Assembly: GCA_900315495.1 (NCBI GenBank)
Contig: OMZJ01000008.1
Coordinates: 62,001 to 126,000 of the forward strand
Reading direction: 5' to 3'
Length of the DNA stretch: 64,000 bases
DNA from: an uncultured Lachnospiraceae bacterium
GTDB taxonomy: Bacteria > Bacillota > Clostridia > Lachnospirales > Lachnospiraceae
Below the pieces are notes generated by a model. The model had not been told where the DNA came from. It saw nothing but the letters and a program-made list of their open reading frames with translations, and did no database searches. Position 1 is the first letter of the stretch; each line of letters opens with the position of its first letter. Shown piece by piece: positions 1 through 64,000 of this stretch. The position numbers were made by a program, and so were the translations under genes.

Positions 1-1529
1 AGACCGAAGCCTATGTGGAGCTGATCTTTCATGTCGAGGGACAGCACAGCCTGGAGGGGCTTTCTGCCCTCGGGCTGGAGACCGAGGACGGCCAGCTGAT
101 TGTCTCGCGGAAATTCACGGGCGGCCGGAGCATCTGCCGGATCAACGGCGAAGCGGTCCCCCTGGCGAAGGTGCGGGAGGCGGCGCCGTTTCTTCTGGAT
201 GTCTACGGGCAGCGGGAGCATCAGACCCTGCTTCGCCCCGCGAGCCAGCTTGCCCTGGTGGATCGGTACGGCCGGGCCGAGACAGAGCCGCTGCGAAAGA
301 AACTGGCGGCCCAGGTGGTGTCCTACCGGAAAGCGGACGGGGAATACCGCCGGTGCCAGATGGACGAGGCGGTGCGGCTTCGGAACATCGATATCCTGAA
401 TTTTGAGATCCAGGAACTCACCGACGCGGGAATCACCCCCGGTGAGGAGGAAAAGCTCTCCGCCGCGTGGAAGAAACTGAGCGGCCGGCAGAAGGCCGTG
501 CAGGGAATCCGGCAGATCATCGACTGCATCTCCGGGGAGGGCGGTGCCTTGGATTCCGTCGGCAGGGCGGCCGGCGCCGCGGGAGAGATCGCAGATTACG
601 GGCCGGAGTGCCGGAACCTGTACAGCCAGCTGATGGACGTCCAGTCGATTCTGTCGGACTGCGACCGGGATGCCGGAGCACTGATCGACTCTGATGAGGA
701 CGATGCGGAGCAGATGGAGCGGATCTCGGAGCGCCTGGACCAGATCCGGCACCTGATGCAGAAATACGGGTGCGGTGAGAAGGAACTGCTGGATCTTCTG
801 GCGCGGAAGACCGGCGAGCTGGAAACCCTCACCAACATGGAAAAACTGCGGGACCAGTGGAAGAAGAAGGCAGAGAGAGCGCTGCGGGAGGCGGAGCAGA
901 CCGCGGCGCTTTTGAGCGCGGCCAGGGAAAAAGCGGCAGCCGCCCTGGGGGAGGAAATTGAACGGGCGGTGCAGGAACTCAATTTTTCGCAGGTGCATTT
1001 TGCCATCCGCATGGATTCCTCCGGTGCCCTGAAGGAGAACGGCTGTGACACGGCGGAGTTTCTGGTTTCCATGAACACGGGGGAGAGTCTTCGGCCGCTG
1101 GCGGATGTGGCTTCCGGCGGAGAGCTCTCGCGCATCATGCTGGCGGTCAAGTCCGTGCTGGCCGGAAAGGAGGAGACGGAGACCCTGATCTTTGATGAGA
1201 TTGACGCCGGCATCAGCGGCAGAACCGCCCAGAGAGTCGGAAAGAAGCTCAAAAAAATCGCCGGCTCATCCCAGGTGATCTGCATCAGCCACCTTCCGCA
1301 GATCGTCGCGATGGCGGACACGCATTTTTACATTGAAAAGAGAACGGAAGACGGACTCACGGCAACCCACATCCGGCGTCTGAACCGGGAGGAGAGCATC
1401 CGCGAGCTGGCCCGTCTTCTGGGCGGAACCGAGATCACGGAGCGCGTTCTGGACAACGCGCGGGAGATGAAGGAACTGGCGGAGAAATCCGGAGAAGACA
1501 AGAAAGACCAGCCGGCCGGAAAACCCTGA
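1..1529 (+). CDS. recN: DNA repair protein RecN (5' end outside window)
   Basis: RecN is an SMC-like ATPase that acts early in double-strand break repair. The reading frame is open from position 3, so the start codon and roughly the first 50-60 residues, including Walker A, lie upstream of the window. About 508 residues are visible. The segment near residues 60-80 of the visible part (DVYGQREHQTLL) is typical of RecN. It is followed by a helical coiled-coil centre, an ABC signature (ASGGELSRIMLA, about nt 1096-1131) and Walker B with D-loop (LIFDEIDAGISG, about nt 1187-1222). The C-terminus ends in a charged tail. In many Clostridia recN precedes spoIVB-spo0A; here a Spo0A-like gene follows 191 nt later. 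The identification is firm and only the 5' boundary is unknown. Confidence 0.95.
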   Translation, partial: TEAYVELIFHVEGQHSLEGLSALGLETEDGQLIVSRKFTGGRSICRINGEAVPLAKVREAAPFLLDVYGQREHQTLLRPASQLALVDRYGRAETEPLRKKLAAQVVSYRKADGEYRRCQMDEAVRLRNIDILNFEIQELTDAGITPGEEEKLSAAWKKLSGRQKAVQGIRQIIDCISGEGGALDSVGRAAGAAGEIADYGPECRNLYSQLMDVQSILSDCDRDAGALIDSDEDDAEQMERISERLDQIRHLMQKYGCGEKELLDLLARKTGELETLTNMEKLRDQWKKKAERALREAEQTAALLSAAREKAAAALGEEIERAVQELNFSQVHFAIRMDSSGALKENGCDTAEFLVSMNTGESLRPLADVASGGELSRIMLAVKSVLAGKEETETLIFDEIDAGISGRTAQRVGKKLKKIAGSSQVICISHLPQIVAMADTHFYIEKRTEDGLTATHIRRLNREESIRELARLLGGTEITERVLDNAREMKELAEKSGEDKKDQPAGKP

Positions 1530-1720
1530 GCGGGGCCGGCCGTGGAAGATACGGCAGAAGACAGAGCACCGCGGAGAAACCGCGGAAGAACGGATGCGGG
1601 AGAGCAGTGCGGCGGAATGCCGCGGTTCTCCGAAAGCCGGAGCGACAGGCACCGGGAACATACAGCCGAGGAATTCCGGGAAGTACCGGAAATATCTGAA
1701 GGAGAGAACAATGAAAAAAT
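1530..1720. other. purine-rich spacer where spoIVB would be expected
   Basis: This 191-nt spacer separates recN from the Spo0A-like gene. Short open frames cross it, but none has a family-like sequence, so I call no gene. It contains imperfect GC palindromes (around 1568-1585 and 1608-1625) and a good ribosome binding site AAGGAG at 1699-1704. I see no clear promoter or terminator, so the downstream gene may be read from recN. Confidence 0.5.
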
Positions 1721-2536
1721 ATGGTCCTGGTAAAGATTGCGTCCTCCTGTTTCCCGGGGACAGGCGAGAGAGTAAGAGAGACAGCGGAGAGAGAACACTG
1801 TGTGTATGTCGGCAATGTGTCAAACCTGGCGGATGCCTGCGTGCTGGCACTGATGTCCCGCCCGGACATTTTTCTGATCGATGAGACCCTCACGTTCAGC
1901 GAATCGGCAATCTTGATTCAGTCGGTGCGCTCGATTTCTGGCGGGAAGGCGCCGCGTTTTATCTATCTTCCGATGTACCGGAAAAAAGCCGGGAAAACGG
2001 CAGCGGAACCCGCAAAAATGACGGAATCAGAGCTTGTGCGTGAATCTTTATTGTTCTATAATTACAATGAAAGACGGGGTGAACTGCCCGAAGACAGCCG
2101 CGGAAATCCCGTGGTGCGGTCTGTCTGCAGCAGCCTGCTGCGCAGCCTGAATCCTTCGGCTGACCCGGAGAGCGCAGAGATCCTGGTGCGCCGGGCGCAG
2201 AGGGAGTATCTGGAAGAGCTCCTGGGGGTTCTTGGCATTCCATACGGCTCCGGCGGCTGGAACTTTCTCTGCGATGCGGTGCTTCGGTGTGCCGGACAGC
2301 GTGAGCTGCTCTGTTCGATCAACAAGATTCTGTATTCCCAGATTGCGGAGGAGTACGGGACGAGCCGGTCCGCGGTGGAGAAAGGCATTCGGATTGCTGC
2401 CGGCCAGGCCTGTGGGACAGACCGGCCGGAGAACCGCCGGCTGTTTGAAGAGATGACGGGCCGTGTCATGCAGGGCAGGCTTTCCAGCCGGAAACTGATC
2501 ATCCTGCTGACGCAGTGTGTCGCAGATCAATTTTAA
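1721..2536 (+). CDS. Spo0A-like response regulator with degenerate receiver
   Basis: A 271-residue protein. The C-terminal part (about 158-271) aligns by eye with the Spo0A DNA-binding domain: a GIP-type turn at 172-174, the N-K-I-L-Y-S-Q-I-A core at 201-209, and the helix-turn-helix S-R-S-A-V-E-K-G-I-R at 215-224. The N-terminal 90 residues keep a receiver-like core (PDIFLIDETL) with Asp54 at the phospho-acceptor position. The usual N-terminal acidic pair is replaced (K-I-A-S-S) and no switch Thr or clear Lys is seen, so classical phosphorylation is doubtful. Its place after recN is that of spo0A in spore-formers, but spoIVB is absent in between. The start is uncertain: AAGGAG (1699-1704) is 16 nt from ATG 1721 but 6 nt from an out-of-frame ATG at 1711. 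Orthologue of Spo0A is my inference; a paralogue is possible. Confidence 0.75.
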   Translation: MVLVKIASSCFPGTGERVRETAEREHCVYVGNVSNLADACVLALMSRPDIFLIDETLTFSESAILIQSVRSISGGKAPRFIYLPMYRKKAGKTAAEPAKMTESELVRESLLFYNYNERRGELPEDSRGNPVVRSVCSSLLRSLNPSADPESAEILVRRAQREYLEELLGVLGIPYGSGGWNFLCDAVLRCAGQRELLCSINKILYSQIAEEYGTSRSAVEKGIRIAAGQACGTDRPENRRLFEEMTGRVMQGRLSSRKLIILLTQCVADQF

Positions 2537-2580
2537 CATGCGGGTGCGGACAGCTCTGTTCTATCGGAGGAGGGAAAGAA

Positions 2581-4386
2581 ATGAAGAAAATACTCTTTGC
2601 GGCTTCGGAATGTGTGCCGTTTATCAAGACAGGTGGTCTGGCGGATGTCGTCGGTTCCCTGCCGAAATATTTCAACAAGTCGGAATATGACGTCCGCGTT
2701 ATCATGCCGAAGTACCTCTGCATCAAAGAGTCGCTGCGCGCGCAGATGAAGTATGTCACGCATTTCTACACGGATTTCTGCTGGCGCAACCAGTACGTCG
2801 GCATCCTCGAGATGGAGTATCAGGGCGTTCATTTCTATTTTGTGGACAGCGAGTTCTATTTCGGCGGACCGTGGCCGTACGGAAACATGTACGAGGACAT
2901 CGAGAAGTTCTGCTTCTTCGATAAGATGGTGCTCTCCATCCTTCCGCAGATCCACTTCAAGCCGGATATCATCCACTGCCATGACTGGCAGACGGGCCTG
3001 ATCCCGGTATATCTGAACGATAGCTTCCAGGCGGATCCCTTCTTCTGGGGAATCAAGACCATCTTTACGATCCACAACCTGAAGTTCCAGGGCGTCTGGA
3101 ACGTGGACACCATGAAGAACATGTCCGGCCTGTCGGATTATTATTTCACCTCCGACAAGCTGGAGGCTTACGGAAACGGCAACATGCTCAAGGGCGGCCT
3201 GGTCTACGCCGACCGGATCACGACGGTCAGTCGCAGCTATGCGGAGGAGATTAAAATGCCGTTTTACGGCGAGGGCCTGGACGGGCTTTTGCGCGCCAAA
3301 TCCTCCGATCTCTCCGGCATCCTGAACGGCATCGACTACGAGATCTACAATCCGGCGACGGACAAGGATATCGCGGCAAATTATGACGTGGATGGTGTAC
3401 AGGAGGGCAAGGCAAAAAACAAGGCGGCGCTGCAGCAGGAGCTTGGTCTGGAGCAGAAGCCGGACGTCTTCATGATCGGCATTGTCTCCCGCCTGACGGA
3501 CCAGAAGGGCTTTGACCTGATCGAGTGCGTGCTCGACCAGATCGCGTCGGACGACGTGCAGCTGGTGGTCCTGGGAACCGGCGAGTGGCGCTACCAGAAC
3601 ATGTTCCGCACCATCGCGGACCGGTATCCGGGCCGTGTATCGGCCAATATCTTCTATTCCGAGCCGCTTTCCCACCGCATTTACGCGGCCTGCGATGCAT
3701 TCCTGATGCCGTCGCTGTTTGAGCCCTGCGGCCTGAGCCAGCTGATGGCGCTGCGCTACGGCACTCTGCCCATCGTGCGCGAAACCGGCGGCCTGCGCGA
3801 CACGGTGAAGCCCTACAACGAGGTGGACGGAACCGGTACCGGCTTCTCCTTTGCCAACTATAACGCCCATGAGATGCTGGACATCATCCGCTACGCAAAG
3901 CGCGTCTACCGGGATTCCCGGTTTGCGTGGAACGCCATGGTGGTCCGCGCCATGCAGCAGGACTTCTCCTGGGAGGCTTCCGCCCGCCAGTACGAGACGC
4001 TCTACGACGAAGTGATTGCGGAGGAGCAGATCCGCGAGGAGCTGGCCCGCGAGATGCAGGAGCAGGAGAAGCTGAAGAAAGAGCAGGAGGAGAACGAGAA
4101 GCGCATCAAAAGCCTGAAGGACCGGGAGGAGCGCATCAAGAAGCGCAGGGAGCTTGGCCTCGGTGCCGCCTTTGCAAAGAAAGCGGAGGAATCCGCGGAA
4201 ACGGCAGAGGAGAGCGCTGACGCGGATGCTTCCGAAGTCCCCGCGGAGGATGGCTCCGGGGCAGATTCGGTGGATACCGCTTCTTCCGCCGAAGGCTTTG
4301 CTGCAGGTGAGCAGCCTGCCGGAGACTCCGGTAATCTGCCTGCGGAGAAATCCGCCGGAGAGGAGATCGGTTCGACAGAGAAATAA
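2581..4386 (+). CDS. glgA: Glycogen synthase GlgA with C-terminal coiled-coil/acidic extension
   Basis: Transfers glucose from ADP-glucose to the growing alpha-1,4-glucan in glycogen synthesis. ATG 2581 is chosen because it follows GGAGGAGGG (2569-2577) and gives the family N-terminus MKKILFAASE. Residues 16-20 (KTGGL) are the ADP-glucose site of the GT5 domain. The GT1-type half carries EPCGLSQLMALRYGTLPIVR and ETGGLRDTV. The catalytic part ends near residue 480, the usual total length of about 475-480. A further 120 residues follow: a Glu/Lys/Arg-rich predicted coiled coil (about 481-540), then an Ala/Glu/Ser-rich acidic tail. No other glycogen genes are in the window. The gene lies 44 nt after the Spo0A-like gene and is probably co-transcribed. 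Confidence 0.95.
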   Translation: MKKILFAASECVPFIKTGGLADVVGSLPKYFNKSEYDVRVIMPKYLCIKESLRAQMKYVTHFYTDFCWRNQYVGILEMEYQGVHFYFVDSEFYFGGPWPYGNMYEDIEKFCFFDKMVLSILPQIHFKPDIIHCHDWQTGLIPVYLNDSFQADPFFWGIKTIFTIHNLKFQGVWNVDTMKNMSGLSDYYFTSDKLEAYGNGNMLKGGLVYADRITTVSRSYAEEIKMPFYGEGLDGLLRAKSSDLSGILNGIDYEIYNPATDKDIAANYDVDGVQEGKAKNKAALQQELGLEQKPDVFMIGIVSRLTDQKGFDLIECVLDQIASDDVQLVVLGTGEWRYQNMFRTIADRYPGRVSANIFYSEPLSHRIYAACDAFLMPSLFEPCGLSQLMALRYGTLPIVRETGGLRDTVKPYNEVDGTGTGFSFANYNAHEMLDIIRYAKRVYRDSRFAWNAMVVRAMQQDFSWEASARQYETLYDEVIAEEQIREELAREMQEQEKLKKEQEENEKRIKSLKDREERIKKRRELGLGAAFAKKAEESAETAEESADADASEVPAEDGSGADSVDTASSAEGFAAGEQPAGDSGNLPAEKSAGEEIGSTEK

Positions 4387-4476
4387 GGTGTCCTGCCCGG
4401 CCAGGCAGAACAGACAGGCGGACCGAACATCGGATGTGCGATGACAGACTTGTCTGAGAACCTTACGATAAAAAAG

Positions 4477-4518
4477 ACAGGGTGCTGGAAATCCCGGAGG
4501 GGATTTCCAGCACCCTGT
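4477..4518. terminator. 19-bp perfect inverted repeat, terminator between convergent glgA and rqcH
   Basis: Left arm 4477-4495 and right arm 4500-4518 are perfectly complementary, with a 4-nt loop (4496-4499). Read on the minus strand the hairpin is followed by a run of six U (complement of 4470-4475), which makes a strong intrinsic terminator for rqcH. On the + side the U-tract is poor, so termination of glgA there is less certain. Confidence 0.85.
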
Positions 4519-4538
4519 TCACGTTTGATTGGGATCTG

Positions 4539-6284
4539 TCAGTCGACCGGCATCCAGTCTTTGACAAGGCCGGCGTCTGCCATCAGCGAATAATTGGTGT
4601 GGTAGATGACAAACCCTGGCTTGGCGCCGGCCGGCTTTTTCACGAATTTCCGCTGGATATAATCGACCTCCCCCCGGCCGGTGGCGCGCGCTTCCGAGTA
4701 GCGGACAGCCAGCGCGCCGGCCTCCTCGTACGTGCGGTCGGGCACGTCTCTTCCTCCGGTCTGGATGATCACGTGGGAGCCGTGGGCCTTCTTGATGTGC
4801 ATCCAGATGTCGTTCCCCTGGGCAAAATGGAATGTCAGCTCGTCATTCTGCAGGTTGTTCCGGCCGACATAGATGTCAAAGCCGTCGGAGGAGCGGAAGT
4901 GGTAGGGCGGATTCCTGCGGGGGGCGGGTTTGCGGCGTTTCCCCTGTCTTTCCGGCCGAAGGTACCCGCATTCGGTGAGCTCCCGGCGGATATCCGACAG
5001 GTCCGCCTCGCTTTCCGCCAGGTCAATGGAGGCGGAGACGGAGCGCAGATGGTCCAGCTCCTCCGCAGTCTGAACGGTCAGTCCGGTCAGCGCTTCGTTG
5101 GTGCGCTTCAGCTTTCCGTAGCGGTCAAAGTACTTCTGCGCATTTTCCACCGGAGTGAGGGTGGCATCCAGGGGAATCCGAACATCCTGACCGGTGTAAT
5201 AGTTGTTGACGACGGCTTCCCGTGATCCGGCGGGAATATCGTAGCCGTAGGTGTTGAGCAGCTCACCGTACAGGCGGTACCGGTCGCGCTTTTCGGTGTC
5301 CTTCAGCTGCTTTTCCTGCAGATCCAGTTTTTTGGCGGACCGCTCGATCAGGTTGGACACCTGCCGGCGGAGCGTGGTGGATTTTTCCCGCATGCGGGCG
5401 GCCTGTGCCCTCTCGGCGTAGAAGTGCTCAATGACGGTGCTGATGGAATCCCCCGGGACGAGGGTGCAGTCGGTCCAGCCCGTGAGGCGGATTGCTGCAA
5501 ATTCCACCGGCTGGCCGTCCTTCACCGCGGTGCAGGGGAAGAACCGGCCTTCCTGCACGTCCTCCATGACCTGCAGGAAGGCGTCCGCAGTCTTTTCTTT
5601 TTCACGGTCAGAGAGCGCACTGCATCGGGCATCCGGATCGACGCCGGCGCGGGTGACGATTTCCCCGGCGGAGACGCGGCTGATTCCCGTGAAGGAGGAG
5701 GAGAGGGCTGACGCGGCGGGCGCTTCCCCGCAGAGAACGGCGCAGACGCCGTCCCGGTCCGCGGACAGCGGATTTTTCTTCTCCTGGGTGTTCGGGATAA
5801 AGTAGCGGCGCCCGGGCAGAACCTCGCGGACGGAACTCATGGAGGAACTGACATGGCGGATGCTGTCGACGATGGTGCCGGCCTCCGAGACAAGGATGAT
5901 GTTGCTGTACTTCCCCATGATTTCGGTGTTGAGAACGCATTTTTTCAGGTCGCCCATCTCATCGTAGTGCTCCATTTCAATGGAGATCACGCGCTCCAGG
6001 CCGGGCTGGCTGATCCGCAGAATATGGGCATTTCCGATCTGCTTGCGGAGCAGCATGCAGAAATTGGGTGCGGTCAGGGGACTGGGGGGATTCTGCTCGG
6101 TCAGGTGCACCAGGGGAAGACTGGCACTGGCCGAGAGCAGAAGCCGGAAGGTGCCCTGCCGGCTCTTGACGGTCAGGATGATTTCATCCTCCTCAGGCTG
6201 GGAAACCCGGGCGATTCTGCCGTCATAAAGTTTGTCGTTCAGCTCCGCGGCTACCGCGGCCGTTACAATCCCGTCATATGCCAT
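4539..6284 (-). CDS. rqcH: RqcH/Rqc2-type NFACT protein (ribosome quality control)
   Basis: NFACT proteins bind stalled 50S subunits carrying peptidyl-tRNA and recruit tRNA-Ala to add C-terminal alanine tails. The start is placed at the ATG at 6284 (MAYDGIVTAA), which matches the family N-terminus and follows AAAGGA; the open frame continues upstream but that part looks non-coding. The protein has 581 residues, the normal length. It contains the NFACT-N region, a long coiled coil (about 280-430) and a C-terminal NFACT-R domain (SSDGFDIYVGRNNLQND and HGSHVIIQ). The residue pair equivalent to the Asp-Arg at about 97/98 of Bacillus RqcH reads Glu97-Arg98. It is transcribed alone, divergently from yicC, with a leader of nearly 200 nt. 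Confidence 0.92.
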   Translation of the reverse strand: MAYDGIVTAAVAAELNDKLYDGRIARVSQPEEDEIILTVKSRQGTFRLLLSASASLPLVHLTEQNPPSPLTAPNFCMLLRKQIGNAHILRISQPGLERVISIEMEHYDEMGDLKKCVLNTEIMGKYSNIILVSEAGTIVDSIRHVSSSMSSVREVLPGRRYFIPNTQEKKNPLSADRDGVCAVLCGEAPAASALSSSFTGISRVSAGEIVTRAGVDPDARCSALSDREKEKTADAFLQVMEDVQEGRFFPCTAVKDGQPVEFAAIRLTGWTDCTLVPGDSISTVIEHFYAERAQAARMREKSTTLRRQVSNLIERSAKKLDLQEKQLKDTEKRDRYRLYGELLNTYGYDIPAGSREAVVNNYYTGQDVRIPLDATLTPVENAQKYFDRYGKLKRTNEALTGLTVQTAEELDHLRSVSASIDLAESEADLSDIRRELTECGYLRPERQGKRRKPAPRRNPPYHFRSSDGFDIYVGRNNLQNDELTFHFAQGNDIWMHIKKAHGSHVIIQTGGRDVPDRTYEEAGALAVRYSEARATGRGEVDYIQRKFVKKPAGAKPGFVIYHTNYSLMADAGLVKDWMPVD

Positions 6285-6487
6285 AAAAATATCCTTTCCA
6301 TACAGGCACTCGCCTGTTGTGTTTTCACATCCGTTTCGTCTGCTTCTGTGGGACGGAGGGCCCGTTCCTGTGCAGACGATCCGATGTCTTCCGCCTGCTC
6401 CGTCCGAAGATACCGCCTCTTTTGATAGGATTGTGAAGCGCCATTTGTCTGATCTTTCTGTGGGTGAAGAGCAAACCGTTACGGCAA

Positions 6488-6516
6488 AGTATACCACCGG
6501 ATGTTCTTGACGTCAA
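6488..6516 (-). promoter_or_regulatory. rqcH promoter (extended -10), sharing its -35 with the yicC promoter
   Basis: On the minus strand, -35 TTGACG is the complement of 6511-6516 and -10 TATACT is the complement of 6488-6493, with 17 nt between. A TGG triplet directly before the -10 makes an extended -10. The expected start near 6481 leaves a leader of about 197 nt before the rqcH ATG. I see no recognised riboswitch in that leader. Confidence 0.75.
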
Positions 6517-6535
6517 AAGTTCTCGGAATTATAAT
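6507..6535 (+). promoter_or_regulatory. yicC operon promoter with palindromic -35
   Basis: -35 TTGACG (6507-6512), 17-nt spacer, -10 TATAAT (6530-6535). The -35 lies inside the perfect palindrome TTGACGTCAA (6507-6516), whose other half is the -35 of the divergent rqcH promoter. RNA polymerase cannot occupy both at once, so the two units should be mutually exclusive or jointly controlled (inference). Confidence 0.8.
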
Positions 6536-6612
6536 AACTGGATGATATGCCGGCTGCCCGCCGGTATGGAATCAGCAGAAACCGGGGGCGGTCCCCGGGA
6601 TGGAGGAAGCAG

Positions 6613-7488
6613 ATGATCAGCAGCATGACGGGATTCGGCCGTGCGGAGGGGTCCGGAGAGGGATTTCGCATCACGGCGGAAATCAAGTCCGTAAATCACA
6701 GATACCTGGACCTTTCGGTCCGGATGCCGCGCAATTTTGCAGCCTTTGACCCGGAAGTCCATCAGCTCCTGCGGGACATGCTGACCCGCGGCAAGGTGGA
6801 TCTGGCGGTCACGCTGGAGGAGGAGGCGGTCACCGGCACGCTCCGGTACAACCGCGCACTGGCGGCTTCCTATGTCCGGTACCTGCGCGAGATGAGTGTC
6901 GAGTTCGGCATTCCGGATGACTGCACCGCAAGCCGCGTTGCCGCGATGCCGGATGTTCTGACGACTGGCACCGGAGATGCGGATGATTCCCGCTATCACG
7001 AGGCCCTGATGGACACGGTGAAGAGAGCGGTGGAAAACCTGATCGAGGCGCGGCAGACGGAGGGCGGAAAGCTGGCGGAGGATCTGCAGCAGAAGCTCAC
7101 CGGCCTGGAAGTCATGCGGGAGGAAGCGCAGCAGCGCGCCCCCGGCGTGGTGGAAGACTACCGGAAGCGAATCACCGTCCGGATGCAGGAGGTGCTCTCC
7201 GGCGTCCCGCTGGATCAGGAGCGGATCCTGACGGAGGCGGCGCTGTACGCAGACCGGGTCTGTGTGGATGAGGAGATCGTCCGGCTCGGCACCCACATCC
7301 GCCACATGAAGGAAGCGCTGGACCAGGGCGGGGCCGTCGGCAGAAAGCTCGATTTTCTGGCGCAGGAGATGAACCGCGAGGCAAACACCGCCCTGGCCAA
7401 GGCCAACGACAGCAGCCTGGCGGATCTGGCCATCGGCATGAAGACGGAGATTGAAAAAATCCGCGAGCAGGTCCAGAACATCGAGTGA
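6613..7488 (+). CDS. yicC: YicC family endoribonuclease
   Basis: YicC/YloC proteins are stress-associated endoribonucleases. ATG 6613 follows GGAGG (6602-6606) and gives the conserved start MISSMTGFGRA; the upstream in-frame ATG at 6547 has no such support. The 291 residues match the family length. An N-terminal YicC domain (about 1-155) is followed by the C-terminal DUF1732 region (about 205-291, with EEIVRLGTHIRHM and GRKLDFLAQEMNREANT). The 5' leader has a small GC hairpin (6582-6598) just before the ribosome binding site. It heads a run of tightly overlapping genes through at least pgsA. Confidence 0.93.
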   Translation: MISSMTGFGRAEGSGEGFRITAEIKSVNHRYLDLSVRMPRNFAAFDPEVHQLLRDMLTRGKVDLAVTLEEEAVTGTLRYNRALAASYVRYLREMSVEFGIPDDCTASRVAAMPDVLTTGTGDADDSRYHEALMDTVKRAVENLIEARQTEGGKLAEDLQQKLTGLEVMREEAQQRAPGVVEDYRKRITVRMQEVLSGVPLDQERILTEAALYADRVCVDEEIVRLGTHIRHMKEALDQGGAVGRKLDFLAQEMNREANTALAKANDSSLADLAIGMKTEIEKIREQVQNIE

Positions 7489-7772
7489 AATCCATGTTTA
7501 TTAATATCGGCTTTGGTAATTTTGTCAATTCGGATCTCATCGTCGCCATCGGCCGGGCGGATTCCGCGCCGGCGAGACGGCTGATCAGCCGGGCCAGGGA
7601 GAGCAACATCCTGGTGGACTGTACGCAGGGTCGGAAGACGAAGACGATTCTGACCGCGATGAACGGTCAGGTGATCCTTTCGGCGCTGACGCCTGAGACG
7701 GTCACAGGAAGGCTCCGTACCGACAGCGCGGATGCGCTGCCGGAAGAGGAGGAGGAAAGTGGAGAACAGTAA
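7485..7772 (+). CDS. remA: RemA-like regulator (DUF370)
   Basis: RemA is a small DNA-binding protein that in Bacillus activates matrix and osmoprotection genes. FINIGFGNFVNSDLIVAI, SAPARRLISRA and LVDCTQGRKTKTILT match the family closely. The GTG at 7485 overlaps the yicC stop (7486-7488); the alternative ATG at 7494 begins MFINIGFG and agrees equally well with the family, giving 95 or 92 residues. The C-terminus is acidic and overlaps gmk by 14 nt. The order yicC-remA-gmk-rpoZ is the same as in Bacillus. Confidence 0.88.
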   Translation: MKSMFINIGFGNFVNSDLIVAIGRADSAPARRLISRARESNILVDCTQGRKTKTILTAMNGQVILSALTPETVTGRLRTDSADALPEEEEESGEQ

Positions 7773-8403
7773 GAGGGGATGTCTGTTTGTGGTCTCGGGC
7801 TTTTCGGGATCCGGCAAGGGAACGGTGATGGAATGGTTCCGCAGCCGGCCGGACCGGTATGCGCTTTCCGTATCCTGCACAAGCCGGAAGCCGCGCCCCG
7901 GGGAAGTCGAGGGAGTTTCCTATTATTATATCTCCCATGACGAATTCCGGAAGCGCGCGGAGGAGGGCTTTTTCCTTGAGCATGCCATCTATGCCGATCA
8001 CGGATACGGCACGCCGAAGAAATTCGTCGAGGAAAGCCTGGCCGCCGGTAAGAATGTGATTCTGGAGATTGAACTGCAGGGAGCCATGCAGGTGAAGAAA
8101 ATCTATCCGGATACCACGCTGATCTTTATCACACCGCCTTCGGTGGAGGAACTGCGCCGCAGGCTGGTCGGGCGCGGGACCGAGACGGCGGAGGAGATTC
8201 ACAAGAGGCTCCGCCGTGCCGTCGAGGAAGGACGGTACATGGACCAGTACGATTACATTGTCGTCAATGACGATCTGCAGACCTGCATCCGGCAGCTGGA
8301 TGCGCTGATGCAGGCACAGAGACTGCGGGCATCTCATTCCGCCGAACTGATCGGTTCGATCCGCGGGGGACTCAAACAACTCGAGAGGGAGGAAAACGAA
8401 TGA
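7759..8403 (+). CDS. gmk: Guanylate kinase
   Basis: Phosphorylates GMP to GDP with ATP. The P-loop GFSGSGKG is at residues 14-21, followed by SCTSRKPRPGEVEGVSYYY, the GMP-binding region. The GTG at 7759 is preferred because AGGAGGAGGAAA directly precedes it and it starts the protein just before the P-loop; this gives 214 residues, the normal length. It overlaps the end of remA by 14 nt and its stop overlaps the rpoZ start (ATGA at 8400-8403). Confidence 0.96.
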   Translation: MENSKRGCLFVVSGFSGSGKGTVMEWFRSRPDRYALSVSCTSRKPRPGEVEGVSYYYISHDEFRKRAEEGFFLEHAIYADHGYGTPKKFVEESLAAGKNVILEIELQGAMQVKKIYPDTTLIFITPPSVEELRRRLVGRGTETAEEIHKRLRRAVEEGRYMDQYDYIVVNDDLQTCIRQLDALMQAQRLRASHSAELIGSIRGGLKQLEREENE

Positions 8404-8825
8404 TTCATCCATCCTATGTGGAACTTCTGAAAATCATGAATGACGAGGCGGAGGAGAACGGAACGCCGCACATTGACAGCCGTTATTCCCTGGTGATTGC
8501 CGCGGCCAAGCGCGCGAGACAGATCATCGCCGGGGCGGAGCCTCTGGTGGATGAGAAGCCGGGGGCCAAGCCGCTGTCCATCGCCGTGGACGAGATCGCG
8601 CAGAAAAAGGTCACGGTCGTGGAAGAGGGCGTGGACGACATCAGTGAGCACCTGAAGACGCTGATGGAGAATGTCAGCAACCTCACCTTCGACGATTCTT
8701 CGGACGCGGTGGCGGTGGATGACACCGACCGCACGGGCACCGAGGACGATTACAGCAGCGATTCCGGTGCGGAGACGTCGGACGACGAGGTCGATCTGGA
8801 CGGAGCGGATTCGGACGACGAATAA
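8400..8825 (+). CDS. rpoZ: RNA polymerase omega subunit with long acidic tail
   Basis: The N-terminal part (MIHPSYVELL, DSRYSLVIAAAKRARQI, about 1-45) and KPLSIAVDEIAQKKV (about 58-72) are typical of Firmicute omega, which aids assembly of RNA polymerase around beta'. The protein has 141 residues rather than about 65-90. From about residue 95 on, the extra part is almost only Asp, Glu, Ser, Thr and Gly. ATGA overlap with gmk and a 1-nt overlap with rimO place it firmly in the operon. Confidence 0.92.
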   Translation: MIHPSYVELLKIMNDEAEENGTPHIDSRYSLVIAAAKRARQIIAGAEPLVDEKPGAKPLSIAVDEIAQKKVTVVEEGVDDISEHLKTLMENVSNLTFDDSSDAVAVDDTDRTGTEDDYSSDSGAETSDDEVDLDGADSDDE

Positions 8826-10195
8826 TGGGGACAAACAGAACACCGCAGGTACTTTTTGTCTCGCTCGGCTGTGACAAGAACCGGGTGGACACCGAGAAGA
8901 TGATGGCCCTTCTCGCCGAGAGGGGATACGGATTTACGGACGACGCGGATGAGGCGGATGCGGCGGTGGTCAACAGCTGCTGCTTCATCGGCGACGCCAA
9001 GGAAGAGAGCATCAGCAATATCATCGAGCTGGGCAGCCGGAAGAAAACCGGCCGCCTGAAGGCACTGATTGTGACCGGGTGCCTGTCCGAGCGCTACCGC
9101 AGCGAGGTCCTGGCGGACATGCCCGAGGTGGACGCGGTGCTGGGCATCTCCGGCTGGCAGGAGATTGCGGATACGCTGGATTCCGTCTTCGCCGGGACAA
9201 AGGAGAAGCGGGAGGAGTTCCTTCCGAACAACCGGTTCTATACCGATCAGACGAAGCGCATCCTGACGACTGGCGGAAGCTACAGCTACCTGAAAATTGC
9301 GGAGGGGTGCAGCAAGCGGTGCACCTACTGCGTGATTCCGTCGGTCCGCGGGCCCTACCGCAGTGTTCCGATGGAACAGCTGGAGAAAGAAGCCCGGGAG
9401 CTGGCGGACAAGGGCGTCCGGGAGCTGATCCTGGTGGCACAGGAGACGACGCTCTACGGGACGGATCTGTATGGCCGCAAGATGCTGCCCGAACTGATCC
9501 GCAGGCTTGCCCGGATCCCCGGGATTGCCTGGATCCGGGTGCTCTACTGTTATCCGGAAGAAATCACGGATGAACTGATCAATGTCATCCGCGATGAGCC
9601 GAAGGTCTGCCACTATCTGGACGTGCCGATTCAGCACGCCTCCGACCGGATCCTGAAAAAGATGGGCCGGAAGACGGACGAGGCGTCCATCCGCCGCATC
9701 GTTGGGAAGCTGCGGGAGGAGATCCCGGACATTGTGATCCGGACCACCCTGATGACGGGATTCCCCGGGGAAACCGAGGAGGATTTCGAGACGCTGTACC
9801 GGTTTGTGGATGAGATGGCCTTTGAGCGCCTGGGCGTATTCGCCTACTCCAGGGAGGAGGGAACTCCTGCGGCTGAGATGCCGGACCAGGTCCCCGCGGA
9901 CGTTGCCAATGAACGGCGGGACCGCATCATGGCGCTGCAGCAGGAGATCTCCGCGTCTGTGGAGGAAGCCTGCGTGGGCAATCTTTTTACCGTGATGATT
10001 GAGGGACGTCTTCCGGACGAACACGTCTGCGTCGGGCGCACCTACATGGATGCACCGGATGTGGACGGCATGATCTTTGTCCGCACGGACGCGGATCTGA
10101 TGAGCGGCACGTTTGTGAAGGTCAGCGTCACCGGGTCCGACCAGTATGATCTGACAGGAGAAATTTTCGATGAAGAATCTGAATCTGCCGAATAA
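8825..10195 (+). CDS. rimO: Ribosomal protein S12 methylthiotransferase RimO
   Basis: A radical-SAM enzyme that methylthiolates an aspartate of ribosomal protein S12. It has 456 residues. The N-terminal UPF0004 domain carries the cysteines of the auxiliary cluster (SLGCDKN, NSCCF, TGCLSER). The radical-SAM triad CSKRCTYC begins at residue 162, and a TRAM domain closes the C-terminus. RimO rather than MiaB is favoured by VSLGCDKNRVD and by the S12-type sequence GPYRSVPMEQL. The start at 8825 overlaps the rpoZ stop; the end overlaps pgsA by 26 nt. Confidence 0.95.
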   Translation: MGTNRTPQVLFVSLGCDKNRVDTEKMMALLAERGYGFTDDADEADAAVVNSCCFIGDAKEESISNIIELGSRKKTGRLKALIVTGCLSERYRSEVLADMPEVDAVLGISGWQEIADTLDSVFAGTKEKREEFLPNNRFYTDQTKRILTTGGSYSYLKIAEGCSKRCTYCVIPSVRGPYRSVPMEQLEKEARELADKGVRELILVAQETTLYGTDLYGRKMLPELIRRLARIPGIAWIRVLYCYPEEITDELINVIRDEPKVCHYLDVPIQHASDRILKKMGRKTDEASIRRIVGKLREEIPDIVIRTTLMTGFPGETEEDFETLYRFVDEMAFERLGVFAYSREEGTPAAEMPDQVPADVANERRDRIMALQQEISASVEEACVGNLFTVMIEGRLPDEHVCVGRTYMDAPDVDGMIFVRTDADLMSGTFVKVSVTGSDQYDLTGEIFDEESESAE

Positions 10196-10715
10196 GCTTA
10201 CCATGCTGCGGGTGTTCATGATCCCGTTCTTTCTGCTCTTCGAGCTGGCCTTCCCCGGTGAAATCTGGGCGAAGTGGGTCGCGTTTCTGATTTTCGGCGC
10301 GGCCTCCCTGACAGACAAGGCGGACGGGACCATTGCCCGAAAGTACAACCTGGTCACGAATTTCGGAAAGTTCATGGACCCTCTGGCCGACAAGCTGTTG
10401 GTGTGCTCGGCCATGATCGTTTTTGCGGCGGACGGCCGGATGCCGGCGCTGGTCGTGATTGTGATCGTCGCCCGTGAGTTTATCATCAGCGGCTTCCGCC
10501 TGATCGCGGCAGAGCAGGGCAAGGTCATTGCGGCCGGCCCGTGGGGCAAGGCCAAGACCGTGTTCCAGATGGTGATGGTCTGCTTCAAGATTCTGGACAT
10601 CAACGCGGGATTTGTCTTCGTCGGCAACCTGCTGATGTGGATTGCGCTGGCGCTCACCGTGATTTCGCTGGTGGATTATCTCTGGAAGAATAAAGAGGTT
10701 CTCAAAGATGAGTAA
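10170..10715 (+). CDS. pgsA: CDP-diacylglycerol-glycerol-3-phosphate 3-phosphatidyltransferase
   Basis: Makes phosphatidylglycerol phosphate at the membrane. The 181 residues show the CDP-alcohol phosphotransferase motif: DKADGTIAR, then G-K-F-M-D and P-L-A-D, so all the catalytic acidic residues are in place. Four or more hydrophobic membrane segments are visible. It starts inside the end of rimO and its last 8 nt overlap the next gene. Confidence 0.95.
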   Translation: MKNLNLPNKLTMLRVFMIPFFLLFELAFPGEIWAKWVAFLIFGAASLTDKADGTIARKYNLVTNFGKFMDPLADKLLVCSAMIVFAADGRMPALVVIVIVAREFIISGFRLIAAEQGKVIAAGPWGKAKTVFQMVMVCFKILDINAGFVFVGNLLMWIALALTVISLVDYLWKNKEVLKDE

Positions 10716-12057
10716 ATCGCACAGAAACGGAAGGATTCCGGATGCCGCGGCACTGGGGCAGGCAGCGGATTCCCTGGTGTCCGCCGGGGCCGCAGTGGCG
10801 GCTGTCCGCCTTCCGCTCAACCTGATTTCCTGGCTGCAGATGGTGCGCAGCGAGGAGACGGATGCCGTGTCGCCTGCGGATGATACCCTTTCCGTCTCGG
10901 AAAAGGTGCTGGAAAAGGCGGCGGACTATGCGGCCGGAAAGGAAGTTTCCGAAGAGGCGGTTCTGGCCCTCCGGGAACAGAATCTGGCACTGAGCCGGTG
11001 CCTGGACGCCTTCTCCGAGCGCTTTCTCCTGGAGGAGTACATGATCAACCGCGTGGAGCACCGCTATTCCGGAAGGACGCTTCCCGCGGATTACACGGAT
11101 GCTGCCGAGGCGGAAAAGATCACGGAGCGGCTTCTGGCGATGCAGGACGCGTCGGTGCGGCAGTCGACCGTGACGGCAATCTGCGGGCAGTTCCCGGTCC
11201 GTCTGACGCGGGGACGTTTCTTCCAGATGGTGGCGGATGGCATCCGCATGGATGAGGGCCAGGAAAAGGCCGATGTGCGAAACCGGATCGACCTGGTGCG
11301 GCAGACGGCGGTGCTGGAAGCGCCCCGGGGGATGGAGTCCGCGTTCCCGCGCCTTGCGGGGATCCTCCGCCAGATGGACGGCTCCGGCGCGGCGTCGTGG
11401 ACCGCTTCCCGGTATCATGAACAGGCGGACCTCCTGAAACGGGGGATGGATGAACTCAACGGCCAGATGGACCTGACGCTGATGCTGCAGGAAGTCATTG
11501 ATGACCTTTGCGCGGCGGTTCTCCGCCCGGCGTCAGAGAAAACCGTGGCGCTTCTCCGGAACATTCTGGAACACGTGGTTGAGCCGGAGAGCCTGGAGAA
11601 TCTGGAGGGCCTGGACGTGCTGGAAGGCGCGGAGGAGGAAGCCCGGATGGGCTTTGAGAAGGCCGGCGCGGTGTTTGATGAGTTTGCGGAGGTCTACAGC
11701 GCGGAAATCTGCGCGGCAGGCCTGCAGGACGCCTATCTGACCGGCCGCAGGGTCGAATTTCTCCTGTCGGACAGCGCCTTTGCGGATCTTCCGGAGCGTT
11801 TCCCGGCGGAGCACGATGCGGCAGACCGGGCGTATCTGGACGATGAGATCGGGAAACTGATTCCGGAACTCATAGGAACCCTGCAGGGCAGCACGAAGAT
11901 GCGCAGCCGGGCGCTGATGGCCCGTGTCGTGTCCATCTTCCCGAAGCGCTTTGAAAACCTGAGCGAGCTGCAGAAATGGATGGAATCTTCGCTGGCTTCC
12001 TGCTCGGATGAGGCGGAGAAACTGGGCTGCATCGAAATTATCGAGGGACTTCTGTAA
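10708..12057 (+). CDS. Unrecognised 449-residue predicted helical protein
   Basis: I do not recognise a family. The start ATG at 10708 overlaps the pgsA stop and follows AGAGGT. The sequence is rich in Ala, Leu, Glu and Arg and looks almost wholly helical. It has no signal peptide, no clear membrane span (a mildly hydrophobic stretch AAVAAVRLPLNLISWL lies at about 29-44) and no Cys-pair or nucleotide-binding motif. Codon use resembles its neighbours, and the translational coupling suggests it is real and belongs to the operon. Possible roles in membrane-lipid or envelope biology would rest only on the position after pgsA. Confidence 0.75.
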   Translation: MSKSHRNGRIPDAAALGQAADSLVSAGAAVAAVRLPLNLISWLQMVRSEETDAVSPADDTLSVSEKVLEKAADYAAGKEVSEEAVLALREQNLALSRCLDAFSERFLLEEYMINRVEHRYSGRTLPADYTDAAEAEKITERLLAMQDASVRQSTVTAICGQFPVRLTRGRFFQMVADGIRMDEGQEKADVRNRIDLVRQTAVLEAPRGMESAFPRLAGILRQMDGSGAASWTASRYHEQADLLKRGMDELNGQMDLTLMLQEVIDDLCAAVLRPASEKTVALLRNILEHVVEPESLENLEGLDVLEGAEEEARMGFEKAGAVFDEFAEVYSAEICAAGLQDAYLTGRRVEFLLSDSAFADLPERFPAEHDAADRAYLDDEIGKLIPELIGTLQGSTKMRSRALMARVVSIFPKRFENLSELQKWMESSLASCSDEAEKLGCIEIIEGLL

Positions 12058-12062
12058 GACAA

Positions 12063-12392
12063 ATGAGATTGAGCAGGAACGCATTCTGGTCCGGGGAAAC
12101 GGAGAAAAGGAAGGATCGGCTGGCCTTCGGAATCCGGCATCACCGGATTCCGAAGGGGTTGTGGTATCTGATCCTTCCGGACGAGACAGATCATCCTTTC
12201 CGGGGCCTTTTTGCGTTCATTTCAGCCGAGGAAGCGCACCGAAACCGGAAGATGTACCGCACGACCACGGTGATCGGCGTCGCCGGGTCCCGGGCCGGCG
12301 CCCGGGATCTCTCCGCGAAGATCGTCGACCGGGTGTTTCACGAGACCGGGGGATTTGATGTCCGGACCTGGTTTGGGGAGGACAGAACGTGA
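12063..12392 (+). CDS. Small protein of unknown function
   Basis: A 109-residue open frame between the helical protein and the DUF2953 gene. Its stop TGA (12390-12392) overlaps the GTG start of the next gene, and a GGGGAGG for that gene lies inside it, which suggests translational coupling and so a real gene. The start is uncertain: ATG 12063 has only a weak binding site. The C-terminal half (YRTTTVIGVAGSRAGARDLSAKIVDRVFHETGGFDVRTWFGE) looks like a small folded domain; the N-terminal half is very basic. No function is assigned. Confidence 0.55.
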   Translation: MRLSRNAFWSGETEKRKDRLAFGIRHHRIPKGLWYLILPDETDHPFRGLFAFISAEEAHRNRKMYRTTTVIGVAGSRAGARDLSAKIVDRVFHETGGFDVRTWFGEDRT

Positions 12393-13495
12393 TTGTATTG
12401 ACTGTCCTTCTGACCGTCCTGAAAACCATCGGATGGATTCTCCTGATCCTCCTCGGCATTGTCCTGCTTCTGATCATTTTGGTTCTCGCGGTTCCCGTGC
12501 GCTACAGACTGCGGGCGGACATCCCGGACCGGAAGGCGGATCCTCCAGGGCCGGTCCGGATCACCGCCGAATTGTCATGGCTCTTCGGGGCAGTCAGCTA
12601 CCGGTACCGGTACGGCCCTCCCGGAGATTCTGAGAATTCGGGGGAACAGCCGGACGGTTTCCGCTTTCTATTTTTCCATCCGGGTCATCGCGAAAAACAC
12701 GGGAAGCGAGCAAAGGTCCCCCAGCAAGCGGCATCGCCTCACGCCATGGCAGAGCATCCGTCGGATGACCGCGACCGCGCGGAACTGGACCAGGTGATTT
12801 CGGACGCATCCGTCGATGACTGGGAGAAACAGCCGGAGGGGCGCGGTTCGCGCGGGAATCAGCCGTCTCCGGAGAAACCCTTCGGGAACCGGCCATCTTC
12901 GGGACAAAACTGCGAGAATCCATCCTCTCCGAAGGAATCCTGCGAAAATTTGTCTTCTCCGGAGAGAATCAGCAGAAAGACAGACACGGGGAGCCGGTCC
13001 CCGAGGGAGAAAAACCACGGAAAACCGGGTCTGCGGAGTGTCTTCCGGCGGAAGGTCTCCGACGGAGGAAACCCGCCGGAGGAAAAAGGCATGGAGACGT
13101 CACCCGGCGGCGGGAAGGCGGGTATCATTGTCCGCCTGATCCGGATGCTGTTCGGGGAAGAGATGGCGCCCTCCCGCCGCAGAGTGCTCCGGGCTGTCAA
13201 GGGCATCCTCCGCGACATTTTCCCGCGGAAGGGAAAGATCCGGCTTCGTTTCGGCCTCGGGGATCCGGCCGAAACCGGACAGGTCCTGGCAATTCTTGCG
13301 GCCGTCTATCCGGTGTTCCGGGGAAATCTCGATGTGACACCGGACTTTGACAATGCCGTGCTGGAAGGCACGGCGGATGTTTCCGGCAGGGTGATTGTCG
13401 GTGTGATCCTGTTTTGGATTTTCCTTCTTCTGACAGACAGAAGACTCAGGAACCTGATCGCAGAGGCGAGAAAGGAATTCAGCGATGGCAGATGA
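12389..13495 (+). CDS. DUF2953 membrane protein with repetitive linker
   Basis: A long N-terminal hydrophobic segment (about residues 3-35) is followed by PVRYRLRADI and AELSWLFGAVSYRYRYG, the start of DUF2953. The end of the domain (RLRFGLGDPAETGQVLAILAAVYPVFRGNLDVTPDFDNAVLEGTADVSGRVIVGVI) is typical. Between them lie about 170 residues of Ser/Pro/Glu-rich low complexity with imperfect 11-12-residue repeats (about 145-205). A second hydrophobic helix is near the C-terminus. It starts at GTG 12389 and ends overlapping the ytfJ-like gene by 11 nt. DUF2953 next to ytfJ is a common clostridial pair of unknown biochemical role. Confidence 0.85.
   Translation: MIVLTVLLTVLKTIGWILLILLGIVLLLIILVLAVPVRYRLRADIPDRKADPPGPVRITAELSWLFGAVSYRYRYGPPGDSENSGEQPDGFRFLFFHPGHREKHGKRAKVPQQAASPHAMAEHPSDDRDRAELDQVISDASVDDWEKQPEGRGSRGNQPSPEKPFGNRPSSGQNCENPSSPKESCENLSSPERISRKTDTGSRSPREKNHGKPGLRSVFRRKVSDGGNPPEEKGMETSPGGGKAGIIVRLIRMLFGEEMAPSRRRVLRAVKGILRDIFPRKGKIRLRFGLGDPAETGQVLAILAAVYPVFRGNLDVTPDFDNAVLEGTADVSGRVIVGVILFWIFLLLTDRRLRNLIAEARKEFSDGR
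12838..12982 (+). repeat. imperfect tandem repeats inside the DUF2953 gene
   Basis: About four imperfect copies of a roughly 33-36-nt unit coding SSP-E-x-x-C/F-x-N type peptides (SPEKPFGN, SSGQNCEN, SSPKESCEN, SSPERIS). They are in frame and lie in the low-complexity linker, consistent with expansion by slippage. Confidence 0.6.
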
Positions 13496-13958
13496 GAAGA
13501 ACAGCTTCGGGAACTCTGTATCCTCCCTGTTAAACGGGCTGGAGGGAATCGTCAGCTCAAAGACCGTCATCGGGGAGCCGGTTGTGGTGGGGGATGCGGT
13601 GATCCTGCCTCTGGTCGACATGAAATTCGGTGTCGGCGCCGGTGCGTTCTCCAGCGAGAAGAAGAACAATTCCGCCGGCGGAATGGGCGCCTCGGTTTCC
13701 CCCTGCGCGGTCCTGATCATCCAGAACGGGATGACGAAGGTCGTGAACATCAAGAACCAGGATGTCACGTCCAAGATCGTCGACATGGTGCCGGATCTGG
13801 TCAACCGCTTCACCAAGGGCCGGGCATCCGACCCCGCGGTGGATCAGGCGGTGGACGGCGTGCTGCATCCGGACACAAAGAAGCAGAAGGGCAGCAGCAC
13901 AGGCACGAAGGGAAGCAGCTCCGGAAGCAACAGGGCTTCTGAAAAAGAAGCCAGATAA
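13485..13958 (+). CDS. ytfJ: GerW/YtfJ family sporulation-associated protein
   Basis: VSSLLNGLEGIVSSKTVIGEPVVVGDAVILPLVDMKFGVGAG, the glycine/serine-rich stretch and NQDVTSKIVDMVPDLVNRF are the hallmarks of the YtfJ family. It has 157 residues with a Gly/Ser-rich C-terminal tail. In Bacillus the protein is forespore-associated, but homologues also occur in non-spore-formers, so it is not proof of sporulation. It overlaps the DUF2953 gene by 11 nt. Confidence 0.88.
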   Translation: MADEKNSFGNSVSSLLNGLEGIVSSKTVIGEPVVVGDAVILPLVDMKFGVGAGAFSSEKKNNSAGGMGASVSPCAVLIIQNGMTKVVNIKNQDVTSKIVDMVPDLVNRFTKGRASDPAVDQAVDGVLHPDTKKQKGSSTGTKGSSSGSNRASEKEAR

Positions 13959-14010
13959 CGTCTGAAACACAAAGGTCCCTGGAAGGTCCGGAAAACATTC
14001 GAAAAATGAC

Positions 14011-14039
14011 TTGCAATTTGTCTGGAACTCTGGTATAGT
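14011..14039 (+). promoter_or_regulatory. rpmB promoter
   Basis: -35 TTGCAA (14011-14016), 17-nt spacer, -10 TATAGT (14034-14039). Transcription should begin near 14046, about 42 nt before the rpmB ATG. The strong ribosome binding site AAGGAGGT lies at 14072-14079. Confidence 0.75.
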
Positions 14040-14087
14040 GTTCCCCTGTGAGCCCTAGGGCAATCCATGCGTAAGGAGGTGTCATAC

Positions 14088-14273
14088 ATGGCAAAGTGTG
14101 AGATCTGTCAGAAAGCCGCTCTTTTCGGCAACAACGTCAGCCATTCTCATAGAAGATCCAACGCTGTCTGGAAAGCGAACGTCAAGTCCGTAATGGTGAA
14201 GCAGAACGGTGCCGCCAAGAGGATGTATGTTTGTACTTCCTGCCTGCGTTCCGGAAAAGTCGAAAGAGCCTGA
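14088..14273 (+). CDS. rpmB: 50S ribosomal protein L28
   Basis: A 61-residue L28 (MAKCEICQKAALFGNNVSHSHRRSN, then KRMYVCTSCLRSGKV). Two CxxC pairs form the zinc-binding version of L28. ATG 14088 follows AAGGAGGT at the right spacing; an in-frame ATG at 14067 lies before that site and is rejected. As in Bacillus it precedes asp23 and fakA, but here it has its own promoter and terminator. Confidence 0.97.
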   Translation: MAKCEICQKAALFGNNVSHSHRRSNAVWKANVKSVMVKQNGAAKRMYVCTSCLRSGKVERA

Positions 14274-14293
14274 AATCATCTCAGGGTTGAAAA

Positions 14294-14322
14294 AGCCGTC
14301 TCTTCGCGAGGCGGCTTTTTTT
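14294..14322 (+). terminator. intrinsic terminator after rpmB
   Basis: A 9-bp stem (14294-14302 with 14308-14316, one G-U pair), a 5-nt loop and a T-run to 14322. It lies 20 nt after the rpmB stop. Confidence 0.85.
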
Positions 14323-14499
14323 CTGTACTTTTTTTCTCCCGCAGCTGCCCGGAGTGTTATCCTGCGGCGGGGGGCACTTTTCGGACAGCCGGTGCTTCTG
14401 CATTGCGGTGTCCTCCCTGTGGGCAGTGGCCTGAGCTGACCTTTGGCATTCTGCGGACGTACCTGCGGAGTATGCCCCTGCGGCCAGGGGCGATCGCCG
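14323..14499. other. intergenic stretch, no gene seen
   Basis: Between the rpmB terminator and the asp23 promoter. Short open frames cross it, but I see no binding site plus family-like sequence, and no RNA element that I recognise. Confidence 0.5.
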
Positions 14500-14528
14500 T
14501 TGACAGAAAACAACCTGGATTCTATAAT
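14500..14528 (+). promoter_or_regulatory. consensus promoter for asp23-fakA-recG
   Basis: Perfect -35 TTGACA (14500-14505), 17-nt spacer, perfect -10 TATAAT (14523-14528). The expected start is near 14535, leaving a leader of about 94 nt. Confidence 0.85.
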
Positions 14529-14628
14529 AAATGTGTTTGTGGTTTCGATTTCGTCTGCCGGAAAGAACGGCAGTATTGTATGGAATACTGGTTGCGCTGC
14601 GGAGCAGGAAGAGCGGAGGTAGCAATCT

Positions 14629-14985
14629 ATGAAAGGACATATCTCAAATCCGATTGGTCAGGTCACCATTGATACGGATGTCATTGCCAAGTATGCGGGT
14701 TCCATGGCAGTCGAGTGCTTCGGAATCGTCGGCATGGCTTCCGTCAGCATGAAGGATGGGCTCGCATACCTCCTCGGAAGAGACAGTTTGACCAAGGGCG
14801 TCAGTGTGACACTGCAGGACAACAAGCTTTCGATCGATTTCCATGTCATCGTCTCGTATGGCGTCAGCATCCAGGCGGTTTACCGCAACCTGTGCGACAC
14901 CGTCAAGTACCGGATCGAGGAGCTTACCGGGATCCCGGTGGAAAAAATCAACATGTACGTGGAAGGCGTCCGTGTGATCGACTGA
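14629..14985 (+). CDS. Asp23/Gls24 family protein (YloU-like)
   Basis: 118 residues with the Asp23 pattern: GQVTIDTDVIAKYAGSMAVECFGIVGMAS, then LSIDFHVIVSYGVSIQAVYRNLCDTVKYRIEELTG and KINMYVEGVRV. Asp23 proteins are linked to envelope homeostasis, and the YloU type is nearly always next to fakA, as here. The ribosome binding site GGAGGT is at 14614-14619. Confidence 0.92.
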   Translation: MKGHISNPIGQVTIDTDVIAKYAGSMAVECFGIVGMASVSMKDGLAYLLGRDSLTKGVSVTLQDNKLSIDFHVIVSYGVSIQAVYRNLCDTVKYRIEELTGIPVEKINMYVEGVRVID

Positions 14986-15013
14986 CGCAGGACTGCGTAA
15001 GGAGGGCCGAGTT

Positions 15014-16717
15014 TTGGCTGAGAATTCAATAAATTCAGCACTGCTGCGAAAAATGTTCCTCTCTGCGGCAGCCGGGCTGGAAGTAAATAAAGAATGGATC
15101 AATACCCTGAATGTATTCCCGGTACCGGACGGCGATACCGGCACCAACATGACACTGACCATCCTGTCCGCTGCCAAGGAAGTCACGGCACTTCCCGAGG
15201 AGCCGGCCATGGGCGATCTGTGCAAGGCGATTTCCTCCGGCTCCCTCCGCGGCGCACGGGGAAATTCCGGCGTCATTCTCTCACAGCTGTTCCGCGGTTT
15301 CACGAAGGAGATCCGGCAGTACGACGAGCTTGACATCCCAATCCTGACCTCCGCCCTGGTACGCGCGACAGAGACGGCCTACAAGGCGGTCATGAAGCCG
15401 AAGGAAGGCACCATCCTCACCGTGGCGAGAGGCCTGTCGGACAAGGCACAGGCGCTTGCCGGCCAGGACATGGACCTGGAGACCTTCATGAAGACCCTCA
15501 TTGAGGAGGGCGACCGGGTGCTGGCGACGACGCCGGATCTTCTTCCGGTCCTGAAGCAGGCGGGCGTGGTCGATTCCGGCGGGCAGGGCCTGATGCAGGT
15601 GCTCAAGGGGGCAATGGCCGGGTACCTGGGCGAAGAGGTTGTTCCGGCGCCCGAATCCGTGCAGATCGCAGCCGGCGCCGCAGGGGAGGGCTCCCGCGCG
15701 CAGGAGCCGCAGGACGAGATCCGCTTCGGCTACAGCGTGGAGTTCCTGTTCAAGTCGGCAGGCGGCGCCTCGGTGGAAGAGGCAAGGGCGCTTTCCGAGT
15801 ATTACAACCAGATCGGCGAGGGCGCTGCTGTCATCGCGGAGAACGGCATCCGAGTGCATGTTCATACCAATGACCCCGGCGCCGCGCTGCAGAAGGCGAC
15901 TGCGGACGGGCAGATCACGGATGTGCGCGTGAGCAATCTCCGGGATCTGACGCTGGTGGAGGTCCATGCGGATGTTGAACGCCTGAAGGCGGCTATCGAG
16001 TCCGAGAAGAAGGCGGCCGAGGCGGAGGCGCCGAAGGAAGAGTCCCGCGGGGAGCGCAAGGAGTACGGCTTCATCAGCGTGTCCTGCGGCAAGGGGCTCA
16101 GCGAGATCTTCAAGAGCCTCGGTGTGGATGTTGTGATCGAGGGCGGACAGACGATGAATCCGAGCACGGATGACATGCTCTGCGCCATCGACAAGGTGTG
16201 GGCGAAGAATGTCTTCATCCTGCCCAACAACTCCAACATCATCCTGGCGGCGAGCCAGGCGAAGGATCTGACGAAGGACTGCGCGGTCTATGTGATTCCG
16301 ACCAAGAATATCCCGCAGGGCGTCACGGCGATGATCAATTTTGCGCCGGAGAACTCGATGGAGGAGAATGCGGCGGCCATGGCGGATGCCATCAGCACCG
16401 TGAAATGCGGGCAGATCACCTACGCGGTGCGCGATACGGTGATTGACGGCGTGGAAGTGCACAAGGATGACTACATCGGCCTGGACGGTAAGCACATCCT
16501 GGCGGATGGGCAGGACCTCACGGAGGTGGCGGCGCAGACCGTGCAGAAGCTTGCGGACGCAGATTCCGAGATCGTCAGCATCTACTATGGCAGCGATATC
16601 ACCGAAGAGATGGTGAACGAGCTGACCAAGCGCCTCTCGGAGGAACTCCCGGGCGTGGAGATCGAGGTCAACAACGGCGGTCAGCCGATTTATTACTATA
16701 TTGTATCTGTGGAATAA
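15014..16717 (+). CDS. fakA: Fatty acid kinase catalytic subunit FakA (DAK2 domain)
   Basis: FakA phosphorylates fatty acids held by a FakB (DegV-type) partner; no FakB is in this window. A TTG start at 15014 follows AAGGAGGG. The N-terminal DAK2 domain has the metal/nucleotide motif VPDGDTGTNMTLT and GSLRGARGNSGVILSQLFRG. The middle and C-terminal parts (FGYSVEFLFK, VHTNDPGAAL, NNSNIILAA) match the YloV family over its whole length of about 550 residues; here 567. The Ala/Glu/Lys stretch at about 330-350 is a linker. Confidence 0.93.
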   Translation: MAENSINSALLRKMFLSAAAGLEVNKEWINTLNVFPVPDGDTGTNMTLTILSAAKEVTALPEEPAMGDLCKAISSGSLRGARGNSGVILSQLFRGFTKEIRQYDELDIPILTSALVRATETAYKAVMKPKEGTILTVARGLSDKAQALAGQDMDLETFMKTLIEEGDRVLATTPDLLPVLKQAGVVDSGGQGLMQVLKGAMAGYLGEEVVPAPESVQIAAGAAGEGSRAQEPQDEIRFGYSVEFLFKSAGGASVEEARALSEYYNQIGEGAAVIAENGIRVHVHTNDPGAALQKATADGQITDVRVSNLRDLTLVEVHADVERLKAAIESEKKAAEAEAPKEESRGERKEYGFISVSCGKGLSEIFKSLGVDVVIEGGQTMNPSTDDMLCAIDKVWAKNVFILPNNSNIILAASQAKDLTKDCAVYVIPTKNIPQGVTAMINFAPENSMEENAAAMADAISTVKCGQITYAVRDTVIDGVEVHKDDYIGLDGKHILADGQDLTEVAAQTVQKLADADSEIVSIYYGSDITEEMVNELTKRLSEELPGVEIEVNNGGQPIYYYIVSVE

Positions 16718-16728
16718 GCGAGGAGAGA

Positions 16729-18744
16729 ATGCGGGCGGAGGATTCCATCACGGTGATTCCGGGCGTCGGTGTCAAAACGGCGGCCCTGTATGAGAAACTC
16801 GGCATCGTCACCGTATCTGATCTGCTGAACAATTATCCGCGCGCCTATGAAAAGTACGAGGAACCCATCACGATCCGGGAGGCTGCAGAGCGGGACTTTG
16901 CGGCCGTCCGGGTCGTTCCTGTTTCAGCCCCTGTCGTTGTGCGGAGCAGCCGGGTGCCCTTTGTCACGGTGACGCTGACGGACCGGGAGGGCGGCCGGAT
17001 GTCCGCCATGTGGTTTCGGGCGGACTGGATCCGCGGGGCTGTCCGCACGGGGGAGGAGATCGTGCTGCGGGGAAGGCTGTCCGCGCGGGGGAGCCGGAGA
17101 GTCCTGACCCAGCCGAAGATTTTTTCCGTGGAGGCCTACGAACAGAAGACAAAGACCCTGCAGCCGGTGTATACCCTGACACCCGGCATCACGGCGCAGG
17201 CCATCGCAAAGCACATCCGGCTGGTCTTTGACGCGGGCGTCACACTGCCGGAGACACTTCCGGACGACTTGCGGGCGCGGTACGGCCTGATGGAGAAGAA
17301 CGAGGCGCTGCGGCAGATCCATTTCCCGGAGGACGCGGAGTGCTTTCCGGAAGCCAGACGGCGCCTGGTCTTCGAGGAGTTTGCGGGATTTCTGACGTCG
17401 GTCCGCCACATGAAAGAGGCGCTCGCGCGGGAGAAGAACCATTTTGCGCTGACACCGCGGCCGGAGATCGACCGGCTGCTGGAGAATCTTCCCTACCGCC
17501 TGACCGGCGCGCAGATGCGCACCTGGAAGGAGATTGAGGCGGACCTGACCGGGGACGGCATGATGCACCGCATGGTGCAGGGCGATGTGGGTTCCGGAAA
17601 GACGATTGTGGCCTTCCTGGCGATGATCCTGACTGGGCTCTGTCATTACCAGAGCGTCCTGATGGCGCCGACCGAGGTGCTGGCCGCGCAGCATTACCGC
17701 AAACTGACAAAGCTCCTGGCGGACAGCGGCCTGGCGCTGTCCGCGGTGCTTCTGACCGGGCATCTGGCGCCCGCCGATAAGAAGGAGGCGCTGGAGCGGA
17801 TCCGCAGCCACGAGGTCGATCTGATCGTCGGCACCCATGCGGTCTTTCAGAACCGGGTGACCTACGATGACCTGGCGCTGGTGGTCACCGACGAGCAGCA
17901 CCGGTTCGGCGTGAAACAGCGCAGCCGCCTCACCGAAAAGGGGCGGACGCCCCATGTCCTCGTGATGAGTGCCACCCCGATCCCCCGGTCGCTGGCGCTG
18001 ATCCTGTACGGAGACCTGGATATCTCCCTGATCGACGAGCTCCCGGCGGGACGGACGCCGATCCACTCCGCGGTCATCCCCGCAAAGGACCGGCCGAAGG
18101 CCTGGAACTTTCTGCGCCGGCAGGTGGAAGCCGGGCATCAGGCTTATGTGATCTGCCCGATGATTGAGCCCAGTGACGACATGCCGGGCACGGATGTTCT
18201 GTCCTGTGCGGAGAAACTGGCGGAGTTCCTGCAGGGGAGCGCCCGGGTCGGGGTGGTGCACGGGAAAATGCCGGAGCCGGACAAGGAGCGGGCCATGGAG
18301 GAATTTGCCGCGGGCCGCATCCAGGTGCTGGTTTCGACCACCGTCATTGAGGTCGGCGTGGATGTGCCAAACGCGACCATGATGATCATTGAGGATGCCG
18401 GGCGGTTCGGGCTGGCCCAGCTGCACCAGCTGCGGGGCCGGGTCGGACGGGGAACGGCGGAATCCTACTGCGTCTTCATCGACACATCGGGGGAGGAGGC
18501 CGCCGCGAAGCGGCTGAAGATTGTGGCAGATACCCGGGACGGATTTGCCATCGCCTCCGAGGATCTGAAGCTCCGCGGCCCGGGGGACTTCTTCGGCGAG
18601 CGCCAGAGCGGAGACCTGGAATTCCGTCTGGCGGATGTATATACCGACGCGGCGGTCTTAAAGCAGGCGGCGGAAGCGGTGGATGCGGCGGAGGCGGCCG
18701 GAACGCCCCTTGCTGCCGCAGAGCAGGATTTTTCGGAGGTTTGA
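16729..18744 (+). CDS. recG: ATP-dependent DNA helicase RecG
   Basis: RecG remodels stalled forks and branched DNA. 671 residues, normal length. The N-terminal wedge/OB domain (about 1-230) begins with PGVGVKTAALYEKLGI. Walker A is GDVGSGKT (about 285-292), the helicase II box is TDEQHRFG, and motif VI is QLRGRVGRG. The ATG at 16729 follows GAGGAGA and lies 11 nt after fakA. The order fakA-recG is that of Firmicutes, without the sdaAB genes found between them in Bacillus. Confidence 0.96.
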   Translation: MRAEDSITVIPGVGVKTAALYEKLGIVTVSDLLNNYPRAYEKYEEPITIREAAERDFAAVRVVPVSAPVVVRSSRVPFVTVTLTDREGGRMSAMWFRADWIRGAVRTGEEIVLRGRLSARGSRRVLTQPKIFSVEAYEQKTKTLQPVYTLTPGITAQAIAKHIRLVFDAGVTLPETLPDDLRARYGLMEKNEALRQIHFPEDAECFPEARRRLVFEEFAGFLTSVRHMKEALAREKNHFALTPRPEIDRLLENLPYRLTGAQMRTWKEIEADLTGDGMMHRMVQGDVGSGKTIVAFLAMILTGLCHYQSVLMAPTEVLAAQHYRKLTKLLADSGLALSAVLLTGHLAPADKKEALERIRSHEVDLIVGTHAVFQNRVTYDDLALVVTDEQHRFGVKQRSRLTEKGRTPHVLVMSATPIPRSLALILYGDLDISLIDELPAGRTPIHSAVIPAKDRPKAWNFLRRQVEAGHQAYVICPMIEPSDDMPGTDVLSCAEKLAEFLQGSARVGVVHGKMPEPDKERAMEEFAAGRIQVLVSTTVIEVGVDVPNATMMIIEDAGRFGLAQLHQLRGRVGRGTAESYCVFIDTSGEEAAAKRLKIVADTRDGFAIASEDLKLRGPGDFFGERQSGDLEFRLADVYTDAAVLKQAAEAVDAAEAAGTPLAAAEQDFSEV

Positions 18745-18747
18745 AGG

Positions 18748-19491
18748 ATGGATCTGGACACAGCCAGAGGGATGATTGACGCGGCGGACTGGAAAATGCG
18801 GGACAGCTTCTGTGCGCGGATGGAAGGCTCCGCGGCGGTTGCCGCGGCGAAATCGGCGTCCGGGGATGCGGTCTATCAGCCCGGGCGGGAAGACCAGATC
18901 CTGGCGGACCGGATGCAGGGAATCCCGGCGGAATTCCGCGATGCGTACAGGGGTTTCCTCTCCGGCGTCATGCGGATCAGCCGGGAATATCAGTACAGGA
19001 AACGTCTGCAGGCGGATCTGGCGCTGCCGTTTCCGCTCTCGGAAAATCCAAAGACCGCGGAGACGGTCGATCTGACAGGCGGGGAAGAGACAGACATCCT
19101 TGTGATGCTCTCATTTCTCTGCGCGCAGAGAAAACAGTATCTGGCCGGATTCTCCGGCGGATGCGCAGTCCTGTCCTGGGCGATCCGGAAGTCCGCGCGC
19201 AGGCAGACGGTTCTAGCCCTCTGCTGGGGGAGGGAGATCCCGGCGCAGGCTGCGGTGGCCGCGGCGGATTTTCAGATCCCGATTGTCCTGGCTGTGCCGG
19301 CCGGCCGGGGGAGTCTTCTGATCGGATTTCAAGCCGTGACGGAAAGCGCCAATACGCAGGCGTTCCTGACCATGCTTGTCAGCGAGATCCCCGGGTTTGT
19401 CCTGACCGGCGCATTGCTGCCGGAGGAAGAAAGCCGGCAGCCGGCGGACGGCGTTTCGGATCAGCGGCCGGACGGTGCCGCACAGGAATGA
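18748..19491 (+). CDS. Chorismate-mutase-domain protein with unrecognised C-terminal domain
   Basis: Residues 1-90 read as an AroQ-type chorismate mutase: Arg7, Arg24, Lys35 and Arg48-Glu49 (in YQPGRED) align with the active-site arginines, lysine and Arg-Glu of the Escherichia enzyme, while the Asp48 equivalent is Gln here. A Gln in REYQYRK fits the C-terminal active-site Gln. Residues 100-247 (SFLCAQRKQYLAGFSGGCAVLSW, IPIVLAVPAGRGSLLIGF, TMLVSEIPGFVLTGALL) do not match prephenate dehydratase or any domain I know. It lies 3 nt after recG. Chorismate conversion for Phe/Tyr synthesis is the likely role of the N-terminus (inference). Confidence 0.7.
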   Translation: MDLDTARGMIDAADWKMRDSFCARMEGSAAVAAAKSASGDAVYQPGREDQILADRMQGIPAEFRDAYRGFLSGVMRISREYQYRKRLQADLALPFPLSENPKTAETVDLTGGEETDILVMLSFLCAQRKQYLAGFSGGCAVLSWAIRKSARRQTVLALCWGREIPAQAAVAAADFQIPIVLAVPAGRGSLLIGFQAVTESANTQAFLTMLVSEIPGFVLTGALLPEEESRQPADGVSDQRPDGAAQE

Positions 19492-19523
19492 ACAAACGAA
19501 TCGAAAACAGGGAGGAATACGGG

Positions 19524-21056
19524 ATGGCTTCGGCAGAAGAAAACGAGAAAAATCGGAAAGAACTGTATGCGCGTCTGGATGAAATGGACGTTTACAACCG
19601 CACGCTTGGCAAGCTTGCATTTGACCAGGAGTGCTGCGCGCCGCCGGACGGGCTGGACCAGGCGGGAGCAGATATGGCGGTCATTGACAAGGCACTGTTC
19701 GGCCTGACCCATGATCCGCGCTATGTTCAGCTGGTCACACAGCTGCATCAGGACAGCACCGGCCTGACCGCAGTGCAGAAGACCATGGTCGACAAACACT
19801 ACGAGGCGATTCAAAAAAACGCCGGCCTGACGCCGGAGTTCTCCTATGAGCTGTCCTGCGCGGTCAACCAGGCATACGGAACCTGGCTGAAGGCGAAGCG
19901 GGACAATTCCTTTGCCGAGTACCGGGATACCCTCGAAAATCTGATCCGGCTCAAGCGGCAGGAGATGAGCCTGCGCGCTCCCGCGCTGCAGAAGGGCACC
20001 TGCTATGACACCTGCCTGGACGATTACGAGAAGGGTGTGGATTCGGCGATGCTGGATTCGTTTTTCGGCCAGCTGAAGGAGACGATCATCCCGCTGGTGT
20101 CCCGCATTCAAAAGAGCGGGAAGAAGATCCGCACGGATTTTCTCTCCCGGCCGGTGCCGATTCCGGAGCAGGAGCGGTTCTCCCGCCTGCTGCTGGATCT
20201 GGAGGGGCTGCGCGCGAGTTCTCTCGTCTTCATGACGACGGAGCATCCGTTTACAACGAATTTTGGCCCGAAGGATGTGCGGGTGACGACGCATTTCTAT
20301 GAGAACAGCTTCGTCTCCAACATCTTTACCACGCTGCACGAAGGGGGACACGCGCTGTTCATGCAGAACGAGCCGGAGGAACTGTACCGCAACCATGCGG
20401 ACAACGCGATGACGGACGGCATGCACGAGTGCATGTCGCGGTTCTATGAGAATATCGTGGGGCGGAGCGAGGCGTTTGCGTCCTTCATCCTGCCGAAGCT
20501 CCGGGAAACCTGCCCAGGACGGTTTGACGACATCACGGAGCGAGAGTTCTATGAGGGAATCAATGCTGTGACACCCGGGACCAACCGCTGCGATTCGGAC
20601 GAACTGACCTACTGCCTGCACATCATCGTGCGGTATGAGCTGGAAAAGCAGTTCATGAACGGGGAGATGTCCGTGGACCAGATCCCGGCGGAGTGGAACC
20701 GCAGGTACAGGGAATACCTTGGTGTCGAGGTGCCGGATGACCGGGAGGGATGCCTGCAGGATGTGCACTGGACCGGCATGTTCGGGTACTTCCCGTCTTA
20801 TGCGCTGGGCAATGCCTACGGCGCGCAGATCCTTCACGCGATGAAGAAGGATCTGGACGTGGAGGGACAGATTCACCGGGGAGACCTCTCCGGGATCCTG
20901 GCATGGCTCAAGAAAAATGCCTTCTCCTGCGCATCCCTTCTGACGCCGCGGGACTGGCTGATCCGGGTGACCGGCGAGCCGCTGAATCCGGCGTATTATC
21001 TGACCTATCTGACGGAGAAATACACCGCACTGTACGGCCTCTCCCCGGAGAACTGA
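19524..21056 (+). CDS. M32 family metallocarboxypeptidase
   Basis: A zinc carboxypeptidase of the Taq/M32 type, trimming peptides from the C-terminus in the cytosol. The HExxH motif (HEGGH) is at residues 272-276, with downstream ECMSRFYENIVGRS supplying the third zinc ligand. TPGTNRCDSDELTYCLHIIVRYE and WTGMFGYFPSYALGNAYGAQ are family blocks. ATG 19524 follows GGGAGG (19510-19515); an upstream in-frame ATG at 19488 has no such site. 510 residues, normal length, no signal peptide. Confidence 0.93.
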   Translation: MASAEENEKNRKELYARLDEMDVYNRTLGKLAFDQECCAPPDGLDQAGADMAVIDKALFGLTHDPRYVQLVTQLHQDSTGLTAVQKTMVDKHYEAIQKNAGLTPEFSYELSCAVNQAYGTWLKAKRDNSFAEYRDTLENLIRLKRQEMSLRAPALQKGTCYDTCLDDYEKGVDSAMLDSFFGQLKETIIPLVSRIQKSGKKIRTDFLSRPVPIPEQERFSRLLLDLEGLRASSLVFMTTEHPFTTNFGPKDVRVTTHFYENSFVSNIFTTLHEGGHALFMQNEPEELYRNHADNAMTDGMHECMSRFYENIVGRSEAFASFILPKLRETCPGRFDDITEREFYEGINAVTPGTNRCDSDELTYCLHIIVRYELEKQFMNGEMSVDQIPAEWNRRYREYLGVEVPDDREGCLQDVHWTGMFGYFPSYALGNAYGAQILHAMKKDLDVEGQIHRGDLSGILAWLKKNAFSCASLLTPRDWLIRVTGEPLNPAYYLTYLTEKYTALYGLSPEN

Positions 21057-21083
21057 CGGCGGATCGCGGCTGCCCCCGCAGGG

Positions 21084-21112
21084 TTGACGGGGCGGCGGCG
21101 CGAGCATATAAT
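21084..21112 (+). promoter_or_regulatory. rsmD promoter
   Basis: -35 TTGACG (21084-21089), 17-nt spacer, -10 TATAAT (21107-21112). Expected start near 21119, only about 15 nt before the rsmD ATG. Confidence 0.8.
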
Positions 21113-21133
21113 ACACGGGAACGGAGAATATCT

Positions 21134-21685
21134 ATGCGTGTGATTGCAGGAAGCGCTAGAAGACTGGAGCTGAAGACACCGCCGGGTCTCGACACGAGGC
21201 CGACGACGGACAGAATCAAGGAAACCCTGTTCAATATCCTGCAGCCGGATCTGTACGGCTGCAGATTTCTGGATCTGTTCGCCGGGAGCGGCCAGATCGG
21301 AATCGAGGCGCTCAGCCGGGGTGCGGCTTACGCGGTCTTTGTGGACAAGGACCGGACCGCAGTCGGCTGTATCCGGGATAACCTGATGCACACGCATCTG
21401 GCGGATCAGGCGGAAGTCGTCCAGACGGACGCGGTCTCCGCGATCGCCCGGATGCAGGGCCGGCAGGCGCCGTTTGACATGGTATTCATGGATCCTCCCT
21501 ACCGGCAGGGACTGGAACTGCCCGTGCTTCTGGCACTGAACGGCTCCGGCCTGGTGACCGGGGATACGACGGTCATCGTCGAAGCCGCTCTGAAGGATGA
21601 GCTGGATTTTTCCGGCAGCGGGTTTGCCATGGTCCGGGTCAAGGAATACAAGACGAACAAGCATTATTTCCTGAAAAAGGTCTGA
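21134..21685 (+). CDS. rsmD: 16S rRNA (guanine-966-N2)-methyltransferase RsmD
   Basis: The start MRVIAGSARRLELKTPPG, the SAM-binding LDLFAGSGQIGIEALSRGA and the catalytic DPPY (residues 120-123) are diagnostic. ATG 21134 lies just after GGAGA and close to the promoter, giving 183 residues; longer upstream open frame lies before the promoter. As in most Firmicutes it precedes coaD. Confidence 0.95.
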   Translation: MRVIAGSARRLELKTPPGLDTRPTTDRIKETLFNILQPDLYGCRFLDLFAGSGQIGIEALSRGAAYAVFVDKDRTAVGCIRDNLMHTHLADQAEVVQTDAVSAIARMQGRQAPFDMVFMDPPYRQGLELPVLLALNGSGLVTGDTTVIVEAALKDELDFSGSGFAMVRVKEYKTNKHYFLKKV

Positions 21686-21743
21686 CGGACGGGCAGAGGC
21701 TTTGATTCCCTTCCGGAAGTCTTGACCGCACAGGGAGGAAATT

Positions 21744-22241
21744 ATGACCACAGCGATTTATCCGGGGAGTTTTGACCCGGTGACCCGGGGCCATCTGGAC
21801 ATCATCGAGCGGGCCAGCAGGGTGGCGGACCGCCTCATCGTCTCCGTACTGATCAACAGTGCCAAGAATCCGCTGTTTACGGTGGAGGAGCGCGTGCAGC
21901 TCCTGCGGGAGGAGACGGCATACCTGCCGAATGTCACGGTGGATTCCTTTGACGGCCTTCTGGTGGAACACGCCAGAAAGCACGGGGCCCATCTGATTGT
22001 CCGGGGACTGCGCGCAGTGACGGATTTTGAGTACGAGCTGCAGATGTCTCAGACCAACCGGAAGATCGCCCCGGAGGTGGATACCATCTTTTTCACCACC
22101 AGCCTGGAATATGCCTATCTGAGCTCCAGCACGGTGAAGGAAGTGGCGGGGTTCGGCGGGGACATCTCCGCGTTTGTGACGCCGCAGGTGGAAAAAGCCG
22201 TGTTCGCAAAGATTGCAGCCGGGCGGAACAAAATGCGGTGA
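21744..22241 (+). CDS. coaD: Phosphopantetheine adenylyltransferase
   Basis: Makes dephospho-CoA from 4'-phosphopantetheine and [16 protein letters not shown] is the nucleotidyltransferase (HxGH-type) motif; [15 protein letters not shown] and [16 protein letters not shown] are the other family blocks. 165 residues. The ribosome binding site is GGGAGGAAA (21734-21742). Confidence 0.96.
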
Positions 22242-22396
22242 TCTGGAAATCGAACCGGAATCGGTCATACGGTCCTATCAGAAGAAATACCGAACAGAAA
22301 CCGGCAGTTCGGAGGCAAAGCCGAACAGATATCGGCCATTCGGGAAGCCGGTGAACATCTAAGCCCGGTGAATACAGGAATCCGGAGGGATCCAAT

Positions 22397-23038
22397 ATGA
22401 GCAGAATAGAGGAATTGATCGGGGAGATCGAGGAATACATTGACGGCTGCAAGCTTCAGCCCTTCTCCAGCACGAAGATTATCGTCGACAAGGCACAGCT
22501 GGAGGAGCTTCTGGTGGAGCTCCGCCACAGAACTCCGGATGAGATCAAGAAATATCAGCGGATTCTGAGCAACAAGGACGCGATCTTAAAGGATGCGCGG
22601 GCCCAGGCAGAGGCCATCATCACGGCGGCCAATGTCCAGACCAATGAGATGGCCAACCAGTCCGAGATTGTTCAGCGCGCCTATACCAAGGCCAATGAGA
22701 TCATCTCGGACGCCACGGCGAGAGCGCAGGAGATCATGAACAAGGCGGTGGACGACGCCAACGAGCTTCGGACCGGCGCGGTCTCCTATACCGATGAGAT
22801 GCTGGCGAATGCGCAGAACCTGATCGGAACCGGCATGACGGACATCAAGGAGAAATATGCCGCCATGATGGATCAGCTGCAGCAGAGCTACGATGTGCTG
22901 ACCTCGAACCGCAGGGAACTGGTGCCGCCGGAACAGATTCAGAAGCCGGAGATCCAGGCGTCCGAGGAGGAGGAAACGCCGGAAGAGCCAGATGCGGACC
23001 AGGCGGACGGCCAGCCGGATATCCCGAAGGCGGAATAA
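22397..23038 (+). CDS. Coiled-coil protein resembling V-type ATPase subunit H
   Basis: 213 residues. After a short N-terminal domain (SRIEELIGEIEEYIDGCKLQ) comes a long helix with heptad-like Ala/Glu/Ile pattern (about 60-150: AQAEAIITAANVQTNEMANQ and similar) and an acidic, Pro-rich tail. Genes of this type after coaD are common in Clostridia and are usually named only ATPase or subunit H-like; some resemble DivIVA-like scaffolds. No ATP-synthase genes are nearby. ATG 22397 follows GGAGGG. Confidence 0.75.
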   Translation: MSRIEELIGEIEEYIDGCKLQPFSSTKIIVDKAQLEELLVELRHRTPDEIKKYQRILSNKDAILKDARAQAEAIITAANVQTNEMANQSEIVQRAYTKANEIISDATARAQEIMNKAVDDANELRTGAVSYTDEMLANAQNLIGTGMTDIKEKYAAMMDQLQQSYDVLTSNRRELVPPEQIQKPEIQASEEEETPEEPDADQADGQPDIPKAE

Positions 23039-23060
23039 CAAACAGAAGAGAACTTTTGGC

Positions 23061-23098
23061 GGACCGCTGTTTCCGGAGGAAGCAGCGGTCCCCCTTTA
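23061..23098 (+). terminator. probable terminator after the coiled-coil gene
   Basis: A 9-bp stem (23061-23069 with 23083-23091), 13-nt loop, followed by a weak T-rich tail (CCCTTTATT). It lies 22 nt after the stop. Confidence 0.65.
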
Positions 23099-23162
23099 TT
23101 CGTTTTACCCGATGATTCGTTCAGGGGGAATTGTCCCCGAAACATAGGAAGGAGCCGCAGCG

Positions 23163-24644
23163 TTGGTCAAACTCCCATCCGAATATACCCGGCAGATGAA
23201 GGATCTTCTGGGCGAAGAAGAATACAGCCGCTACCTGGCCTGCTTCAGCGAGCCGAAGGCGGGCGGTCTCCGGGTCAATACCGCAAAGATTTCGCCGGCG
23301 GCCTTCGAGAAGATTTCTCCCTTCCCGCTGCGCCCGATCCCGTGGGTCCCGGGCGGCTACTACCTGGCCCCGGATGTGCGCGCCGCGAAGGATCCCTTTT
23401 ACTTCGCGGGGCTTTTTTACCTGCAGGAGGCATCGGCGATGACGCCGGCCGCTTTCCTGCCGGTGCGGGAGGGAGACCGCGTGGCGGATCTGTGCGCGGC
23501 ACCCGGCGGGAAGAGCACGGCGCTGGCGGCAAAACTGCACGGGACGGGATTCCTCCTGAGTAACGACATCAGCAGCTCCCGGACCAAGGCCCTGCTCAAA
23601 AATCTGGAGCTGTTCGGCGTGCCCAATGCGCTGATCACCAGTGAGGCGCCGGACCGGCTGGCGGACCGCTTCCCGGAATATTTTGACCGCGTTCTGGTGG
23701 ATGCCCCCTGCTCCGGGGAGGGCATGTTCCGGAAAGAGCCGGCGGTGATCCGCAGCTGGGAGGAGCACGGGCACGCGTTTTACGTCGCCCTGCAGCGGGA
23801 GATCACAAGAGCGGCCCTCCGCATGCTCCGGCCGGGCGGAATCCTGTCCTATTCCACCTGCACCTTCTCGCCGCTGGAAAATGAGGCGATCATCGCGGAA
23901 CTTCTGGCGGAGAATCCGGGACTGCGGGTGCTCCGGCTTCCGGACGTTCCGGGGTTTGACCACGGTCATCCAGAATGGGCGGACGGGAATCCGCAGCTGG
24001 CTGGCTGCATCCGCATCTGGCCCCAGAGAGTCCGGGGAGAGGGACATTTCATCGCACAGCTGCAGAAGCCGGGGGAGGATCCCGTGCGGCCGGCGGCCGC
24101 TGGCATCCCCTGCGCCGTGTCTGGAAGAATTGAGAACATCCCGGACAGAAAAAGTGAAGGACCTGTACAAAAAAGGGGATCCGCCCGGGCGCGGGGCGGG
24201 GCGGTCCGCGTCCCCCGCGCGGCAGAGAATGCCGGATGGCGGGATGCCGTGCAGTCGTTTTTCACCCATGTGAAGCGGGATTTTCCGCTGGAGCAGGCGG
24301 TGCTCCGGGAGGAGAGCGTCCTCCTGCCGGCGGTCCCGGATGTTCTTGCGGCAGGCCTTCGAATCATGCGCAACGGGCTTCTTCTCGGGGAGAGCCGGAA
24401 CGGTCGTTTTACGCCGTCCCAGGCTCTTGCCATGACGCTTTCGGCCGATACCTTTGACAATGCACTGGATCTTCCCAGGGAGGATGACCGGGTGATCCGG
24501 TATCTCAAGGGGGAGACCATTGAGGGACCGGAGGCGGTGGACGGGACGGTGCTGATCTGCGTGGCCGGCTTCCCGCTGGGATTCGGCAAGGCCTCCCGGG
24601 GAATGATCAAGAACCAGTATCTCCCCGGCTGGAGATGGCAGTAA
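23163..24644 (+). CDS. RsmF/NOL1-NOP2-sun type rRNA m5C methyltransferase
   Basis: Methylates cytosine-5 of rRNA. VADLCAAPGGKSTALAA is the SAM motif, Cys183 lies in DAPCSGEGMF and the nucleophile Cys233 in YSTCTFSPLENE. The C-terminal part (NGLLLGESRNGRFTPSQALAM, about 400-493) is the RsmF-type C-terminal domain. The start is a TTG at 23163 after AAGGAG (23149-23154). A basic, low-complexity insertion (about 325-360) separates the domains. Confidence 0.9.
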   Translation: MVKLPSEYTRQMKDLLGEEEYSRYLACFSEPKAGGLRVNTAKISPAAFEKISPFPLRPIPWVPGGYYLAPDVRAAKDPFYFAGLFYLQEASAMTPAAFLPVREGDRVADLCAAPGGKSTALAAKLHGTGFLLSNDISSSRTKALLKNLELFGVPNALITSEAPDRLADRFPEYFDRVLVDAPCSGEGMFRKEPAVIRSWEEHGHAFYVALQREITRAALRMLRPGGILSYSTCTFSPLENEAIIAELLAENPGLRVLRLPDVPGFDHGHPEWADGNPQLAGCIRIWPQRVRGEGHFIAQLQKPGEDPVRPAAAGIPCAVSGRIENIPDRKSEGPVQKRGSARARGGAVRVPRAAENAGWRDAVQSFFTHVKRDFPLEQAVLREESVLLPAVPDVLAAGLRIMRNGLLLGESRNGRFTPSQALAMTLSADTFDNALDLPREDDRVIRYLKGETIEGPEAVDGTVLICVAGFPLGFGKASRGMIKNQYLPGWRWQ

Positions 24645-24715
24645 CCATCGGCAGACAAGCGCCGGCAGACGAAAGAACGGTCAGGAATTGGTATCTGCCC
24701 GGCTGGAGACGGCGG
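24612..24715 (+). repeat. imperfect duplication of the 3' end of the rsmF-like gene
   Basis: The last 30 coding bases (24612-24641, NQYLPGWRW-type peptide) recur at 24686-24715 in the spacer before the next gene, with about five changes. The second copy lies after the stop and is not part of a gene I can support. Confidence 0.6.
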
Positions 24716-24747
24716 CAGGAACCGGCAGAAAAATACAGGAGTACAGA

Positions 24748-25443
24748 ATGCAGAGACTGGATCAGTTCCTGTCCGCACAGGGGCTAGGCACGAGAAAAGA
24801 AGTGCGGAAGGACATCCGGAGCGGCCGGATCGCGGTCAACGGGCAGGTGGTGACGATTCCGGAGGCAAAGATCGACCCGGCGCGGGATGCGGTGGAGCGG
24901 GATTCGGTCCGGGTCACCTGGTCGGAACACGTCTACCGGATGCTCAACAAGCCGGCCGGCGTGATCACGGCGGCGCGGGACCCGCACCAGCGGACGGTGA
25001 TGGACCTGATCCCGCCCGGCCGGAAGGGCATTCAGCCGGTGGGAAGGCTGGACAAAGACACCACGGGGCTTCTCCTTCTGACCGACGACGGGGATCTGGC
25101 CCACCGGCTCCTGAGTCCAGCCCATCATGTGGAGAAGGTGTACGAGGTGCAGACAGATCTTCCGATTCCACCGGATGCTGCGGCCCGGTTTGCGGCGGGA
25201 CTGGAACTGTCCGATTTCACCGCGAAGCCGGCAGAGCTTGCGGTCCTCCAGCCCGGCTTTGCCCGGGTGACGATCTGTGAGGGCAAGTTCCATCAGGTGA
25301 AGCGGATGTTTGCCGCGGTGAGCGTGAATGTGGTCGCGCTCCGGCGGATTTCCTTCGGGCCGCTCACCCTGGATCCGGCGCTGCCGGAGGGGGAGAGCAG
25401 AGTGCTCACGCCGGAGGAGGAAGAAGCCCTGAAGGCGCTCTGA
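24748..25443 (+). CDS. RsuA-family 16S rRNA pseudouridine synthase
   Basis: N-terminal S4 RNA-binding domain (MQRLDQFLSAQGLGTRKEVRK, about 1-60) followed by the catalytic domain with QPVGRLDKDTTGLLLLTDDGDLAH, where the Asp of RLDKDT is catalytic. FHQVKRMFAAV is the usual C-terminal block. 231 residues from ATG 24748, with CAGGAG upstream. RsuA (16S U516) is the best guess; RluB/E/F types are less likely by length. Confidence 0.9.
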   Translation: MQRLDQFLSAQGLGTRKEVRKDIRSGRIAVNGQVVTIPEAKIDPARDAVERDSVRVTWSEHVYRMLNKPAGVITAARDPHQRTVMDLIPPGRKGIQPVGRLDKDTTGLLLLTDDGDLAHRLLSPAHHVEKVYEVQTDLPIPPDAAARFAAGLELSDFTAKPAELAVLQPGFARVTICEGKFHQVKRMFAAVSVNVVALRRISFGPLTLDPALPEGESRVLTPEEEEALKAL

Positions 25444-25628
25444 CGGGGCCTTCCGCGTCAGCGGATGGCGCGCCTGCCGGATCCGGGACGCGGCACACCG
25501 CGAGCGGTGCAAAGCGTCAGAGGTCGATACCGGAAAAAGCATCGGACAGGATGCGGCGGCACAGCGAAAAATAGATCCAGGGATTCTGCAGGAGAGGACA
25601 GCCGGGAAGGCCGGCGGAAAGGCGCGGA

Positions 25629-26198
25629 ATGTTTCACGTAAATCGCGGAAAATACGGATATCTGACCAGAAGAAAGCACCAGCTGATCTTCCGGTGCGCG
25701 GTGATTGCCGCCGGCATTGTCATCCTGATGGCCCTGGGCATCTACAGCACCGGCACCCGGCAGAACCTGCTTTCCATCGTTGCCGTGGTCTCTGCCCTGC
25801 CCTTTGCCAACCAGATGGTGGTGCTGATTGCCACCATGAAGTTTCACTCGCGCCCGCGGGAGGAGTATGAGCAGGTCGTCTCGATTGTGGGGAACGGGCT
25901 TCTGGATGTGGAGCTGATCGTCACGTCACAGACGTCCCGGGCCATGCAGATTGATTACGCGTACATCCACGAGAAGGGGATTTTCTGCTGGAGCGCGGAT
26001 CCGAAGCTGGATCCCGGAAAGACGCAGAAGTATCTGAAGGATTACATGCAGGCCAATGACCTGAAGACCGAGGTCTTCGTAATCCGTGACTGGAAGCATT
26101 TCCTGCGCCGCCTCTCGGAGCTGGAGCCGGAGGACCGGAACACGGTTCCGGAAGATCTTCTCCGCATGGAGGGCGTGCTGAGAAATCTGGCACTGTGA
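25629..26198 (+). CDS. Unrecognised small membrane protein
   Basis: 189 residues. Two hydrophobic segments (about 20-42 and 46-66) follow a basic N-terminus (RGKYGYLTRRKHQ), suggesting a hairpin with both ends in the cytosol. The soluble C-terminal domain (about 75-189, VVSIVGNGLLDVELIVTSQTSRAMQIDYAYIHEKGIFCW) matches no family I know. It is 17 nt ahead of the RluD-like gene and probably co-transcribed. The binding site GGAAAGG is at 25617-25623. Confidence 0.65.
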   Translation: MFHVNRGKYGYLTRRKHQLIFRCAVIAAGIVILMALGIYSTGTRQNLLSIVAVVSALPFANQMVVLIATMKFHSRPREEYEQVVSIVGNGLLDVELIVTSQTSRAMQIDYAYIHEKGIFCWSADPKLDPGKTQKYLKDYMQANDLKTEVFVIRDWKHFLRRLSELEPEDRNTVPEDLLRMEGVLRNLAL

Positions 26199-26214
26199 CA
26201 GAAAGGCAGGCAGA

Positions 26215-27759
26215 ATGAGACAGCTGACCGTGAGCGCGGGGGATGCCGGATCCCGGCTGGACCGGTACCTGATGAAATATCTGAACGGTGCGCCTGCTGG
26301 CCTGCTCTACCGGCAGATGCGCAAAAAAAATATCACCCTCAACCGCAGAAAATGCGCTGGTCCGGAGCGTCTGGCCGAGGGCGATACCATCGAGCTCTTC
26401 CTGGCGGATGACACCATCGACAGGTTTTCTGCCGTGCCGGAAGCGATCGCTGCAGCGGCGGCAGCATCTGCAGCAGCCGGGAATACTCTGCCGCGGAAGG
26501 GCGGGCATCACCCGGAGGAGTACAACGGGCATTTTCCCGAGGATGTCAGCCGCCCGGAAGCGCATCATGGGCATTTTTCAGAGAATGGCAGCGATCCGGA
26601 GACGCTCGACGGCCGGCCGACGAAGGGGCTTTCCCGCGGGGGGCGCAGTGTGCCTCCGCTTTCTGTCCTGTTTCAGAATGGGGATATCCTGATCGCGGAC
26701 AAGCCGGCGGGAATCCTCTCCCAGGGGGATGATTCCGGGGAGGTGTCCATGGTGGATCTCCTCCTGCGGTATGTCCTGGATGACCGGATCCTGAGCGAAG
26801 AGCAGATGAAGACCAGCCGGCCGGCGGTCTGCAGCCGGCTTGATCGGAACACCAGCGGACTTCTCCTGTGCGGCCTGACCCGGCGCGGTTCGGCGTTTCT
26901 GTCGGAGAAACTGCGCACGAGGGACCTGAAAAAATTTTATCTGTGCCTGGTCCGGGGAATCTGCCCCCGGCCGGAGCAGCTCTCCGGATGGCTTGTGAAG
27001 GACCAGAGGACCAATCAGGTGACCGTATTCTCCGCGCCGGAGCAGATCCCGGAGAAGGCCCGCGGGGCCGCGCGGCAGATCCGCACGGATTACAGGCCGC
27101 TGGCTTACGGGGCGGATGCGACGCTTCTGTGCGTGCATCTGGTGACCGGACGGACCCATCAGATCCGCGCCCATCTGGCCTCCGTGGGGCACCCTCTGAT
27201 CGGAGAGCGAAAGTACGGATACGGATCAACGGCCGCCACCGGAAGATCCGCAGGCGAAAGGCAGACGGGTGCGCGCCGGCAGATGCTGCACGCATGGCGC
27301 GTGGTCTTCCCGGAAATTTCTGGAGATTTTGCCGGGCTGTCCGGCCGGACTTTCCAAGCGCCGCCGCCGGCGGATTTTGTCCGAGAAGCGGAGAGAGTCG
27401 GGATTGCGCTTCCGGAGGAAATGCTCTGCCGGGGCCGGGTGGAGACAGCGGCAAAAGAAGCAGAGTTCAAAGAACCGCAGGGTCGGGTGGAGGAATCATC
27501 CGGATTCCTGCGGGGCAGCTGCATCCGCAGAGAGAGCGGAACAAGAACCGCAGAGAAAACAGAGAACAGCAGGGCCGGCCGGACAGCGGCCGGCCCTGCG
27601 CAGAAAAACGGGAGGACCGATTTTGCCGACATGGAATTCGCGGGGGCTTCGCGGCTCCGTCCTGGAAGAGATGATCAACCGGACCATTCTATACTACCGG
27701 GAGCATCACCTGGCACTGATTCAGAAGATTCCCACACCGATCACGCCGATCCGCATTGA
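26215..27759 (+). CDS. RluD/RluA-family pseudouridine synthase with linker insert and long tail
   Basis: An S4-like N-terminal domain (RLDRYLMKYLNGAPAGLLYRQMRKKNITLN) and the RluA catalytic domain (LIADKPAGILSQGD; CSRLDRNTSGLLL with catalytic Asp210; VHLVTGRTHQIRAHLASVGHPLIGERKYG) identify a 23S rRNA pseudouridine synthase. An Ala- then His-rich insert (about 78-150) separates the two. The normal protein ends near residue 410; a further 100-odd residues of low complexity run on and the frame only stops at 27759, inside recU. Whether this tail is translated as such is uncertain. Confidence 0.85.
   Translation: MRQLTVSAGDAGSRLDRYLMKYLNGAPAGLLYRQMRKKNITLNRRKCAGPERLAEGDTIELFLADDTIDRFSAVPEAIAAAAAASAAAGNTLPRKGGHHPEEYNGHFPEDVSRPEAHHGHFSENGSDPETLDGRPTKGLSRGGRSVPPLSVLFQNGDILIADKPAGILSQGDDSGEVSMVDLLLRYVLDDRILSEEQMKTSRPAVCSRLDRNTSGLLLCGLTRRGSAFLSEKLRTRDLKKFYLCLVRGICPRPEQLSGWLVKDQRTNQVTVFSAPEQIPEKARGAARQIRTDYRPLAYGADATLLCVHLVTGRTHQIRAHLASVGHPLIGERKYGYGSTAATGRSAGERQTGARRQMLHAWRVVFPEISGDFAGLSGRTFQAPPPADFVREAERVGIALPEEMLCRGRVETAAKEAEFKEPQGRVEESSGFLRGSCIRRESGTRTAEKTENSRAGRTAAGPAQKNGRTDFADMEFAGASRLRPGRDDQPDHSILPGASPGTDSEDSHTDHADPH
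26509..26608 (+). repeat. in-frame duplication in the RluD-like linker
   Basis: Two imperfect 54-nt units (26503-26556 and 26557-26610) encode related His-rich peptides (HHPEEYNGHFPEDVSRPE and HHGHFSENGSDPE). They lie between the S4 and catalytic domains. Confidence 0.55.
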
Positions 27760-28213
27760 CAAGGAGACCCGCCACATCACACTGGCGTATTTTGATCAGA
27801 GAAGCACCGTCGACTATATCGGCGCGGTCCAGGGAATCCCGGTGTGCTTTGACGCCAAGGAGTCCGCCTCGGACACCTTTCCCCTGCAGAATATCCACCA
27901 GCACCAGATCGCCTTCATGCGGGACATGGAGCGCCAGGGCGGCATCGCCTTCATTCTGCTCTACTTCACCGCCAGGGAAGAGGCGTACTATGTTCCGCTG
28001 CGGGATGTGCTGTACTTCTGGGACCGGGCGGCGCAGGGTGGGCGAAAGAGCTTCACCTACGAGGAGATTGACCGGACACTGCGCATCCGGATCCGGAATG
28101 ACGTCTATGTCATGTTTCTGGAGCAGCTGCAGATGGACCTGCTGGCCCGTGCGGATTCGGAGAAGAGCCCGCAGGAAGAGAAGAGAGAGGGAAAAGGGCC
28201 GGAGGAGTGCTGA
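27623..28213 (+). CDS. recU: Holliday junction resolvase RecU
   Basis: Cleaves four-way junctions in recombination and chromosome segregation. The TTG at 27623 after GGGAGGA (27610-27616) gives the family start MPTWNSRGLRGSVLEEMINRT. IPTPITPIRIDKE, DYIGAVQGIPVCFDAKES and HQIAFMRDMERQGGIAFIL are the nuclease blocks with the acidic and lysine catalytic residues. 196 residues. The first 137 nt overlap the end of the RluD-like gene in another frame. Confidence 0.93.
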   Translation: MPTWNSRGLRGSVLEEMINRTILYYREHHLALIQKIPTPITPIRIDKETRHITLAYFDQRSTVDYIGAVQGIPVCFDAKESASDTFPLQNIHQHQIAFMRDMERQGGIAFILLYFTAREEAYYVPLRDVLYFWDRAAQGGRKSFTYEEIDRTLRIRIRNDVYVMFLEQLQMDLLARADSEKSPQEEKREGKGPEEC

Positions 28214-28316
28214 GCACGCGCCGCTCTTTCGGCAGAAGCCGGCCGCTGTGTGCGGCGTGCCGGAAATCTGCCGGGGAGCAGAAGCCGTGCGGTCTTTTCC
28301 CACCCCGGCCGGAACG

Positions 28317-28345
28317 TTGTGCGTAAAATCGATTTGTGATAAGAT
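28317..28345 (+). promoter_or_regulatory. his operon promoter with extended -10
   Basis: -35 TTGTGC (28317-28322), 17-nt spacer, -10 TAAGAT (28340-28345) preceded by TGA, an extended -10. Expected start near 28352, about 66 nt before hisZ. I see no his-attenuator or T-box in that short leader. Confidence 0.65.
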
Positions 28346-28417
28346 GGGCCCGTATCGGCCGGGCTTCCTGCCGTGTGCCGTTGACTGCATGTCTGTATAG
28401 CGAGGAGTCTTTGCTTC

Positions 28418-29704
28418 ATGAAAAAAAATCTGCTCCACACGCCGGAGGGCGTCAGGGATATCTACGGGGAAGAATATGACCGCAAACAGGCGGTCAGCAG
28501 GAAAATCACGGAGGTCATCCGCCGGTTCGGCTACGCCGGGCTGCAGACGCCGGTGCTGGAATACTTTGACATCTTCAGCGCCGAGCGTGGGTCCGTGGCT
28601 TCCAATGAACTGTTCAAGCTGTTTGACCGGGAGGGAGACACCATGGTCCTGCGGCCGGACATTACGCCGGCAGCGGCGCGGTGCATCTCGAAGTATTACA
28701 TGTACGAGACGATGCCGGTCCGGCTGTACTACGAGGGAAGCACCTTTGTCAACTACCTGAGCCTGCGCGGCAGCCTCAAGGAATCCACCGTGATCGGCGC
28801 TGAATTTGTCAATGACAGCTCAGTGGACGCTGACGCCGAGATCATCGCAATGCTGATCTCCTCCCTGCAGGCAGCCGGCCTGGAAAATTTTCAGGTTGAG
28901 ATCGGCATCGTGGATTATTTCAACGGCCTGATGCAGGACGCGAACCTCTCAGAGGAAGACCAGGGGCGGCTCCGGGAGCTGATTGAGAGCAAGAACTTCT
29001 TCGGCGTGGAGGAAATGCTCTCCGGCATGGAGATGGATGACTCTGTCCGCATCGCGCTGACCACGATCCCGAAGCTCTTCGGCGGCATTGACCAGATCCG
29101 CCGCGCCAGAGAGCTGACAAACAACGCGAGGGCCATCTCGGCACTGGACCGCCTGGAGCAGCTTTACGCGCTCCTGTCCGTCTATGGGCTGGAAAAAACC
29201 ATTTCCTTTGACCTGGGCATGCTGGGAAAATTCCATTACTATACCGGCATGATCTTCAAGGCTTACACCTACGGGACGGGCTCCCCGGTTGCCACGGGAG
29301 GCCGCTACGACAGCCTGCTCGTCCAGTTTGGAAAAGACGCGCCGGCGACCGGGTTTGCCATCTACCTGGATGACCTGCTGACGGCCATGCACCGCCAGAA
29401 CATTCCGGTGGATACCGGCCGGAAACCTGCGCTGATCGCCTACGCGCCGGACTGCCTTGAGAGCGCCGTCCGGGAGGCGCAGAGCCGGCGGAAGGACGGC
29501 GCGCGGGCAGCGCTGGTACGGATCCCTGCGGAAGGCCGCCGGGAGGAGGTCCTCCGCTATGCGCGGGAGGCCGGTATGGACCGTGTCACCTTCCTGACCC
29601 GTGCGGGGGAGAAGACGGTGCGGCTGGAAAATCCGGCGGCGGATGTGAGCGCAGCCGGGCAGGCGGCCGGCGCGGATGCGGCAGAAAAGGGGGAGAAAGG
29701 CTGA
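28418..29704 (+). CDS. hisZ: ATP phosphoribosyltransferase regulatory subunit HisZ
   Basis: A histidyl-tRNA-synthetase-like protein that activates the short HisG and mediates histidine feedback. LLHTPEGVRDIYGEEYDRK, LFDREGDTMVLRPDITPAAAR (motif-2-like) and FYYTGMIFKAY-type sequence near FHYYTGMIFKAYTYG are the family blocks. 428 residues; it ends in an Ala-rich tail. It lacks an anticodon-binding domain of true HisRS and is followed directly by hisG (stop/start TGATG). Confidence 0.92.
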   Translation: MKKNLLHTPEGVRDIYGEEYDRKQAVSRKITEVIRRFGYAGLQTPVLEYFDIFSAERGSVASNELFKLFDREGDTMVLRPDITPAAARCISKYYMYETMPVRLYYEGSTFVNYLSLRGSLKESTVIGAEFVNDSSVDADAEIIAMLISSLQAAGLENFQVEIGIVDYFNGLMQDANLSEEDQGRLRELIESKNFFGVEEMLSGMEMDDSVRIALTTIPKLFGGIDQIRRARELTNNARAISALDRLEQLYALLSVYGLEKTISFDLGMLGKFHYYTGMIFKAYTYGTGSPVATGGRYDSLLVQFGKDAPATGFAIYLDDLLTAMHRQNIPVDTGRKPALIAYAPDCLESAVREAQSRRKDGARAALVRIPAEGRREEVLRYAREAGMDRVTFLTRAGEKTVRLENPAADVSAAGQAAGADAAEKGEKG

Positions 29705-30363
29705 TGGATACGATCACTTTTGCACTGGCAAAGGGGAGACTGGCCCGGAAGGCCATGCAGATGCTCGAGTATGCCGGCATCTCCTGCGAGGAGATGAAGG
29801 ACGAGAACAGCCGGAAGCTGATCTTCGAGGATCCCGCGAACCACCTGCGCTTTTTCCTCGCCAAGGCGTCCGACGTTCCTACCTATGTGGAGTACGGCGC
29901 AGCGGATATCGGCGTGGTCGGCAAGGACACGATCCTCGAGGAGCAGCGGAACCTCTATGAGGTGATGGATCTGGGCATCGGAAAATGCCGGATGTGCGTC
30001 GCCGGGCCGGAATCGGCAAGGAAGGTGCTGCAGAACCATGAGCTGATCCGTGTCGCGACCAAGTATCCGGTGATTGCGCGGGACTATTTTTACAATGTCA
30101 AGCACCAGACGGTGGAACTGATCAAGCTCAACGGGTCGGTGGAACTGGCGCCGATCGTGGGGCTGTCCGAGGTGATCGTGGATATCGTGGAGACGGGGAC
30201 GACCCTGCGGGAGAACGGCCTCACCGTGCTGGAGGAGGTCTGCCCGCTCTCGGCCCGGGTGGTGGTCAACCAGGTCAGCATGAAGATGAAGAATGCGCAG
30301 ATCCAGGATATTCTCGCGAAGTTCCGGACGGGCCTGGACAGGATGAGAGAGGAGGAAAAGTGA
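29704..30363 (+). CDS. hisG: ATP phosphoribosyltransferase, short form
   Basis: First step of histidine synthesis: ATP plus PRPP to phosphoribosyl-ATP. The 219 residues are the short form lacking the C-terminal regulatory domain, in keeping with hisZ just upstream. FALAKGRLARKAMQML, DVPTYVEYGAADIGVVGKDTI and the PRPP loop IVDIVETGTTLRENGL are clear. Confidence 0.95.
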   Translation: MDTITFALAKGRLARKAMQMLEYAGISCEEMKDENSRKLIFEDPANHLRFFLAKASDVPTYVEYGAADIGVVGKDTILEEQRNLYEVMDLGIGKCRMCVAGPESARKVLQNHELIRVATKYPVIARDYFYNVKHQTVELIKLNGSVELAPIVGLSEVIVDIVETGTTLRENGLTVLEEVCPLSARVVVNQVSMKMKNAQIQDILAKFRTGLDRMREEEK

Positions 30364-30364
30364 G

Positions 30365-31669
30365 ATGCAGATTCAGAAAATCGACCGCGCGTCGCTGGCA
30401 ACGCTGCAGACAGAGCTTTTGAAGAGGGACCCGAACAGCTACAGCCAGTACACCGCGGCAGTCAAGGAGATTGTCGAGGATGTCAAGAACCGCAGGGATG
30501 CGGCGCTGTTTGCCTATACGGCCAAGTTTGACCACGCATTCCTCTCCGCGGATTCGGTCCGCATCACGGAGCAGGAGAAAGAGGAAGCCATGCGGGCGGT
30601 GGGTCCGGAACTGATCCGGGTGATGCAGCGCTCCATGGAGAACATCCGCGCCTATCATGAGCGGCAGCTGCAGCAGAGCTGGTTCACCACCCGAGAGGAC
30701 GGCGTGCTTCTCGGGCAGAAGGTGATGCCGCTGGACAGCGTCGGCGTCTATGTGCCCGGCGGCAAGGCGGCGTATCCCTCCACCGTGCTGATGAACATCG
30801 TCCCGGCAAGGGTGGCGGGTGTCCGCAAGATCGTGATGGTGACCCCGCCCGGCCGCGACGGGAAGGTCAACCCGGTGACGCTGGCGGCGGCGCAGCTGGC
30901 GGGCGTGACCGAGGCCTACAAGGTGGGCGGCGCGCAGGCGATCGCCGCGCTGGCATTCGGCACGGAGAGCATCCCGAAGGTGGCAAAGATCGTCGGCCCC
31001 GGCAACATTTTCGTCGCACTGGCCAAGAAGGAAGTCTTCGGATATGTGAGCATTGACAGCATTGCCGGCCCCAGCGAGATCATGGTGGCCGCGGACGGGA
31101 CGGCCAACGCCCGGTATGTGGCGGCGGATCTCCTGTCCCAGGCGGAGCACGATGAGCTTGCCTGCGCGATTCTGGTGACGGACAGCGAGGAGCTGGCCCG
31201 GAAGGTCAATGCGGAGATCGATGGCTTCCTGCCGCAGCTTTCCCGCCGCGAGATCATCGAGAAATCTCTGAAAAACTACGGCCATATCCTGGTGGCTTCC
31301 GACCGGGAGGAGATGTTTGACATTGTAAATTCCATTGCGCCGGAGCACCTGGAGATCCAGACGGCCAATCCGCTGGAGGACATGGCGCGCGTCAAAAACG
31401 CGGGGGCCATCTTCCTGGGACCCTACAGCTCCGAGCCGCTGGGCGACTATTTCGCAGGCCCGAACCATGTGCTGCCGACCAACGGAACCGCAAAGTTCTT
31501 CTCGCCCCTCGGGGTGGACGCCTTCATCAAGCGTTCCAGCGTGATCTATTATTCGAAGGAGGCGCTGGAGAAAGTGCACGAGGACATCGAATTGTTTGCG
31601 CGCAGCGAGTCTCTGACGGCCCATGCCAATTCGATTCATGTCCGGTTTGACGGGAGAGATGCGGACTGA
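30365..31669 (+). CDS. hisD: Histidinol dehydrogenase
   Basis: Oxidises histidinol to histidine in two NAD-linked steps. 434 residues. YVPGGKAAYPSTVLMN, the SIAGPSEIMVAAD block, the zinc ligands in LSQAEHDELACAIL and the PEHLEIQTANP segment are all present. It starts 2 nt after the hisG stop and ends overlapping hisB. Confidence 0.96.
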   Translation: MQIQKIDRASLATLQTELLKRDPNSYSQYTAAVKEIVEDVKNRRDAALFAYTAKFDHAFLSADSVRITEQEKEEAMRAVGPELIRVMQRSMENIRAYHERQLQQSWFTTREDGVLLGQKVMPLDSVGVYVPGGKAAYPSTVLMNIVPARVAGVRKIVMVTPPGRDGKVNPVTLAAAQLAGVTEAYKVGGAQAIAALAFGTESIPKVAKIVGPGNIFVALAKKEVFGYVSIDSIAGPSEIMVAADGTANARYVAADLLSQAEHDELACAILVTDSEELARKVNAEIDGFLPQLSRREIIEKSLKNYGHILVASDREEMFDIVNSIAPEHLEIQTANPLEDMARVKNAGAIFLGPYSSEPLGDYFAGPNHVLPTNGTAKFFSPLGVDAFIKRSSVIYYSKEALEKVHEDIELFARSESLTAHANSIHVRFDGRDAD

Positions 31670-32259
31670 TGGACAGAATTGCGGATATCACGAGAGATAC
31701 CGGTGAGACGAAGATCACGATGCAGCTGGAGCTGGACGGGAGCGGCATCACGGACATCGACACCGGGATCGGCTTTTTCGACCACATGCTCAACAGCTTC
31801 GCGCGGCACGGACTGTTCAATCTCGATGTGCGGTGCGAGGGAGATCTGTATGTCGACTGCCACCACACGGTGGAGGACACGGGAATCGTCCTGGGCGACT
31901 GCATTCACGAGGCCATCGGCGACAAGAAGGCGATGCGCCGCTTCGGCGACATCATCCTGCCGATGGATGACGCGCTGGTCCTCTGCGCGCTCGACCTCTC
32001 CGGACGGCCCTACCTGGGCTTTGAGGCGGAATTCGCATCGCAGCGGGTGGGCGAGTTTGACACCGAGATGGTGCGCGAATTTTTCTACGCGGTCACATAC
32101 CGGGCGGGCATGAACCTGCACATCCGCCAGCTGGCGGGGACGAACAGCCACCACATCATCGAGGCGATGTTTAAGGCCTTTGCCAAGGCGCTGGATCAGG
32201 CGACCCAGACGGATCCCCGGATTGTGGACGTCCTGTCCACCAAGGGAACCCTGGAATAA
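31669..32259 (+). CDS. hisB: Imidazoleglycerol-phosphate dehydratase
   Basis: 196 residues, monofunctional HisB. The metal-binding motifs DCHHTVEDTGI and NSHHIIEAMFKAFAKAL are intact. Its ATG overlaps the hisD stop by one base. After it, where hisH, hisA, hisF would often follow, there is a 225-nt spacer with repeats and a hairpin. Confidence 0.96.
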   Translation: MDRIADITRDTGETKITMQLELDGSGITDIDTGIGFFDHMLNSFARHGLFNLDVRCEGDLYVDCHHTVEDTGIVLGDCIHEAIGDKKAMRRFGDIILPMDDALVLCALDLSGRPYLGFEAEFASQRVGEFDTEMVREFFYAVTYRAGMNLHIRQLAGTNSHHIIEAMFKAFAKALDQATQTDPRIVDVLSTKGTLE

Positions 32260-32325
32260 GGAAAAGCCGCCTGCCCGCCGGATGCAGAAAAGCTCGGAAA
32301 CAGCCGCGGGAAGCGAAGAGTATGC

Positions 32326-32405
32326 CCGCGGGAAACCGAGAACACTGCGCAGATACGAACAATACCGCGGGAAACACAGAGAACACCGCGCAGATACGAA
32401 CAATA
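32326..32405 (+). repeat. tandem direct repeat between hisB and hisI
   Basis: Two nearly identical copies (32326-32364, 39 nt; 32365-32405, 41 nt) and the start of a third (from 32406). Each holds an AGATACGAACAATACCGCGG core. The units are purine-rich with a CCGCGG palindrome at each end. Their length matches no CRISPR repeat-spacer pattern. Confidence 0.75.
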
Positions 32406-32428
32406 CCGCGGAAAACCGCGGAGAAAAG

Positions 32429-32468
32429 CACTGCCGCCCCGCGGCCGGTCGGCCGGAGGGCGGCAGTG
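32429..32468 (+). promoter_or_regulatory. strong hairpin just before hisI
   Basis: A perfect 10-bp stem (32429-32438 with 32459-32468) with further self-complementary GC in the loop. There is no U-tract, so it is not a standard terminator. It ends 4 nt before the hisI binding site (GGAGA at 32473-32477) and could act on hisI translation or mRNA processing (inference). Confidence 0.6.
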
Positions 32469-32484
32469 TCAGGAGAGCAGACAG

Positions 32485-32946
32485 ATGATGGAAAAGAAAA
32501 CACCGGACCCGTCGCTGGTCCGCCGCCTTGTGCCGGAGATCGGCTGGGAGCAGCTGAAAAAGGATGCGAATGGTCTGGTGCCCTGCATCATTCAGGATGC
32601 AGACAACGGGCAGGTCCTGATGATGGGCTGGACCGACGAGGCGGGATTTGCCGAGACGCTGGCCACGGGCGTCATGACATACTGGAGCCGGAGCCGCCGG
32701 GAGCGGTGGTGCAAGGGCGAGACCAGCGGGCATTTTCAGTATGTGCGCTCCATCACGGCGGACTGCGATTTCGACACGCTGCTGGTGGAGGCGGTTCAGG
32801 TGGGCGCCGCCTGCCATACCGGGCACCGCTCCTGCTTTTTCAACGCGGTGGAGGGCGAGGTACCCTTTTCGGGAGACAGCTCTCCGGAGGACGGGGAAAA
32901 CCAGATCAGTGCGGCAGAGCAGTCAGAGAGGAAAAAGACGCCATGA
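32485..32946 (+). CDS. hisI: Phosphoribosyl-AMP cyclohydrolase HisI (no HisE domain)
   Basis: Hydrolyses phosphoribosyl-AMP. LVPCIIQDADNGQVLMMGW, WSRSRRERWCKGETSGH and the zinc/metal cysteines in DCDFDTLLV and GAACHTGHRSCFF are all present. 153 residues: the HisE pyrophosphohydrolase domain often fused to it is absent; instead there is a short Glu/Ser-rich tail. Its stop overlaps the next start (ATGA, 32943-32946). Confidence 0.95.
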   Translation: MMEKKTPDPSLVRRLVPEIGWEQLKKDANGLVPCIIQDADNGQVLMMGWTDEAGFAETLATGVMTYWSRSRRERWCKGETSGHFQYVRSITADCDFDTLLVEAVQVGAACHTGHRSCFFNAVEGEVPFSGDSSPEDGENQISAAEQSERKKTP

Positions 32947-34844
32947 TAACCGAGCGGATGAAGATTCCTGCGTGGAAAAGCGCCCTGCCGGACGATGTCC
33001 TGCGATCCGTCGAAAAACCCGCCCGCTATCTGGGCAATGAGGTGAATGAGGCGGCAAAGGACCGGTCCGGGGTGGACGTCTCTTTTGTCATGTGTTTTCC
33101 CGATGTCTATGAAGTGGGAATGTCACACCTGGGCATTCAGATCCTCTACGACATGTTCAACCGCCGGGAGGACACGTACTGCGACCGGGTCTATTCCCCG
33201 TGGAAAGACCTGGACCGTATCTTGCGGGACCGGAAGATCCCGCTGTTTGCGGTGGAATCCCAGGATCCGGTCAAAAGCTTTGATTTCCTCGGGATCACGC
33301 TGCAGTACGAGATGTGCTACACGAATATCCTGCAGGTGCTGGACCTGTCGGGGATTCCACTCCGGTCTGTCGACCGGACATTGGACGACCCGTTTGTGAT
33401 CGGCGGCGGCCCCTGCACCTACAATCCGGAGCCCGTCGCGCCATTTTTCGACCTGTTTTATATCGGGGAGGGCGAGACGCGGTACGGCGAGCTGATCGAG
33501 GCGTACAAGGAATGGAAGCATTCCGGCAGCCGGAACCGGCTGGAATTCCTCGAGAAGGCGGCGGAGATCCCGGGGATCTATGTGCCGCAGTTTTATGCGG
33601 TGACCTACCGGGAAGACGGCACCATCGGGGCCTTCACGCCGGTGAATCCGAATGCGAAGCGCCGGATCACCCGGGAAGTCGTGCGGGACATGAACGGCGC
33701 GGTCTATCCTGACCGGCCGCTGGTGCCGCATATCCGGGCCGTACAGGACCGGGCGGTGCTGGAGGTGCAGCGGGGCTGCATCCGCGGGTGCCGCTTCTGC
33801 CAGGCGGGCATGATTTACCGCCCGGTGCGGGAGAGAAGCGCCCACCAGTTGGAGGATCTGGCCATCCGGATGCTGCAGAATACGGGCTACGATGAGATTT
33901 CGCTCAGCTCCCTCTCGACCAGCGATTACAGTGAACTGCCGGAACTGCTTCACTTCCTGATTTCCTACTGCAGTGAGCGCCGGATCAACATCTCGCTGCC
34001 GTCGCTTCGGATTGACAGCTTTTCGCTGGATGTGATGCGCCAGGTGCAGGATGTGCGGAAGGGCAGCCTGACCTTTGCCCCGGAGGGCGGCACCCAGAAG
34101 ATGCGTGACGCGATCAACAAGGGTCTGACGGAACAGGTGATCATGGACGGCGCGATGCAGGCGTTCCACGGCGGCTGGAACCGGGTGAAGCTGTACTTTA
34201 TGCTGGGCCAGCCGAATGAGACGGAGGAGGACCGGAAGGGAATCCCGCTTCTGGCGGAGACGATGGCGGAACATTATTACGAGATCCCGAAATCCGAGCG
34301 CAATGGAAAATGCCAGATCACGATCAGCACGGCCTTCTTCGTGCCCAAGCCCTTCACGCCCTTCCAGTGGGCGGTGATGTCCGGGCCGGAGGAGTATCTG
34401 GCCATGGCCCGCACGGTCAATCACACCCTGAAGGAACAGAAAAACCAGAAGAGCATCCGCTACGAGTGGCACGATGCAGAGACCACGGTGCTGGAGGGAA
34501 TTCTGGCCCGCGGAGACCGGAGACTGGCAGATGTGATCGAGATGGTCTACCGGACGGGCGAGATCTTTGACGCCTGGAGTGAAAATGTCCGGTATGATGT
34601 CTGGATGGACTGCCTGGCGGCCTGCGGTCTGTCCGCCGACTTCTACAACCGCAGGCAGCGGACGAAGGAGGAAATCCTCCCCTGGGATTTCATCGACATC
34701 GGCGTCAGCCGTGCATTTCTCTGGAAGGAATGGGAGAAATCTGCGGCAGGGGAACGGACCCCGAACTGCCGGGAACAGTGCGCGGGCTGCGGTGCGGCCC
34801 GGTACGGCACAGGTGTCTGCCTGGAAAAGAGGAGCGCGGAGTGA
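32943..34844 (+). CDS. B12-binding-type radical SAM protein (TIGR03960 family)
   Basis: 633 residues from ATG 32943, coupled to hisI. An N-terminal B12-binding-like domain (DVSFVMCFPDVYEVGMSHLGIQILYDMFN) precedes the radical-SAM domain, whose cluster motif CIRGCRFC is at about 277-284. NGKCQITISTAFFVPKPFTPFQW is typical of the family. The C-terminus has a Cys cluster (NCREQCAGCG and a further Cys). The family is always paired with the DUF2344 protein that follows; the reaction is not known to me. Confidence 0.9.
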   Translation: MITERMKIPAWKSALPDDVLRSVEKPARYLGNEVNEAAKDRSGVDVSFVMCFPDVYEVGMSHLGIQILYDMFNRREDTYCDRVYSPWKDLDRILRDRKIPLFAVESQDPVKSFDFLGITLQYEMCYTNILQVLDLSGIPLRSVDRTLDDPFVIGGGPCTYNPEPVAPFFDLFYIGEGETRYGELIEAYKEWKHSGSRNRLEFLEKAAEIPGIYVPQFYAVTYREDGTIGAFTPVNPNAKRRITREVVRDMNGAVYPDRPLVPHIRAVQDRAVLEVQRGCIRGCRFCQAGMIYRPVRERSAHQLEDLAIRMLQNTGYDEISLSSLSTSDYSELPELLHFLISYCSERRINISLPSLRIDSFSLDVMRQVQDVRKGSLTFAPEGGTQKMRDAINKGLTEQVIMDGAMQAFHGGWNRVKLYFMLGQPNETEEDRKGIPLLAETMAEHYYEIPKSERNGKCQITISTAFFVPKPFTPFQWAVMSGPEEYLAMARTVNHTLKEQKNQKSIRYEWHDAETTVLEGILARGDRRLADVIEMVYRTGEIFDAWSENVRYDVWMDCLAACGLSADFYNRRQRTKEEILPWDFIDIGVSRAFLWKEWEKSAAGERTPNCREQCAGCGAARYGTGVCLEKRSAE

Positions 34845-35614
34845 AGATTCGGATGAAGTTTGCCAAATACGGCAGGATGGCCTACATCGGCCATCTGGAT
34901 GTGATGCGCTATTTCCAGAAGGCGCTGCGGCGGGCCGGCGTGGACCTGAAATTTACCCAAGGCTTCAGCCCGCATCCCATTCTGTCCTTTGCGGCGCCCC
35001 TGGGCGTCGGCATCGAGAGCGAGGGAGAGTATGCGGATCTGGAGGTGGGCTCCTCCGGGACGACGGCCGAGATGATTGCCCGGATGAACGCGGTGATGGT
35101 CCCCGGCATGCGGGTCCTGGACTGGAGACGCCTTCCTGATCAGGCAAAAAACGCGATGGCAAGTGTCTGCGCCGCGGATTACTGCCTGTTCTTCCGGGAT
35201 CCGCAGGAGGCTGCACGGCGCCTGTCGCAGAGCCTTCCGGAGGCGGCGTCCGACCGGCCGGAGGATGTCTTCCCGGTCCTGTCGCGGATGCTCATGGATT
35301 TTCTGCAGCGGGAGGACATTCCCTTTGAAAAGCAGACGGAAAAGACCGTCCGCCAGATGAATCTTGCGGCACTCATCTATGACTGGAAGATCGCGGAGGG
35401 CCCGGATCCCTCACTCTTTCTGCAGGTTTCCACCGGGAGCCGCGACAATGTGAAACCGGAACTGGTCTGCCAGGTTTTTGCACAGGAGGCCGGGCTTCCC
35501 TGGGACGAAAACAACCTCCGGATCGAGCGGCTGGAGACATACCTGAATACCGCCGGAGAGGAGGAGGAGAGAAAACTCCTTCCGATGGGGGAGATCGGGC
35601 AGGTGCTCGTCTGA
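34841..35614 (+). CDS. DUF2344 radical-SAM-linked protein (TIGR03936 family)
   Basis: 257 residues. GTG 34841 overlaps the upstream stop and follows AGAGGAG. IRMKFAKYGRMAYIGHLDVMRYFQKALRRA and KFTQGFSPHPILSFAAPLGVGIESEGEY are diagnostic. In some genomes this domain is fused to the end of the radical-SAM protein, so the two probably form one functional unit (established co-occurrence; the substrate is unknown). Confidence 0.9.
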   Translation: MKIRMKFAKYGRMAYIGHLDVMRYFQKALRRAGVDLKFTQGFSPHPILSFAAPLGVGIESEGEYADLEVGSSGTTAEMIARMNAVMVPGMRVLDWRRLPDQAKNAMASVCAADYCLFFRDPQEAARRLSQSLPEAASDRPEDVFPVLSRMLMDFLQREDIPFEKQTEKTVRQMNLAALIYDWKIAEGPDPSLFLQVSTGSRDNVKPELVCQVFAQEAGLPWDENNLRIERLETYLNTAGEEEERKLLPMGEIGQVLV

Positions 35615-35807
35615 GAAAAGTCCGGATGGTTCCCGGATGGGAAGACACGGAAAATGCAGGCACAGGGGATTGCCGGTGGTTCCTGCCTGAAAAAGCACAG
35701 GATGCCGGAAGGAGAAATAGCGGGAGCGTGCCTGCCGGGAAGAAACCGGCGGACCGGGAGCGCGCCCGCCGGAATAGGATCAAGCCGGAAGCGCAGGGGG
35801 ATGCAGC

Positions 35808-37016
35808 ATGGATACACGGTCAAAATGGCTTTTTCTGCCGCAGGGAGACAGGGTCCTCTCCTGCCTGATGGAGGACGGCCGGATGCTGGAGTGCCGGGTG
35901 GACGACCGGAAATCCGGAGCAGTCGGGACCATCCTGACCGCGCGGGTGGAGAACCTTGTTCCCTCCATCCACGCGGCATTTCTGTCTGCTGGCGGAAAAA
36001 AGTACTTTCTTCCGGTTTCCGAGACGCTGCCGCCTTTCTTCACCGCGCAGGCGCGGGAGGGCAGGCTGACGGTCGGCGATGAGCTCCTGGTGCAGATCAC
36101 CAGCGAGGAGCAGAAGGGGAAGAACCCAGTGGTCCGGGAGTCGTTAGAGGCGGACGGGCGGTACTGCGTGGTGCTGGCGCCGGGAAAACGGCTGCATTTC
36201 TCCCGGAAGATCGCGGATGACGCCTGGGAGGAGCGCATGCGGGAGGCGCTGGCGCCGGTCCTCCCCGAGGGGTTCGACGTGATTGTCCGCACCAATGCCT
36301 ATGCCGCGGATCCCGCCCGGGTGGCCGAAGAGGTGCAGGCGCTGTCGGAGGAACTGACGCGGATCATCCGGGAGGCCCGGAGCCGCTGTGCGGGGACGGT
36401 GCTCCGGCAGGCGCCGGCGGATTACCTGCGGGAAATCCGGGATCTCCCGGCGGTCGGTTCCTCGGAACTGGTCACGGACAGTGAAGAACTGGCGGGAGAG
36501 ATCCGGGCGGAGCTGGCCCGCTACCCGGAGACCGCGCAGATGCCGGTCCGGCTGTACCGCGATGCCGTTCTGCCCCTTGAAAAGCTGTACCGGATTCCGA
36601 TCCTGCTGCAGCGGGCCGTGGAACCGGTGGTCTGGCTGTCCTCCGGCGCCTGGATCCGGATTGAGCCGACGGAGGCCCTCACCGCGGTGGATGTGAACAC
36701 CGGCAAGGCATCCGCGGGGAAAAAGGACCGGGAGGATTTTTTCCTCTCCGTAAATCTGGAGGCGGCCAGGGAGCTGATGCTGCAGATAAGGCTTCGCGCG
36801 CTCTCCGGGATGATTATTGTGGATTTCATCAGCATGAAAAAGAAGGAATCCGCGGACCGGCTCATGGAGCAGCTGCGGGCGCTGGCCGCGGGAGACCCCG
36901 GGATGCCGGATGTGGTCGACATGACGTCCCTGGGTCTTGTGGAGATCACACGGAAAAAGGTGCGGGAACCGCTCACCGAGCAGCTGCGGAGCCTGTCCGG
37001 ATGGCATAAGAATTAG
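35808..37016 (+). CDS. rng: Ribonuclease G/E-type endoribonuclease, short
   Basis: 402 residues. It has the S1-like N-terminus (GTILTARVENLVPSIHAAFLSAGGKKYFL) and the catalytic DNase-I-like core with the two metal Asp residues, Asp295 (TAVDVNTGK) and Asp339 (IIVDFISM). It ends at REPLTEQLRSLSGWHKN, right where other family members carry the CPxCxG zinc-link cysteines used for oligomerisation; none is present. It lies just before rplU-prp-rpmA, a very common clostridial arrangement. Confidence 0.9.
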   Translation: MDTRSKWLFLPQGDRVLSCLMEDGRMLECRVDDRKSGAVGTILTARVENLVPSIHAAFLSAGGKKYFLPVSETLPPFFTAQAREGRLTVGDELLVQITSEEQKGKNPVVRESLEADGRYCVVLAPGKRLHFSRKIADDAWEERMREALAPVLPEGFDVIVRTNAYAADPARVAEEVQALSEELTRIIREARSRCAGTVLRQAPADYLREIRDLPAVGSSELVTDSEELAGEIRAELARYPETAQMPVRLYRDAVLPLEKLYRIPILLQRAVEPVVWLSSGAWIRIEPTEALTAVDVNTGKASAGKKDREDFFLSVNLEAARELMLQIRLRALSGMIIVDFISMKKKESADRLMEQLRALAAGDPGMPDVVDMTSLGLVEITRKKVREPLTEQLRSLSGWHKN

Positions 37017-37081
37017 GCCCGTGATCCCGGACGGGAAGGCGCGGCTTTCCGGAGAAAAGCGGCAAAAATCTTCCGAATGGT

Positions 37082-37110
37082 TTGACATTCCGGCGGAAGT
37101 TGTGTATTAT
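37082..37110 (+). promoter_or_regulatory. rplU promoter
   Basis: -35 TTGACA (37082-37087), 17-nt spacer, -10 TATTAT (37105-37110); an overlapping TATAAT (37108-37113) is also present with a 20-nt spacer. Confidence 0.75.
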
Positions 37111-37114
37111 AATA

Positions 37115-37189
37115 CAGTATGCCGCACGGCGAGGTTTCAAACCGATGATCGGTGCCACAGCCGGCGAGTAAATATTCTGGAGGTAATCC
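37115..37189 (+). promoter_or_regulatory. candidate L21 leader
   Basis: The 5' untranslated region of rplU contains short complementary segments (CGGCGAG and GCCGGCGAG contexts). Firmicutes often have a structured autoregulatory L21 leader at this place. The match here rests on position only. Confidence 0.35.
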
Positions 37190-37498
37190 ATGTACGCAGT
37201 TATTGCAACAGGCGGAAAACAGTACAAAGTAGCGGAAGGCGATACCATTCGCGTGGAAAAACTGAATGCGGAAGCTGGTTCCACCTACACCTTTGACCAG
37301 GTGCTGGCGGTTGGCGGGGATTCCCTGAAGATCGGCACTCCGACCGTGGAAGGTGCTTCGGTTGAGGCAGAGGTTGTCGGCAACGGACGCGCTAAGAAGG
37401 TCATTGTCTACAAGTACAAGGCCAAGAAGCAGTTCCACAACAAGAAGGGTCACAGACAGTATTACACGGAAGTCAAGATTCAGAAGATCAACGGCTGA
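37190..37498 (+). CDS. rplU: 50S ribosomal protein L21
   Basis: 102 residues, [20 protein letters not shown] and the C-terminal [21 protein letters not shown] are diagnostic. The ribosome binding site is GGAGGT (37180-37185). Confidence 0.98.
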
Positions 37499-37500
37499 AC

Positions 37501-37845
37501 GTGATTACGGCAACGATCTTTCAAGATCCATCCGGAAATCCTGAGGGGTTTCGAATCTCCGGTCATGCGGATTACGCACAGGAGGGCAGCGATATCGTAT
37601 GTGCTGCAGTCTCCGCACTGGCGATGACGACGGCCAACGCGGTGGAGAAGCTCACGGACGACGCGGTGGTCGGCGAGGCTGCCGACGACGGGGGATATCT
37701 GCTGCTGCAGTTTCCGGAAGGCGCAGGGAGGGATTCCCAGCTGCTGATGCGCGCCATGATGGTCGGTCTGACCGACATCGGGAAGAAGTACGGCAGCCGC
37801 TATATTCAAATCCGAACCGAGGAGGTACGCAAATGTTCGAGTTAA
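37501..37845 (+). CDS. prp: Ribosomal-processing cysteine protease Prp
   Basis: Prp removes the N-terminal extension of L27. The catalytic pair is His22 ([21 protein letters not shown]) and Cys34. 114 residues from a GTG at 37501, two bases after the rplU stop. It overlaps rpmA by 13 nt. The target extension is indeed present on the L27 encoded next to it. Confidence 0.95.
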
Positions 37846-38126
37846 ATCTTCAGTTTTTCGCACATAAAAAGGGAGTTGGTTCCACCAAGAACGGCCGCGA
37901 TTCCGAGTCCAAGAGACTGGGCGCGAAGAGAGCAGACGGTCAGTTTGTTCTCGCCGGCAACATCCTTTACAGACAGCGCGGCACCCACATTCATCCGGGT
38001 ACCAACGTTGGTCTCGGCAAGGACGATACCCTGTTCGCAAAGGCGGACGGCATTGTCAGATTCGAGAGAGTCGGCAAGGCTGGAAAACAGGTTTCTGTCT
38101 ATCCGAGAGAGAACAGTGAGAATTGA
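37833..38126 (+). CDS. rpmA: 50S ribosomal protein L27 with Prp-cleaved extension
   Basis: 97 residues. The N-terminus [14 protein letters not shown] carries the LQFF/A cleavage site for Prp, so mature L27 should begin at AHKKG. GGAGG (37821-37825) precedes ATG 37833. The rest ([27 protein letters not shown]) is standard L27. Confidence 0.97.
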
Positions 38127-38143
38127 GTTTCTGGCTGAAGGGA

Positions 38144-38171
38144 AGCCGCCGGTTCTGCCGGCGGCTTTTTT
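38144..38171 (+). terminator. intrinsic terminator after rpmA
   Basis: A 9-bp GC-rich stem (38144-38152 with 38158-38166), 5-nt loop and a T-run to 38171. Confidence 0.9.
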
Positions 38172-38204
38172 CAACAAATAAGATGGCAGTTAGGACAAAA
38201 AGAT

Positions 38205-39500
38205 ATGCTGATAGATAACGCAAAGATTTGGATCCGTTCCGGCAAGGGCGGAGACGGAGCGGTCAGCTTCCGCAGGGAGAAGTTTGTGCCGGCCGGCGGA
38301 CCGGACGGCGGCGACGGCGGCCGCGGCGGCGACATCATTTTTCAGGTCGACAAGGGGCTGAACACGCTGTACGATTACCGCCATTCCGGACGGATCACCG
38401 CCGGAAACGGCGGAAACGGCGGCGGCCGCCGCATGCACGGCGCGGACGGCGCCGATGCCGTTCTGAAGGTTCCGGAGGGAACCGTGGTGCGGGACGCCGA
38501 ATCCGGCAAGGTCATCGTGGACATGTCCGGGGAAAACCAGAGGGTTACGGTCCTCAAGGGCGGAAAGGGCGGCATCGGCAACATGCACTTTGCCACGCCG
38601 ACCATGCAGATCCCCCGCTATGCCAAGCCGGGACAGCCGGGCATTGAACTGCAGGTGATCCTGGAGCTGAAGGTCATCGCGGATGTGGGGCTGGTGGGAT
38701 ATCCCAATGTAGGGAAATCGACCATCCTCTCGATGGTGTCCAATGCGAAGCCGAAGATCGCCAACTATCACTTCACGACGCTCGACCCCAGCGTGGGCAT
38801 TGTGGATCTGCCCGGAACCGGGGGATTTGCGCTGGCGGACATTCCGGGCATCATCGAGGGCGCTTCCGAGGGCGCCGGTCTCGGCCTGCGGTTCCTCCAG
38901 CACCTGGACCGCACCAGAGTGCTGATCCATGTGGTGGACGCCGCGTCCGTCGAGGGGCGGGACCCGGTGGAGGATATCCGCACGATCAACGAGGAGATGC
39001 AGAAGTACAACCCGGAGATCCTCACGCGCCCCTGGGTGATCGCGGCCAACAAGGTGGATGCGATTGTCCCGGAGGAGGGCAACGAGGACCCGGTGGAGCG
39101 GATCCGACGCGCCTTTGCGCCGGAGGGCATTCCAGTCTATGCGGTTTCGGCGGCCGAGAACCGGGGCCTGAAGGAACTCATGTACGGCGTCGCGGACATT
39201 CTGGCGCACACCGACCGGAAACCGGTGGTCTATCCCACCGAGTTCATCCCGGAGGCGCTGGAGGTGAAGGATCTTCCGTTTACCGTGGTGAAGGAGGATG
39301 AGCACTTCTACCGGGTGGAGGGACCGCGCATCGAAAAAATGCTGGGCTATACTTTCCTGGACACGGAGAAGGGCTTTGCCTTCTTCCAGAATTTCCTCCG
39401 CCAGTCCGGCGTGCTGAAGGAGCTGGAGGCGCAGGGAATTGAGGACGGCGATACGGTCGCGATGTACGGCCACCAGTTCGATTACTATAAAGAGGGGTAA
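38205..39500 (+). CDS. obg: Obg family GTPase (CgtA/ObgE)
   Basis: A ribosome-assembly and stress GTPase. The glycine-rich Obg fold is at 1-158. The G domain has the P-loop GYPNVGKST (about 166-174), DIPGIIEGA and NKVD. The C-terminal OCT domain is at about 350-431. 431 residues. It lies after L27 as in most Firmicutes; here a terminator separates them and the promoter for obg is not evident. Confidence 0.96.
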   Translation: MLIDNAKIWIRSGKGGDGAVSFRREKFVPAGGPDGGDGGRGGDIIFQVDKGLNTLYDYRHSGRITAGNGGNGGGRRMHGADGADAVLKVPEGTVVRDAESGKVIVDMSGENQRVTVLKGGKGGIGNMHFATPTMQIPRYAKPGQPGIELQVILELKVIADVGLVGYPNVGKSTILSMVSNAKPKIANYHFTTLDPSVGIVDLPGTGGFALADIPGIIEGASEGAGLGLRFLQHLDRTRVLIHVVDAASVEGRDPVEDIRTINEEMQKYNPEILTRPWVIAANKVDAIVPEEGNEDPVERIRRAFAPEGIPVYAVSAAENRGLKELMYGVADILAHTDRKPVVYPTEFIPEALEVKDLPFTVVKEDEHFYRVEGPRIEKMLGYTFLDTEKGFAFFQNFLRQSGVLKELEAQGIEDGDTVAMYGHQFDYYKEG

Positions 39501-39502
39501 CC

Positions 39503-39751
39503 ATGGCGTCTGCGAAGTTTGGCAGGGATTCCACGGAGTTCCGTTTCTTTGCGGAGTACTGGAAATTCCGGCAGCAGTATTACGAGGTGGACAAAAACAG
39601 CCCGGAGGCCTTCTGGGATGCCTGCCTCGCGGAGGCCGACCGGATTTCCGCAGCTTACCCCGGGCGATTTGTGACAGATCTGCTGCAGGCGCATGTCAAC
39701 GATGTGCTGCACAGGTCCGGCACGCAATTGACGGCCGGACAGCGCCGGTGA
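39503..39751 (+). CDS. Small protein of unknown function after obg
   Basis: 82 residues (MASAKFGRDSTEFRFFAEYWKFRQQYY, then WDACLAEADRISAAYPGRFVTDLLQAHVNDVL). It starts 2 nt after the obg stop, following GAGGGG, and its aromatic/acidic composition looks like a real folded helical protein. No family recognised. Confidence 0.65.
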   Translation: MASAKFGRDSTEFRFFAEYWKFRQQYYEVDKNSPEAFWDACLAEADRISAAYPGRFVTDLLQAHVNDVLHRSGTQLTAGQRR

Positions 39752-39757
39752 TATACT
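39728..39757 (+). promoter_or_regulatory. promoter for the zinc-ribbon gene and asd
   Basis: -35 TTGACG (39728-39733), 18-nt spacer, -10 TATACT (39752-39757). It overlaps the 3' end of the small gene upstream. Confidence 0.7.
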
Positions 39758-39857
39758 CCGGTTAAGCAGCCGCCGGGCGAAGCCAGCGGGAAATCCCCGC
39801 AGGGAGGATCCGCCGGGGCGGCGCAGACGGTTTCATAGAACAATGGAGGGGACAAGG

Positions 39858-40337
39858 ATGGCATTTTTCGATGACCTCACAGAGAATCTGCAGAAGGTTT
39901 CCAGAGACCTGTCCGGAAAGGCGCAGGAAGTAACGGAGACCGTGAAAATCCGCGGCAGGATTTCGGACGCCGAGGATCTTCTGAAGAGCACCTATGTACA
40001 GCTCGGAAAAAGTGTATATGAGAAATACGGCACGGATGAGAACAGCGAATTCGCCGATGAATTCCGGATCATCGCGGAGGCAAAATCCGCGATCGACCAG
40101 TACCGCAGGAAACTGAACGATGCCAGAGGGGTCCGCGTCTGTGCAAACTGCGGCGCGGAAATCTCCAGACAGGCGAGCTTCTGCCCGAAGTGCGGCGCCG
40201 CCCAGACGGAGGAGGCAGCCGGGACATCGGAAGAGGGAACTGCCGTGCGGCACTGCCCGAAATGCGGTGCAGAGCTGGAGGCGGGCGCCCGCTTCTGCGT
40301 GAAGTGCGGAAGCCCCGTGGAACAGGAAGAAAACTGA
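39858..40337 (+). CDS. Protein with two zinc ribbons and helical N-terminus
   Basis: 159 residues from ATG 39858 after GGAGGGGA. The N-terminal helical domain (FDDLTENLQKVSRDLSGKAQEVTETVKIRGRISDAEDLLKSTYVQLGKSVYE, about 1-85) is followed by two zinc ribbons: CANCGAE with FCPKCGA, and CPKCGAE with FCVKCGS. Such proteins are widespread in Clostridia without assigned function. It has its own promoter and precedes asd by 17 nt. Confidence 0.85.
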   Translation: MAFFDDLTENLQKVSRDLSGKAQEVTETVKIRGRISDAEDLLKSTYVQLGKSVYEKYGTDENSEFADEFRIIAEAKSAIDQYRRKLNDARGVRVCANCGAEISRQASFCPKCGAAQTEEAAGTSEEGTAVRHCPKCGAELEAGARFCVKCGSPVEQEEN

Positions 40338-40354
40338 GCGGGAGGCATAAATTG

Positions 40355-41449
40355 ATGGACAGAAAACTCAAGGTCGGTGTACTTGGCGCCACGGGCATGG
40401 TAGGCCAGCGGTTTGTCACACTTCTTCAGAATCATCCGTGGTTTGATCTGGCGGCGGTGGCAGCAAGCCCCCGTTCGGCGGGAAAGACCTACCGCGAGGC
40501 GGTGGGGGACCGGTGGAAGCTGGGGGAGGACAATCCGATGCCGGAGAAGGCGGCGGATCTGATCGTCCAGGATGTCTCCCATGTGGAGGAAATCGCGTCC
40601 CAGGTGGATTTTGTCTTCAGCGCGGTCGATATGTCGAAGGACCAGATCCGGGCGATTGAGGAGGAATACGCGAAGGCCGAGACGCCGGTGGTGTCCAACA
40701 ACAGTGCCCACCGCTGGACGCCGGATGTGCCGATGATGATTCCGGAGATCAATCCGCAGCACACCGATGTCATCGAGGCGCAGAAAAAGCGCCTGGGGAC
40801 AAAGCGGGGCTTCATCGCGGTCAAGCCGAACTGCTCCATCCAGAGCTATACGCCGGCGCTGTATGCTCTGCGCGAGTTTGAGCCGACCGTTGTCGTGGCG
40901 ACCACCTATCAGGCCATTTCCGGCGCCGGAAAGACGTTCCGCGACTGGCCCGAGATCATTGACAATGTGATCCCCTACATCCCGGGGGAGGAGGAAAAGA
41001 GTGAGCAGGAGCCGTTAAAGGTCTTCGGCGAGGTGAAGGACGGCCAGATCGTCAAGGCCGCGCGCCCGCTGATCACGACGCAGTGCCTGCGGGTTCCGGT
41101 CTCCAACGGGCATATCGCCGCGGTGTTTGTCTCCTTCGCCAAGAAACCCACGAAGGAGGAAATCATCGAGCGCTGGAACAATTACAGCGGCGTTCCGCAG
41201 CAGCTGGGACTTCCCAGCGCGCCGAAGCACTTCATGCGCTACATGGAGGAGCCGGACCGCCCGCAGACGAAGCTGGACCGGGATTATGAGCACGGCATGG
41301 GGATCTCACTCGGAAGACTCCGGGAGGACCTGGTCTATGACTACCGCTTCATCGGTCTGTCCCACAATACCCTGCGCGGTGCCGCGGGCGGCGCGGTGGA
41401 GACGGCGGAGCTTCTGACGGCAAAGCACTTCATCACCCCGAAGGACTGA
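40355..41449 (+). CDS. asd: Aspartate-semialdehyde dehydrogenase (archaeal/fungal type)
   Basis: Reduces aspartyl phosphate to the semialdehyde for Lys, Thr and Met synthesis. LKVGVLGATGMVGQRFVTLL is the NADP site and Cys160 in KPNCSIQSYTPAL the nucleophile. HMRVPVSNGHIAAV-like LRVPVSNGHIAAVFV follows. 364 residues; the sequence resembles the archaeal/yeast subgroup that many Lachnospiraceae have. ATG 40355 follows GGGAGG (40340-40345). Confidence 0.94.
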   Translation: MDRKLKVGVLGATGMVGQRFVTLLQNHPWFDLAAVAASPRSAGKTYREAVGDRWKLGEDNPMPEKAADLIVQDVSHVEEIASQVDFVFSAVDMSKDQIRAIEEEYAKAETPVVSNNSAHRWTPDVPMMIPEINPQHTDVIEAQKKRLGTKRGFIAVKPNCSIQSYTPALYALREFEPTVVVATTYQAISGAGKTFRDWPEIIDNVIPYIPGEEEKSEQEPLKVFGEVKDGQIVKAARPLITTQCLRVPVSNGHIAAVFVSFAKKPTKEEIIERWNNYSGVPQQLGLPSAPKHFMRYMEEPDRPQTKLDRDYEHGMGISLGRLREDLVYDYRFIGLSHNTLRGAAGGAVETAELLTAKHFITPKD

Positions 41450-41519
41450 GGGGACCTGCGGCCGGTGCGGACCGGGCACGTCTGCCGGTGGGAAGAAACC
41501 TGAGAGAAGAATCCATTTA

Positions 41520-41549
41520 GCCGGCACGGGATCGGATGCCTGTGCCGGC
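41520..41549 (+). other. inverted repeat between asd and galM
   Basis: An 11-bp stem with one G-U pair (41520-41530 with 41539-41549), 8-nt loop, no U-tract. It may be a weak terminator or an mRNA-stabilising hairpin. Confidence 0.45.
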
Positions 41550-41586
41550 AAATTCATTGCCGGAGATTCCGGCGGAGGAGACGATT

Positions 41587-42630
41587 ATGGCTGTTACAGT
41601 ATCGGATTACGGGACATTTCCGGACGGGCGTGTGATGCACGCGTGGACCCTGTCCAATTCGTCCGGGATGAAAGCGGTCGTGAGCGATTACGGCGCGGAC
41701 CTTCTGGCGCTCTGGGTGCCGGACAAAGAGGGGAATCTCCGCGATGTCGTCCTGGGACAGAAGGACGCGGCCGCGTATGAGGAGGACAAGGGCTCCCTGG
41801 GGGCGGTGGTCGGAAGGCACGCCAACCGCATCGCGGGGGCATCCTTTGAACTGAACGGGAAGACGTATCAGCTTCTGGCCAACGACGGTACCAGCAACCT
41901 GCACTCACAGCCGTCCAGCTATTACCAGCGCTTCTGGCGCGCGGCCGAGGGGGACAACGAAAACGGTTCTTCCGTCATCCTGTCCCTGGAAAGCCCGGAC
42001 GGGGACCAGGGATTCCCGGGAAATCTTCAGGTCACCGTGACCTATACCCTGACCGAGGACAACAGCCTGATTCTCCGGTATCAGGCCGTCTCGGACGCGG
42101 ATACCATTGTCAATCTGACCAATCACAGCTACTTTAACCTCGACGGCTGTGATTCCGGCAGCGTGCTGGACCAGAAGCTGACGATTTTTGCCGATGCCTT
42201 CACGCCGTCCGACGCCCGGCTGATTCCCACCGGCGAGATCCGCCCGGTGGCAGGCACGCCGTTTGATTTCCGCACGGCAAAGACAATCGGGCGGGACATC
42301 CATGCCGATGACGAACAGATCAGAAACGGCGGAGGGTATGACCACAACTTTGTGCTGCGGGAAAGAACAGAGATCGAGCCGGCAGCCATTCTGGAATCGG
42401 AGAAGTCCGGCATCCGGATGGAGGTATCGACGGATCTGCCCGGTATGCAGCTCTACACGGCCAATTCCACGGAAATGACCGGCAAGAACAGCACGCAGTA
42501 CAAGCCCTTCTGCGGCGTCTGCTTTGAGACCCAGTACTTCCCGGACAGCATTCATCACCCGAACTTCCCGGACTGCGTGCTGAAAGCCGGCCGGGAGGCG
42601 GAGACGGTGACAGTCTTCCATTTCGCATAA
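41587..42630 (+). CDS. galM: Aldose 1-epimerase (galactose mutarotase)
   Basis: Interconverts alpha and beta anomers of hexoses. GADLLALWVPDKEGNLRDVVLG, GRHANRIAGASFELNGKTYQL, the NLTNHSYFNLDG block with its catalytic His, and the C-terminal FCGVCFETQYFPDSIHHPNF with the catalytic Glu are all present. 347 residues from ATG 41587 after GGAGGAG. No galactose genes accompany it. Confidence 0.93.
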   Translation: MAVTVSDYGTFPDGRVMHAWTLSNSSGMKAVVSDYGADLLALWVPDKEGNLRDVVLGQKDAAAYEEDKGSLGAVVGRHANRIAGASFELNGKTYQLLANDGTSNLHSQPSSYYQRFWRAAEGDNENGSSVILSLESPDGDQGFPGNLQVTVTYTLTEDNSLILRYQAVSDADTIVNLTNHSYFNLDGCDSGSVLDQKLTIFADAFTPSDARLIPTGEIRPVAGTPFDFRTAKTIGRDIHADDEQIRNGGGYDHNFVLRERTEIEPAAILESEKSGIRMEVSTDLPGMQLYTANSTEMTGKNSTQYKPFCGVCFETQYFPDSIHHPNFPDCVLKAGREAETVTVFHFA

Positions 42631-42645
42631 GTTCGCATCAGCGGC

Positions 42646-44844
42646 ATGGGAAAAAGAGTTTTTATCGCGGAAAAGCCGAGCGTCGCGCAGCAGTTTGCAA
42701 AGACGCTCGGCGTCGGCGGCAGCCGCGGGGACGGCTATCTGGAGGAGGGAGACACCATCGTGACCTGGTGTGTGGGGCACCTGATCACCATGTCTTACCC
42801 GGAGGTCTATCACCCGAAACTGCGCCGGTGGAGTCTGGACACGATTCCGTTCATCCCGACGGAATGGAAATACGAGGTGATCCCGGCCACCGCAAAGCAG
42901 TACCGCGTCGTACAAAAGATTCTGACACGTCCCGATGTGGACACGATCTATATCTGCACGGATTCGGGGCGTGAGGGAGAATACATTTACCGCCTGGTGG
43001 ACCATCAGGCGGGCGTGACCGGAAAGAAGAGGCTCCGTGTCTGGATCGATTCCCAGACGGAGGAGGAAATCCGGCGGGGCATCGCGGAGGCAAAGGACTG
43101 GTCCTTCTATGATTCCCTGGCGTCCTCCGCCTATCTGCGCGCGGAGGAAGACTATCTGATGGGGATCAATTTCTCCCGGGCGCTGACATTGAAATTCGGC
43201 CCGGAGGTCGCTTCCTCCATGCAGATGGACCGGAGCGTCATTGCCGTCGGCCGGGTGATGACCTGTGTGCTGGGCATGGTGGTCCGGCGGGAGCGGGAAA
43301 TCCGCGCCTTTGTGCCGACGCCGTTCTACCGGGTGACGGCCCGGATCGGCCTGCCGGAGGGGGCGGAGACGATTGAGGCCGAGTGGCGGGCGGTGAAAGG
43401 ATCGAAGTACTTTTCCTCCCCGCTGCTGTACCGGGAGAATGGTTTCCGGGAGAAGAAGGATGCCGAGGCGCTGATCGCGTACCTGCAGAAGGACCGGCCG
43501 GTGCAGGCGGTCCTGACCGCGGCGGAAAAAAAGCGGGAGACCCGCATGGCGCCGCTCCTGTACAACCTGGCCGAGCTGCAGAATACCTGTTCGCGGCGGT
43601 TTCGGATCAGCCCGGCGCAGACGCTTTCCATCGTGCAGGAACTGTACGAGAAGAAGCTGGTCACCTATCCTCGGACCGACGCACGGGTTCTCTCCTCCGC
43701 TGTTGCAAAGGAGATCGACCGGAATGTGGCGGGCCTGCGGAATGTCCCGGGGCTGCGCGATTTTGCGGAAAACATCCTGGCGCGGAATGCATGCGCGGGG
43801 ATCGGGGCGAGCCGGTATACGGACGACAGCAAGATCACGGATCACTATGCAATCATCCCGACGGGACAGGGATTTTCGGCGCTGCGGGGACTTGGTGCCA
43901 CCGCCGCGGGGGTTTATGACCTGATCTGTCGGCGGTTTCTTGCGATTTTTTATCCGCCGGCCGTCTACTGGAAAATCAGCCTGGCCTATGCGATCCAAGG
44001 AGAGCCGTTCTTTGCCTCTGCCCGGATCCAGGAAGATCCGGGGTATCTGGCGGTACTGGAAGAGCCGCCCGCCGGGGCAAAGCGCGGCAGGGAAAATCCG
44101 GACACATCCGAAGCGCCGGCATCCGATTCCTCCGGCCGGGAATCCTCCTCACCGGACGGGGAGGGCGGCACCGCGCAGAGCGGCGAGAGCGCAAAGGCGC
44201 TCCTGGCGCAGTTTGACCGCCTCGCGAAGGGATCCGCCTATCCGGTCAGGCGCCTTTCGATCCGGGAGGGGACAACCGCGCCGCCGAAGCGGTATACGTC
44301 CGGTTCCCTGATCCTTGCCATGGAAAACGCCGGGCAGCTGATCGAAGATGAGGACCTGCGCGAACAGATCCGAGGCAGCGGGATCGGAACCTCCGCGACG
44401 CGGGCGGAGATTCTGAAGAAACTGTGCGCCAACCACTATCTGAAGCTGAATGCGCGGTCCCAGATTATCGTGCCGGAGCGGCTGGGTGAGGCGGTGGCGG
44501 AGGTGGTGAGTGTTTCCATCCGCCAGCTTCTGAACCCGGATCTCACGGCCAGCTGGGAGCGCGGGCTGACCTACGTGGCGGAGGGCACCATCACGCCGGC
44601 GGAGTACCTGGAAAAACTCACCGGCTTTATCACGCGGCGCACGGAAAAGGTCAAGGGGATCGAACACCCCGAGGTGATCCGTCCGCAGCTGGACGCGCTG
44701 GAGCAGTGGTATCCGGGGAAGCCGTCCTACGCGTCGTCCGGGCACAGGTACGCCACACGCCGGCGGACGGACTCCGGCACAAGGCGTGCTCGGGGCGGGT
44801 CCGGAACTTCCGGAAAAAATACGGGAAAGGAGCAGACAACATGA
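42646..44844 (+). CDS. topB: DNA topoisomerase III with low-complexity insert
   Basis: A type IA topoisomerase that decatenates DNA. The TOPRIM domain (VFIAEKPSVAQQFA, ICTDSGREGEYIYR) is at 1-150 and the active-site Tyr341 lies in VTYPRTDAR. GSGIGTSATRAEIL is the family block. The 732-residue protein has a Ser/Glu/Gly-rich insert at about 475-525 and a short basic tail in place of zinc fingers. No conjugation genes are nearby, so it looks like a chromosomal housekeeping copy. The binding site before ATG 42646 is weak. Confidence 0.92.
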   Translation: MGKRVFIAEKPSVAQQFAKTLGVGGSRGDGYLEEGDTIVTWCVGHLITMSYPEVYHPKLRRWSLDTIPFIPTEWKYEVIPATAKQYRVVQKILTRPDVDTIYICTDSGREGEYIYRLVDHQAGVTGKKRLRVWIDSQTEEEIRRGIAEAKDWSFYDSLASSAYLRAEEDYLMGINFSRALTLKFGPEVASSMQMDRSVIAVGRVMTCVLGMVVRREREIRAFVPTPFYRVTARIGLPEGAETIEAEWRAVKGSKYFSSPLLYRENGFREKKDAEALIAYLQKDRPVQAVLTAAEKKRETRMAPLLYNLAELQNTCSRRFRISPAQTLSIVQELYEKKLVTYPRTDARVLSSAVAKEIDRNVAGLRNVPGLRDFAENILARNACAGIGASRYTDDSKITDHYAIIPTGQGFSALRGLGATAAGVYDLICRRFLAIFYPPAVYWKISLAYAIQGEPFFASARIQEDPGYLAVLEEPPAGAKRGRENPDTSEAPASDSSGRESSSPDGEGGTAQSGESAKALLAQFDRLAKGSAYPVRRLSIREGTTAPPKRYTSGSLILAMENAGQLIEDEDLREQIRGSGIGTSATRAEILKKLCANHYLKLNARSQIIVPERLGEAVAEVVSVSIRQLLNPDLTASWERGLTYVAEGTITPAEYLEKLTGFITRRTEKVKGIEHPEVIRPQLDALEQWYPGKPSYASSGHRYATRRRTDSGTRRARGGSGTSGKNTGKEQTT

Positions 44845-45506
44845 AGGCATTCAAAACAGAAGATCTCTATGAGAAGGGGCATTCCATCGCGGAGCGCCTG
44901 ATTTTTTCGGAGCAGTACCCGTGGCAGATCCTGCCGAAGATTCACGACTGGATTCTTGCGGTCGGTCCGACGCTCCCGGCGGACCGGTTTGATCATCCAA
45001 AGGAGGATGTCTGGATCGCAAAATCCGCGCATGTCTTTGCCTCCGCCTACATCGGCGGCCCCTGCATCATCGATGAGGATGCCGAGATCCGCCAGTGCGC
45101 CTTTATCCGCGGCAATGCCGTCGTCGGAAAGAATACGGTGGTCGGCAATTCGACGGAGCTGAAGAACGTGATCCTCTCCGACAACGTGCAGGTTCCCCAC
45201 TACAATTATGTCGGGGATTCGGTGCTGGGATACAAGTCCCACATGGGGGCGGGCTCGATCACGTCGAATGTCAAGTCCGACAAGAAGCTGGTTGTGATCC
45301 ACACCGGGGAGGAGGACATTGCGACCGGGATGAAGAAGATCGGCGCCATGCTCGGAGACTTTGTCGAGGTCGGCTGCCAGAGCGTGCTCAACCCGGGTAC
45401 CGTCATCGGGCCGCATACCAATATCTATCCGCTGTCCTCGGTGCGCGGCGTGATTCCGGCGGACAGCATCTACAAGAAGGATTCGGAGATCGTGCAGAAA
45501 ATCTGA
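44841..45506 (+). CDS. Left-handed beta-helix protein, UDP-GlcNAc pyrophosphorylase/acyltransferase-like
   Basis: 221 residues. Hexapeptide-type repeats (about 55-205: AHVFASAYIGGPCIIDEDAEIRQCAFIRGNAVVGKNTVVGNSTELKN, then GDSVLGYKSHMGAGSITSNVK) predict a beta-helix like the C-terminal half of GlmU. The nucleotidyltransferase half is absent. N-terminal sequence AERLIFSEQYPWQILPKIHDWI is typical of a clostridial group annotated as UDP-N-acetylglucosamine pyrophosphorylase-related. The ATG overlaps the topB stop (ATGA, 44841-44844). Confidence 0.85.
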   Translation: MKAFKTEDLYEKGHSIAERLIFSEQYPWQILPKIHDWILAVGPTLPADRFDHPKEDVWIAKSAHVFASAYIGGPCIIDEDAEIRQCAFIRGNAVVGKNTVVGNSTELKNVILSDNVQVPHYNYVGDSVLGYKSHMGAGSITSNVKSDKKLVVIHTGEEDIATGMKKIGAMLGDFVEVGCQSVLNPGTVIGPHTNIYPLSSVRGVIPADSIYKKDSEIVQKI

Positions 45507-45602
45507 CCGCGGTTTTCCCGTATGGAAGCAAACGTGCGCGGAGAAAACGGGAAATGCAGTCCTCGAAACGGCAGAAAACAGAGGGGAAGGGAGGCGGCCG
45601 GC

Positions 45603-46931
45603 ATGAAAGACGACGAGGAGTACCGGAACGGCGATCGGCAGGAACTGGACTACGATCTGCTCAGGAAAGGCACGACGAAGGAAAAGATCACCTATCTGAT
45701 CAACTTCGGCATCCGGGAATACGATGACGCGCGGATCATGCAGAACGCCTGTTCCGCCACGCTGTTTACGCTCATCTCGCTGTTTCCGCTGCTGATGCTG
45801 GTGATCGCCTTCGTCCCGGCGATGAATGTCTCTCTGGAGGACATCCTGGAGCTGGTGCGGGCGGTGGTGCCGGAGACCATGGTGCGGATGATGTCGGACC
45901 TGTTCACGAACATTTATCACAACACGGTCGGGGGCACGACCATCTCCGTGAACGTCCTGATCCTCCTCTGGTCCGCCTCCTCCGGCGTCAACAGCGTGTC
46001 CCGGGGCATCAATGACGCCTTCCGGACGACCAGAAAGCGGGCCTGGGTCATCCGCCGGGCGTACAGCGTCCTCTACACGCTGGTCTTCATCCTGGTGATC
46101 GCGGCCTTCATCCTCTCCTTCGTCCTCAACCATACGGCGTTCCGCGGATTTCTGCAGTCGGTCCCGGGTTTTGCCAATTTCCGCTGGCTGTTCCGCCTCC
46201 TGATGAGCTGGGTGGCCGTGATTCTGGCGATCCTGCTCTTTATGGTCATCTACCAGGTGTTCCCCCACAACAAGACGTTCTTTCTGCATCAGTTTCCAGG
46301 GGCGCTGGTGGCGGGACTCGGCGTGTATATTTTTTCCCTGATCTTCTCCAACTACCTGAAGACGGTCGTCTACTATTCCTATGTCTACGGGGCGCTGGCC
46401 TCGCTGGCGTCGATGGCAATCTGGCTCCTGGTGTGCATGAATTTCATCTTCGCGGGGGCCGAGATCAATTATCTCTGGATCAATTACTACATCAAGTGGC
46501 GCGACCACAAGGATCTGGAGAAAACCATCGAGCGCCTGGAGAAGGAGGAGGCCGGCACGGCGGAGGAAGCCGCGCAGAAAGCCGCAGAATCCCGGAAGGA
46601 CCGCCGGCTTGCGCGGATGCGGGCCAGATCGGAGCGCAGCATGAAGCGCGTGCCGCTCTCTGTCCGCCTGCGGAATTTCTTCCATCCGGACCGGACCGAG
46701 CAGAATCTGAGCCGCATGGTGAAAAGAGAGCTGCGCGCGCAGAACCGCGCGGAGAAAAAAGAGCGCAGGCGCAGGCAGAAGGCGGCTGCACAGGCGAAGA
46801 AAGCCGAACAGCGGCAGGCGCGGAAGGAAGCGCGCGCTGCCCGGAAGAGGGAGAAACATGGCCGGATCGGGGAGCAGGGTTCTTCTGGTTCCGGCGGGAA
46901 GGAAACGCCTGCAGACGGAGAGGGGAAGTAA
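45603..46931 (+). CDS. YihY/BrkB family membrane protein with basic tail
   Basis: 442 residues from ATG 45603 (GGGAGG upstream). Six hydrophobic segments fill about residues 30-300 (SATLFTLISLFPLLMLVIAF through ASMAIWLLVCMNFIFAGAEINY), the YihY pattern. A long, highly charged Arg/Lys/Ala/Glu tail of about 120 residues follows and probably lies in the cytosol. YihY proteins were once called RNase BN; that role is no longer accepted and the true function is unknown. Confidence 0.88.
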   Translation: MKDDEEYRNGDRQELDYDLLRKGTTKEKITYLINFGIREYDDARIMQNACSATLFTLISLFPLLMLVIAFVPAMNVSLEDILELVRAVVPETMVRMMSDLFTNIYHNTVGGTTISVNVLILLWSASSGVNSVSRGINDAFRTTRKRAWVIRRAYSVLYTLVFILVIAAFILSFVLNHTAFRGFLQSVPGFANFRWLFRLLMSWVAVILAILLFMVIYQVFPHNKTFFLHQFPGALVAGLGVYIFSLIFSNYLKTVVYYSYVYGALASLASMAIWLLVCMNFIFAGAEINYLWINYYIKWRDHKDLEKTIERLEKEEAGTAEEAAQKAAESRKDRRLARMRARSERSMKRVPLSVRLRNFFHPDRTEQNLSRMVKRELRAQNRAEKKERRRRQKAAAQAKKAEQRQARKEARAARKREKHGRIGEQGSSGSGGKETPADGEGK

Positions 46932-47033
46932 CCGCTTCCCGGGGAGAGAAAGCACTCCGCCGATCTGCGGAGGGATGCAGAAAAGCCTCGGCCGTCCGGA
47001 GGGCATTCCGGAGCGGGTGCCGGCACGGAAGGG

Positions 47034-47061
47034 TTGACAAAACGCTTCGTTGTGTTAGAAT
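47034..47061 (+). promoter_or_regulatory. pheST promoter
   Basis: -35 TTGACA (47034-47039), 16-nt spacer, -10 TAGAAT (47056-47061). Transcription starts near 47068, at the beginning of the T-box leader. Confidence 0.75.
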
Positions 47062-47067
47062 CGTCAC

Positions 47068-47337
47068 TGTTCAAAGGCTGTGAAGGTGCACAGTAGGCGG
47101 CGCTATTCCCGACAGAGAGGGTCCTGGCTGGTGAGAGGGACTCCGGGTTCCGGCGGCAGCTGAATTTCACACCGGAGCTTTTTTCCGGAAGGGCGGAGAC
47201 GCCTGCGTAGGGAAAAACGTGATTTCCGCGTCAGAGAATCAAAAGTGCCTGCAAGAAGAGCTTTGTCCTGCAGGAATCAGGGTGGTACCGCGGCTGACCC
47301 CGTCCCTCGAAGAGAGAGACAGGGTCAGCTTTTTTTG
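47068..47337 (+). promoter_or_regulatory. T-box leader for pheST, specifier UUC (Phe)
   Basis: A stem-I region with an AGUA bulge (near 47092-47095) and a CUGGUGAGAG apical motif (near 47127-47136) leads to the specifier UUC at 47166-47168, followed by A as usual. The conserved T-box AGGGUGGUACCGCGG is at 47279-47293, with UGGU to pair with the tRNA acceptor end. The competing terminator has an 8-bp stem (47293-47300 with 47322-47329) and a U-run to about 47336. Uncharged tRNA-Phe should allow pheST transcription. Confidence 0.95.
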
Positions 47338-47390
47338 TTACAGACGCGTGCGCGGCCCGCGCATGTGCCGACAGCAGGGAGGATAGCGAC

Positions 47391-48407
47391 ATGAACGAAG
47401 AACTGCAGCGCATGAGAGAAGAGGCGCTGAAAAAGATCGACAATGCCACGCTGGAGCAGCTGAATGAGCTCCGGGTGCAGTATCTCGGCAAGAAGGGCGT
47501 TCTGAAAAGCCTGATGACGCAGATGAAGACTCTCACGCCGGAGGAGCGGCCGGTGTTCGGTCAGACCGTCAATGCACTGCGAGATGCCATTCAGGAAGCA
47601 CTCGGCGGCAGAACGGCACAGCTGAACGAGCTGGCGCGCAGGGCCAGAATGGCGGCAGAGACCATCGATGTCACTCTCCCGGCAAAAAAGCAGAAAATCG
47701 GACATGCCCATCCCAACTCCCTCGCGCTGGATGAGGTGGAGAGGATCTTCGTCGGCATGGGGTATGAAGTGGTCGAGGGACCGGAGATCGAGCTGGACGA
47801 GTACAATTTCACCAAGCTCAATATTCCGGCCAACCACCCGGCCAAGGACGAGCAGGATACCTTCTGGATCAATGACAAGTTCCTGCTGCGCACGCAGACG
47901 TCCTCTGTGCAGGCACATATCATGGAGCGCGGCAGGCTTCCGATCCGGATGATCGCGCCCGGCCGGGTGTATCGCTCGGACGAGGTGGATGCCACGCATT
48001 CCCCGTCCTTCCATCAGATCGAGGGACTGGTGGTGGACAAAAACATTACCTTCGCCGACCTGAAGGGGACGCTGGCCACGTTTGCACAGCAGCTCTTCGG
48101 CCCGGATACGAAGGTCAAGTTCCGCCCGCATCACTTCCCCTTCACCGAGCCTTCCGCCGAGATGGATGTCTCCTGCTTCAAGTGCGGCGGCAAGGGCTGC
48201 CGCTTCTGCAAGGGATCCGGCTGGATCGAGATTCTCGGCTGCGGCGTCGTTCATCCCAGGGTCTTTGAAATGTGCGGCATCGATCCGGAGCAGTATACCG
48301 GCTTTGCGTTCGGTGTCGGCCTGGAGCGCATCGCGCTGCTCAAGTATGAGATCGATGACATGAGACTGCTCTACGAGAACGACGAGAGATTCCTCCGGCA
48401 GTTCTGA
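47391..48407 (+). CDS. pheS: Phenylalanyl-tRNA synthetase alpha subunit
   Basis: 338 residues. The N-terminal coiled-coil arm (about 1-85) precedes the class II core with HPNSLALDEVERIFVGMGYEVVEGPE, HSPSFHQIEGLVVDKNITF and GFAFGVGLERIALLKY (motif 3). GGGAGGA precedes ATG 47391. Controlled by the T-box upstream. Confidence 0.97.
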   Translation: MNEELQRMREEALKKIDNATLEQLNELRVQYLGKKGVLKSLMTQMKTLTPEERPVFGQTVNALRDAIQEALGGRTAQLNELARRARMAAETIDVTLPAKKQKIGHAHPNSLALDEVERIFVGMGYEVVEGPEIELDEYNFTKLNIPANHPAKDEQDTFWINDKFLLRTQTSSVQAHIMERGRLPIRMIAPGRVYRSDEVDATHSPSFHQIEGLVVDKNITFADLKGTLATFAQQLFGPDTKVKFRPHHFPFTEPSAEMDVSCFKCGGKGCRFCKGSGWIEILGCGVVHPRVFEMCGIDPEQYTGFAFGVGLERIALLKYEIDDMRLLYENDERFLRQF

Positions 48408-48423
48408 ACAGAAGGGAGAGAAC

Positions 48424-50847
48424 ATGAATACTTCATTAAACTGGATCAAAGATCTGGTGCCGGGGCTGGACTGCACGGCACAGGAATATTTTGACGCGAT
48501 GACGCTCTCCGGAACCAAGGGAGAAACCTATACCGAGTATGACAAAAACCTGAAGGACATTGTGGTCGGTCAGATCCTCTCGGTGGAGAAGCATCCGCAC
48601 GCGGATAAGCTGGTCATCTGCCAGGTGGATGTGGGGAAGGATCAGCCGGTGCAGATTGTCACCGGCGCGCCGAACACCCGCGCGGGCATGAAGGTGCCTG
48701 TGGTCCTGCCGGGGGGGAAAGTTGCCGGCGGCCATGACGGCGGGCCGAAGCCGGAGGACGGTATCACGATCGAGGCCGGTAACCTGCGCGGCGTGGAATC
48801 CTTCGGCATGATGTGCTCCATCGAGGAGCTCGGCTCCTCCCGGGAATTCTATCCGGACGCCCCGGAAAACGGGCTCTACGTCTTCCCGGAGGATACGCCG
48901 GTGGGAGCGGACGCGATCGATGTGCTCGGCCTGCATGACGCCTCCATCGAGTATGAGATCACCAGCAACCGCGTGGACTGCTACAGCGTGCTGGGCATCG
49001 CCAGAGAGGCTGCGGCAACCTTCCGGAAGCCTTTTGTGCCGCCGGTGGTGACGGCGGTCGGAAACAATGAGGATATCCACGATTATCTGACCGTGGAGGT
49101 CCGGGATCCGAAGCTCTGCCCGCGGTACACGGCGAGAATGGTGAAGAACATTCACCTGGCACCGTCCCCGGAGTGGATGCGGCGCCGCCTGATGGGAAGC
49201 GGAATCCGCCCGATCAACAACCTCGTCGACATCACGAATTACGTGATGGAGGAATACGGGCAGCCGATGCACGCCTTTAACTATGACAAGATTGCGGGAC
49301 ACAAGATCATTGTCCGGCGGGCGGAAGACGGAGATACCTTTGAGACCCTGGACGGGCAGGAGAGAAAGCTGGACCGGGACATCCTGATGATCTGCGACGG
49401 GGAGAAGGAAATCGGCATCGCCGGGATCATGGGCGGTGAGAATTCCAAGATCACAGACGACGTCACGACCATGGTCTTCGAGGCGGCCTGCTTCGACGGT
49501 ACGAACATCCGCCTTTCCAGCAAGCGCCTGGGCCTGCAGACCGACGCTTCGGGAAAGTTTGACAAGGGACTGGATCCCAACAACGCGTCGGCGGCCATCG
49601 ACCGCGCCTGCCAGCTGATCGAGGAGCTGGGCGCCGGGGAAGTGGTCGGGGGGATGATTGATGTCTGCTTCGAGCACCGGGAGGAGAAGAGAATCCCGTT
49701 TGACCCGGAATACAACAACAGGCTTCTCGGCATCGACATTTCCGCAAAGCAGCAGCTTTCCTACTTCAAGCCGCTGGAAATCCGCCTGGATGAGAAGACG
49801 AACGAACTGGTCTGCCCGACCTTCCGGCAGGATCTGCTGCGCAAGTGCGACATCGCGGAGGAAGTGGCCCGCTTCTACGGCTATGACAAGATTCCGACCA
49901 CGCTGCCCAGCGGCGAGGCGACGGCCGGCGGCCTTACCTGGAAGCTGCGGATCGAGAACATCGCGCGGGAGGTGGCGGAGTTCAACGGCTTCTCCCAGAC
50001 CATGACCTACTCCTTCGAGAGCCCGAAGGTCTTTGACCGGCTGCGCCTGGATGCGGAAGATCCGCTGCGTAAAGCGATCGCGCTCTCCAATCCCCTCGGG
50101 GAAGACTACAGTATCATGCGCACCCTGCCGGTGAACGGCATGCTGACCTCCCTTGCGACGAACTACAAGCGGCGCAACAAGGATGTACGGCTGTATGAAA
50201 TTGCCACAATCTATCTGCCAAAGTCCCTGCCCCTGACCGAATACCCGGATGAGCGGACGGAGCTGACCTTCGGCATGTACGGGGACGGCGATTTCTTCGA
50301 CATGAAGGGCGTCGTTGAGGACCTGTTTGAGCGGCTCGGCATGAAGGAAGCGCCGAAGTACGACCCCGCGTCCGGGAAAAACTTCCTGCATCCGGGGCGG
50401 CAGGCAAAGATCCTCTATCACGGCGAGTGCGTCGGCTTCCTCGGCGAGGTGCATCCGGATGTGGCGGATACCTACGGCATCGGCGAGCGCGCGGTGATCG
50501 CGGTGCTTGACATGCCGAAGATTGATGAATACGCGAATTTCGACTATCTGTACAGAGGCCTTGCAAAATATCCGACGGTGACCCGGGACATCAGCCTTGT
50601 GGTGCCGCTTCCCATTCTGGCGGGCCAGATCGAGGATGCGATCCGCGCAAACGGCGGGCCGTATCTGGAGAGCGTGGATCTGTTTGACGTTTACGCGGGC
50701 GGACAGGTTCTGCAGGGAACCAAGTCGATGGCTTATACGATCGTATTCCGGGCACCGGATCACACCCTCCGGGATACCGAGGTGCAGGAAGCCATGGACC
50801 GGATCCTGGCCGCGCTGGAGAAAATGGGAATCACGCTCCGCGCCTGA
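48424..50847 (+). CDS. pheT: Phenylalanyl-tRNA synthetase beta subunit
   Basis: 807 residues, the full length. The N-terminal tRNA-binding (EMAP-like) domain (VVGQILSVEKHPHADKLVICQVDVG), B3/B4 editing region, B5 and the C-terminal anticodon-binding fold (YRGLAKYPTVTRDISLVVP) are all present. It follows pheS by 16 nt. Confidence 0.97.
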   Translation: MNTSLNWIKDLVPGLDCTAQEYFDAMTLSGTKGETYTEYDKNLKDIVVGQILSVEKHPHADKLVICQVDVGKDQPVQIVTGAPNTRAGMKVPVVLPGGKVAGGHDGGPKPEDGITIEAGNLRGVESFGMMCSIEELGSSREFYPDAPENGLYVFPEDTPVGADAIDVLGLHDASIEYEITSNRVDCYSVLGIAREAAATFRKPFVPPVVTAVGNNEDIHDYLTVEVRDPKLCPRYTARMVKNIHLAPSPEWMRRRLMGSGIRPINNLVDITNYVMEEYGQPMHAFNYDKIAGHKIIVRRAEDGDTFETLDGQERKLDRDILMICDGEKEIGIAGIMGGENSKITDDVTTMVFEAACFDGTNIRLSSKRLGLQTDASGKFDKGLDPNNASAAIDRACQLIEELGAGEVVGGMIDVCFEHREEKRIPFDPEYNNRLLGIDISAKQQLSYFKPLEIRLDEKTNELVCPTFRQDLLRKCDIAEEVARFYGYDKIPTTLPSGEATAGGLTWKLRIENIAREVAEFNGFSQTMTYSFESPKVFDRLRLDAEDPLRKAIALSNPLGEDYSIMRTLPVNGMLTSLATNYKRRNKDVRLYEIATIYLPKSLPLTEYPDERTELTFGMYGDGDFFDMKGVVEDLFERLGMKEAPKYDPASGKNFLHPGRQAKILYHGECVGFLGEVHPDVADTYGIGERAVIAVLDMPKIDEYANFDYLYRGLAKYPTVTRDISLVVPLPILAGQIEDAIRANGGPYLESVDLFDVYAGGQVLQGTKSMAYTIVFRAPDHTLRDTEVQEAMDRILAALEKMGITLRA

Positions 50848-50864
50848 ATCTTCGCAAAAATGGG

Positions 50865-50893
50865 TTGCAAACGGCCTGACAATGCGGTATACT
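50865..50893 (+). promoter_or_regulatory. secG promoter
   Basis: -35 TTGCAA (50865-50870), 17-nt spacer, -10 TATACT (50888-50893). Confidence 0.75.
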
Positions 50894-50940
50894 AAGTAAA
50901 GTTTGCAGAATTGCAGGCAGTTTTGCGGGGAGGTGAAATC

Positions 50941-51177
50941 ATGGCAGCGCTCAGAGTAATCCTGACGATACTCTTTTTGATTGTTTGTGTCGTATACGTG
51001 ATTCTGGTCCTTTCTCAGGAAGGCAAGGATGCCGGGCTCGGCTCGATCGGCGGTATCGGCGAGACCTATTGGAGCAAGATCCGCGGACGTACCGCAGAGG
51101 GCACGCGCGACAAGCTGACCGTACTTCTGGCTGTGCTGTTTTTCGCACTGGCTGTTGTACTGAATCTGAATTTCTGA
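50941..51177 (+). CDS. secG: Preprotein translocase subunit SecG
   Basis: 78 residues with two membrane helices (about 4-25 and 56-77) flanking the cytosolic loop LSQEGKDAGLGSIGGIGETYWSK, the SecG signature. GGGGAGGTG precedes ATG 50941. secG-rnr-smpB-ssrA is a classic Firmicute order. Confidence 0.95.
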   Translation: MAALRVILTILFLIVCVVYVILVLSQEGKDAGLGSIGGIGETYWSKIRGRTAEGTRDKLTVLLAVLFFALAVVLNLNF

Positions 51178-51187
51178 GGTTGGTTGA

Positions 51188-51223
51188 AAAACGGAGCTGA
51201 CGCATCTGCGGCAGCTCCGTTTT
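51188..51223 (+). terminator. hairpin after secG, possible weak terminator
   Basis: A 12-bp stem (51188-51199 with 51212-51223) ending in TTTT within the arm. The U-tract is short, so partial readthrough into rnr is likely. Confidence 0.6.
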
Positions 51224-51245
51224 CCGTCAGAGAGGGGAGGCTGCC

Positions 51246-53444
51246 ATGGCGGAAGAAAACAGTCGTCCGGAAGTGCTGCAGCAAAGAATCCTGGATGTGA
51301 CCGGACACCCGGATTACCGGGGACTGCGCCGGCGGGATTTTGCTGTTCTGTTTGACATTCCCGGAGGGGACACCGAGGGCCGTGCGGCGCTGGCGGAGGC
51401 CCTGGCGCGCTGTGTTGCAAGCGGGGCACTGCTTCTGACACAGAGAGGAAAATATGTGCGTCCGACGGCCGTCCGGATTGAGGGCGTCTACACGTCCACG
51501 CCGCGGGGATTCGGCTTTGTGCAGTCCGACAGCCGGGCGGAGGATCTCTTCATCCCGGAGGAGAACGCAGGCGGGGCCCTGAACGGAGATACGGTTCTGG
51601 CGGTGGTGACCGAGCCGGGGCGGGACGGCAGAAGAGATGTCGGGAAAGTCGTGAAGGTGGTTTCCCGCGCGCTGACGAAAGTCGTCGGCACCTACCGGCG
51701 CAGTGCGAAGTCCGGCATTGTGATTCCCGACAACCCGCGGATCCTGGCGGATTTTTCCGTCCGCCCGGAGGACTGCCCGGAGGCGCAGAACAATGACAAG
51801 GTCGAGCTGGAGATCACCCGCCCGGGGGACGGCAGCCGCCGGCCGGATGGCTTTATCCGGCGCGTGATCGGCCATGCCGGGGCGCCCGGCGTGGATATCG
51901 AATCGGTCGCAGCCTCCTACGAGCTGCCGGAGGTCTTTCCGGACGCGGTGCTGCGCGAGCTGGAAGAGATTCCGGACGCGGTGCGGGTGGAAGATCTGGA
52001 GGGAAGAACGGATCTTCGGTCTGTCCCGACGGTCACCATCGACGGGGAGGATTCGCGAGACTTTGACGATGCGGTTTCTCTCTCCCGGGAGGGGAATCTC
52101 TGGCACCTGGGCGTGCACATCGCGGATGTCAGTCACTACGTGCGGGAAGGTTCCGCCCTGGACGAAGAGGCAATGAAGCGGGGAACCAGCGTCTATTTCC
52201 CGGACCGGGTGATTCCGATGCTCCCGGAGAAGCTGTCGGTGGGGATCTGTTCCCTGAATGAAGGAGTCGACCGGCTGGCGCTCAGCTGCCTGATGGACGT
52301 GGACCGCACCGGCGAAGTGACCGCCCACCGGCTGGAGCTGACGGTGATCCGCTCGGACCACCGCATGACCTACCCGAAGGTCGCCGAGATTCTGGACCGT
52401 CCGGAGGGGGACGCGGCAGCGGAGTACGCGGATGTCTGCGCGATGTTTCAGGACATGCGGGAGCTGTCCGTCATACTGCGGAAGAAGAGGCAGGCGCGCG
52501 GTGCGATCAGCTTTGATTTTCCGGAATCAAAGATCACGCTGGATGCTGCCGGACGCCCGGTGGACATCCGGCCCTATCCGCGCAATGCGGCCACCGACCT
52601 GATCGAGGATTTCATGCTGCTGGCCAATGAGACGGTGGCGGAGGATTATTTCTGGATGGATGCCCCGTTCCTCTACCGGGTGCACGAAAAGCCGGACAGC
52701 GACAAGATGAAGCAGCTGGCCGTGTTCCTGGGGGGCCTCGGCTATACGCTCCACGGCGCCAGGGACATTCATCCGCGGGAGCTGCAGCAGGTGCTGGAGC
52801 GCGCGGAGGGAACCGAGGAGGAGCCGCTTCTGGCGCGGATGCTTCTGCGTGCGATGAAGCAGGCAAGATATTCGACGGAGAACACGGGGCATTTCGGTCT
52901 TTCCGCGCGGTACTACTGCCATTTCACGTCGCCGATCCGCCGATACCCGGATCTCTGGGTGCACCGGATCATCCACGAAAATCTTGCGGGAAGGCTGACG
53001 GACGCGGAGGAAAACCGGCTCCGGGAGAAACTCCCGGGGGTTGCGGAGCAGTCGTCCGCGGCGGAGCGCCGCGCCCAGAACGCCGAGCGCACCGTGGAAA
53101 AGATGAAGAAGGCACAGTATATGCGGCAGCGCATCGGGAAGGAATATGACGGCATTATCTCCGGCGTGACCGGAAGCGGGATTTACGTGGCGCTTTCCAA
53201 CACGGTGGAGGGGATGATTCCGGTCTCGTATCTGGTGGACGACTACTATGTCTTCTCCCCCGAACGGCTGGAGCTGGCCGGGAGGTCCTTCGGACATGTC
53301 TACCGGCTCGGGCAGACCGTGCACGTGATGGTGACGGATGCCGACCCGGTTTTGAATGCCGTCACATTCCGGATTGTCAATCCGACGTCCGGCACGAAAA
53401 AGCACTGGAAGGATCCGGACCACCGGGATCTGTATGATTACTGA
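51246..53444 (+). CDS. rnr: Ribonuclease R
   Basis: A processive 3'-5' exoribonuclease that degrades structured RNA and works with tmRNA on stalled messages. 732 residues. Cold-shock domains (about 75-230), the RNB catalytic domain ([17 protein letters not shown] with the metal-binding Asp cluster) and a C-terminal S1 domain ([30 protein letters not shown]) are clear. GGGGAGG precedes ATG 51246. Confidence 0.96.
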
Positions 53445-53587
53445 CGCTGCGGAATGAAAATCCCGCTGCGCAGGGCGAGTCCTTCCGCCTGCAGGAAACA
53501 AAATTCTCTGCGTGGACGGATGCTTCCGGACACAAAGGGAACCCGGATGGCAGAAAACAGAACTATTCCAAAATAACAGAGACAGAG

Positions 53588-54064
53588 ATGGCAAAGAAGA
53601 GAGAAGGAATCCGGCTGATCGCCAACAACAAGAAGGCGTATCACGATTATTTTATTGAGGACACATGGGAAGCAGGGATTTCTCTGGTCGGAACGGAGGT
53701 CAAATCTCTGCGGAACGGCAAGTGCAGCCTGAAGGAGGCCTATGTGCAGGCCGTCCGCGGAGAATTGATTGTCTACGGCATGCATATCAGTCCGTACGAG
53801 CACGGGAATATCTTCAACCGGGATCCGCTGCGGCCGAGAAAACTCCTGCTGCACCGGTCTGAGATCAACAAGATCCAGGGACGGGCGGACCAGCAGGGGT
53901 ATACGATTGTCCCGCTGCAGGTCTATTTCAAGGGAAGCCTGGTCAAGGTACAGATCGGGCTGGCCAGAGGAAAGAAGCTGTATGACAAGCGCGCCGACAT
54001 GGCCCGGAAGGACGCCAGACGCGAGGCGGAGCGGGAATTCAAGGGGGCGAATCTGCGGATCTGA
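53588..54064 (+). CDS. smpB: SsrA-binding protein SmpB
   Basis: 158 residues. [32 protein letters not shown] and the C-terminal [22 protein letters not shown], which reaches into the decoding centre, are intact. The binding site before ATG 53588 is weak. Its RNA partner tmRNA is convergent with it just downstream. Confidence 0.97.
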
Positions 54065-54180
54065 GCTGACCTGCATTCCAAGGAATCTGCGCCCGGCCTG
54101 CCGGGAAGACTGCCCTCCGGGTCCTTCGGGGCAGCGCAATGGTTCCTGCAGGGCAGGGCAGCCTGCCCGAAATATGGAAA

Positions 54181-54220
54181 CAAAAGAAACCGGGACGCGC
54201 AAGCGTCCCGGTTTCTTTTG
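54181..54220. terminator. bidirectional terminator between smpB and ssrA
   Basis: An 18-bp perfect stem (54181-54198 with 54203-54220) closed by a GCAA tetraloop, with A-rich and T-rich outer ends that give a U-tract in both directions. It ends smpB (+) and the tmRNA precursor (minus). Confidence 0.9.
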
Positions 54221-54238
54221 ATCCACGGAGTGATCCAG

Positions 54239-54582
54239 TGGAGCTGAGGGGAATCGAACCCCTGTCCGAAAGTCTGTCCACCAAAGCTTCTCCCATCACA
54301 GCCGGTCATTTCCATTTCCCTTCCGATACCGCCGGCCGGCAGGCTGTATCAGTCAGTAGCTTCATGATTCTCTCACGATCTCAAAGCTTTGACAGTGAGG
54401 TTCCCCGCTTCCATAATGCCGGTAGGCCGAGAGAGCGGGAGACTCGGTGCCGACAGCTGCACTCAGGCAGCGATTGCTAAATTATCGTTAGCGTTTATAT
54501 TTAGTTTCCGACTTTTAACGTGGATCCGGACCACGGATGGCTGCTCTGCCTTCGGGGCCCCCGTCGAAACCAGTACAACCCC
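54239..54582 (-). ncRNA. ssrA: tmRNA (ssrA)
   Basis: Rescues stalled ribosomes together with SmpB. On the minus strand the 5' end GGGGUUG (complement of 54576-54582) pairs with CAGCUCC (complement of 54240-54246) to form the acceptor stem, with discriminator A; CCA is not encoded. The 5' GGUUUCGACGGG and the 3' T-arm GGUUCGAUUCCCCUC are typical. The tag reading frame (54492 down to 54463) encodes ANDNLAIAA followed by UGA. Length is about 344 nt. Confidence 0.96.
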
Positions 54583-54625
54583 AAAACGAAGAAAGTACTG
54601 CAGAAGGCCGCTAACGAGCAAATCT

Positions 54626-54654
54626 ATTATATCCGATCTGTCTGCATGTGTCAA
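54626..54654 (-). promoter_or_regulatory. ssrA promoter
   Basis: On the minus strand: perfect -35 TTGACA (complement of 54649-54654), 17-nt spacer, perfect -10 TATAAT (complement of 54626-54631). The start near 54619 leaves about 37 nt to be removed from the 5' end by RNase P. Confidence 0.88.
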
Positions 54655-54739
54655 ATATTTTGCAGAGACAGATGTCATCCCGTGCGACTTTTTGTCTACC
54701 CCGGCATCCAAACCGGTATCATTCCCTCCTGGGATTGTG

Positions 54740-54745
54740 TATAAT
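54740..54745 (+). promoter_or_regulatory. candidate -10 for the carboxylesterase gene
   Basis: A TATAAT at 54740-54745 lies 72 nt before the esterase ATG. The -35 position (54717-54722) matches poorly, so an activator may be needed (inference). Confidence 0.45.
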
Positions 54746-54816
54746 GCATTCAGTTGCCGGCGGAGCGCCGGAGGCAGAACGGTCGATTTTTTTTCCAAAA
54801 TCAGAGAGGAGAACAG

Positions 54817-56367
54817 ATGGCTCTTTCATTTCACTACAGTCCGCAGGATGATATTGTCGAGACAAACCGCGGCACGGTGCGGGGATACGATTTCCGCGGC
54901 ATTCACGTCTTCAAGGGAATTCCCTACGCGAAGGCACAGCGTTTTCACGCGCCGGAACCGGAAAAATGGAACAATGTTTTGGACTGCACCAGCTTCGGCT
55001 ATGTGTGCGCGATCCCGGAGATTCCGAAGCCGCAGGGGGAGATCTGCGTGCCGCACCGCTACTGGCCGATGTCGGAGCACTGCCAGAACCTGAATATCTG
55101 GACTCCGGCGCTGGACAACGGAAAGCGTCCGGTCCTGGTGTGGCTTCACGGCGGCGGATATGAGAACGGATCTGCCATCGAGCACATCGCCTATGAGGGG
55201 GAGAACATGGCGCGCGCCGGCGACTGTGTCGTTGTCTCCGTCAACCACCGGCTCAACATTCTGGGGTATTTTGATCTCTCTGCCTTCGGGAAGGAATATG
55301 AGAATTCCGGCAATGCCGGCGGGGATGATATAATTGCCGCGCTGCGCTTCATCCATGAAAACATCGCCGCGTTCGGCGGAAACCCGGACAACGTAACAGT
55401 GTTCGGCCAGTCTGGCGGCGGTGCCAAGGTCACAACGCTTCTCCAGTCGCCGGATGCGGACGGCTTGTTCCACCGCGGCCTGAATATGAGCGGCGTGATC
55501 GGTCCGGTCCTCGCGGATTTCAAGGAAAGCGGGGAGGAATTTGCCCGGGCCGTCATGCAGGAACTGCGGGTAGATTCCGTGCAGGAGATGGAAAAGGTCC
55601 CCTATGAGGCGCTTGCGGCGGCCTACCTGAAGCGCAAGCCTGCATTTGCCAGACAGGGCAAGACCTCTGCAGGCATGCCGTTTCGGAATTCTCATTATCT
55701 GGGATCACCGACCGAGGTCGGGTTCCGGAAGGAGACCGCGCAGATTCCTCTTCTGGTCGGATCGGTCTTCGGCGAATTTTCCTCCTTCTCAGCCTCGGCG
55801 TGGGACAGGAACGCCTTCACAGACGGACAGGCGGAGGACATCGTGCGCGGACAGATCGGGGACAGCGCGGCCGGAGAGCTCCTTCCGCTGTTTCAGAAGG
55901 CCTATCCGGAGCGCAGCCCGCTGGATCTTCTGAATCTGGACACCATCTTCCGTCTGCCGGAAATCACCTATGTACAGCAGAGAAGCGCGCTGAATCACTG
56001 CACCTGGTCGTATCTGTTCAATCAGGACTTCCCGCTGGACGGCGGACGGACGCCGTGGCACTGCTCCGATATCCCGTTTGTGTTCCACAATACAGAATTC
56101 ACACCCTATGCCCAGATCGAGGGGGTCACGGAAAAACTGCAGGCACAGATGTTCGACGCGCTGATGGCCTTTGCCAGAACCGGCAATCCGAACAACGGCA
56201 GCATTCCGCTGTGGCCATGCGATACCCCGCAGAAGGAGCAGGTGATGGTGTTCGATCAGAATACCGGCGTGCGCGTGAATTTTGACCACGACTTGGTAAA
56301 GCAGTCGGCGCCCGTGCTCCAAAAATGGATGATGGAGAAAATGGCAGAAAGCCAGATTCAGCACTGA
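54817..56367 (+). CDS. Type B carboxylesterase
   Basis: An alpha/beta-hydrolase of the para-nitrobenzyl esterase type, 516 residues, no signal peptide. The oxyanion region is VWLHGGGYENGSA. The catalytic triad appears to be Ser199 (in GQSGGG, where many relatives have GESAGG), Glu320 (in SVFGEF) and His415 (in TPWHCSDIPF). AGAGGAG precedes ATG 54817. It heads a group with an alpha-mannosidase and a carbohydrate-binding-type protein, which suggests removal of acyl groups from a glycan or glycoside (inference). Confidence 0.9.
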   Translation: MALSFHYSPQDDIVETNRGTVRGYDFRGIHVFKGIPYAKAQRFHAPEPEKWNNVLDCTSFGYVCAIPEIPKPQGEICVPHRYWPMSEHCQNLNIWTPALDNGKRPVLVWLHGGGYENGSAIEHIAYEGENMARAGDCVVVSVNHRLNILGYFDLSAFGKEYENSGNAGGDDIIAALRFIHENIAAFGGNPDNVTVFGQSGGGAKVTTLLQSPDADGLFHRGLNMSGVIGPVLADFKESGEEFARAVMQELRVDSVQEMEKVPYEALAAAYLKRKPAFARQGKTSAGMPFRNSHYLGSPTEVGFRKETAQIPLLVGSVFGEFSSFSASAWDRNAFTDGQAEDIVRGQIGDSAAGELLPLFQKAYPERSPLDLLNLDTIFRLPEITYVQQRSALNHCTWSYLFNQDFPLDGGRTPWHCSDIPFVFHNTEFTPYAQIEGVTEKLQAQMFDALMAFARTGNPNNGSIPLWPCDTPQKEQVMVFDQNTGVRVNFDHDLVKQSAPVLQKWMMEKMAESQIQH

Positions 56368-56479
56368 GAAAGGGATTCCTTTGCAGGGACTGCAGTGTCT
56401 GAAAACCGCGGCGCGGGACAGACAGAGGCTGCAGCACATCTGCGGTCAGAAGAAATACAGCAGAACAGGAGACGAATCA

Positions 56480-59400
56480 ATGAGACTGATGCATTCGGAG
56501 ATGCGGGACCGGATTCAGCACTGGATCCGCACACTGAAGGAAGATTTCTACGAGCCGCTGGGGGAAATCCCGCTGGAGGCGGCGCGCACCTTCGATCATC
56601 TGCGCCCGGAGGAGGCGCAGCGGCAGACCTATGCGCCGGTAACACCGGGTTATACCTGGGGAAGAAGCTACGAGTACTGCTGGTTCCGCGGGGACATCCG
56701 GATTCCGGAGTCCGCGGCCGGGCAGCGGATCGTCATGAATCTGGCGCCCGGTGGGGAATCCACCCTGTTTGTCAACGGACAGGCATTCGGCACCTACCGC
56801 GCGGACTGGGTCGTCGAGCCGCATCATTTTTACGAGGACAACACGCTGACCCGGTGCGCCGCAGGCGGTGAGACCTTCCATCTTCTGATGGAGACCTATG
56901 CCGGACATTACTACACGTCCACACCGGGCGGCGGCTCCGATGTGGGACCGATTCTCCCGGGAAGCTATGCCAACCCGCTGGAGGAGGGAAAGCGGCGGAC
57001 ACTGGGCACCTGCACGTTCGGCATCTGGAATGAGGATGCCTATCAGCTGTACATGGATGTACAGACGCTGGCAGGGCTTCTGTCCGTGCTGGATCCGGAC
57101 TCCCTGCGGGCGGCCGAGGTGGCGGATGTCCTGGAGCGCTTTACCCTGACGGTGGATTTTGAGCAGGACCGGGAGGGCAGAGTGCGGGATTACCGCGCAG
57201 CCAGAAAACTGCTGCAGCCGGTGCTGACCTCCCTTCCGGCGCAGACCCGCGCGAAATTCTATGTGGTGGGCAACGCGCACATCGACCTGGCATGGCTGTG
57301 GCCGCTGGAGGAAACCCACCGGAAGACAGCGCGCACCTTCGCGGCGCAGCTGCGCCTGATGGACGAATATCCGGACTATCGGTATATCCAGAGCCAGCCG
57401 GCACTCTACGAGATGTGCCGGACATATTACCCGGCACTCTTTGAGCGCATCAAAGAGGCGGCTGCGAAGGGGCAGTGGATTGCGGACGGCGCCATGTGGG
57501 TGGAGCCGGATACCAACATGCCGTCGGGGGAGGCCCTGGTCCGTCAGCTCGTGTACGGGAAAAAATACTACCGGGACGAGTTCGGCGTGGATAGCCGGAT
57601 CCTGTGGCTGCCTGATACGTTCGGGTACAGCGCGGTTCTGCCCCAGCTGCTCCAGGGATGCGGGGTGGACTATCTGGTCACCCAGAAAATCTTCTGGTCC
57701 TACAACGAGGGGGATGAATTCCCGTACCACTATTTCCGCTGGATCGGCATGGACGGATCGAAGGTCAGCGCATTCCTTCCCACCAGCTATACGTACCAGA
57801 CCGATCCCGCCACCATCGAGAACGTCTGGAAGGAGCGCCGGCAGAAGCGCGACCTGACGGCATTCCTGCTGCCCTACGGATACGGTGACGGCGGAGGCGG
57901 CCCCACGAGAGACTACATCGAGTACTGCCGCCGGGAGGAAAATCTGGAAGGCGCGGAGCAGACCGTGATGGCCGGCCCGCTGGATTTCTTTGAAGATATG
58001 GAAAAACAGGGAGGTCCGAAGAACAGCTGGACCGGCGAACTGTATTTCTCCGCGCACCGCGGCACCTATACGACACAGGCACTGGTGAAAAAGGGGAACC
58101 GCAAGTGCGAGTTTGCCCTGCATAACGTGGAATTCTTCGCGGTTCTTGCGGCCGCTGCCGGGAGACCGGCGCCGAAGGAGAAGATCGAGGAACTCTGGAA
58201 GATTGTCCTGCTGCACCAGTTCCATGACATCCTGCCGGGATCCGGAATCCGGAAGATCTACGAGGAGACCCACGCAGCGCACCGGACTGTGCTGGAAGAG
58301 TGCGGGAAACTCCTGCGCGGAGCAGAACAGGTGCTGACAGAAAAAACCGCACAGGCGCAGGGAGAGGGAGTCGGGACAGATACTGCGGTGACCGTGATGA
58401 ATACGCTTGGTTTCCCGCGGACAGCATGCGTCCGCCTGCCGGAGCGCTTTGCCGCGGGTGCCCGGACAGCCGACGGCCGGCTGCTCCCCGTCCAGCGGAC
58501 AGCCGGGGGCGAACTCCTGGCTGAGGCGGCGGTTCCCGCGTTCGGACCGGTGACGCTGTATCCGGCGGATCCTGCCGCGGCGGAAACCGGCCGTGCGGCA
58601 CAGTCCCTCGGTGCCCGGCTTTGTGTCACGCAGGCGCCGGACGGCACACAGCAGTTTGTGCTGGACAACCAGTATGTCTGTGCGAAGATCAGCAGCGCGG
58701 GTGAGATCGTGTCGTTTGTGCGGAAGGAGTCCGGACGCGAATTTGCCGCGGCGCCGATGAACCGCCTGAAGCTGTACAAGGATGTCCCGAGAAAGTTTGA
58801 CGCCTGGGACATCGATTCCAACTATATCCGCCAGGAACTTCCGGGTGCGGCAGATGTCTGTGTCACCGCGGCGGAAGAGGGCGGCGTTCTGGCAGGGGTG
58901 AATGTGCGCGGAACGATCGGAGATTCCGCCTTTACCCAGCACATCACCCTTGCGGCGGAGAGCACCCGCGTGGAGGTGTCCATGCATGTGGAGTGGAACG
59001 AACTGCACCGCCTTCTCAAGGTGGCTTTTCCGGTCCGTGTGTGGGCGGAGGAAGGGATCAACGAGATCCAGTTCGGCTATGTGAAGCGGCCGACGCACCG
59101 CTCCCGCGCGTATGACCAGGAGCGGTTTGAGGTCTGCAATCACCGTTACAGTGCGCTGGCGGACGGGAGCCACGGGGCGGCCGTGCTGAACGACTGCAAA
59201 TACGGCATCAGCATGAACGAGAACAGCCTCGAGCTGACGCTTCTGCGCGCCGCCGCATCGCCGGATTTCCGTGCGGACAACGGGCCGCAGGATTTTACCT
59301 ACGCGTTCACCGCATGGGACGGGCCGTTTGCGCAGTCCGGTGTCGTGCGGCAGGGGCTGGACCTGAACTGCCCGCTGGTGGTGTTTGACGGCGTGGCCGG

Positions 59401-59674
59401 CCGCGGGACCGGGTTTGCCTGCAGCGCGGACAATGTGATCGCGGATACGGTAAAGCCGGCGGAAGACGGCAGCGGAGACCTGATTCTGCGCCTGTACGAG
59501 TCGATGAAATCCGCGGCCGACGCGGACATCGCTCTCGACGCGCTGCGGGGGCACCGGGCCTTCCTGTGCGATCTCTGTGAGAATCCGCAGGAGGAGCTTC
59601 CGGTGACGGAGGGATCCGTCAGGATTCCCTTTCAGCCATTCCAGATCCGGACGCTCCGGATCTCGCTTCACTGA
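56480..59674 (+). CDS. GH38 alpha-mannosidase
   Basis: 1064 residues from ATG 56480 (AGGAG upstream). An N-terminal beta-sandwich (about 60-200, SYEYCWFRGDIRIPESAAGQRIVMNLAPGGESTLFVNGQAFG) precedes the GH38 catalytic domain: zinc ligands His267 and Asp269 in AHIDLAWLWPLEETHRK, nucleophile Asp379 in LWLPDTFGYS, and HQFHDILPGSGI. The C-terminal beta domains include HVEWNELHRLLKVAFPV. Cytosolic glycan trimming is likely; no secretion signal is seen. Confidence 0.94.
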   Translation: MRLMHSEMRDRIQHWIRTLKEDFYEPLGEIPLEAARTFDHLRPEEAQRQTYAPVTPGYTWGRSYEYCWFRGDIRIPESAAGQRIVMNLAPGGESTLFVNGQAFGTYRADWVVEPHHFYEDNTLTRCAAGGETFHLLMETYAGHYYTSTPGGGSDVGPILPGSYANPLEEGKRRTLGTCTFGIWNEDAYQLYMDVQTLAGLLSVLDPDSLRAAEVADVLERFTLTVDFEQDREGRVRDYRAARKLLQPVLTSLPAQTRAKFYVVGNAHIDLAWLWPLEETHRKTARTFAAQLRLMDEYPDYRYIQSQPALYEMCRTYYPALFERIKEAAAKGQWIADGAMWVEPDTNMPSGEALVRQLVYGKKYYRDEFGVDSRILWLPDTFGYSAVLPQLLQGCGVDYLVTQKIFWSYNEGDEFPYHYFRWIGMDGSKVSAFLPTSYTYQTDPATIENVWKERRQKRDLTAFLLPYGYGDGGGGPTRDYIEYCRREENLEGAEQTVMAGPLDFFEDMEKQGGPKNSWTGELYFSAHRGTYTTQALVKKGNRKCEFALHNVEFFAVLAAAAGRPAPKEKIEELWKIVLLHQFHDILPGSGIRKIYEETHAAHRTVLEECGKLLRGAEQVLTEKTAQAQGEGVGTDTAVTVMNTLGFPRTACVRLPERFAAGARTADGRLLPVQRTAGGELLAEAAVPAFGPVTLYPADPAAAETGRAAQSLGARLCVTQAPDGTQQFVLDNQYVCAKISSAGEIVSFVRKESGREFAAAPMNRLKLYKDVPRKFDAWDIDSNYIRQELPGAADVCVTAAEEGGVLAGVNVRGTIGDSAFTQHITLAAESTRVEVSMHVEWNELHRLLKVAFPVRVWAEEGINEIQFGYVKRPTHRSRAYDQERFEVCNHRYSALADGSHGAAVLNDCKYGISMNENSLELTLLRAAASPDFRADNGPQDFTYAFTAWDGPFAQSGVVRQGLDLNCPLVVFDGVAGRGTGFACSADNVIADTVKPAEDGSGDLILRLYESMKSAADADIALDALRGHRAFLCDLCENPQEELPVTEGSVRIPFQPFQIRTLRISLH

Positions 59675-59680
59675 CAGGTT

Positions 59681-59704
59681 CCGGCGGGGCAGGAACCCCG
59701 CCGG
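59681..59704 (+). other. GC-rich hairpin after the mannosidase gene
   Basis: A 9-bp stem (59681-59689 with 59696-59704), 6-nt loop, no U-tract. It may protect the 3' end of the upstream message or act as a weak terminator. Confidence 0.5.
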
Positions 59705-59829
59705 TTCGATGAAAAAACATGGCTCGCTGTACAGGGCCAGACCCTGCGGCCGGTGCGGAATTTCCCGGGCGGCAGGATCCGGCACGGTACAGCGGCTGAA
59801 ACAATTCATGAAAGGATCTGGGGGTTGCA

Positions 59830-60627
59830 ATGAACGAAAAAATGCTGACGATCCGGGTAACCGGTGCGGACGGCACCCTGCGGGCAGAGGAGACCGGTGC
59901 GGGGCGCGCTGACCTGATTTATGAGGAAGAATACCAGGAGGGGGACCGGATTGAATTCACCGGGCTTCCGGCCGGCGGATTCGTGGAGGTTCAGCCGGAC
60001 GACGCAATGCTTCCGGCGCTTCTCTATGTCACCGGGGCGTCCGCAGTCCTGGCCATTCCCTTCGGAGCGGACCGGCTGGCCATCTCTCCGCGGGCGTTCA
60101 CGGGGACGAGACATCTGATCACCGCCCGAATTCCGGAACGCGAGGAGATCTCCGGCCGGAGACTGCTCTCGGCCAACAGTGTGGACGGATTCCTGTCCGA
60201 GGGCGTGTATCCCCACGCCTCCGCCAACGTGGAGACGCGCAACGAAGCGGTGTTCATGGCGAGAAACGCGATTGACGGCCTGTATGCCAACCACAGCCAC
60301 GGCCAGTATCCCTGGAGCAGCTGGGGAATCAACCGGGATCCGGCGGCGGAGTGGACGCTTGCCTTCGGGCGGCCGGTGCGGATCGATGAAATGGCAGTGA
60401 CGCTCCGCGCGGATTTCCCGCATGACAGCTATTTCACGCAGGGTACCGTCCGGTTCTCTGACGGAACCAGTGAAATCCTTCATTTTGCAAAGACAGATCG
60501 CCCGCAGAGATTTCCGGTCTCACCCCGCACGGTGGAATGGGTGAAGTTCGGCAGCCTGATCAAGGCGGAGGATCCCTCCCCGTTTCCGGCCCTGACGCAG
60601 TTTGACTGCTACGGAACCGAAGCCTGA
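59830..60627 (+). CDS. Uncharacterised protein with F5/8-type-like C-terminal domain
   Basis: 265 residues. Residues 1-110 look like an all-beta domain (LTIRVTGADGTLRAEETGAG, ALLYVTGASAVLAIPFG). Residues 130-265 (ETRNEAVFMARNAIDGLYANHSHGQYPWSSWGINRDPAAEWTLAFGRPVRIDEMAVTLRADFPHDSYF) have the pattern of a discoidin/coagulation-factor carbohydrate-binding fold. No signal peptide and no catalytic motif recognised. GGGG-rich site precedes ATG 59830. Position after the mannosidase suggests a role with the same glycan (inference). Confidence 0.75.
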   Translation: MNEKMLTIRVTGADGTLRAEETGAGRADLIYEEEYQEGDRIEFTGLPAGGFVEVQPDDAMLPALLYVTGASAVLAIPFGADRLAISPRAFTGTRHLITARIPEREEISGRRLLSANSVDGFLSEGVYPHASANVETRNEAVFMARNAIDGLYANHSHGQYPWSSWGINRDPAAEWTLAFGRPVRIDEMAVTLRADFPHDSYFTQGTVRFSDGTSEILHFAKTDRPQRFPVSPRTVEWVKFGSLIKAEDPSPFPALTQFDCYGTEA

Positions 60628-60785
60628 CGGCAGGAAGACACCGAGGGAATGGTCTGTTTCGGGAGCCGCAAGGCGCCGTATTTTCGTCTGGCTCTGATCC
60701 GGCGGGCGAAACAGCGTGAACATGGCGGAACTGGTGAACTTTGCCGCGGCCGCATTTTCGTCCGGCCGTCCTGTCTTCGGAAGCG

Positions 60786-60814
60786 TTGACGCGGGGGAAA
60801 GGGTCAGGTATAAT
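60786..60814 (+). promoter_or_regulatory. promoter of yhbY-nadD-yqeK-rsfS
   Basis: -35 TTGACG (60786-60791), 17-nt spacer, -10 TATAAT (60809-60814). Expected start about 60821. Confidence 0.8.
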
Positions 60815-60822
60815 ATTCCGGC

Positions 60823-60854
60823 GCTGCGGCCGGGCGGATCTGCCCGGCCGCAGC
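60823..60854 (+). promoter_or_regulatory. 13-bp hairpin at the very 5' end of the yhbY message
   Basis: Left arm 60823-60835 and right arm 60842-60854 are perfectly complementary with a 6-nt loop. It begins within 2-3 nt of the expected transcription start, so the mRNA should carry a 5'-terminal stem, a known way to protect from 5'-end-dependent decay. Confidence 0.7.
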
Positions 60855-60902
60855 AGACAGAAAATGACTGCAAAAGCCGGATCAGCCGGCGCGGGGGTGT
60901 GT

Positions 60903-61196
60903 ATGACAAGCAGACAGCGGGCTTATCTTCGAAGCCTGGCCATGAATATCAATCCGATTTACCAGATCGGGAAATCCGGCCTGACGCCGGATGTCACTGC
61001 GGCACTGGATGAGGCGCTGGCGGCGCGGGAACTGATCAAGATCCATGTTCTGCAGAACTGTGAGGAGGATCCGAAGGTGCTCGGCGAAATGGCCGCGGGC
61101 CGGACCAGATCCGAGCTGGTCCACGTGATCGGCAGGATGATTGTGCTGTACCGCCCGGCGAAGGACGAGAAAAAGCGCAAAATCGTTCTGCCATGA
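60903..61196 (+). CDS. yhbY: YhbY family RNA-binding protein
   Basis: 97 residues, a single CRS1/YhbY (KH-like) domain that binds pre-50S particles. LTSRQRAYLRSLA-type start (MTSRQRAYLRSLAMNINPIYQIGKSGLT) and KIHVLQNCEEDP are diagnostic. ATG 60903 is chosen over longer in-frame starts, which lie upstream of the promoter. Stop overlaps the nadD start (61193-61196). Confidence 0.93.
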   Translation: MTSRQRAYLRSLAMNINPIYQIGKSGLTPDVTAALDEALAARELIKIHVLQNCEEDPKVLGEMAAGRTRSELVHVIGRMIVLYRPAKDEKKRKIVLP

Positions 61197-61852
61197 CCAC
61201 AGCGATTCTGGGCGGGACCTTTGATCCGTTTCACCGGGGCCATCTGGCGATGGCGGAGGCGGCCGTGCGGGAGCTGCATCCGGACAGCCTCTGGATTCTT
61301 CCCTCCGGAAATCCGCCCTACCGGGAGGAGCATTCGGTGACGGAAGGGGCCATCCGCCTGAAGATGGCGCAGGATGCGATCGCGGAAGAACCGGATGAAA
61401 CAGTTCGGGCGCGCCTGTCGGTGTGTCCGGATGAAGTCCTGCGGGCCGGAAAAACCTATACGGCGGATACGCTGGCGGAATTTCACCGGCGGGATCCGAA
61501 GAGGCGCTTCATTCTGGTGTGCGGGGCAGACAGCCTGATGACGATGCACCGCTGGGTCGGAATCGCCTCAGTCTGTGCGCTGGCGGACATCGCGTGTTTC
61601 TGCCGGCCGGGCGAGACGGCGGAAACAGCCTGCTGCAAAGAGGCGGAGCGGCTGAGAGCGGCCGCCGGCGCCCGCGTCACTTTCCTGACCGCGGCGATTC
61701 CGGAGATCTCTTCCCGTGAGATCCGGAGAAAATGCCGGTCGGGGGAGGATATCTCCGACCTGGTTCCGCCCGCGGTTCTTCGTGACATCGAAACCTTTGC
61801 ACTGTACCGGGGCGAGGGCAGCCGGACCGGACAGACTCTCCCGCAGAACTGA
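61193..61852 (+). CDS. nadD: Nicotinate-nucleotide adenylyltransferase
   Basis: Makes deamido-NAD from nicotinate mononucleotide and ATP. GGTFDPFHRGHLAMAEAA is the nucleotidyltransferase motif; FILVCGADSLMTMHRW and ISSREIRRKCRSGEDISDLVPPAV are the NadD blocks. 219 residues; coupled to yhbY by ATGA. Confidence 0.95.
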   Translation: MTTAILGGTFDPFHRGHLAMAEAAVRELHPDSLWILPSGNPPYREEHSVTEGAIRLKMAQDAIAEEPDETVRARLSVCPDEVLRAGKTYTADTLAEFHRRDPKRRFILVCGADSLMTMHRWVGIASVCALADIACFCRPGETAETACCKEAERLRAAAGARVTFLTAAIPEISSREIRRKCRSGEDISDLVPPAVLRDIETFALYRGEGSRTGQTLPQN

Positions 61853-61887
61853 CATGTTCTGCCTGTACTGACGAAAGGATTCTGGCG

Positions 61888-62493
61888 ATGAATTCGAATA
61901 TCCTTTATATTCGCATGAAACTGAAGGAAAAGCTGGACGAGGACCGCTACGAACATACGCTGGGTGTGTCCTATACCGCGGTATGCCTTGCCATGCGGTA
62001 CGGCGAGGACCTGTACCGGGCGGAAATCGCAGGTCTTCTGCATGACTGCGCCAAGTGCATTCCGGATGAGATCAAACTCCGGAAGTGCCGGAAATTCAAC
62101 ATCGGCATCTCTGCGGCAGAACTTGCCAATCCGTCCCTCCTTCATGCGAAACTGGGCGCCTATTATGCGATGAACAAATACGGCGTGCGGGATATGGAGG
62201 TCATCAACGCCATTCAGTGTCATACGACGGGAAAACCCGCGATGTCGACCCTGGAAAAGATCATTTTTATCGCGGATTACATTGAGCCGAGACGGGACAG
62301 GGCCGAGGATCTTCCAAAGGTCCGGAAGATGGCCTTTGTCGATCTCGACCGCACCGTATATATCATCCTGAAGGATACGCTGGATTATCTCAAAAAGAAG
62401 GGAGGCCCCATCGATCCGATGTCGGAGAAGGCATACAGGTTTTATGAGGAGGAAGTGAATGGAACAAATTCAGACACAGCTGGACAGGAATAA
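61888..62493 (+). CDS. yqeK: YqeK family HD-domain nucleotide hydrolase
   Basis: HD phosphohydrolase of the YqeK type, shown in other Firmicutes to split diadenosine tetraphosphate symmetrically. RYEHTLGVSYTA, the HD pair His52-Asp53 (LLHDCAKCI), HAKLGAYYAM and IFIADYIEPRRD complete the metal site. 201 residues; AAAGGA precedes ATG 61888. It overlaps rsfS by 35 nt. Confidence 0.94.
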   Translation: MNSNILYIRMKLKEKLDEDRYEHTLGVSYTAVCLAMRYGEDLYRAEIAGLLHDCAKCIPDEIKLRKCRKFNIGISAAELANPSLLHAKLGAYYAMNKYGVRDMEVINAIQCHTTGKPAMSTLEKIIFIADYIEPRRDRAEDLPKVRKMAFVDLDRTVYIILKDTLDYLKKKGGPIDPMSEKAYRFYEEEVNGTNSDTAGQE

Positions 62494-62836
62494 GATCCGT
62501 CTTGCGGTTCATGCGCTGGAAGACAAGAAGGCGGAGCGGGTTACCATGATCGACATCCGCGGAATCTCTGTCATCGCGGACTGCTTTATCATTGCGGACG
62601 GGGACAGCGTTCCGCAGGTCCGCGCGATGGCGGATGCCGTGGAGGAGGCGTTTTGCAGGGCAGGATATGAACTCCGCTCTTCGGCGGGGTATTCTTCGGC
62701 GTCCTGGATTCTTCTGGATTTCAATGATATTGTGGTCCACGTATTCCTGAAGAAGGACAGAGAGTTCTACAACCTGGAGCGGCTCTGGGCAGACGGCCGC
62801 GTGATTCCCCGCGCGGAAATCGAGGAAGAGGCCTGA
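62459..62836 (+). CDS. rsfS: Ribosomal silencing factor RsfS
   Basis: Binds L14 and blocks subunit joining in starvation. 125 residues. ADCFIIADGDSVPQVRAMADAVEEA, SSASWILLDFNDIVVHVFLKKDREFYNLERLWAD are diagnostic. The start lies in the 3' end of yqeK (GAGGAAG upstream). Confidence 0.96.
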   Translation: MEQIQTQLDRNKIRLAVHALEDKKAERVTMIDIRGISVIADCFIIADGDSVPQVRAMADAVEEAFCRAGYELRSSAGYSSASWILLDFNDIVVHVFLKKDREFYNLERLWADGRVIPRAEIEEEA

Positions 62837-63182
62837 GAGACCGGGCCGGGAAACCTGCCGGGGCGCATTGCCGGAGGAACCTTCCGGGTCAGAGAGGAGA
62901 AAGTGCGGACGGAGAAATCCCGCCGCCGTCCTTCGTTCCGGAAGCCGGTGTGTAAAAAAAACGACAAAAGAGAAACGCCGTCCGCGGAGATTCCTTGTTG
63001 GAATCCATAACACAGAATCCGTGTCAGCGGACAGAATCACGAATTTAAGGCCTGCATGTTGACAACAGTTTTTCGCTCATTTAAACTTATAAGCGATGCA
63101 GGAGTCGGAGAAAGTGAAACACCCATGATTCCCGCAGTGATTTTCTTTCGTTCATAAGAATTCTGTTTTCAGGAGGAACGTT
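62837..63182. other. 346-nt intergenic region with a candidate promoter
   Basis: No gene supported. Short open frames in the first 230 nt have no good start. Near the end a candidate promoter is seen: -35 TTGACA (63059-63064), 17-nt spacer, -10 TAAACT (63082-63087), about 95 nt before the DUF6465 gene. The composition is more A-rich than elsewhere in the window. Confidence 0.55.
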
Positions 63183-63479
63183 ATGCCAGCGAGAAAAAAG
63201 ACGGCGGAAGCTGCTGTGAGTGAGAAGACGGTGGAGACCCCGGTGAAAAAGACAGCTGCCAGAAAGCCGGCAGTCAAAAAGACCGAGTCGGTGATCCTTC
63301 AGTATGCGGGCAATGAGACCGTTTTAAATGATCTGACCGCAAAGGCGAAGGAGGCATTTGTTGCAGCAGGCAACAAGGCATCCGAGGCAAAGGACATCAA
63401 GGTTTATGTCAAGCCGGAAGAGGGCAAGGCATATTATGTGGTCAACGGAGATTTCGGCGGAGAGATGAATCTGTTCTGA
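63183..63479 (+). CDS. DUF6465 family protein
   Basis: 98 residues. A Lys/Ala/Thr-rich basic N-terminus (about 1-35, KKTAARKPAVKK type) precedes a compact domain (VILQYAGNETVLNDLTAKAKEAF, KDIKVYVKPEEGKAYYVVNGDFGGEM). The family is common in Lachnospiraceae and has no known function. AGGAGGAA precedes ATG 63183. Confidence 0.88.
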   Translation: MPARKKTAEAAVSEKTVETPVKKTAARKPAVKKTESVILQYAGNETVLNDLTAKAKEAFVAAGNKASEAKDIKVYVKPEEGKAYYVVNGDFGGEMNLF

Positions 63480-63582
63480 GCCGCCGTGCCGCCCGGGAAG
63501 AGGTCCGGTGCCAGGCCCGGCACCGGGAACTACGAAAAAAACGGGCGGAACCCATTGCAAAAGGCCGGATGACGGGTAAGAG

Positions 63583-63616
63583 GAGGCTGCTGTCGCGGGA
63601 CAGCAGCCTCTTCTTG
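63583..63616 (+). terminator. terminator after the DUF6465 gene
   Basis: A perfect 12-bp stem (63583-63594 with 63599-63610) with a GCGG loop, followed by TTCTTG. The T-tract is imperfect but the stem is strong. Confidence 0.75.
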
Positions 63617-63636
63617 CGTCTGCCTGCGGCAGGACC

Positions 63637-63665
63637 TTGACAAGATGTCAGCATTTTCTTATAAT
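63637..63665 (+). promoter_or_regulatory. consensus promoter for the rhodanese-domain gene
   Basis: Perfect -35 TTGACA (63637-63642), 17-nt spacer, perfect -10 TATAAT (63660-63665). Expected start near 63672, leaving a leader of about 87 nt. Confidence 0.85.
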
Positions 63666-63758
63666 TCGGGGAGCCGCACGGACAGAGGTCCCGCTGCGGA
63701 CAGAGAAACGAACACGGAGGAGGAACGGGCGGACGCACCGCCTGCCGGCAGATTGTAA

Positions 63759-64000
63759 ATGACAGAAGATACAGTATCGACAGACGAGGTGGCGGCGTGT
63801 GAGATCACACCGCAGGAAGCGGAATCCATCGCAGAGGAGAACCGGTTATACATTGATCTGCGGGATGAAGAGCAGACCGCGTTCGGCATGATTCCCGGTG
63901 CGGTTGCGTTTCCGGCCGGGAAACTTCTGGCCGAGTCCGGGCGTCTGCCTGCTGACAAAAAATGGATTCTCTACTGCCCCCGGGGTGTCATCAGTCTGGA
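63759..64000 (+). CDS. Rhodanese-domain protein (3' end outside window)
   Basis: 80 residues are visible. EITPQEAESIAEENRLYIDLRDEEQTAFGMIPGAVAFPAGKL is the first half of a rhodanese domain, and the active-site Cys lies in LYCPRGVIS at the window edge. The family carries sulfur or acts as an inactive regulatory module, sometimes fused to other domains, which cannot be judged here. The start ATG 63759 has no good binding site close by; an AGGAGGA lies 35 nt upstream, so the true start is uncertain. Confidence 0.75.
   Translation, partial: MTEDTVSTDEVAACEITPQEAESIAEENRLYIDLRDEEQTAFGMIPGAVAFPAGKLLAESGRLPADKKWILYCPRGVISL

Follow-up and report, generated by a model that had tools for sequence, protein, structure and literature searches.

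The open reading frame at 1721-2536 of the window (the whole 64,000-nucleotide stretch analysed, from an uncultured Lachnospiraceae bacterium) is, to judge from its sequence and position, the spo0A orthologue of this genome, decayed in place and not a paralogue. The account favoured here, with moderate confidence, is that spo0A decayed at its own locus after sporulation was lost and that its product survives as a phosphorylation-independent DNA-binding regulator with a drifted recognition helix. Spo0A is the phospho-activated master regulator of sporulation, and its gene usually follows recN and spoIVB. To our knowledge, Spo0A is taken to be present in all spore formers and to be active only with a phosphorylated receiver. 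The features of the locus are collected in Table 1.

Table 1. Features at and around the decayed spo0A gene (positions in the window).
Feature	Position	Strand	Remarks
recN, 5' end upstream of the window	15..1529	+	TIGR00634, 370 bits; adjoins spo0A/spoIVB upstream in relatives
191 bp occupying the spoIVB slot of spore-forming relatives	1530..1720	+	no spoIVB in genome
Shine-Dalgarno GGAGAG, then ATG 1711	1701..1713	+	opens a frame of 57 aa, shifted against the ORF
Decayed Spo0A orthologue, 271 aa, without internal stop (from sequence and position)	1721..2536	+	
Eroded receiver region	1721..2090	+	
Ser8-Ser9 replacing the acidic pair Asp-Asp	1742..1747	+	ungapped alignment
Asp54, phospho-acceptor position, retained	1880..1882	+	alignment
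Spo0A_C DNA-binding domain, residues 166-263	2216..2509	+	Pfam PF08769; 1fc3/1lq1 fold match; hydrophobic core kept
Recognition helix SAVEKGIRIAAGQAC (canonical SRVERAIRHAIEVAW)	2369..2413	+	A, K and I in place of R, R and H
glgA, glycogen synthase, ATG 2581 after GGAGGAGG	2581..4386	+	NF001898, 668 bits; after spo0A in relatives

DNA-binding domain, receiver and recognition helix

A profile search placed residues 166-263 inside the Pfam Spo0A_C family with 48.9 bits (E 7e-13; 51 bits in the search of the genome), above the cut-off of 25. The same residues match the solved Spo0A chains 1fc3 and 1lq1 in sequence, and the AlphaFold model of this part agrees with those structures at TM 0.80-0.88. 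This was the sole Spo0A_C match in the 2.93 Mb genome: the profile search found no second such protein elsewhere, intact or not, and so no intact spo0A beside which the present copy would be only a paralogue. At 42.8 bits the protein falls far short of the 200-bit cut-off of the Spo0A equivalog TIGR02875, on which the protein of genus mate G001 scores 314 bits. With Spo0A of spore-forming Clostridia (TIGR02875; G001, L044) it shares the locus apart from the missing spoIVB, the domain order, the Spo0A_C fold and Asp54, the DNA-binding domains being 27% identical and the receivers about 21%. Unlike these proteins it has lost the acidic pair, the switch Thr/Ser and the Lys, its recognition helix is altered, and the sporulation genes that Spo0A would control are absent from its genome.

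The receiver itself gave no Pfam match to PF00072 at E<=1 in this reading frame. From the acidic pair to Asp54 it could be aligned to that of the intact genus mate over 49/49 residues without gaps, 11/49 of them identical. With the genus mate as reference, IADD has become IASS, both residues of the acidic pair now being serine, and VLLD has become FLID, which keeps the Asp54 position. The switch Thr/Ser is lost by alignment (FIILS to FIYLP), and the MPGxDG motif and the KPF lysine are both replaced. In the AlphaFold model residues 1-83 still form a beta-alpha-beta repeat with pLDDT of about 70-86, and residues 86-120 fall below 50. The initial annotation, made from the sequence without database searches, had described a Spo0A-type DNA-binding domain joined to a receiver that keeps Asp54 and is missing the acidic pair and the switch residues, and had proposed modelling the receiver; the profile, the solved chains, the predicted fold and the alignment bear this description out. 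The aspartate-less or atypical receivers reported earlier (PMC4395418) are likewise response-regulator receivers without catalytic residues, but those receivers lack the Asp, whereas the window receiver keeps it and lacks the others.

In the recognition helix, all intact Spo0A proteins compared have the SRVERAIRH motif unchanged at 8 of its 9 positions, the I reaching 97% (I/L). The window helix reads SAVEKGIRI, in which the strictly conserved R, R and H are replaced and the E and the following R are kept. Of five locus orthologues from SpoIVA-less genomes (G000, the window genome, and G002, G256, G300 and G369), 5/5 retain the Glu and the later Arg, and 5/5 have lost the first helix Arg. By these residues the protein may still bind DNA, probably with a changed specificity. 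The window shows no enrichment of 0A boxes, with 4 present against 8.2 expected.

Loss of sporulation in the window genome

Loss of sporulation in the window lineage is well supported by its gene content, since spoIVB, spoIVA and sigF/G are missing, no sigE/K-like sigma factor was found in the genome, and a genus mate has these genes. In genome searches SpoIVB and SpoIVA were absent from the window genome (98% complete) and from genus mate G002, where single absences weigh less because that genome is only 84% complete; both were present in G001. In a search of the window genome for the sigma-70 family, the matches were two RpoD-like proteins, an ECF-like one and nine weak fragments. The SigB/F/G model, which finds true SigF/G in G001, matched only the two RpoD-like proteins and gave one weak match. 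The initial annotation had noted that spoIVB was missing and had suggested that spore formation was lost, and both points stand, spoIVB being absent from the locus and from the genome. The two RpoD-like sigma factors of the window genome lie at L032 357-1706 (449 aa) and L033 943-2214 (423 aa), and two long RpoD-like matches each were also present in genus mates G001 and G002.

Two separate losses of sporulation, in the window genome and in G002, are favoured but not decisively so by the tree topology G000,(G001,G002), with AU p 0.75 against 0.36 and 0.11 for the alternatives. No deletion scar shared by the window genome and G002 was visible at the locus. PheT was rejected as a tree marker, the G001 copy being too distant. 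That copy (L185, G001:C47) is 32% identical to the window PheT (48424-50847), compared with 75% for G002 PheT, and may represent a foreign-gene replacement, a second copy or assembly contamination.

Selection or decay

No close relative suited to dN/dS was found among 397 family genomes. Neutral drift was simulated with the ancestor represented by a living genus mate, which is a simplification. When three intact spo0A genes drifted to 40-60% amino-acid identity, about 4-7 stops were expected and 0-6 of 300 runs were still open; the window reading frame has zero stops, though it is more diverged. The core of the DNA-binding domain is hydrophobic at 32 of 39 positions, against about 23 of 39 under drift with only stops forbidden, and its hydrophobic/polar contrast of 0.65 (neutral, 0.33 +- 0.09) was reached in 0/500 runs. 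The N-terminal receiver half had a contrast indistinguishable from drift (177/500 runs). A core contrast beyond drift indicates that the fold of the DNA-binding domain has been under selection, of which the N-terminal receiver half shows no sign.

An alternative that we take seriously while thinking it somewhat unlikely is that the gene outlived sporulation, is now functionless and has stayed open by chance in a GC-rich genome. Its codon usage is consistent with such a dying relic: CAI is 0.56 against 0.67-0.78, and GC3 0.67 against 0.72-0.81, in all six neighbours tested, with both codon bias and GC3 weakest in the receiver half. The start of the gene points the same way, since the start with the best Shine-Dalgarno, ATG 1711, is separated by an A6 run from the open reading frame and does not share its frame, the first in-frame ATG being 1721; this mismatch could reflect an assembly error, a recent frameshift or translation from ATG 1721. 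The altered recognition helix and the deletion of the gene in most members of the family that once formed spores, with an empty recN-glgA junction in L099-L101, also fit a relic. Against it stand the 271 codons without a stop, where drift would give several, a hydrophobic core kept beyond drift in the DNA-binding domain and not in the receiver, a codon bias that still exceeds the synonymous null of 0.36 +- 0.02, and similar retention in other lineages.

The locus and its relation to glgA

The reading frame is flanked directly by recN upstream and glgA downstream. In spore-forming relatives (L096, L098, L102, L103, L167, L168) the order is recN-spoIVB-spo0A-glgA, and genus mate G001 has an intact spo0A followed by glgA. 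G002 carries, between recN and glgA, a copy with a shortened receiver and a good DNA-binding domain, and in L099-L101 nothing lies between these two genes. The same recN-glgA slot is therefore seen at several stages, of which the window represents one stage in the erosion of one locus. In G001 (L177, L044) spoIVB and spo0A are about 7 kb apart, with spoIVB on the upstream side and other genes filling the interval.

The initial annotation had also suggested that the Spo0A homologue may control the adjacent glycogen synthase gene. The product of 1721-2536 is improbable as a dedicated regulator of glgA: the two genes are neighbours on the same strand, 44 bp apart, with no terminator-like site listed between them, but spore formers have this arrangement ancestrally, so that it says little on function. 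The recN-glgA pair survives where any spo0A is gone, the downstream neighbour of the retained regulator in G256 is rqcH and not glgA, and no 0A box was found upstream of either gene, which leaves the suggestion unsupported. That a stand-alone Spo0A_C protein moved beside recN as a paralogue or later arrival is very improbable and was rejected on synteny with the spo0A locus of relatives, since, common as Spo0A_C-only paralogues are in the family, this copy lies precisely between recN and glgA, gap-free alignment of its receiver to intact Spo0A extends from the acidic pair through Asp54, and a half-eroded copy occupies the same slot in G002. The short Spo0A_C-only paralogues of the family are about 115-240 aa long (L045, L047, L220, L232, L233, L234), and one persists in the asporogenous G002.

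Decayed copies in other former spore formers

The family was surveyed in 396 genomes at least 90% complete. No Spo0A_C was found in 125 of them, and 13 had weaker matches only; three of these 13 (G164, G172, G478) were rejected as decayed-only genomes, their intact Spo0A copies being cut by contig ends. The majority of the family's former spore formers have no spo0A left. Four genomes (G002, G369, G300 and G256) resemble the window genome in their decayed Spo0A. G369 (L217 1480-2307) has a 276-aa copy between recN and glgA, in which the phospho-Asp has become Glu and the receiver is partly recognisable. Downstream of recN, G300 has nothing of Spo0A but a DNA-binding domain of 116 aa, and G256 has a 180-aa copy without a receiver. 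SpoIVA was not found in G369, G300 or G256 (the one match in G369, at 20 bits, fell below the cut-off). The core was retained beyond drift in these lineages as well (2 of 300 runs for G256, 5 for G300, 8 for G369 and 18 for G002).

A proposed regulator independent of phosphorylation

The proposed course of events is that a lineage loses sporulation and that spo0A would then decay at its native locus. A receiver without the Mg-binding acidic pair and the switch residues would no longer support phosphorylation or phosphorylation-driven dimerisation. The DNA-binding domain has kept its fold; the protein would survive as a phosphorylation-independent regulator, and the drifted recognition helix would leave it with a reduced or altered set of targets outside sporulation. 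The isolated Spo0A DNA-binding domain has been reported to bind its targets without phosphorylation (PMC3485338). A phosphorylation-independent task had been put forward in the initial annotation; with the domain fold kept and the receiver eroded it is the best inference, a functionless remnant being the less probable alternative.

Such a protein would be a natural separation of the two halves of Spo0A, and the separated halves would offer a route to roles of Spo0A besides sporulation. The presence or absence of spo0A, if used as a marker of sporulation, would misread genomes of this kind. In three reports, spo0A likewise outlasts other sporulation genes in non-spore-formers, with 30 genomes in one (Galperin et al. 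2012, PMC3533761), 15/68 in another (Davidson et al. 2018, PMC6136694) and 15/1358 gut genomes with spo0A and a low sporulation score in the third (Browne et al. 2021, PMC8340488). The passages found in them give no description of receiver loss. For the non-spore-former Macrococcus caseolyticus a typical Spo0A is described, whereas the Spo0A of the window has an eroded receiver. The literature searched, outside which subscription papers lay, held no description of receiver loss from spo0A at its native locus, so that novelty is provisional.

Receiver-less Spo0A beside sporulation genes

Candidates for loss of the receiver in genomes with sporulation genes were picked from the best Spo0A_C matches as strong Spo0A_C in an ORF of less than 240 aa, a rule that depends also on start choice, and comprised 27 genomes. 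SpoIVA was present in 26 of the 27. At the ten loci read (L197-L205, L207) the Spo0A_C protein lies directly before glgA, and its receiver is a stub of ~35 aa, with the sequence MEQLN..TKDN..V..IL.DL...DKEFQIMITVPS, followed by a linker and the domain. Four of these loci were scanned and gave Spo0A_C scores of 159-160 bits, with no receiver found. spoIVB lies upstream in L201 and L205, the two loci whose contig stretch shows it, and nine of the candidates formed one group in a glgA tree (support 95/94). These proteins and that of the window are alike in that Spo0A_C is encoded upstream of glgA and lacks a working receiver; they differ in that the former keep a canonical DNA-binding domain and a short stub, whereas the DNA-binding domain of the window protein has diverged.

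A clade with a normal Spo0A DNA-binding domain, no receiver and sporulation genes counts in favour of the phosphorylation-independent reading of the window protein. Going by gene content, sporulation without receiver phosphorylation is possible in this clade, which raises the question of by what route sporulation could begin if no phospho-signal reaches Spo0A. We regard as evenly balanced the broader proposition that the family has repeatedly lost the receiver while retaining the DNA-binding domain, apparently once in the clade with sporulation genes (27 candidates, of which ten were read) and also in four or more genera of former spore formers, and that this yields stand-alone phosphorylation-independent regulators that might even start sporulation. 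Further Spo0A_C copies in G005, G024 and G033 are likewise receiver-less. A stub receiver with a canonical Spo0A DNA-binding domain was also observed upstream of glgA in L010, L012 and L024.

Follow-up and report, generated by a model that had tools for sequence, protein, structure and literature searches.

Back-to-back divergent promoters fire outward from a common upstream region, and their -35 elements usually lie apart. What follows when two such promoters are built on the same -35 DNA? The region between rqcH and yicC raises this question in the window, by which we mean the whole 64-kb stretch of DNA analysed here, from an uncultured Lachnospiraceae bacterium. Unlike back-to-back promoters in general, the two predicted here have their -35 elements superimposed in a perfect palindrome. 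An earlier note on this DNA had proposed that the pair forms an either/or switch between ribosome quality control and an operon whose products include a subunit of RNA polymerase and guanylate kinase. The relevant features, in window coordinates, are these:

4539-6284, minus strand: rqcH, for a NEMF/RqcH-type ribosome quality control factor, with its ATG at 6284
6285-6481, minus strand: predicted rqcH leader, about 200 nt
6488-6496, minus strand: predicted extended -10 of rqcH, TGG-TATACT (hexamer 6493-6488, TG 6496-6495)
6507-6516: perfect 10-bp palindrome TTGACGTCAA, which contains both -35 hexamers
6507-6512, plus strand: predicted -35 of the yicC operon, TTGACG, also present here in both congeners
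6516-6511, minus strand: predicted -35 of rqcH, TTGACG
6530-6535, plus strand: predicted -10 of the yicC operon, TATAAT, after a 17-nt spacer
6533-6528, minus strand: second leftward -10, TATAAT, overlapping the yicC -10 and listed at distance 243
6542-6612, plus strand: predicted yicC leader, about 70 nt
6613-7488, plus strand: yicC/yloC endoribonuclease family gene, above the NCBIfam cut-off
7494-7772, plus strand: remA, passing PRK04323 and under the cut-off of the RemA-named model
7759-8403, plus strand: gmk, guanylate kinase, GTG start, above the NCBIfam cut-off
8400-8825, plus strand: rpoZ, omega subunit, above the NCBIfam cut-off
8825-10195, plus strand: rimO, above the NCBIfam cut-off

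The rqcH product strongly matches the EfbA (E 1.7e-124) and archaeal RqcH (1.4e-48) models, though in both cases below their cut-offs. On the other side, yicC, remA, gmk, rpoZ and rimO are tightly packed head to tail. The gene row extends past the yicC-remA-gmk-rpoZ given earlier, with rimO following at 8825.

The 328-nt intergenic region, from the rqcH ATG at 6284 (minus strand) to the yicC ATG at 6613 (plus strand), houses TTGACGTCAA. Scanning the window, we found 11 of 12 consensus matches for the predicted yicC-side promoter and 10 of 12, with a 17-nt spacer, for the predicted rqcH-side promoter, whose TG (extended -10) was absent from the earlier description. The claim of two opposed promoters with exact 17-nt spacers and with -35 elements overlapping by 2 bp inside a 10-bp palindrome is thus confirmed in the sequence: each promoter has a -10, a -35 and a spacer within 16-18 nt, and their core elements physically overlap, positions 6511-6512 being common to both -35 hexamers. 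The palindrome is the direct outcome of two TTGACG hexamers overlapping by 2 bp. The predicted -10 elements are separated by 36 nt and the predicted starts by about 60 bp.

Such a pair is rare by chance, and the palindrome is not. With a threshold of at least 5/6 in the -10 and at least 4/6 in the -35, this is the sole divergent pair in the 64-kb window that reaches at least 9/12 with -35 elements overlapping or no more than 40 nt apart. Approximate dinucleotide shuffles of the window gave overlapping pairs in 0/200 cases at 9/12 and in 0/200 at 10/12, and shuffles of the 328-nt intergenic region gave none in 5000 at 10/12. With at most one mismatch allowed, the window contains 3 such palindromes where 1.39 are expected, and exact TTGACGTCAA occurs 3 times in the 2.93-Mb genome against 2 for a reversed control pattern; the palindrome alone is at chance level in the genome.

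A similarity search with the intergenic DNA returned only the self-match among the three genomes of the genus, and relatives were therefore located through YicC. Both congeners carry TTGACG-N17-TATAAT before yicC, and neither (0/2) has the TCAA half that completes the palindrome. In one of them (G002; locus L084, identical in sequence to L005), a leftward extended -10, TGG-TATGCT, is accompanied by a TTGTCT -35; this -10 is placed 24 nt away from the yicC -35, where the window has 13, a difference of 11 nt or about one turn, and the two -35 elements are 1 nt apart. TATGCT matches at 4/6 and is uncounted in the family scoring described below, which needs 5/6 and whose pick for this locus lies far away. 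In the other congener (L085) the best leftward -10 is 50 nt from the yicC -35, and under the family scoring neither congener counts as superposed. Among 250 family genomes, TTGACGTCAA-N13-TATAAT occurs at 5 sites in 5 genomes. Two of these sites are at yicC, in the window and in genome G220, and of those two the window's alone is matched by a good -10 on the rqcH side, at 17 nt. Another of the five sites (L260), at a different gene pair, has TATCAT at 18 nt. Conservation of the palindrome in relatives, which the earlier note had named as something to look for, is thus missing: it is found in 0/2 congeners, and among the yicC sites of the 250 family genomes the full pair occurs only in the window. 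As far as these sequences tell, TTGACG is inherited and the palindrome is not conserved. Because the congeners keep TTGACG-N17-TATAAT without TCAA and have another leftward geometry, the geometry of the window is a local variant.

We then compared the inherited half across the family. A YicC match was present in 233 family genomes, and upstream DNA was taken from 110 of them (30 + 80 loci), chosen roughly by score, with a few loci that had little upstream contig skipped; the two congeners were added, and 1 of the 112 was too short. Over the whole collection 156 of 160 loci were kept and 154 were long enough, 111 of them in the family set (L054-L165). TTGAC[T/G]-N17-TATAAT lies within 200 nt before yicC in 69 of the 111 family genomes and within 400 nt in 73, and in nine further genomes the spacer after TTGAC[C/G/T] is 18 nt long. 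The full-consensus form TTGACA-N17-TATAAT was found before yicC in 0/111 within 200 nt and in 1/111 within 400 nt (L146).

A promoter scoring at least 10 was present at 98 of the 111 loci. For a sequence logo we aligned the 80 loci with TTGAC and a 17-nt spacer, omitting the 13 that scored below 10, nine with 18-nt spacers and nine with other hexamers. The background consisted of 148 TTGACN-N17-TATAAT sites, some perhaps not promoters, from 3 of 12 searched genomes (all sites of G000 and G001 except yicC, and 44 of the 101 of G017). The last -35 position is A in 3/80 aligned yicC promoters against 103/148 background sites (Fisher p 1.6e-24), and T stands at -17 in 72/80 against 48/148 (p 4.6e-18), both p values ignoring shared ancestry. 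For comparison with other families of the class we used 30 loci (L196-L225) from 52 matching genomes. Within 200 nt of yicC, 0/30 of these have TTGAC-N18-TATAAT, and hence neither TTGAC[G/T]-N17-TATAAT nor TTGACA-N17-TATAAT, while TGn-TATAAT occurs in 12/30 compared with 4/111 in the family. This pattern suggests that one promoter element was exchanged for another during evolution; in our reading, an extended -10 promoter would have gained a -35 in the family while retaining part of its TG motif. In genome G120 (L180), where yicC was undetected at E <=1e-20, the signature promoter lies between rqcH and remA-gmk, followed by rpoZ (genes named by reading the sequence), and the signature may accordingly be a feature of the operon and not of yicC itself.

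As a control gene we took asp23, with 30 upstream regions (L226-L255). AACAGG[GT]TATAAT was found in 5/30 and AACA[AG][AG][GT]TATNAT in 9/30, mostly with a poor -35; TTGACA-N16-18-TATAAT occurred in 1/30 and TTGAC[GT] in 0/30. Since asp23 also has a gene-specific promoter look, the yicC signature need not mean a regulator, and its value as proof of one is weakened. The asp23 promoter of the window itself (14500-14528) is a full-consensus TTGACA-N17-TATAAT. RemA, whose gene lies in the operon, was considered as the factor behind the yicC signature and set aside: it binds DNA in Bacillus, and the sites reported there, weakly conserved AT-rich 7-bp repeats, look different (PMC8481266).

Does the superposition recur even though the palindrome does not? 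Of the 98 promoter-bearing loci, 60 had a divergent rqcH start within the available stretch; we used the 55 of these pairs that had a leftward -10 and no more than 400 nt of intergenic DNA. The rqcH promoter was picked by its -10 and TG alone, the TG counting as a bonus and the -35 being ignored. The rqcH -10 falls 11-17 nt from the yicC -35, a distance at which both -35 elements coincide, in 11 of the 55 pairs against 2.6 expected; permutation of positions between genomes, which presumes that promoter positions are exchangeable between them, reached 11 in 0 of 10000 trials. Near-identical cores are present among these loci (L079, L068, L096 and, by eye, L102), and after cores were collapsed at 60% identity, 7/49 were superposed against 1.9 expected (p = 0.0014). 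Scrambled -10 placebo motifs equalled the real count in 0 of 19 cases, the best reaching 6. The remaining 44 of the 55 pairs are not superposed at the -35. When rqcH picks were scored with the -35 included, 12/60 overlapped, a scoring that can itself favour overlap. The rqcH -10 falls on the yicC -10 in 6/55 pairs against 2.0 expected, but the frequent symmetry of the yicC -10, which can then be read as a -10 from either strand, biases this test. Superposition has probably arisen repeatedly, in different geometries. At two loci with short intergenic regions (L007, 122 bp, and L062, 93 bp), TTGAC[A/T]-N17-TATAAT is present both ways with overlapping -10 elements; by sequence, these look like the published class of bidirectional promoters that share a -10.

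For the window, we favour the reading that these are back-to-back sigma-A promoters with superimposed -35 elements, at which exclusion between RNA polymerases sets a ratio of initiation in the two directions, with mild mutual reduction; we give it a probability of roughly 0.68. The promoter of yicC-remA-gmk-rpoZ-rimO would be the old, constrained element, with its -35 in the form TTGAC[T/G], and the rqcH promoter would be of the extended -10 type, its position drifting between species. In the window, the yicC -35 completed by TCAA would double as the -35 of rqcH. Sigma region 4 would have to bind 6507-6516 for both promoters and the footprints would overlap further, a geometry that makes double occupancy sterically implausible, so that polymerase on one promoter should exclude the other direction. 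Initiation events would then be split by relative promoter strength, with mild mutual reduction at high activity; a switch would need some further bias toward one direction. When the sharing was modelled as simple occupancy, the flux left to a promoter beside an equal competitor fell from 95% to 57% as k*tau went from 0.05 to 3. With no feedback, the outcome is allocation by relative strength and not a switch. Of the earlier proposal that polymerase can use only one promoter at a time, exclusion stands, on geometrical grounds, while the either/or outcome gives way to a competition that sets a ratio.

Bidirectional promoters of E. coli offer the closest comparison, and the study of them (Warman, Grainger and colleagues; PMC12825309) likewise describes exclusion between opposed polymerases, shared core DNA and strength-dependent competition. 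At five such promoters, one direction was hardly affected when the opposite one was weakened, and strong interference set in when the activity of one side was increased (PMC12825309). The window pair is near consensus and may for that reason be nearer the range in which competition counts. The E. coli promoters have a -10 in common, and in the examples studied their starts are separated by 10-23 bp (PMC12825309), whereas the window pair shares a -35; with its -10 elements (6488-6493 and 6530-6535) 36 nt apart, it falls outside the shared -10 class, although the yicC -10 is symmetric by itself and may also serve a leftward start of that kind. A second comparison is the Pc/Pr pair of pLS20, likewise two opposing promoters overlapping on one piece of DNA, in a Gram-positive setting where polymerase itself can regulate (PMC4207663). 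In the arrangement preferred by its authors, unlike in the window, one promoter has its -10 where the opposing promoter has its -35 (PMC4207663). There, too, the switch is described as made by RcoLS20 together with DNA looping (PMC4207663), whereas no operator signature was found in the window.

The alternative that survives best is that the proposed leftward promoter (6488-6516) is unused and that rqcH starts from the symmetric -10 at 6533-6528 or elsewhere, which we consider unlikely. At the predicted yicC promoter, ATTATAAT (6528-6535) is a perfect -10 on both strands, and the minus-strand TATAAT is of the sequence type seen in the published shared -10 promoters. The proposed rqcH -10 is the less perfect TATACT, and the leader it implies exceeds that of most relatives: in 37 of the 55 family pairs the picked rqcH -10 lies at a distance of just 20-50 nt from the gene, and in two others it is more than 200 nt away. 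Against this, the promoter scan found no -35 good enough for listing with the symmetric -10, whereas the proposed promoter has a TG, 5/6 in its -35 and an exact 17-nt spacer, and no leftward -10 of at least 5/6 lies closer to rqcH in the window. The symmetry of the yicC -10 slightly lowers our preferred reading and slightly raises this one. Folding of the predicted rqcH leader is weak (z -1.95, with 5 of 200 shuffles folding equally well), and the predicted yicC leader, folded over 6542-6625, has no unusual fold (z -0.03). Two pairs of 8-nt inverted repeats interleave within the predicted rqcH leader, and a further inverted repeat (6302-6317) lies just ahead of the rqcH start codon. An RNA element at the site was rejected, the single Rfam match, at 19.9 bits, falling short of the gathering score of 35.

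More doubtful still is a family-wide adaptive reading, in which the rqcH and yicC promoters would have been repeatedly selected onto one -35, tying ribosome rescue by way of polymerase competition to the guanylate kinase/polymerase-subunit operon, with the yicC -35 held at TTGAC[T/G], almost never TTGACA, to balance the competition and the window palindrome as the tightest version. That a dimeric regulator uses TTGACGTCAA as an operator to repress or select both promoters is very improbable. A perfect 10-bp palindrome does span both -35 elements, and the yicC promoter of G220 (L070/L258) has TTGACGTCAA without an rqcH -10 at the right distance. However, its genomic copy number hardly departs from that of the control, the overlap of two TTGACG hexamers yields it directly, and the congeners lack it. 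The other two genomic copies have no TATAAT at the right distance and lie inside long reading frames whose translations read as AtpB-like and PfkB-like, which makes a regulator's site unlikely; all three copies examined, there is no regulon for the palindrome in this genome.

Least probable of all is the regulator-free either/or switch itself, in which polymerase commits to rqcH or to yicC-gmk-rpoZ and so couples ribosome rescue to transcription and GTP supply: both predicted promoters are near enough to consensus that they may reach the range where competition matters (PMC12825309), and the recurrence of superposition at this gene pair above permutations favours some coupling, but the sequence holds no feedback or memory, the palindrome is missing in the congeners, basal competition was small in the E. 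coli cases described (PMC12825309), and simple competition, as in the occupancy model, gives a ratio, leaving a switch unlikely without added bias.

We found no report of the rqcH/yicC promoter pair in the open-access literature on overlapping promoters, yicC, RemA and rqcH. In C. difficile, yicC is reported as probably belonging to an operon headed by dapF (PMC8041843), and the rqcH/yicC arrangement is thus not general in the class. We conclude that the window holds a known arrangement, of which it is a tidy lineage-specific example with a modest family-wide pattern behind it, and that the outcome is probably a mild competition and not a switch. Provided that both promoters fire, the pair would offer a minimal natural case for testing whether exclusion between polymerases suffices to coordinate two housekeeping units, and the family, in which superposition takes different forms in different genera and the operon promoter avoids the consensus base at one -35 position, would provide a comparative set for the costs and benefits of overlap.
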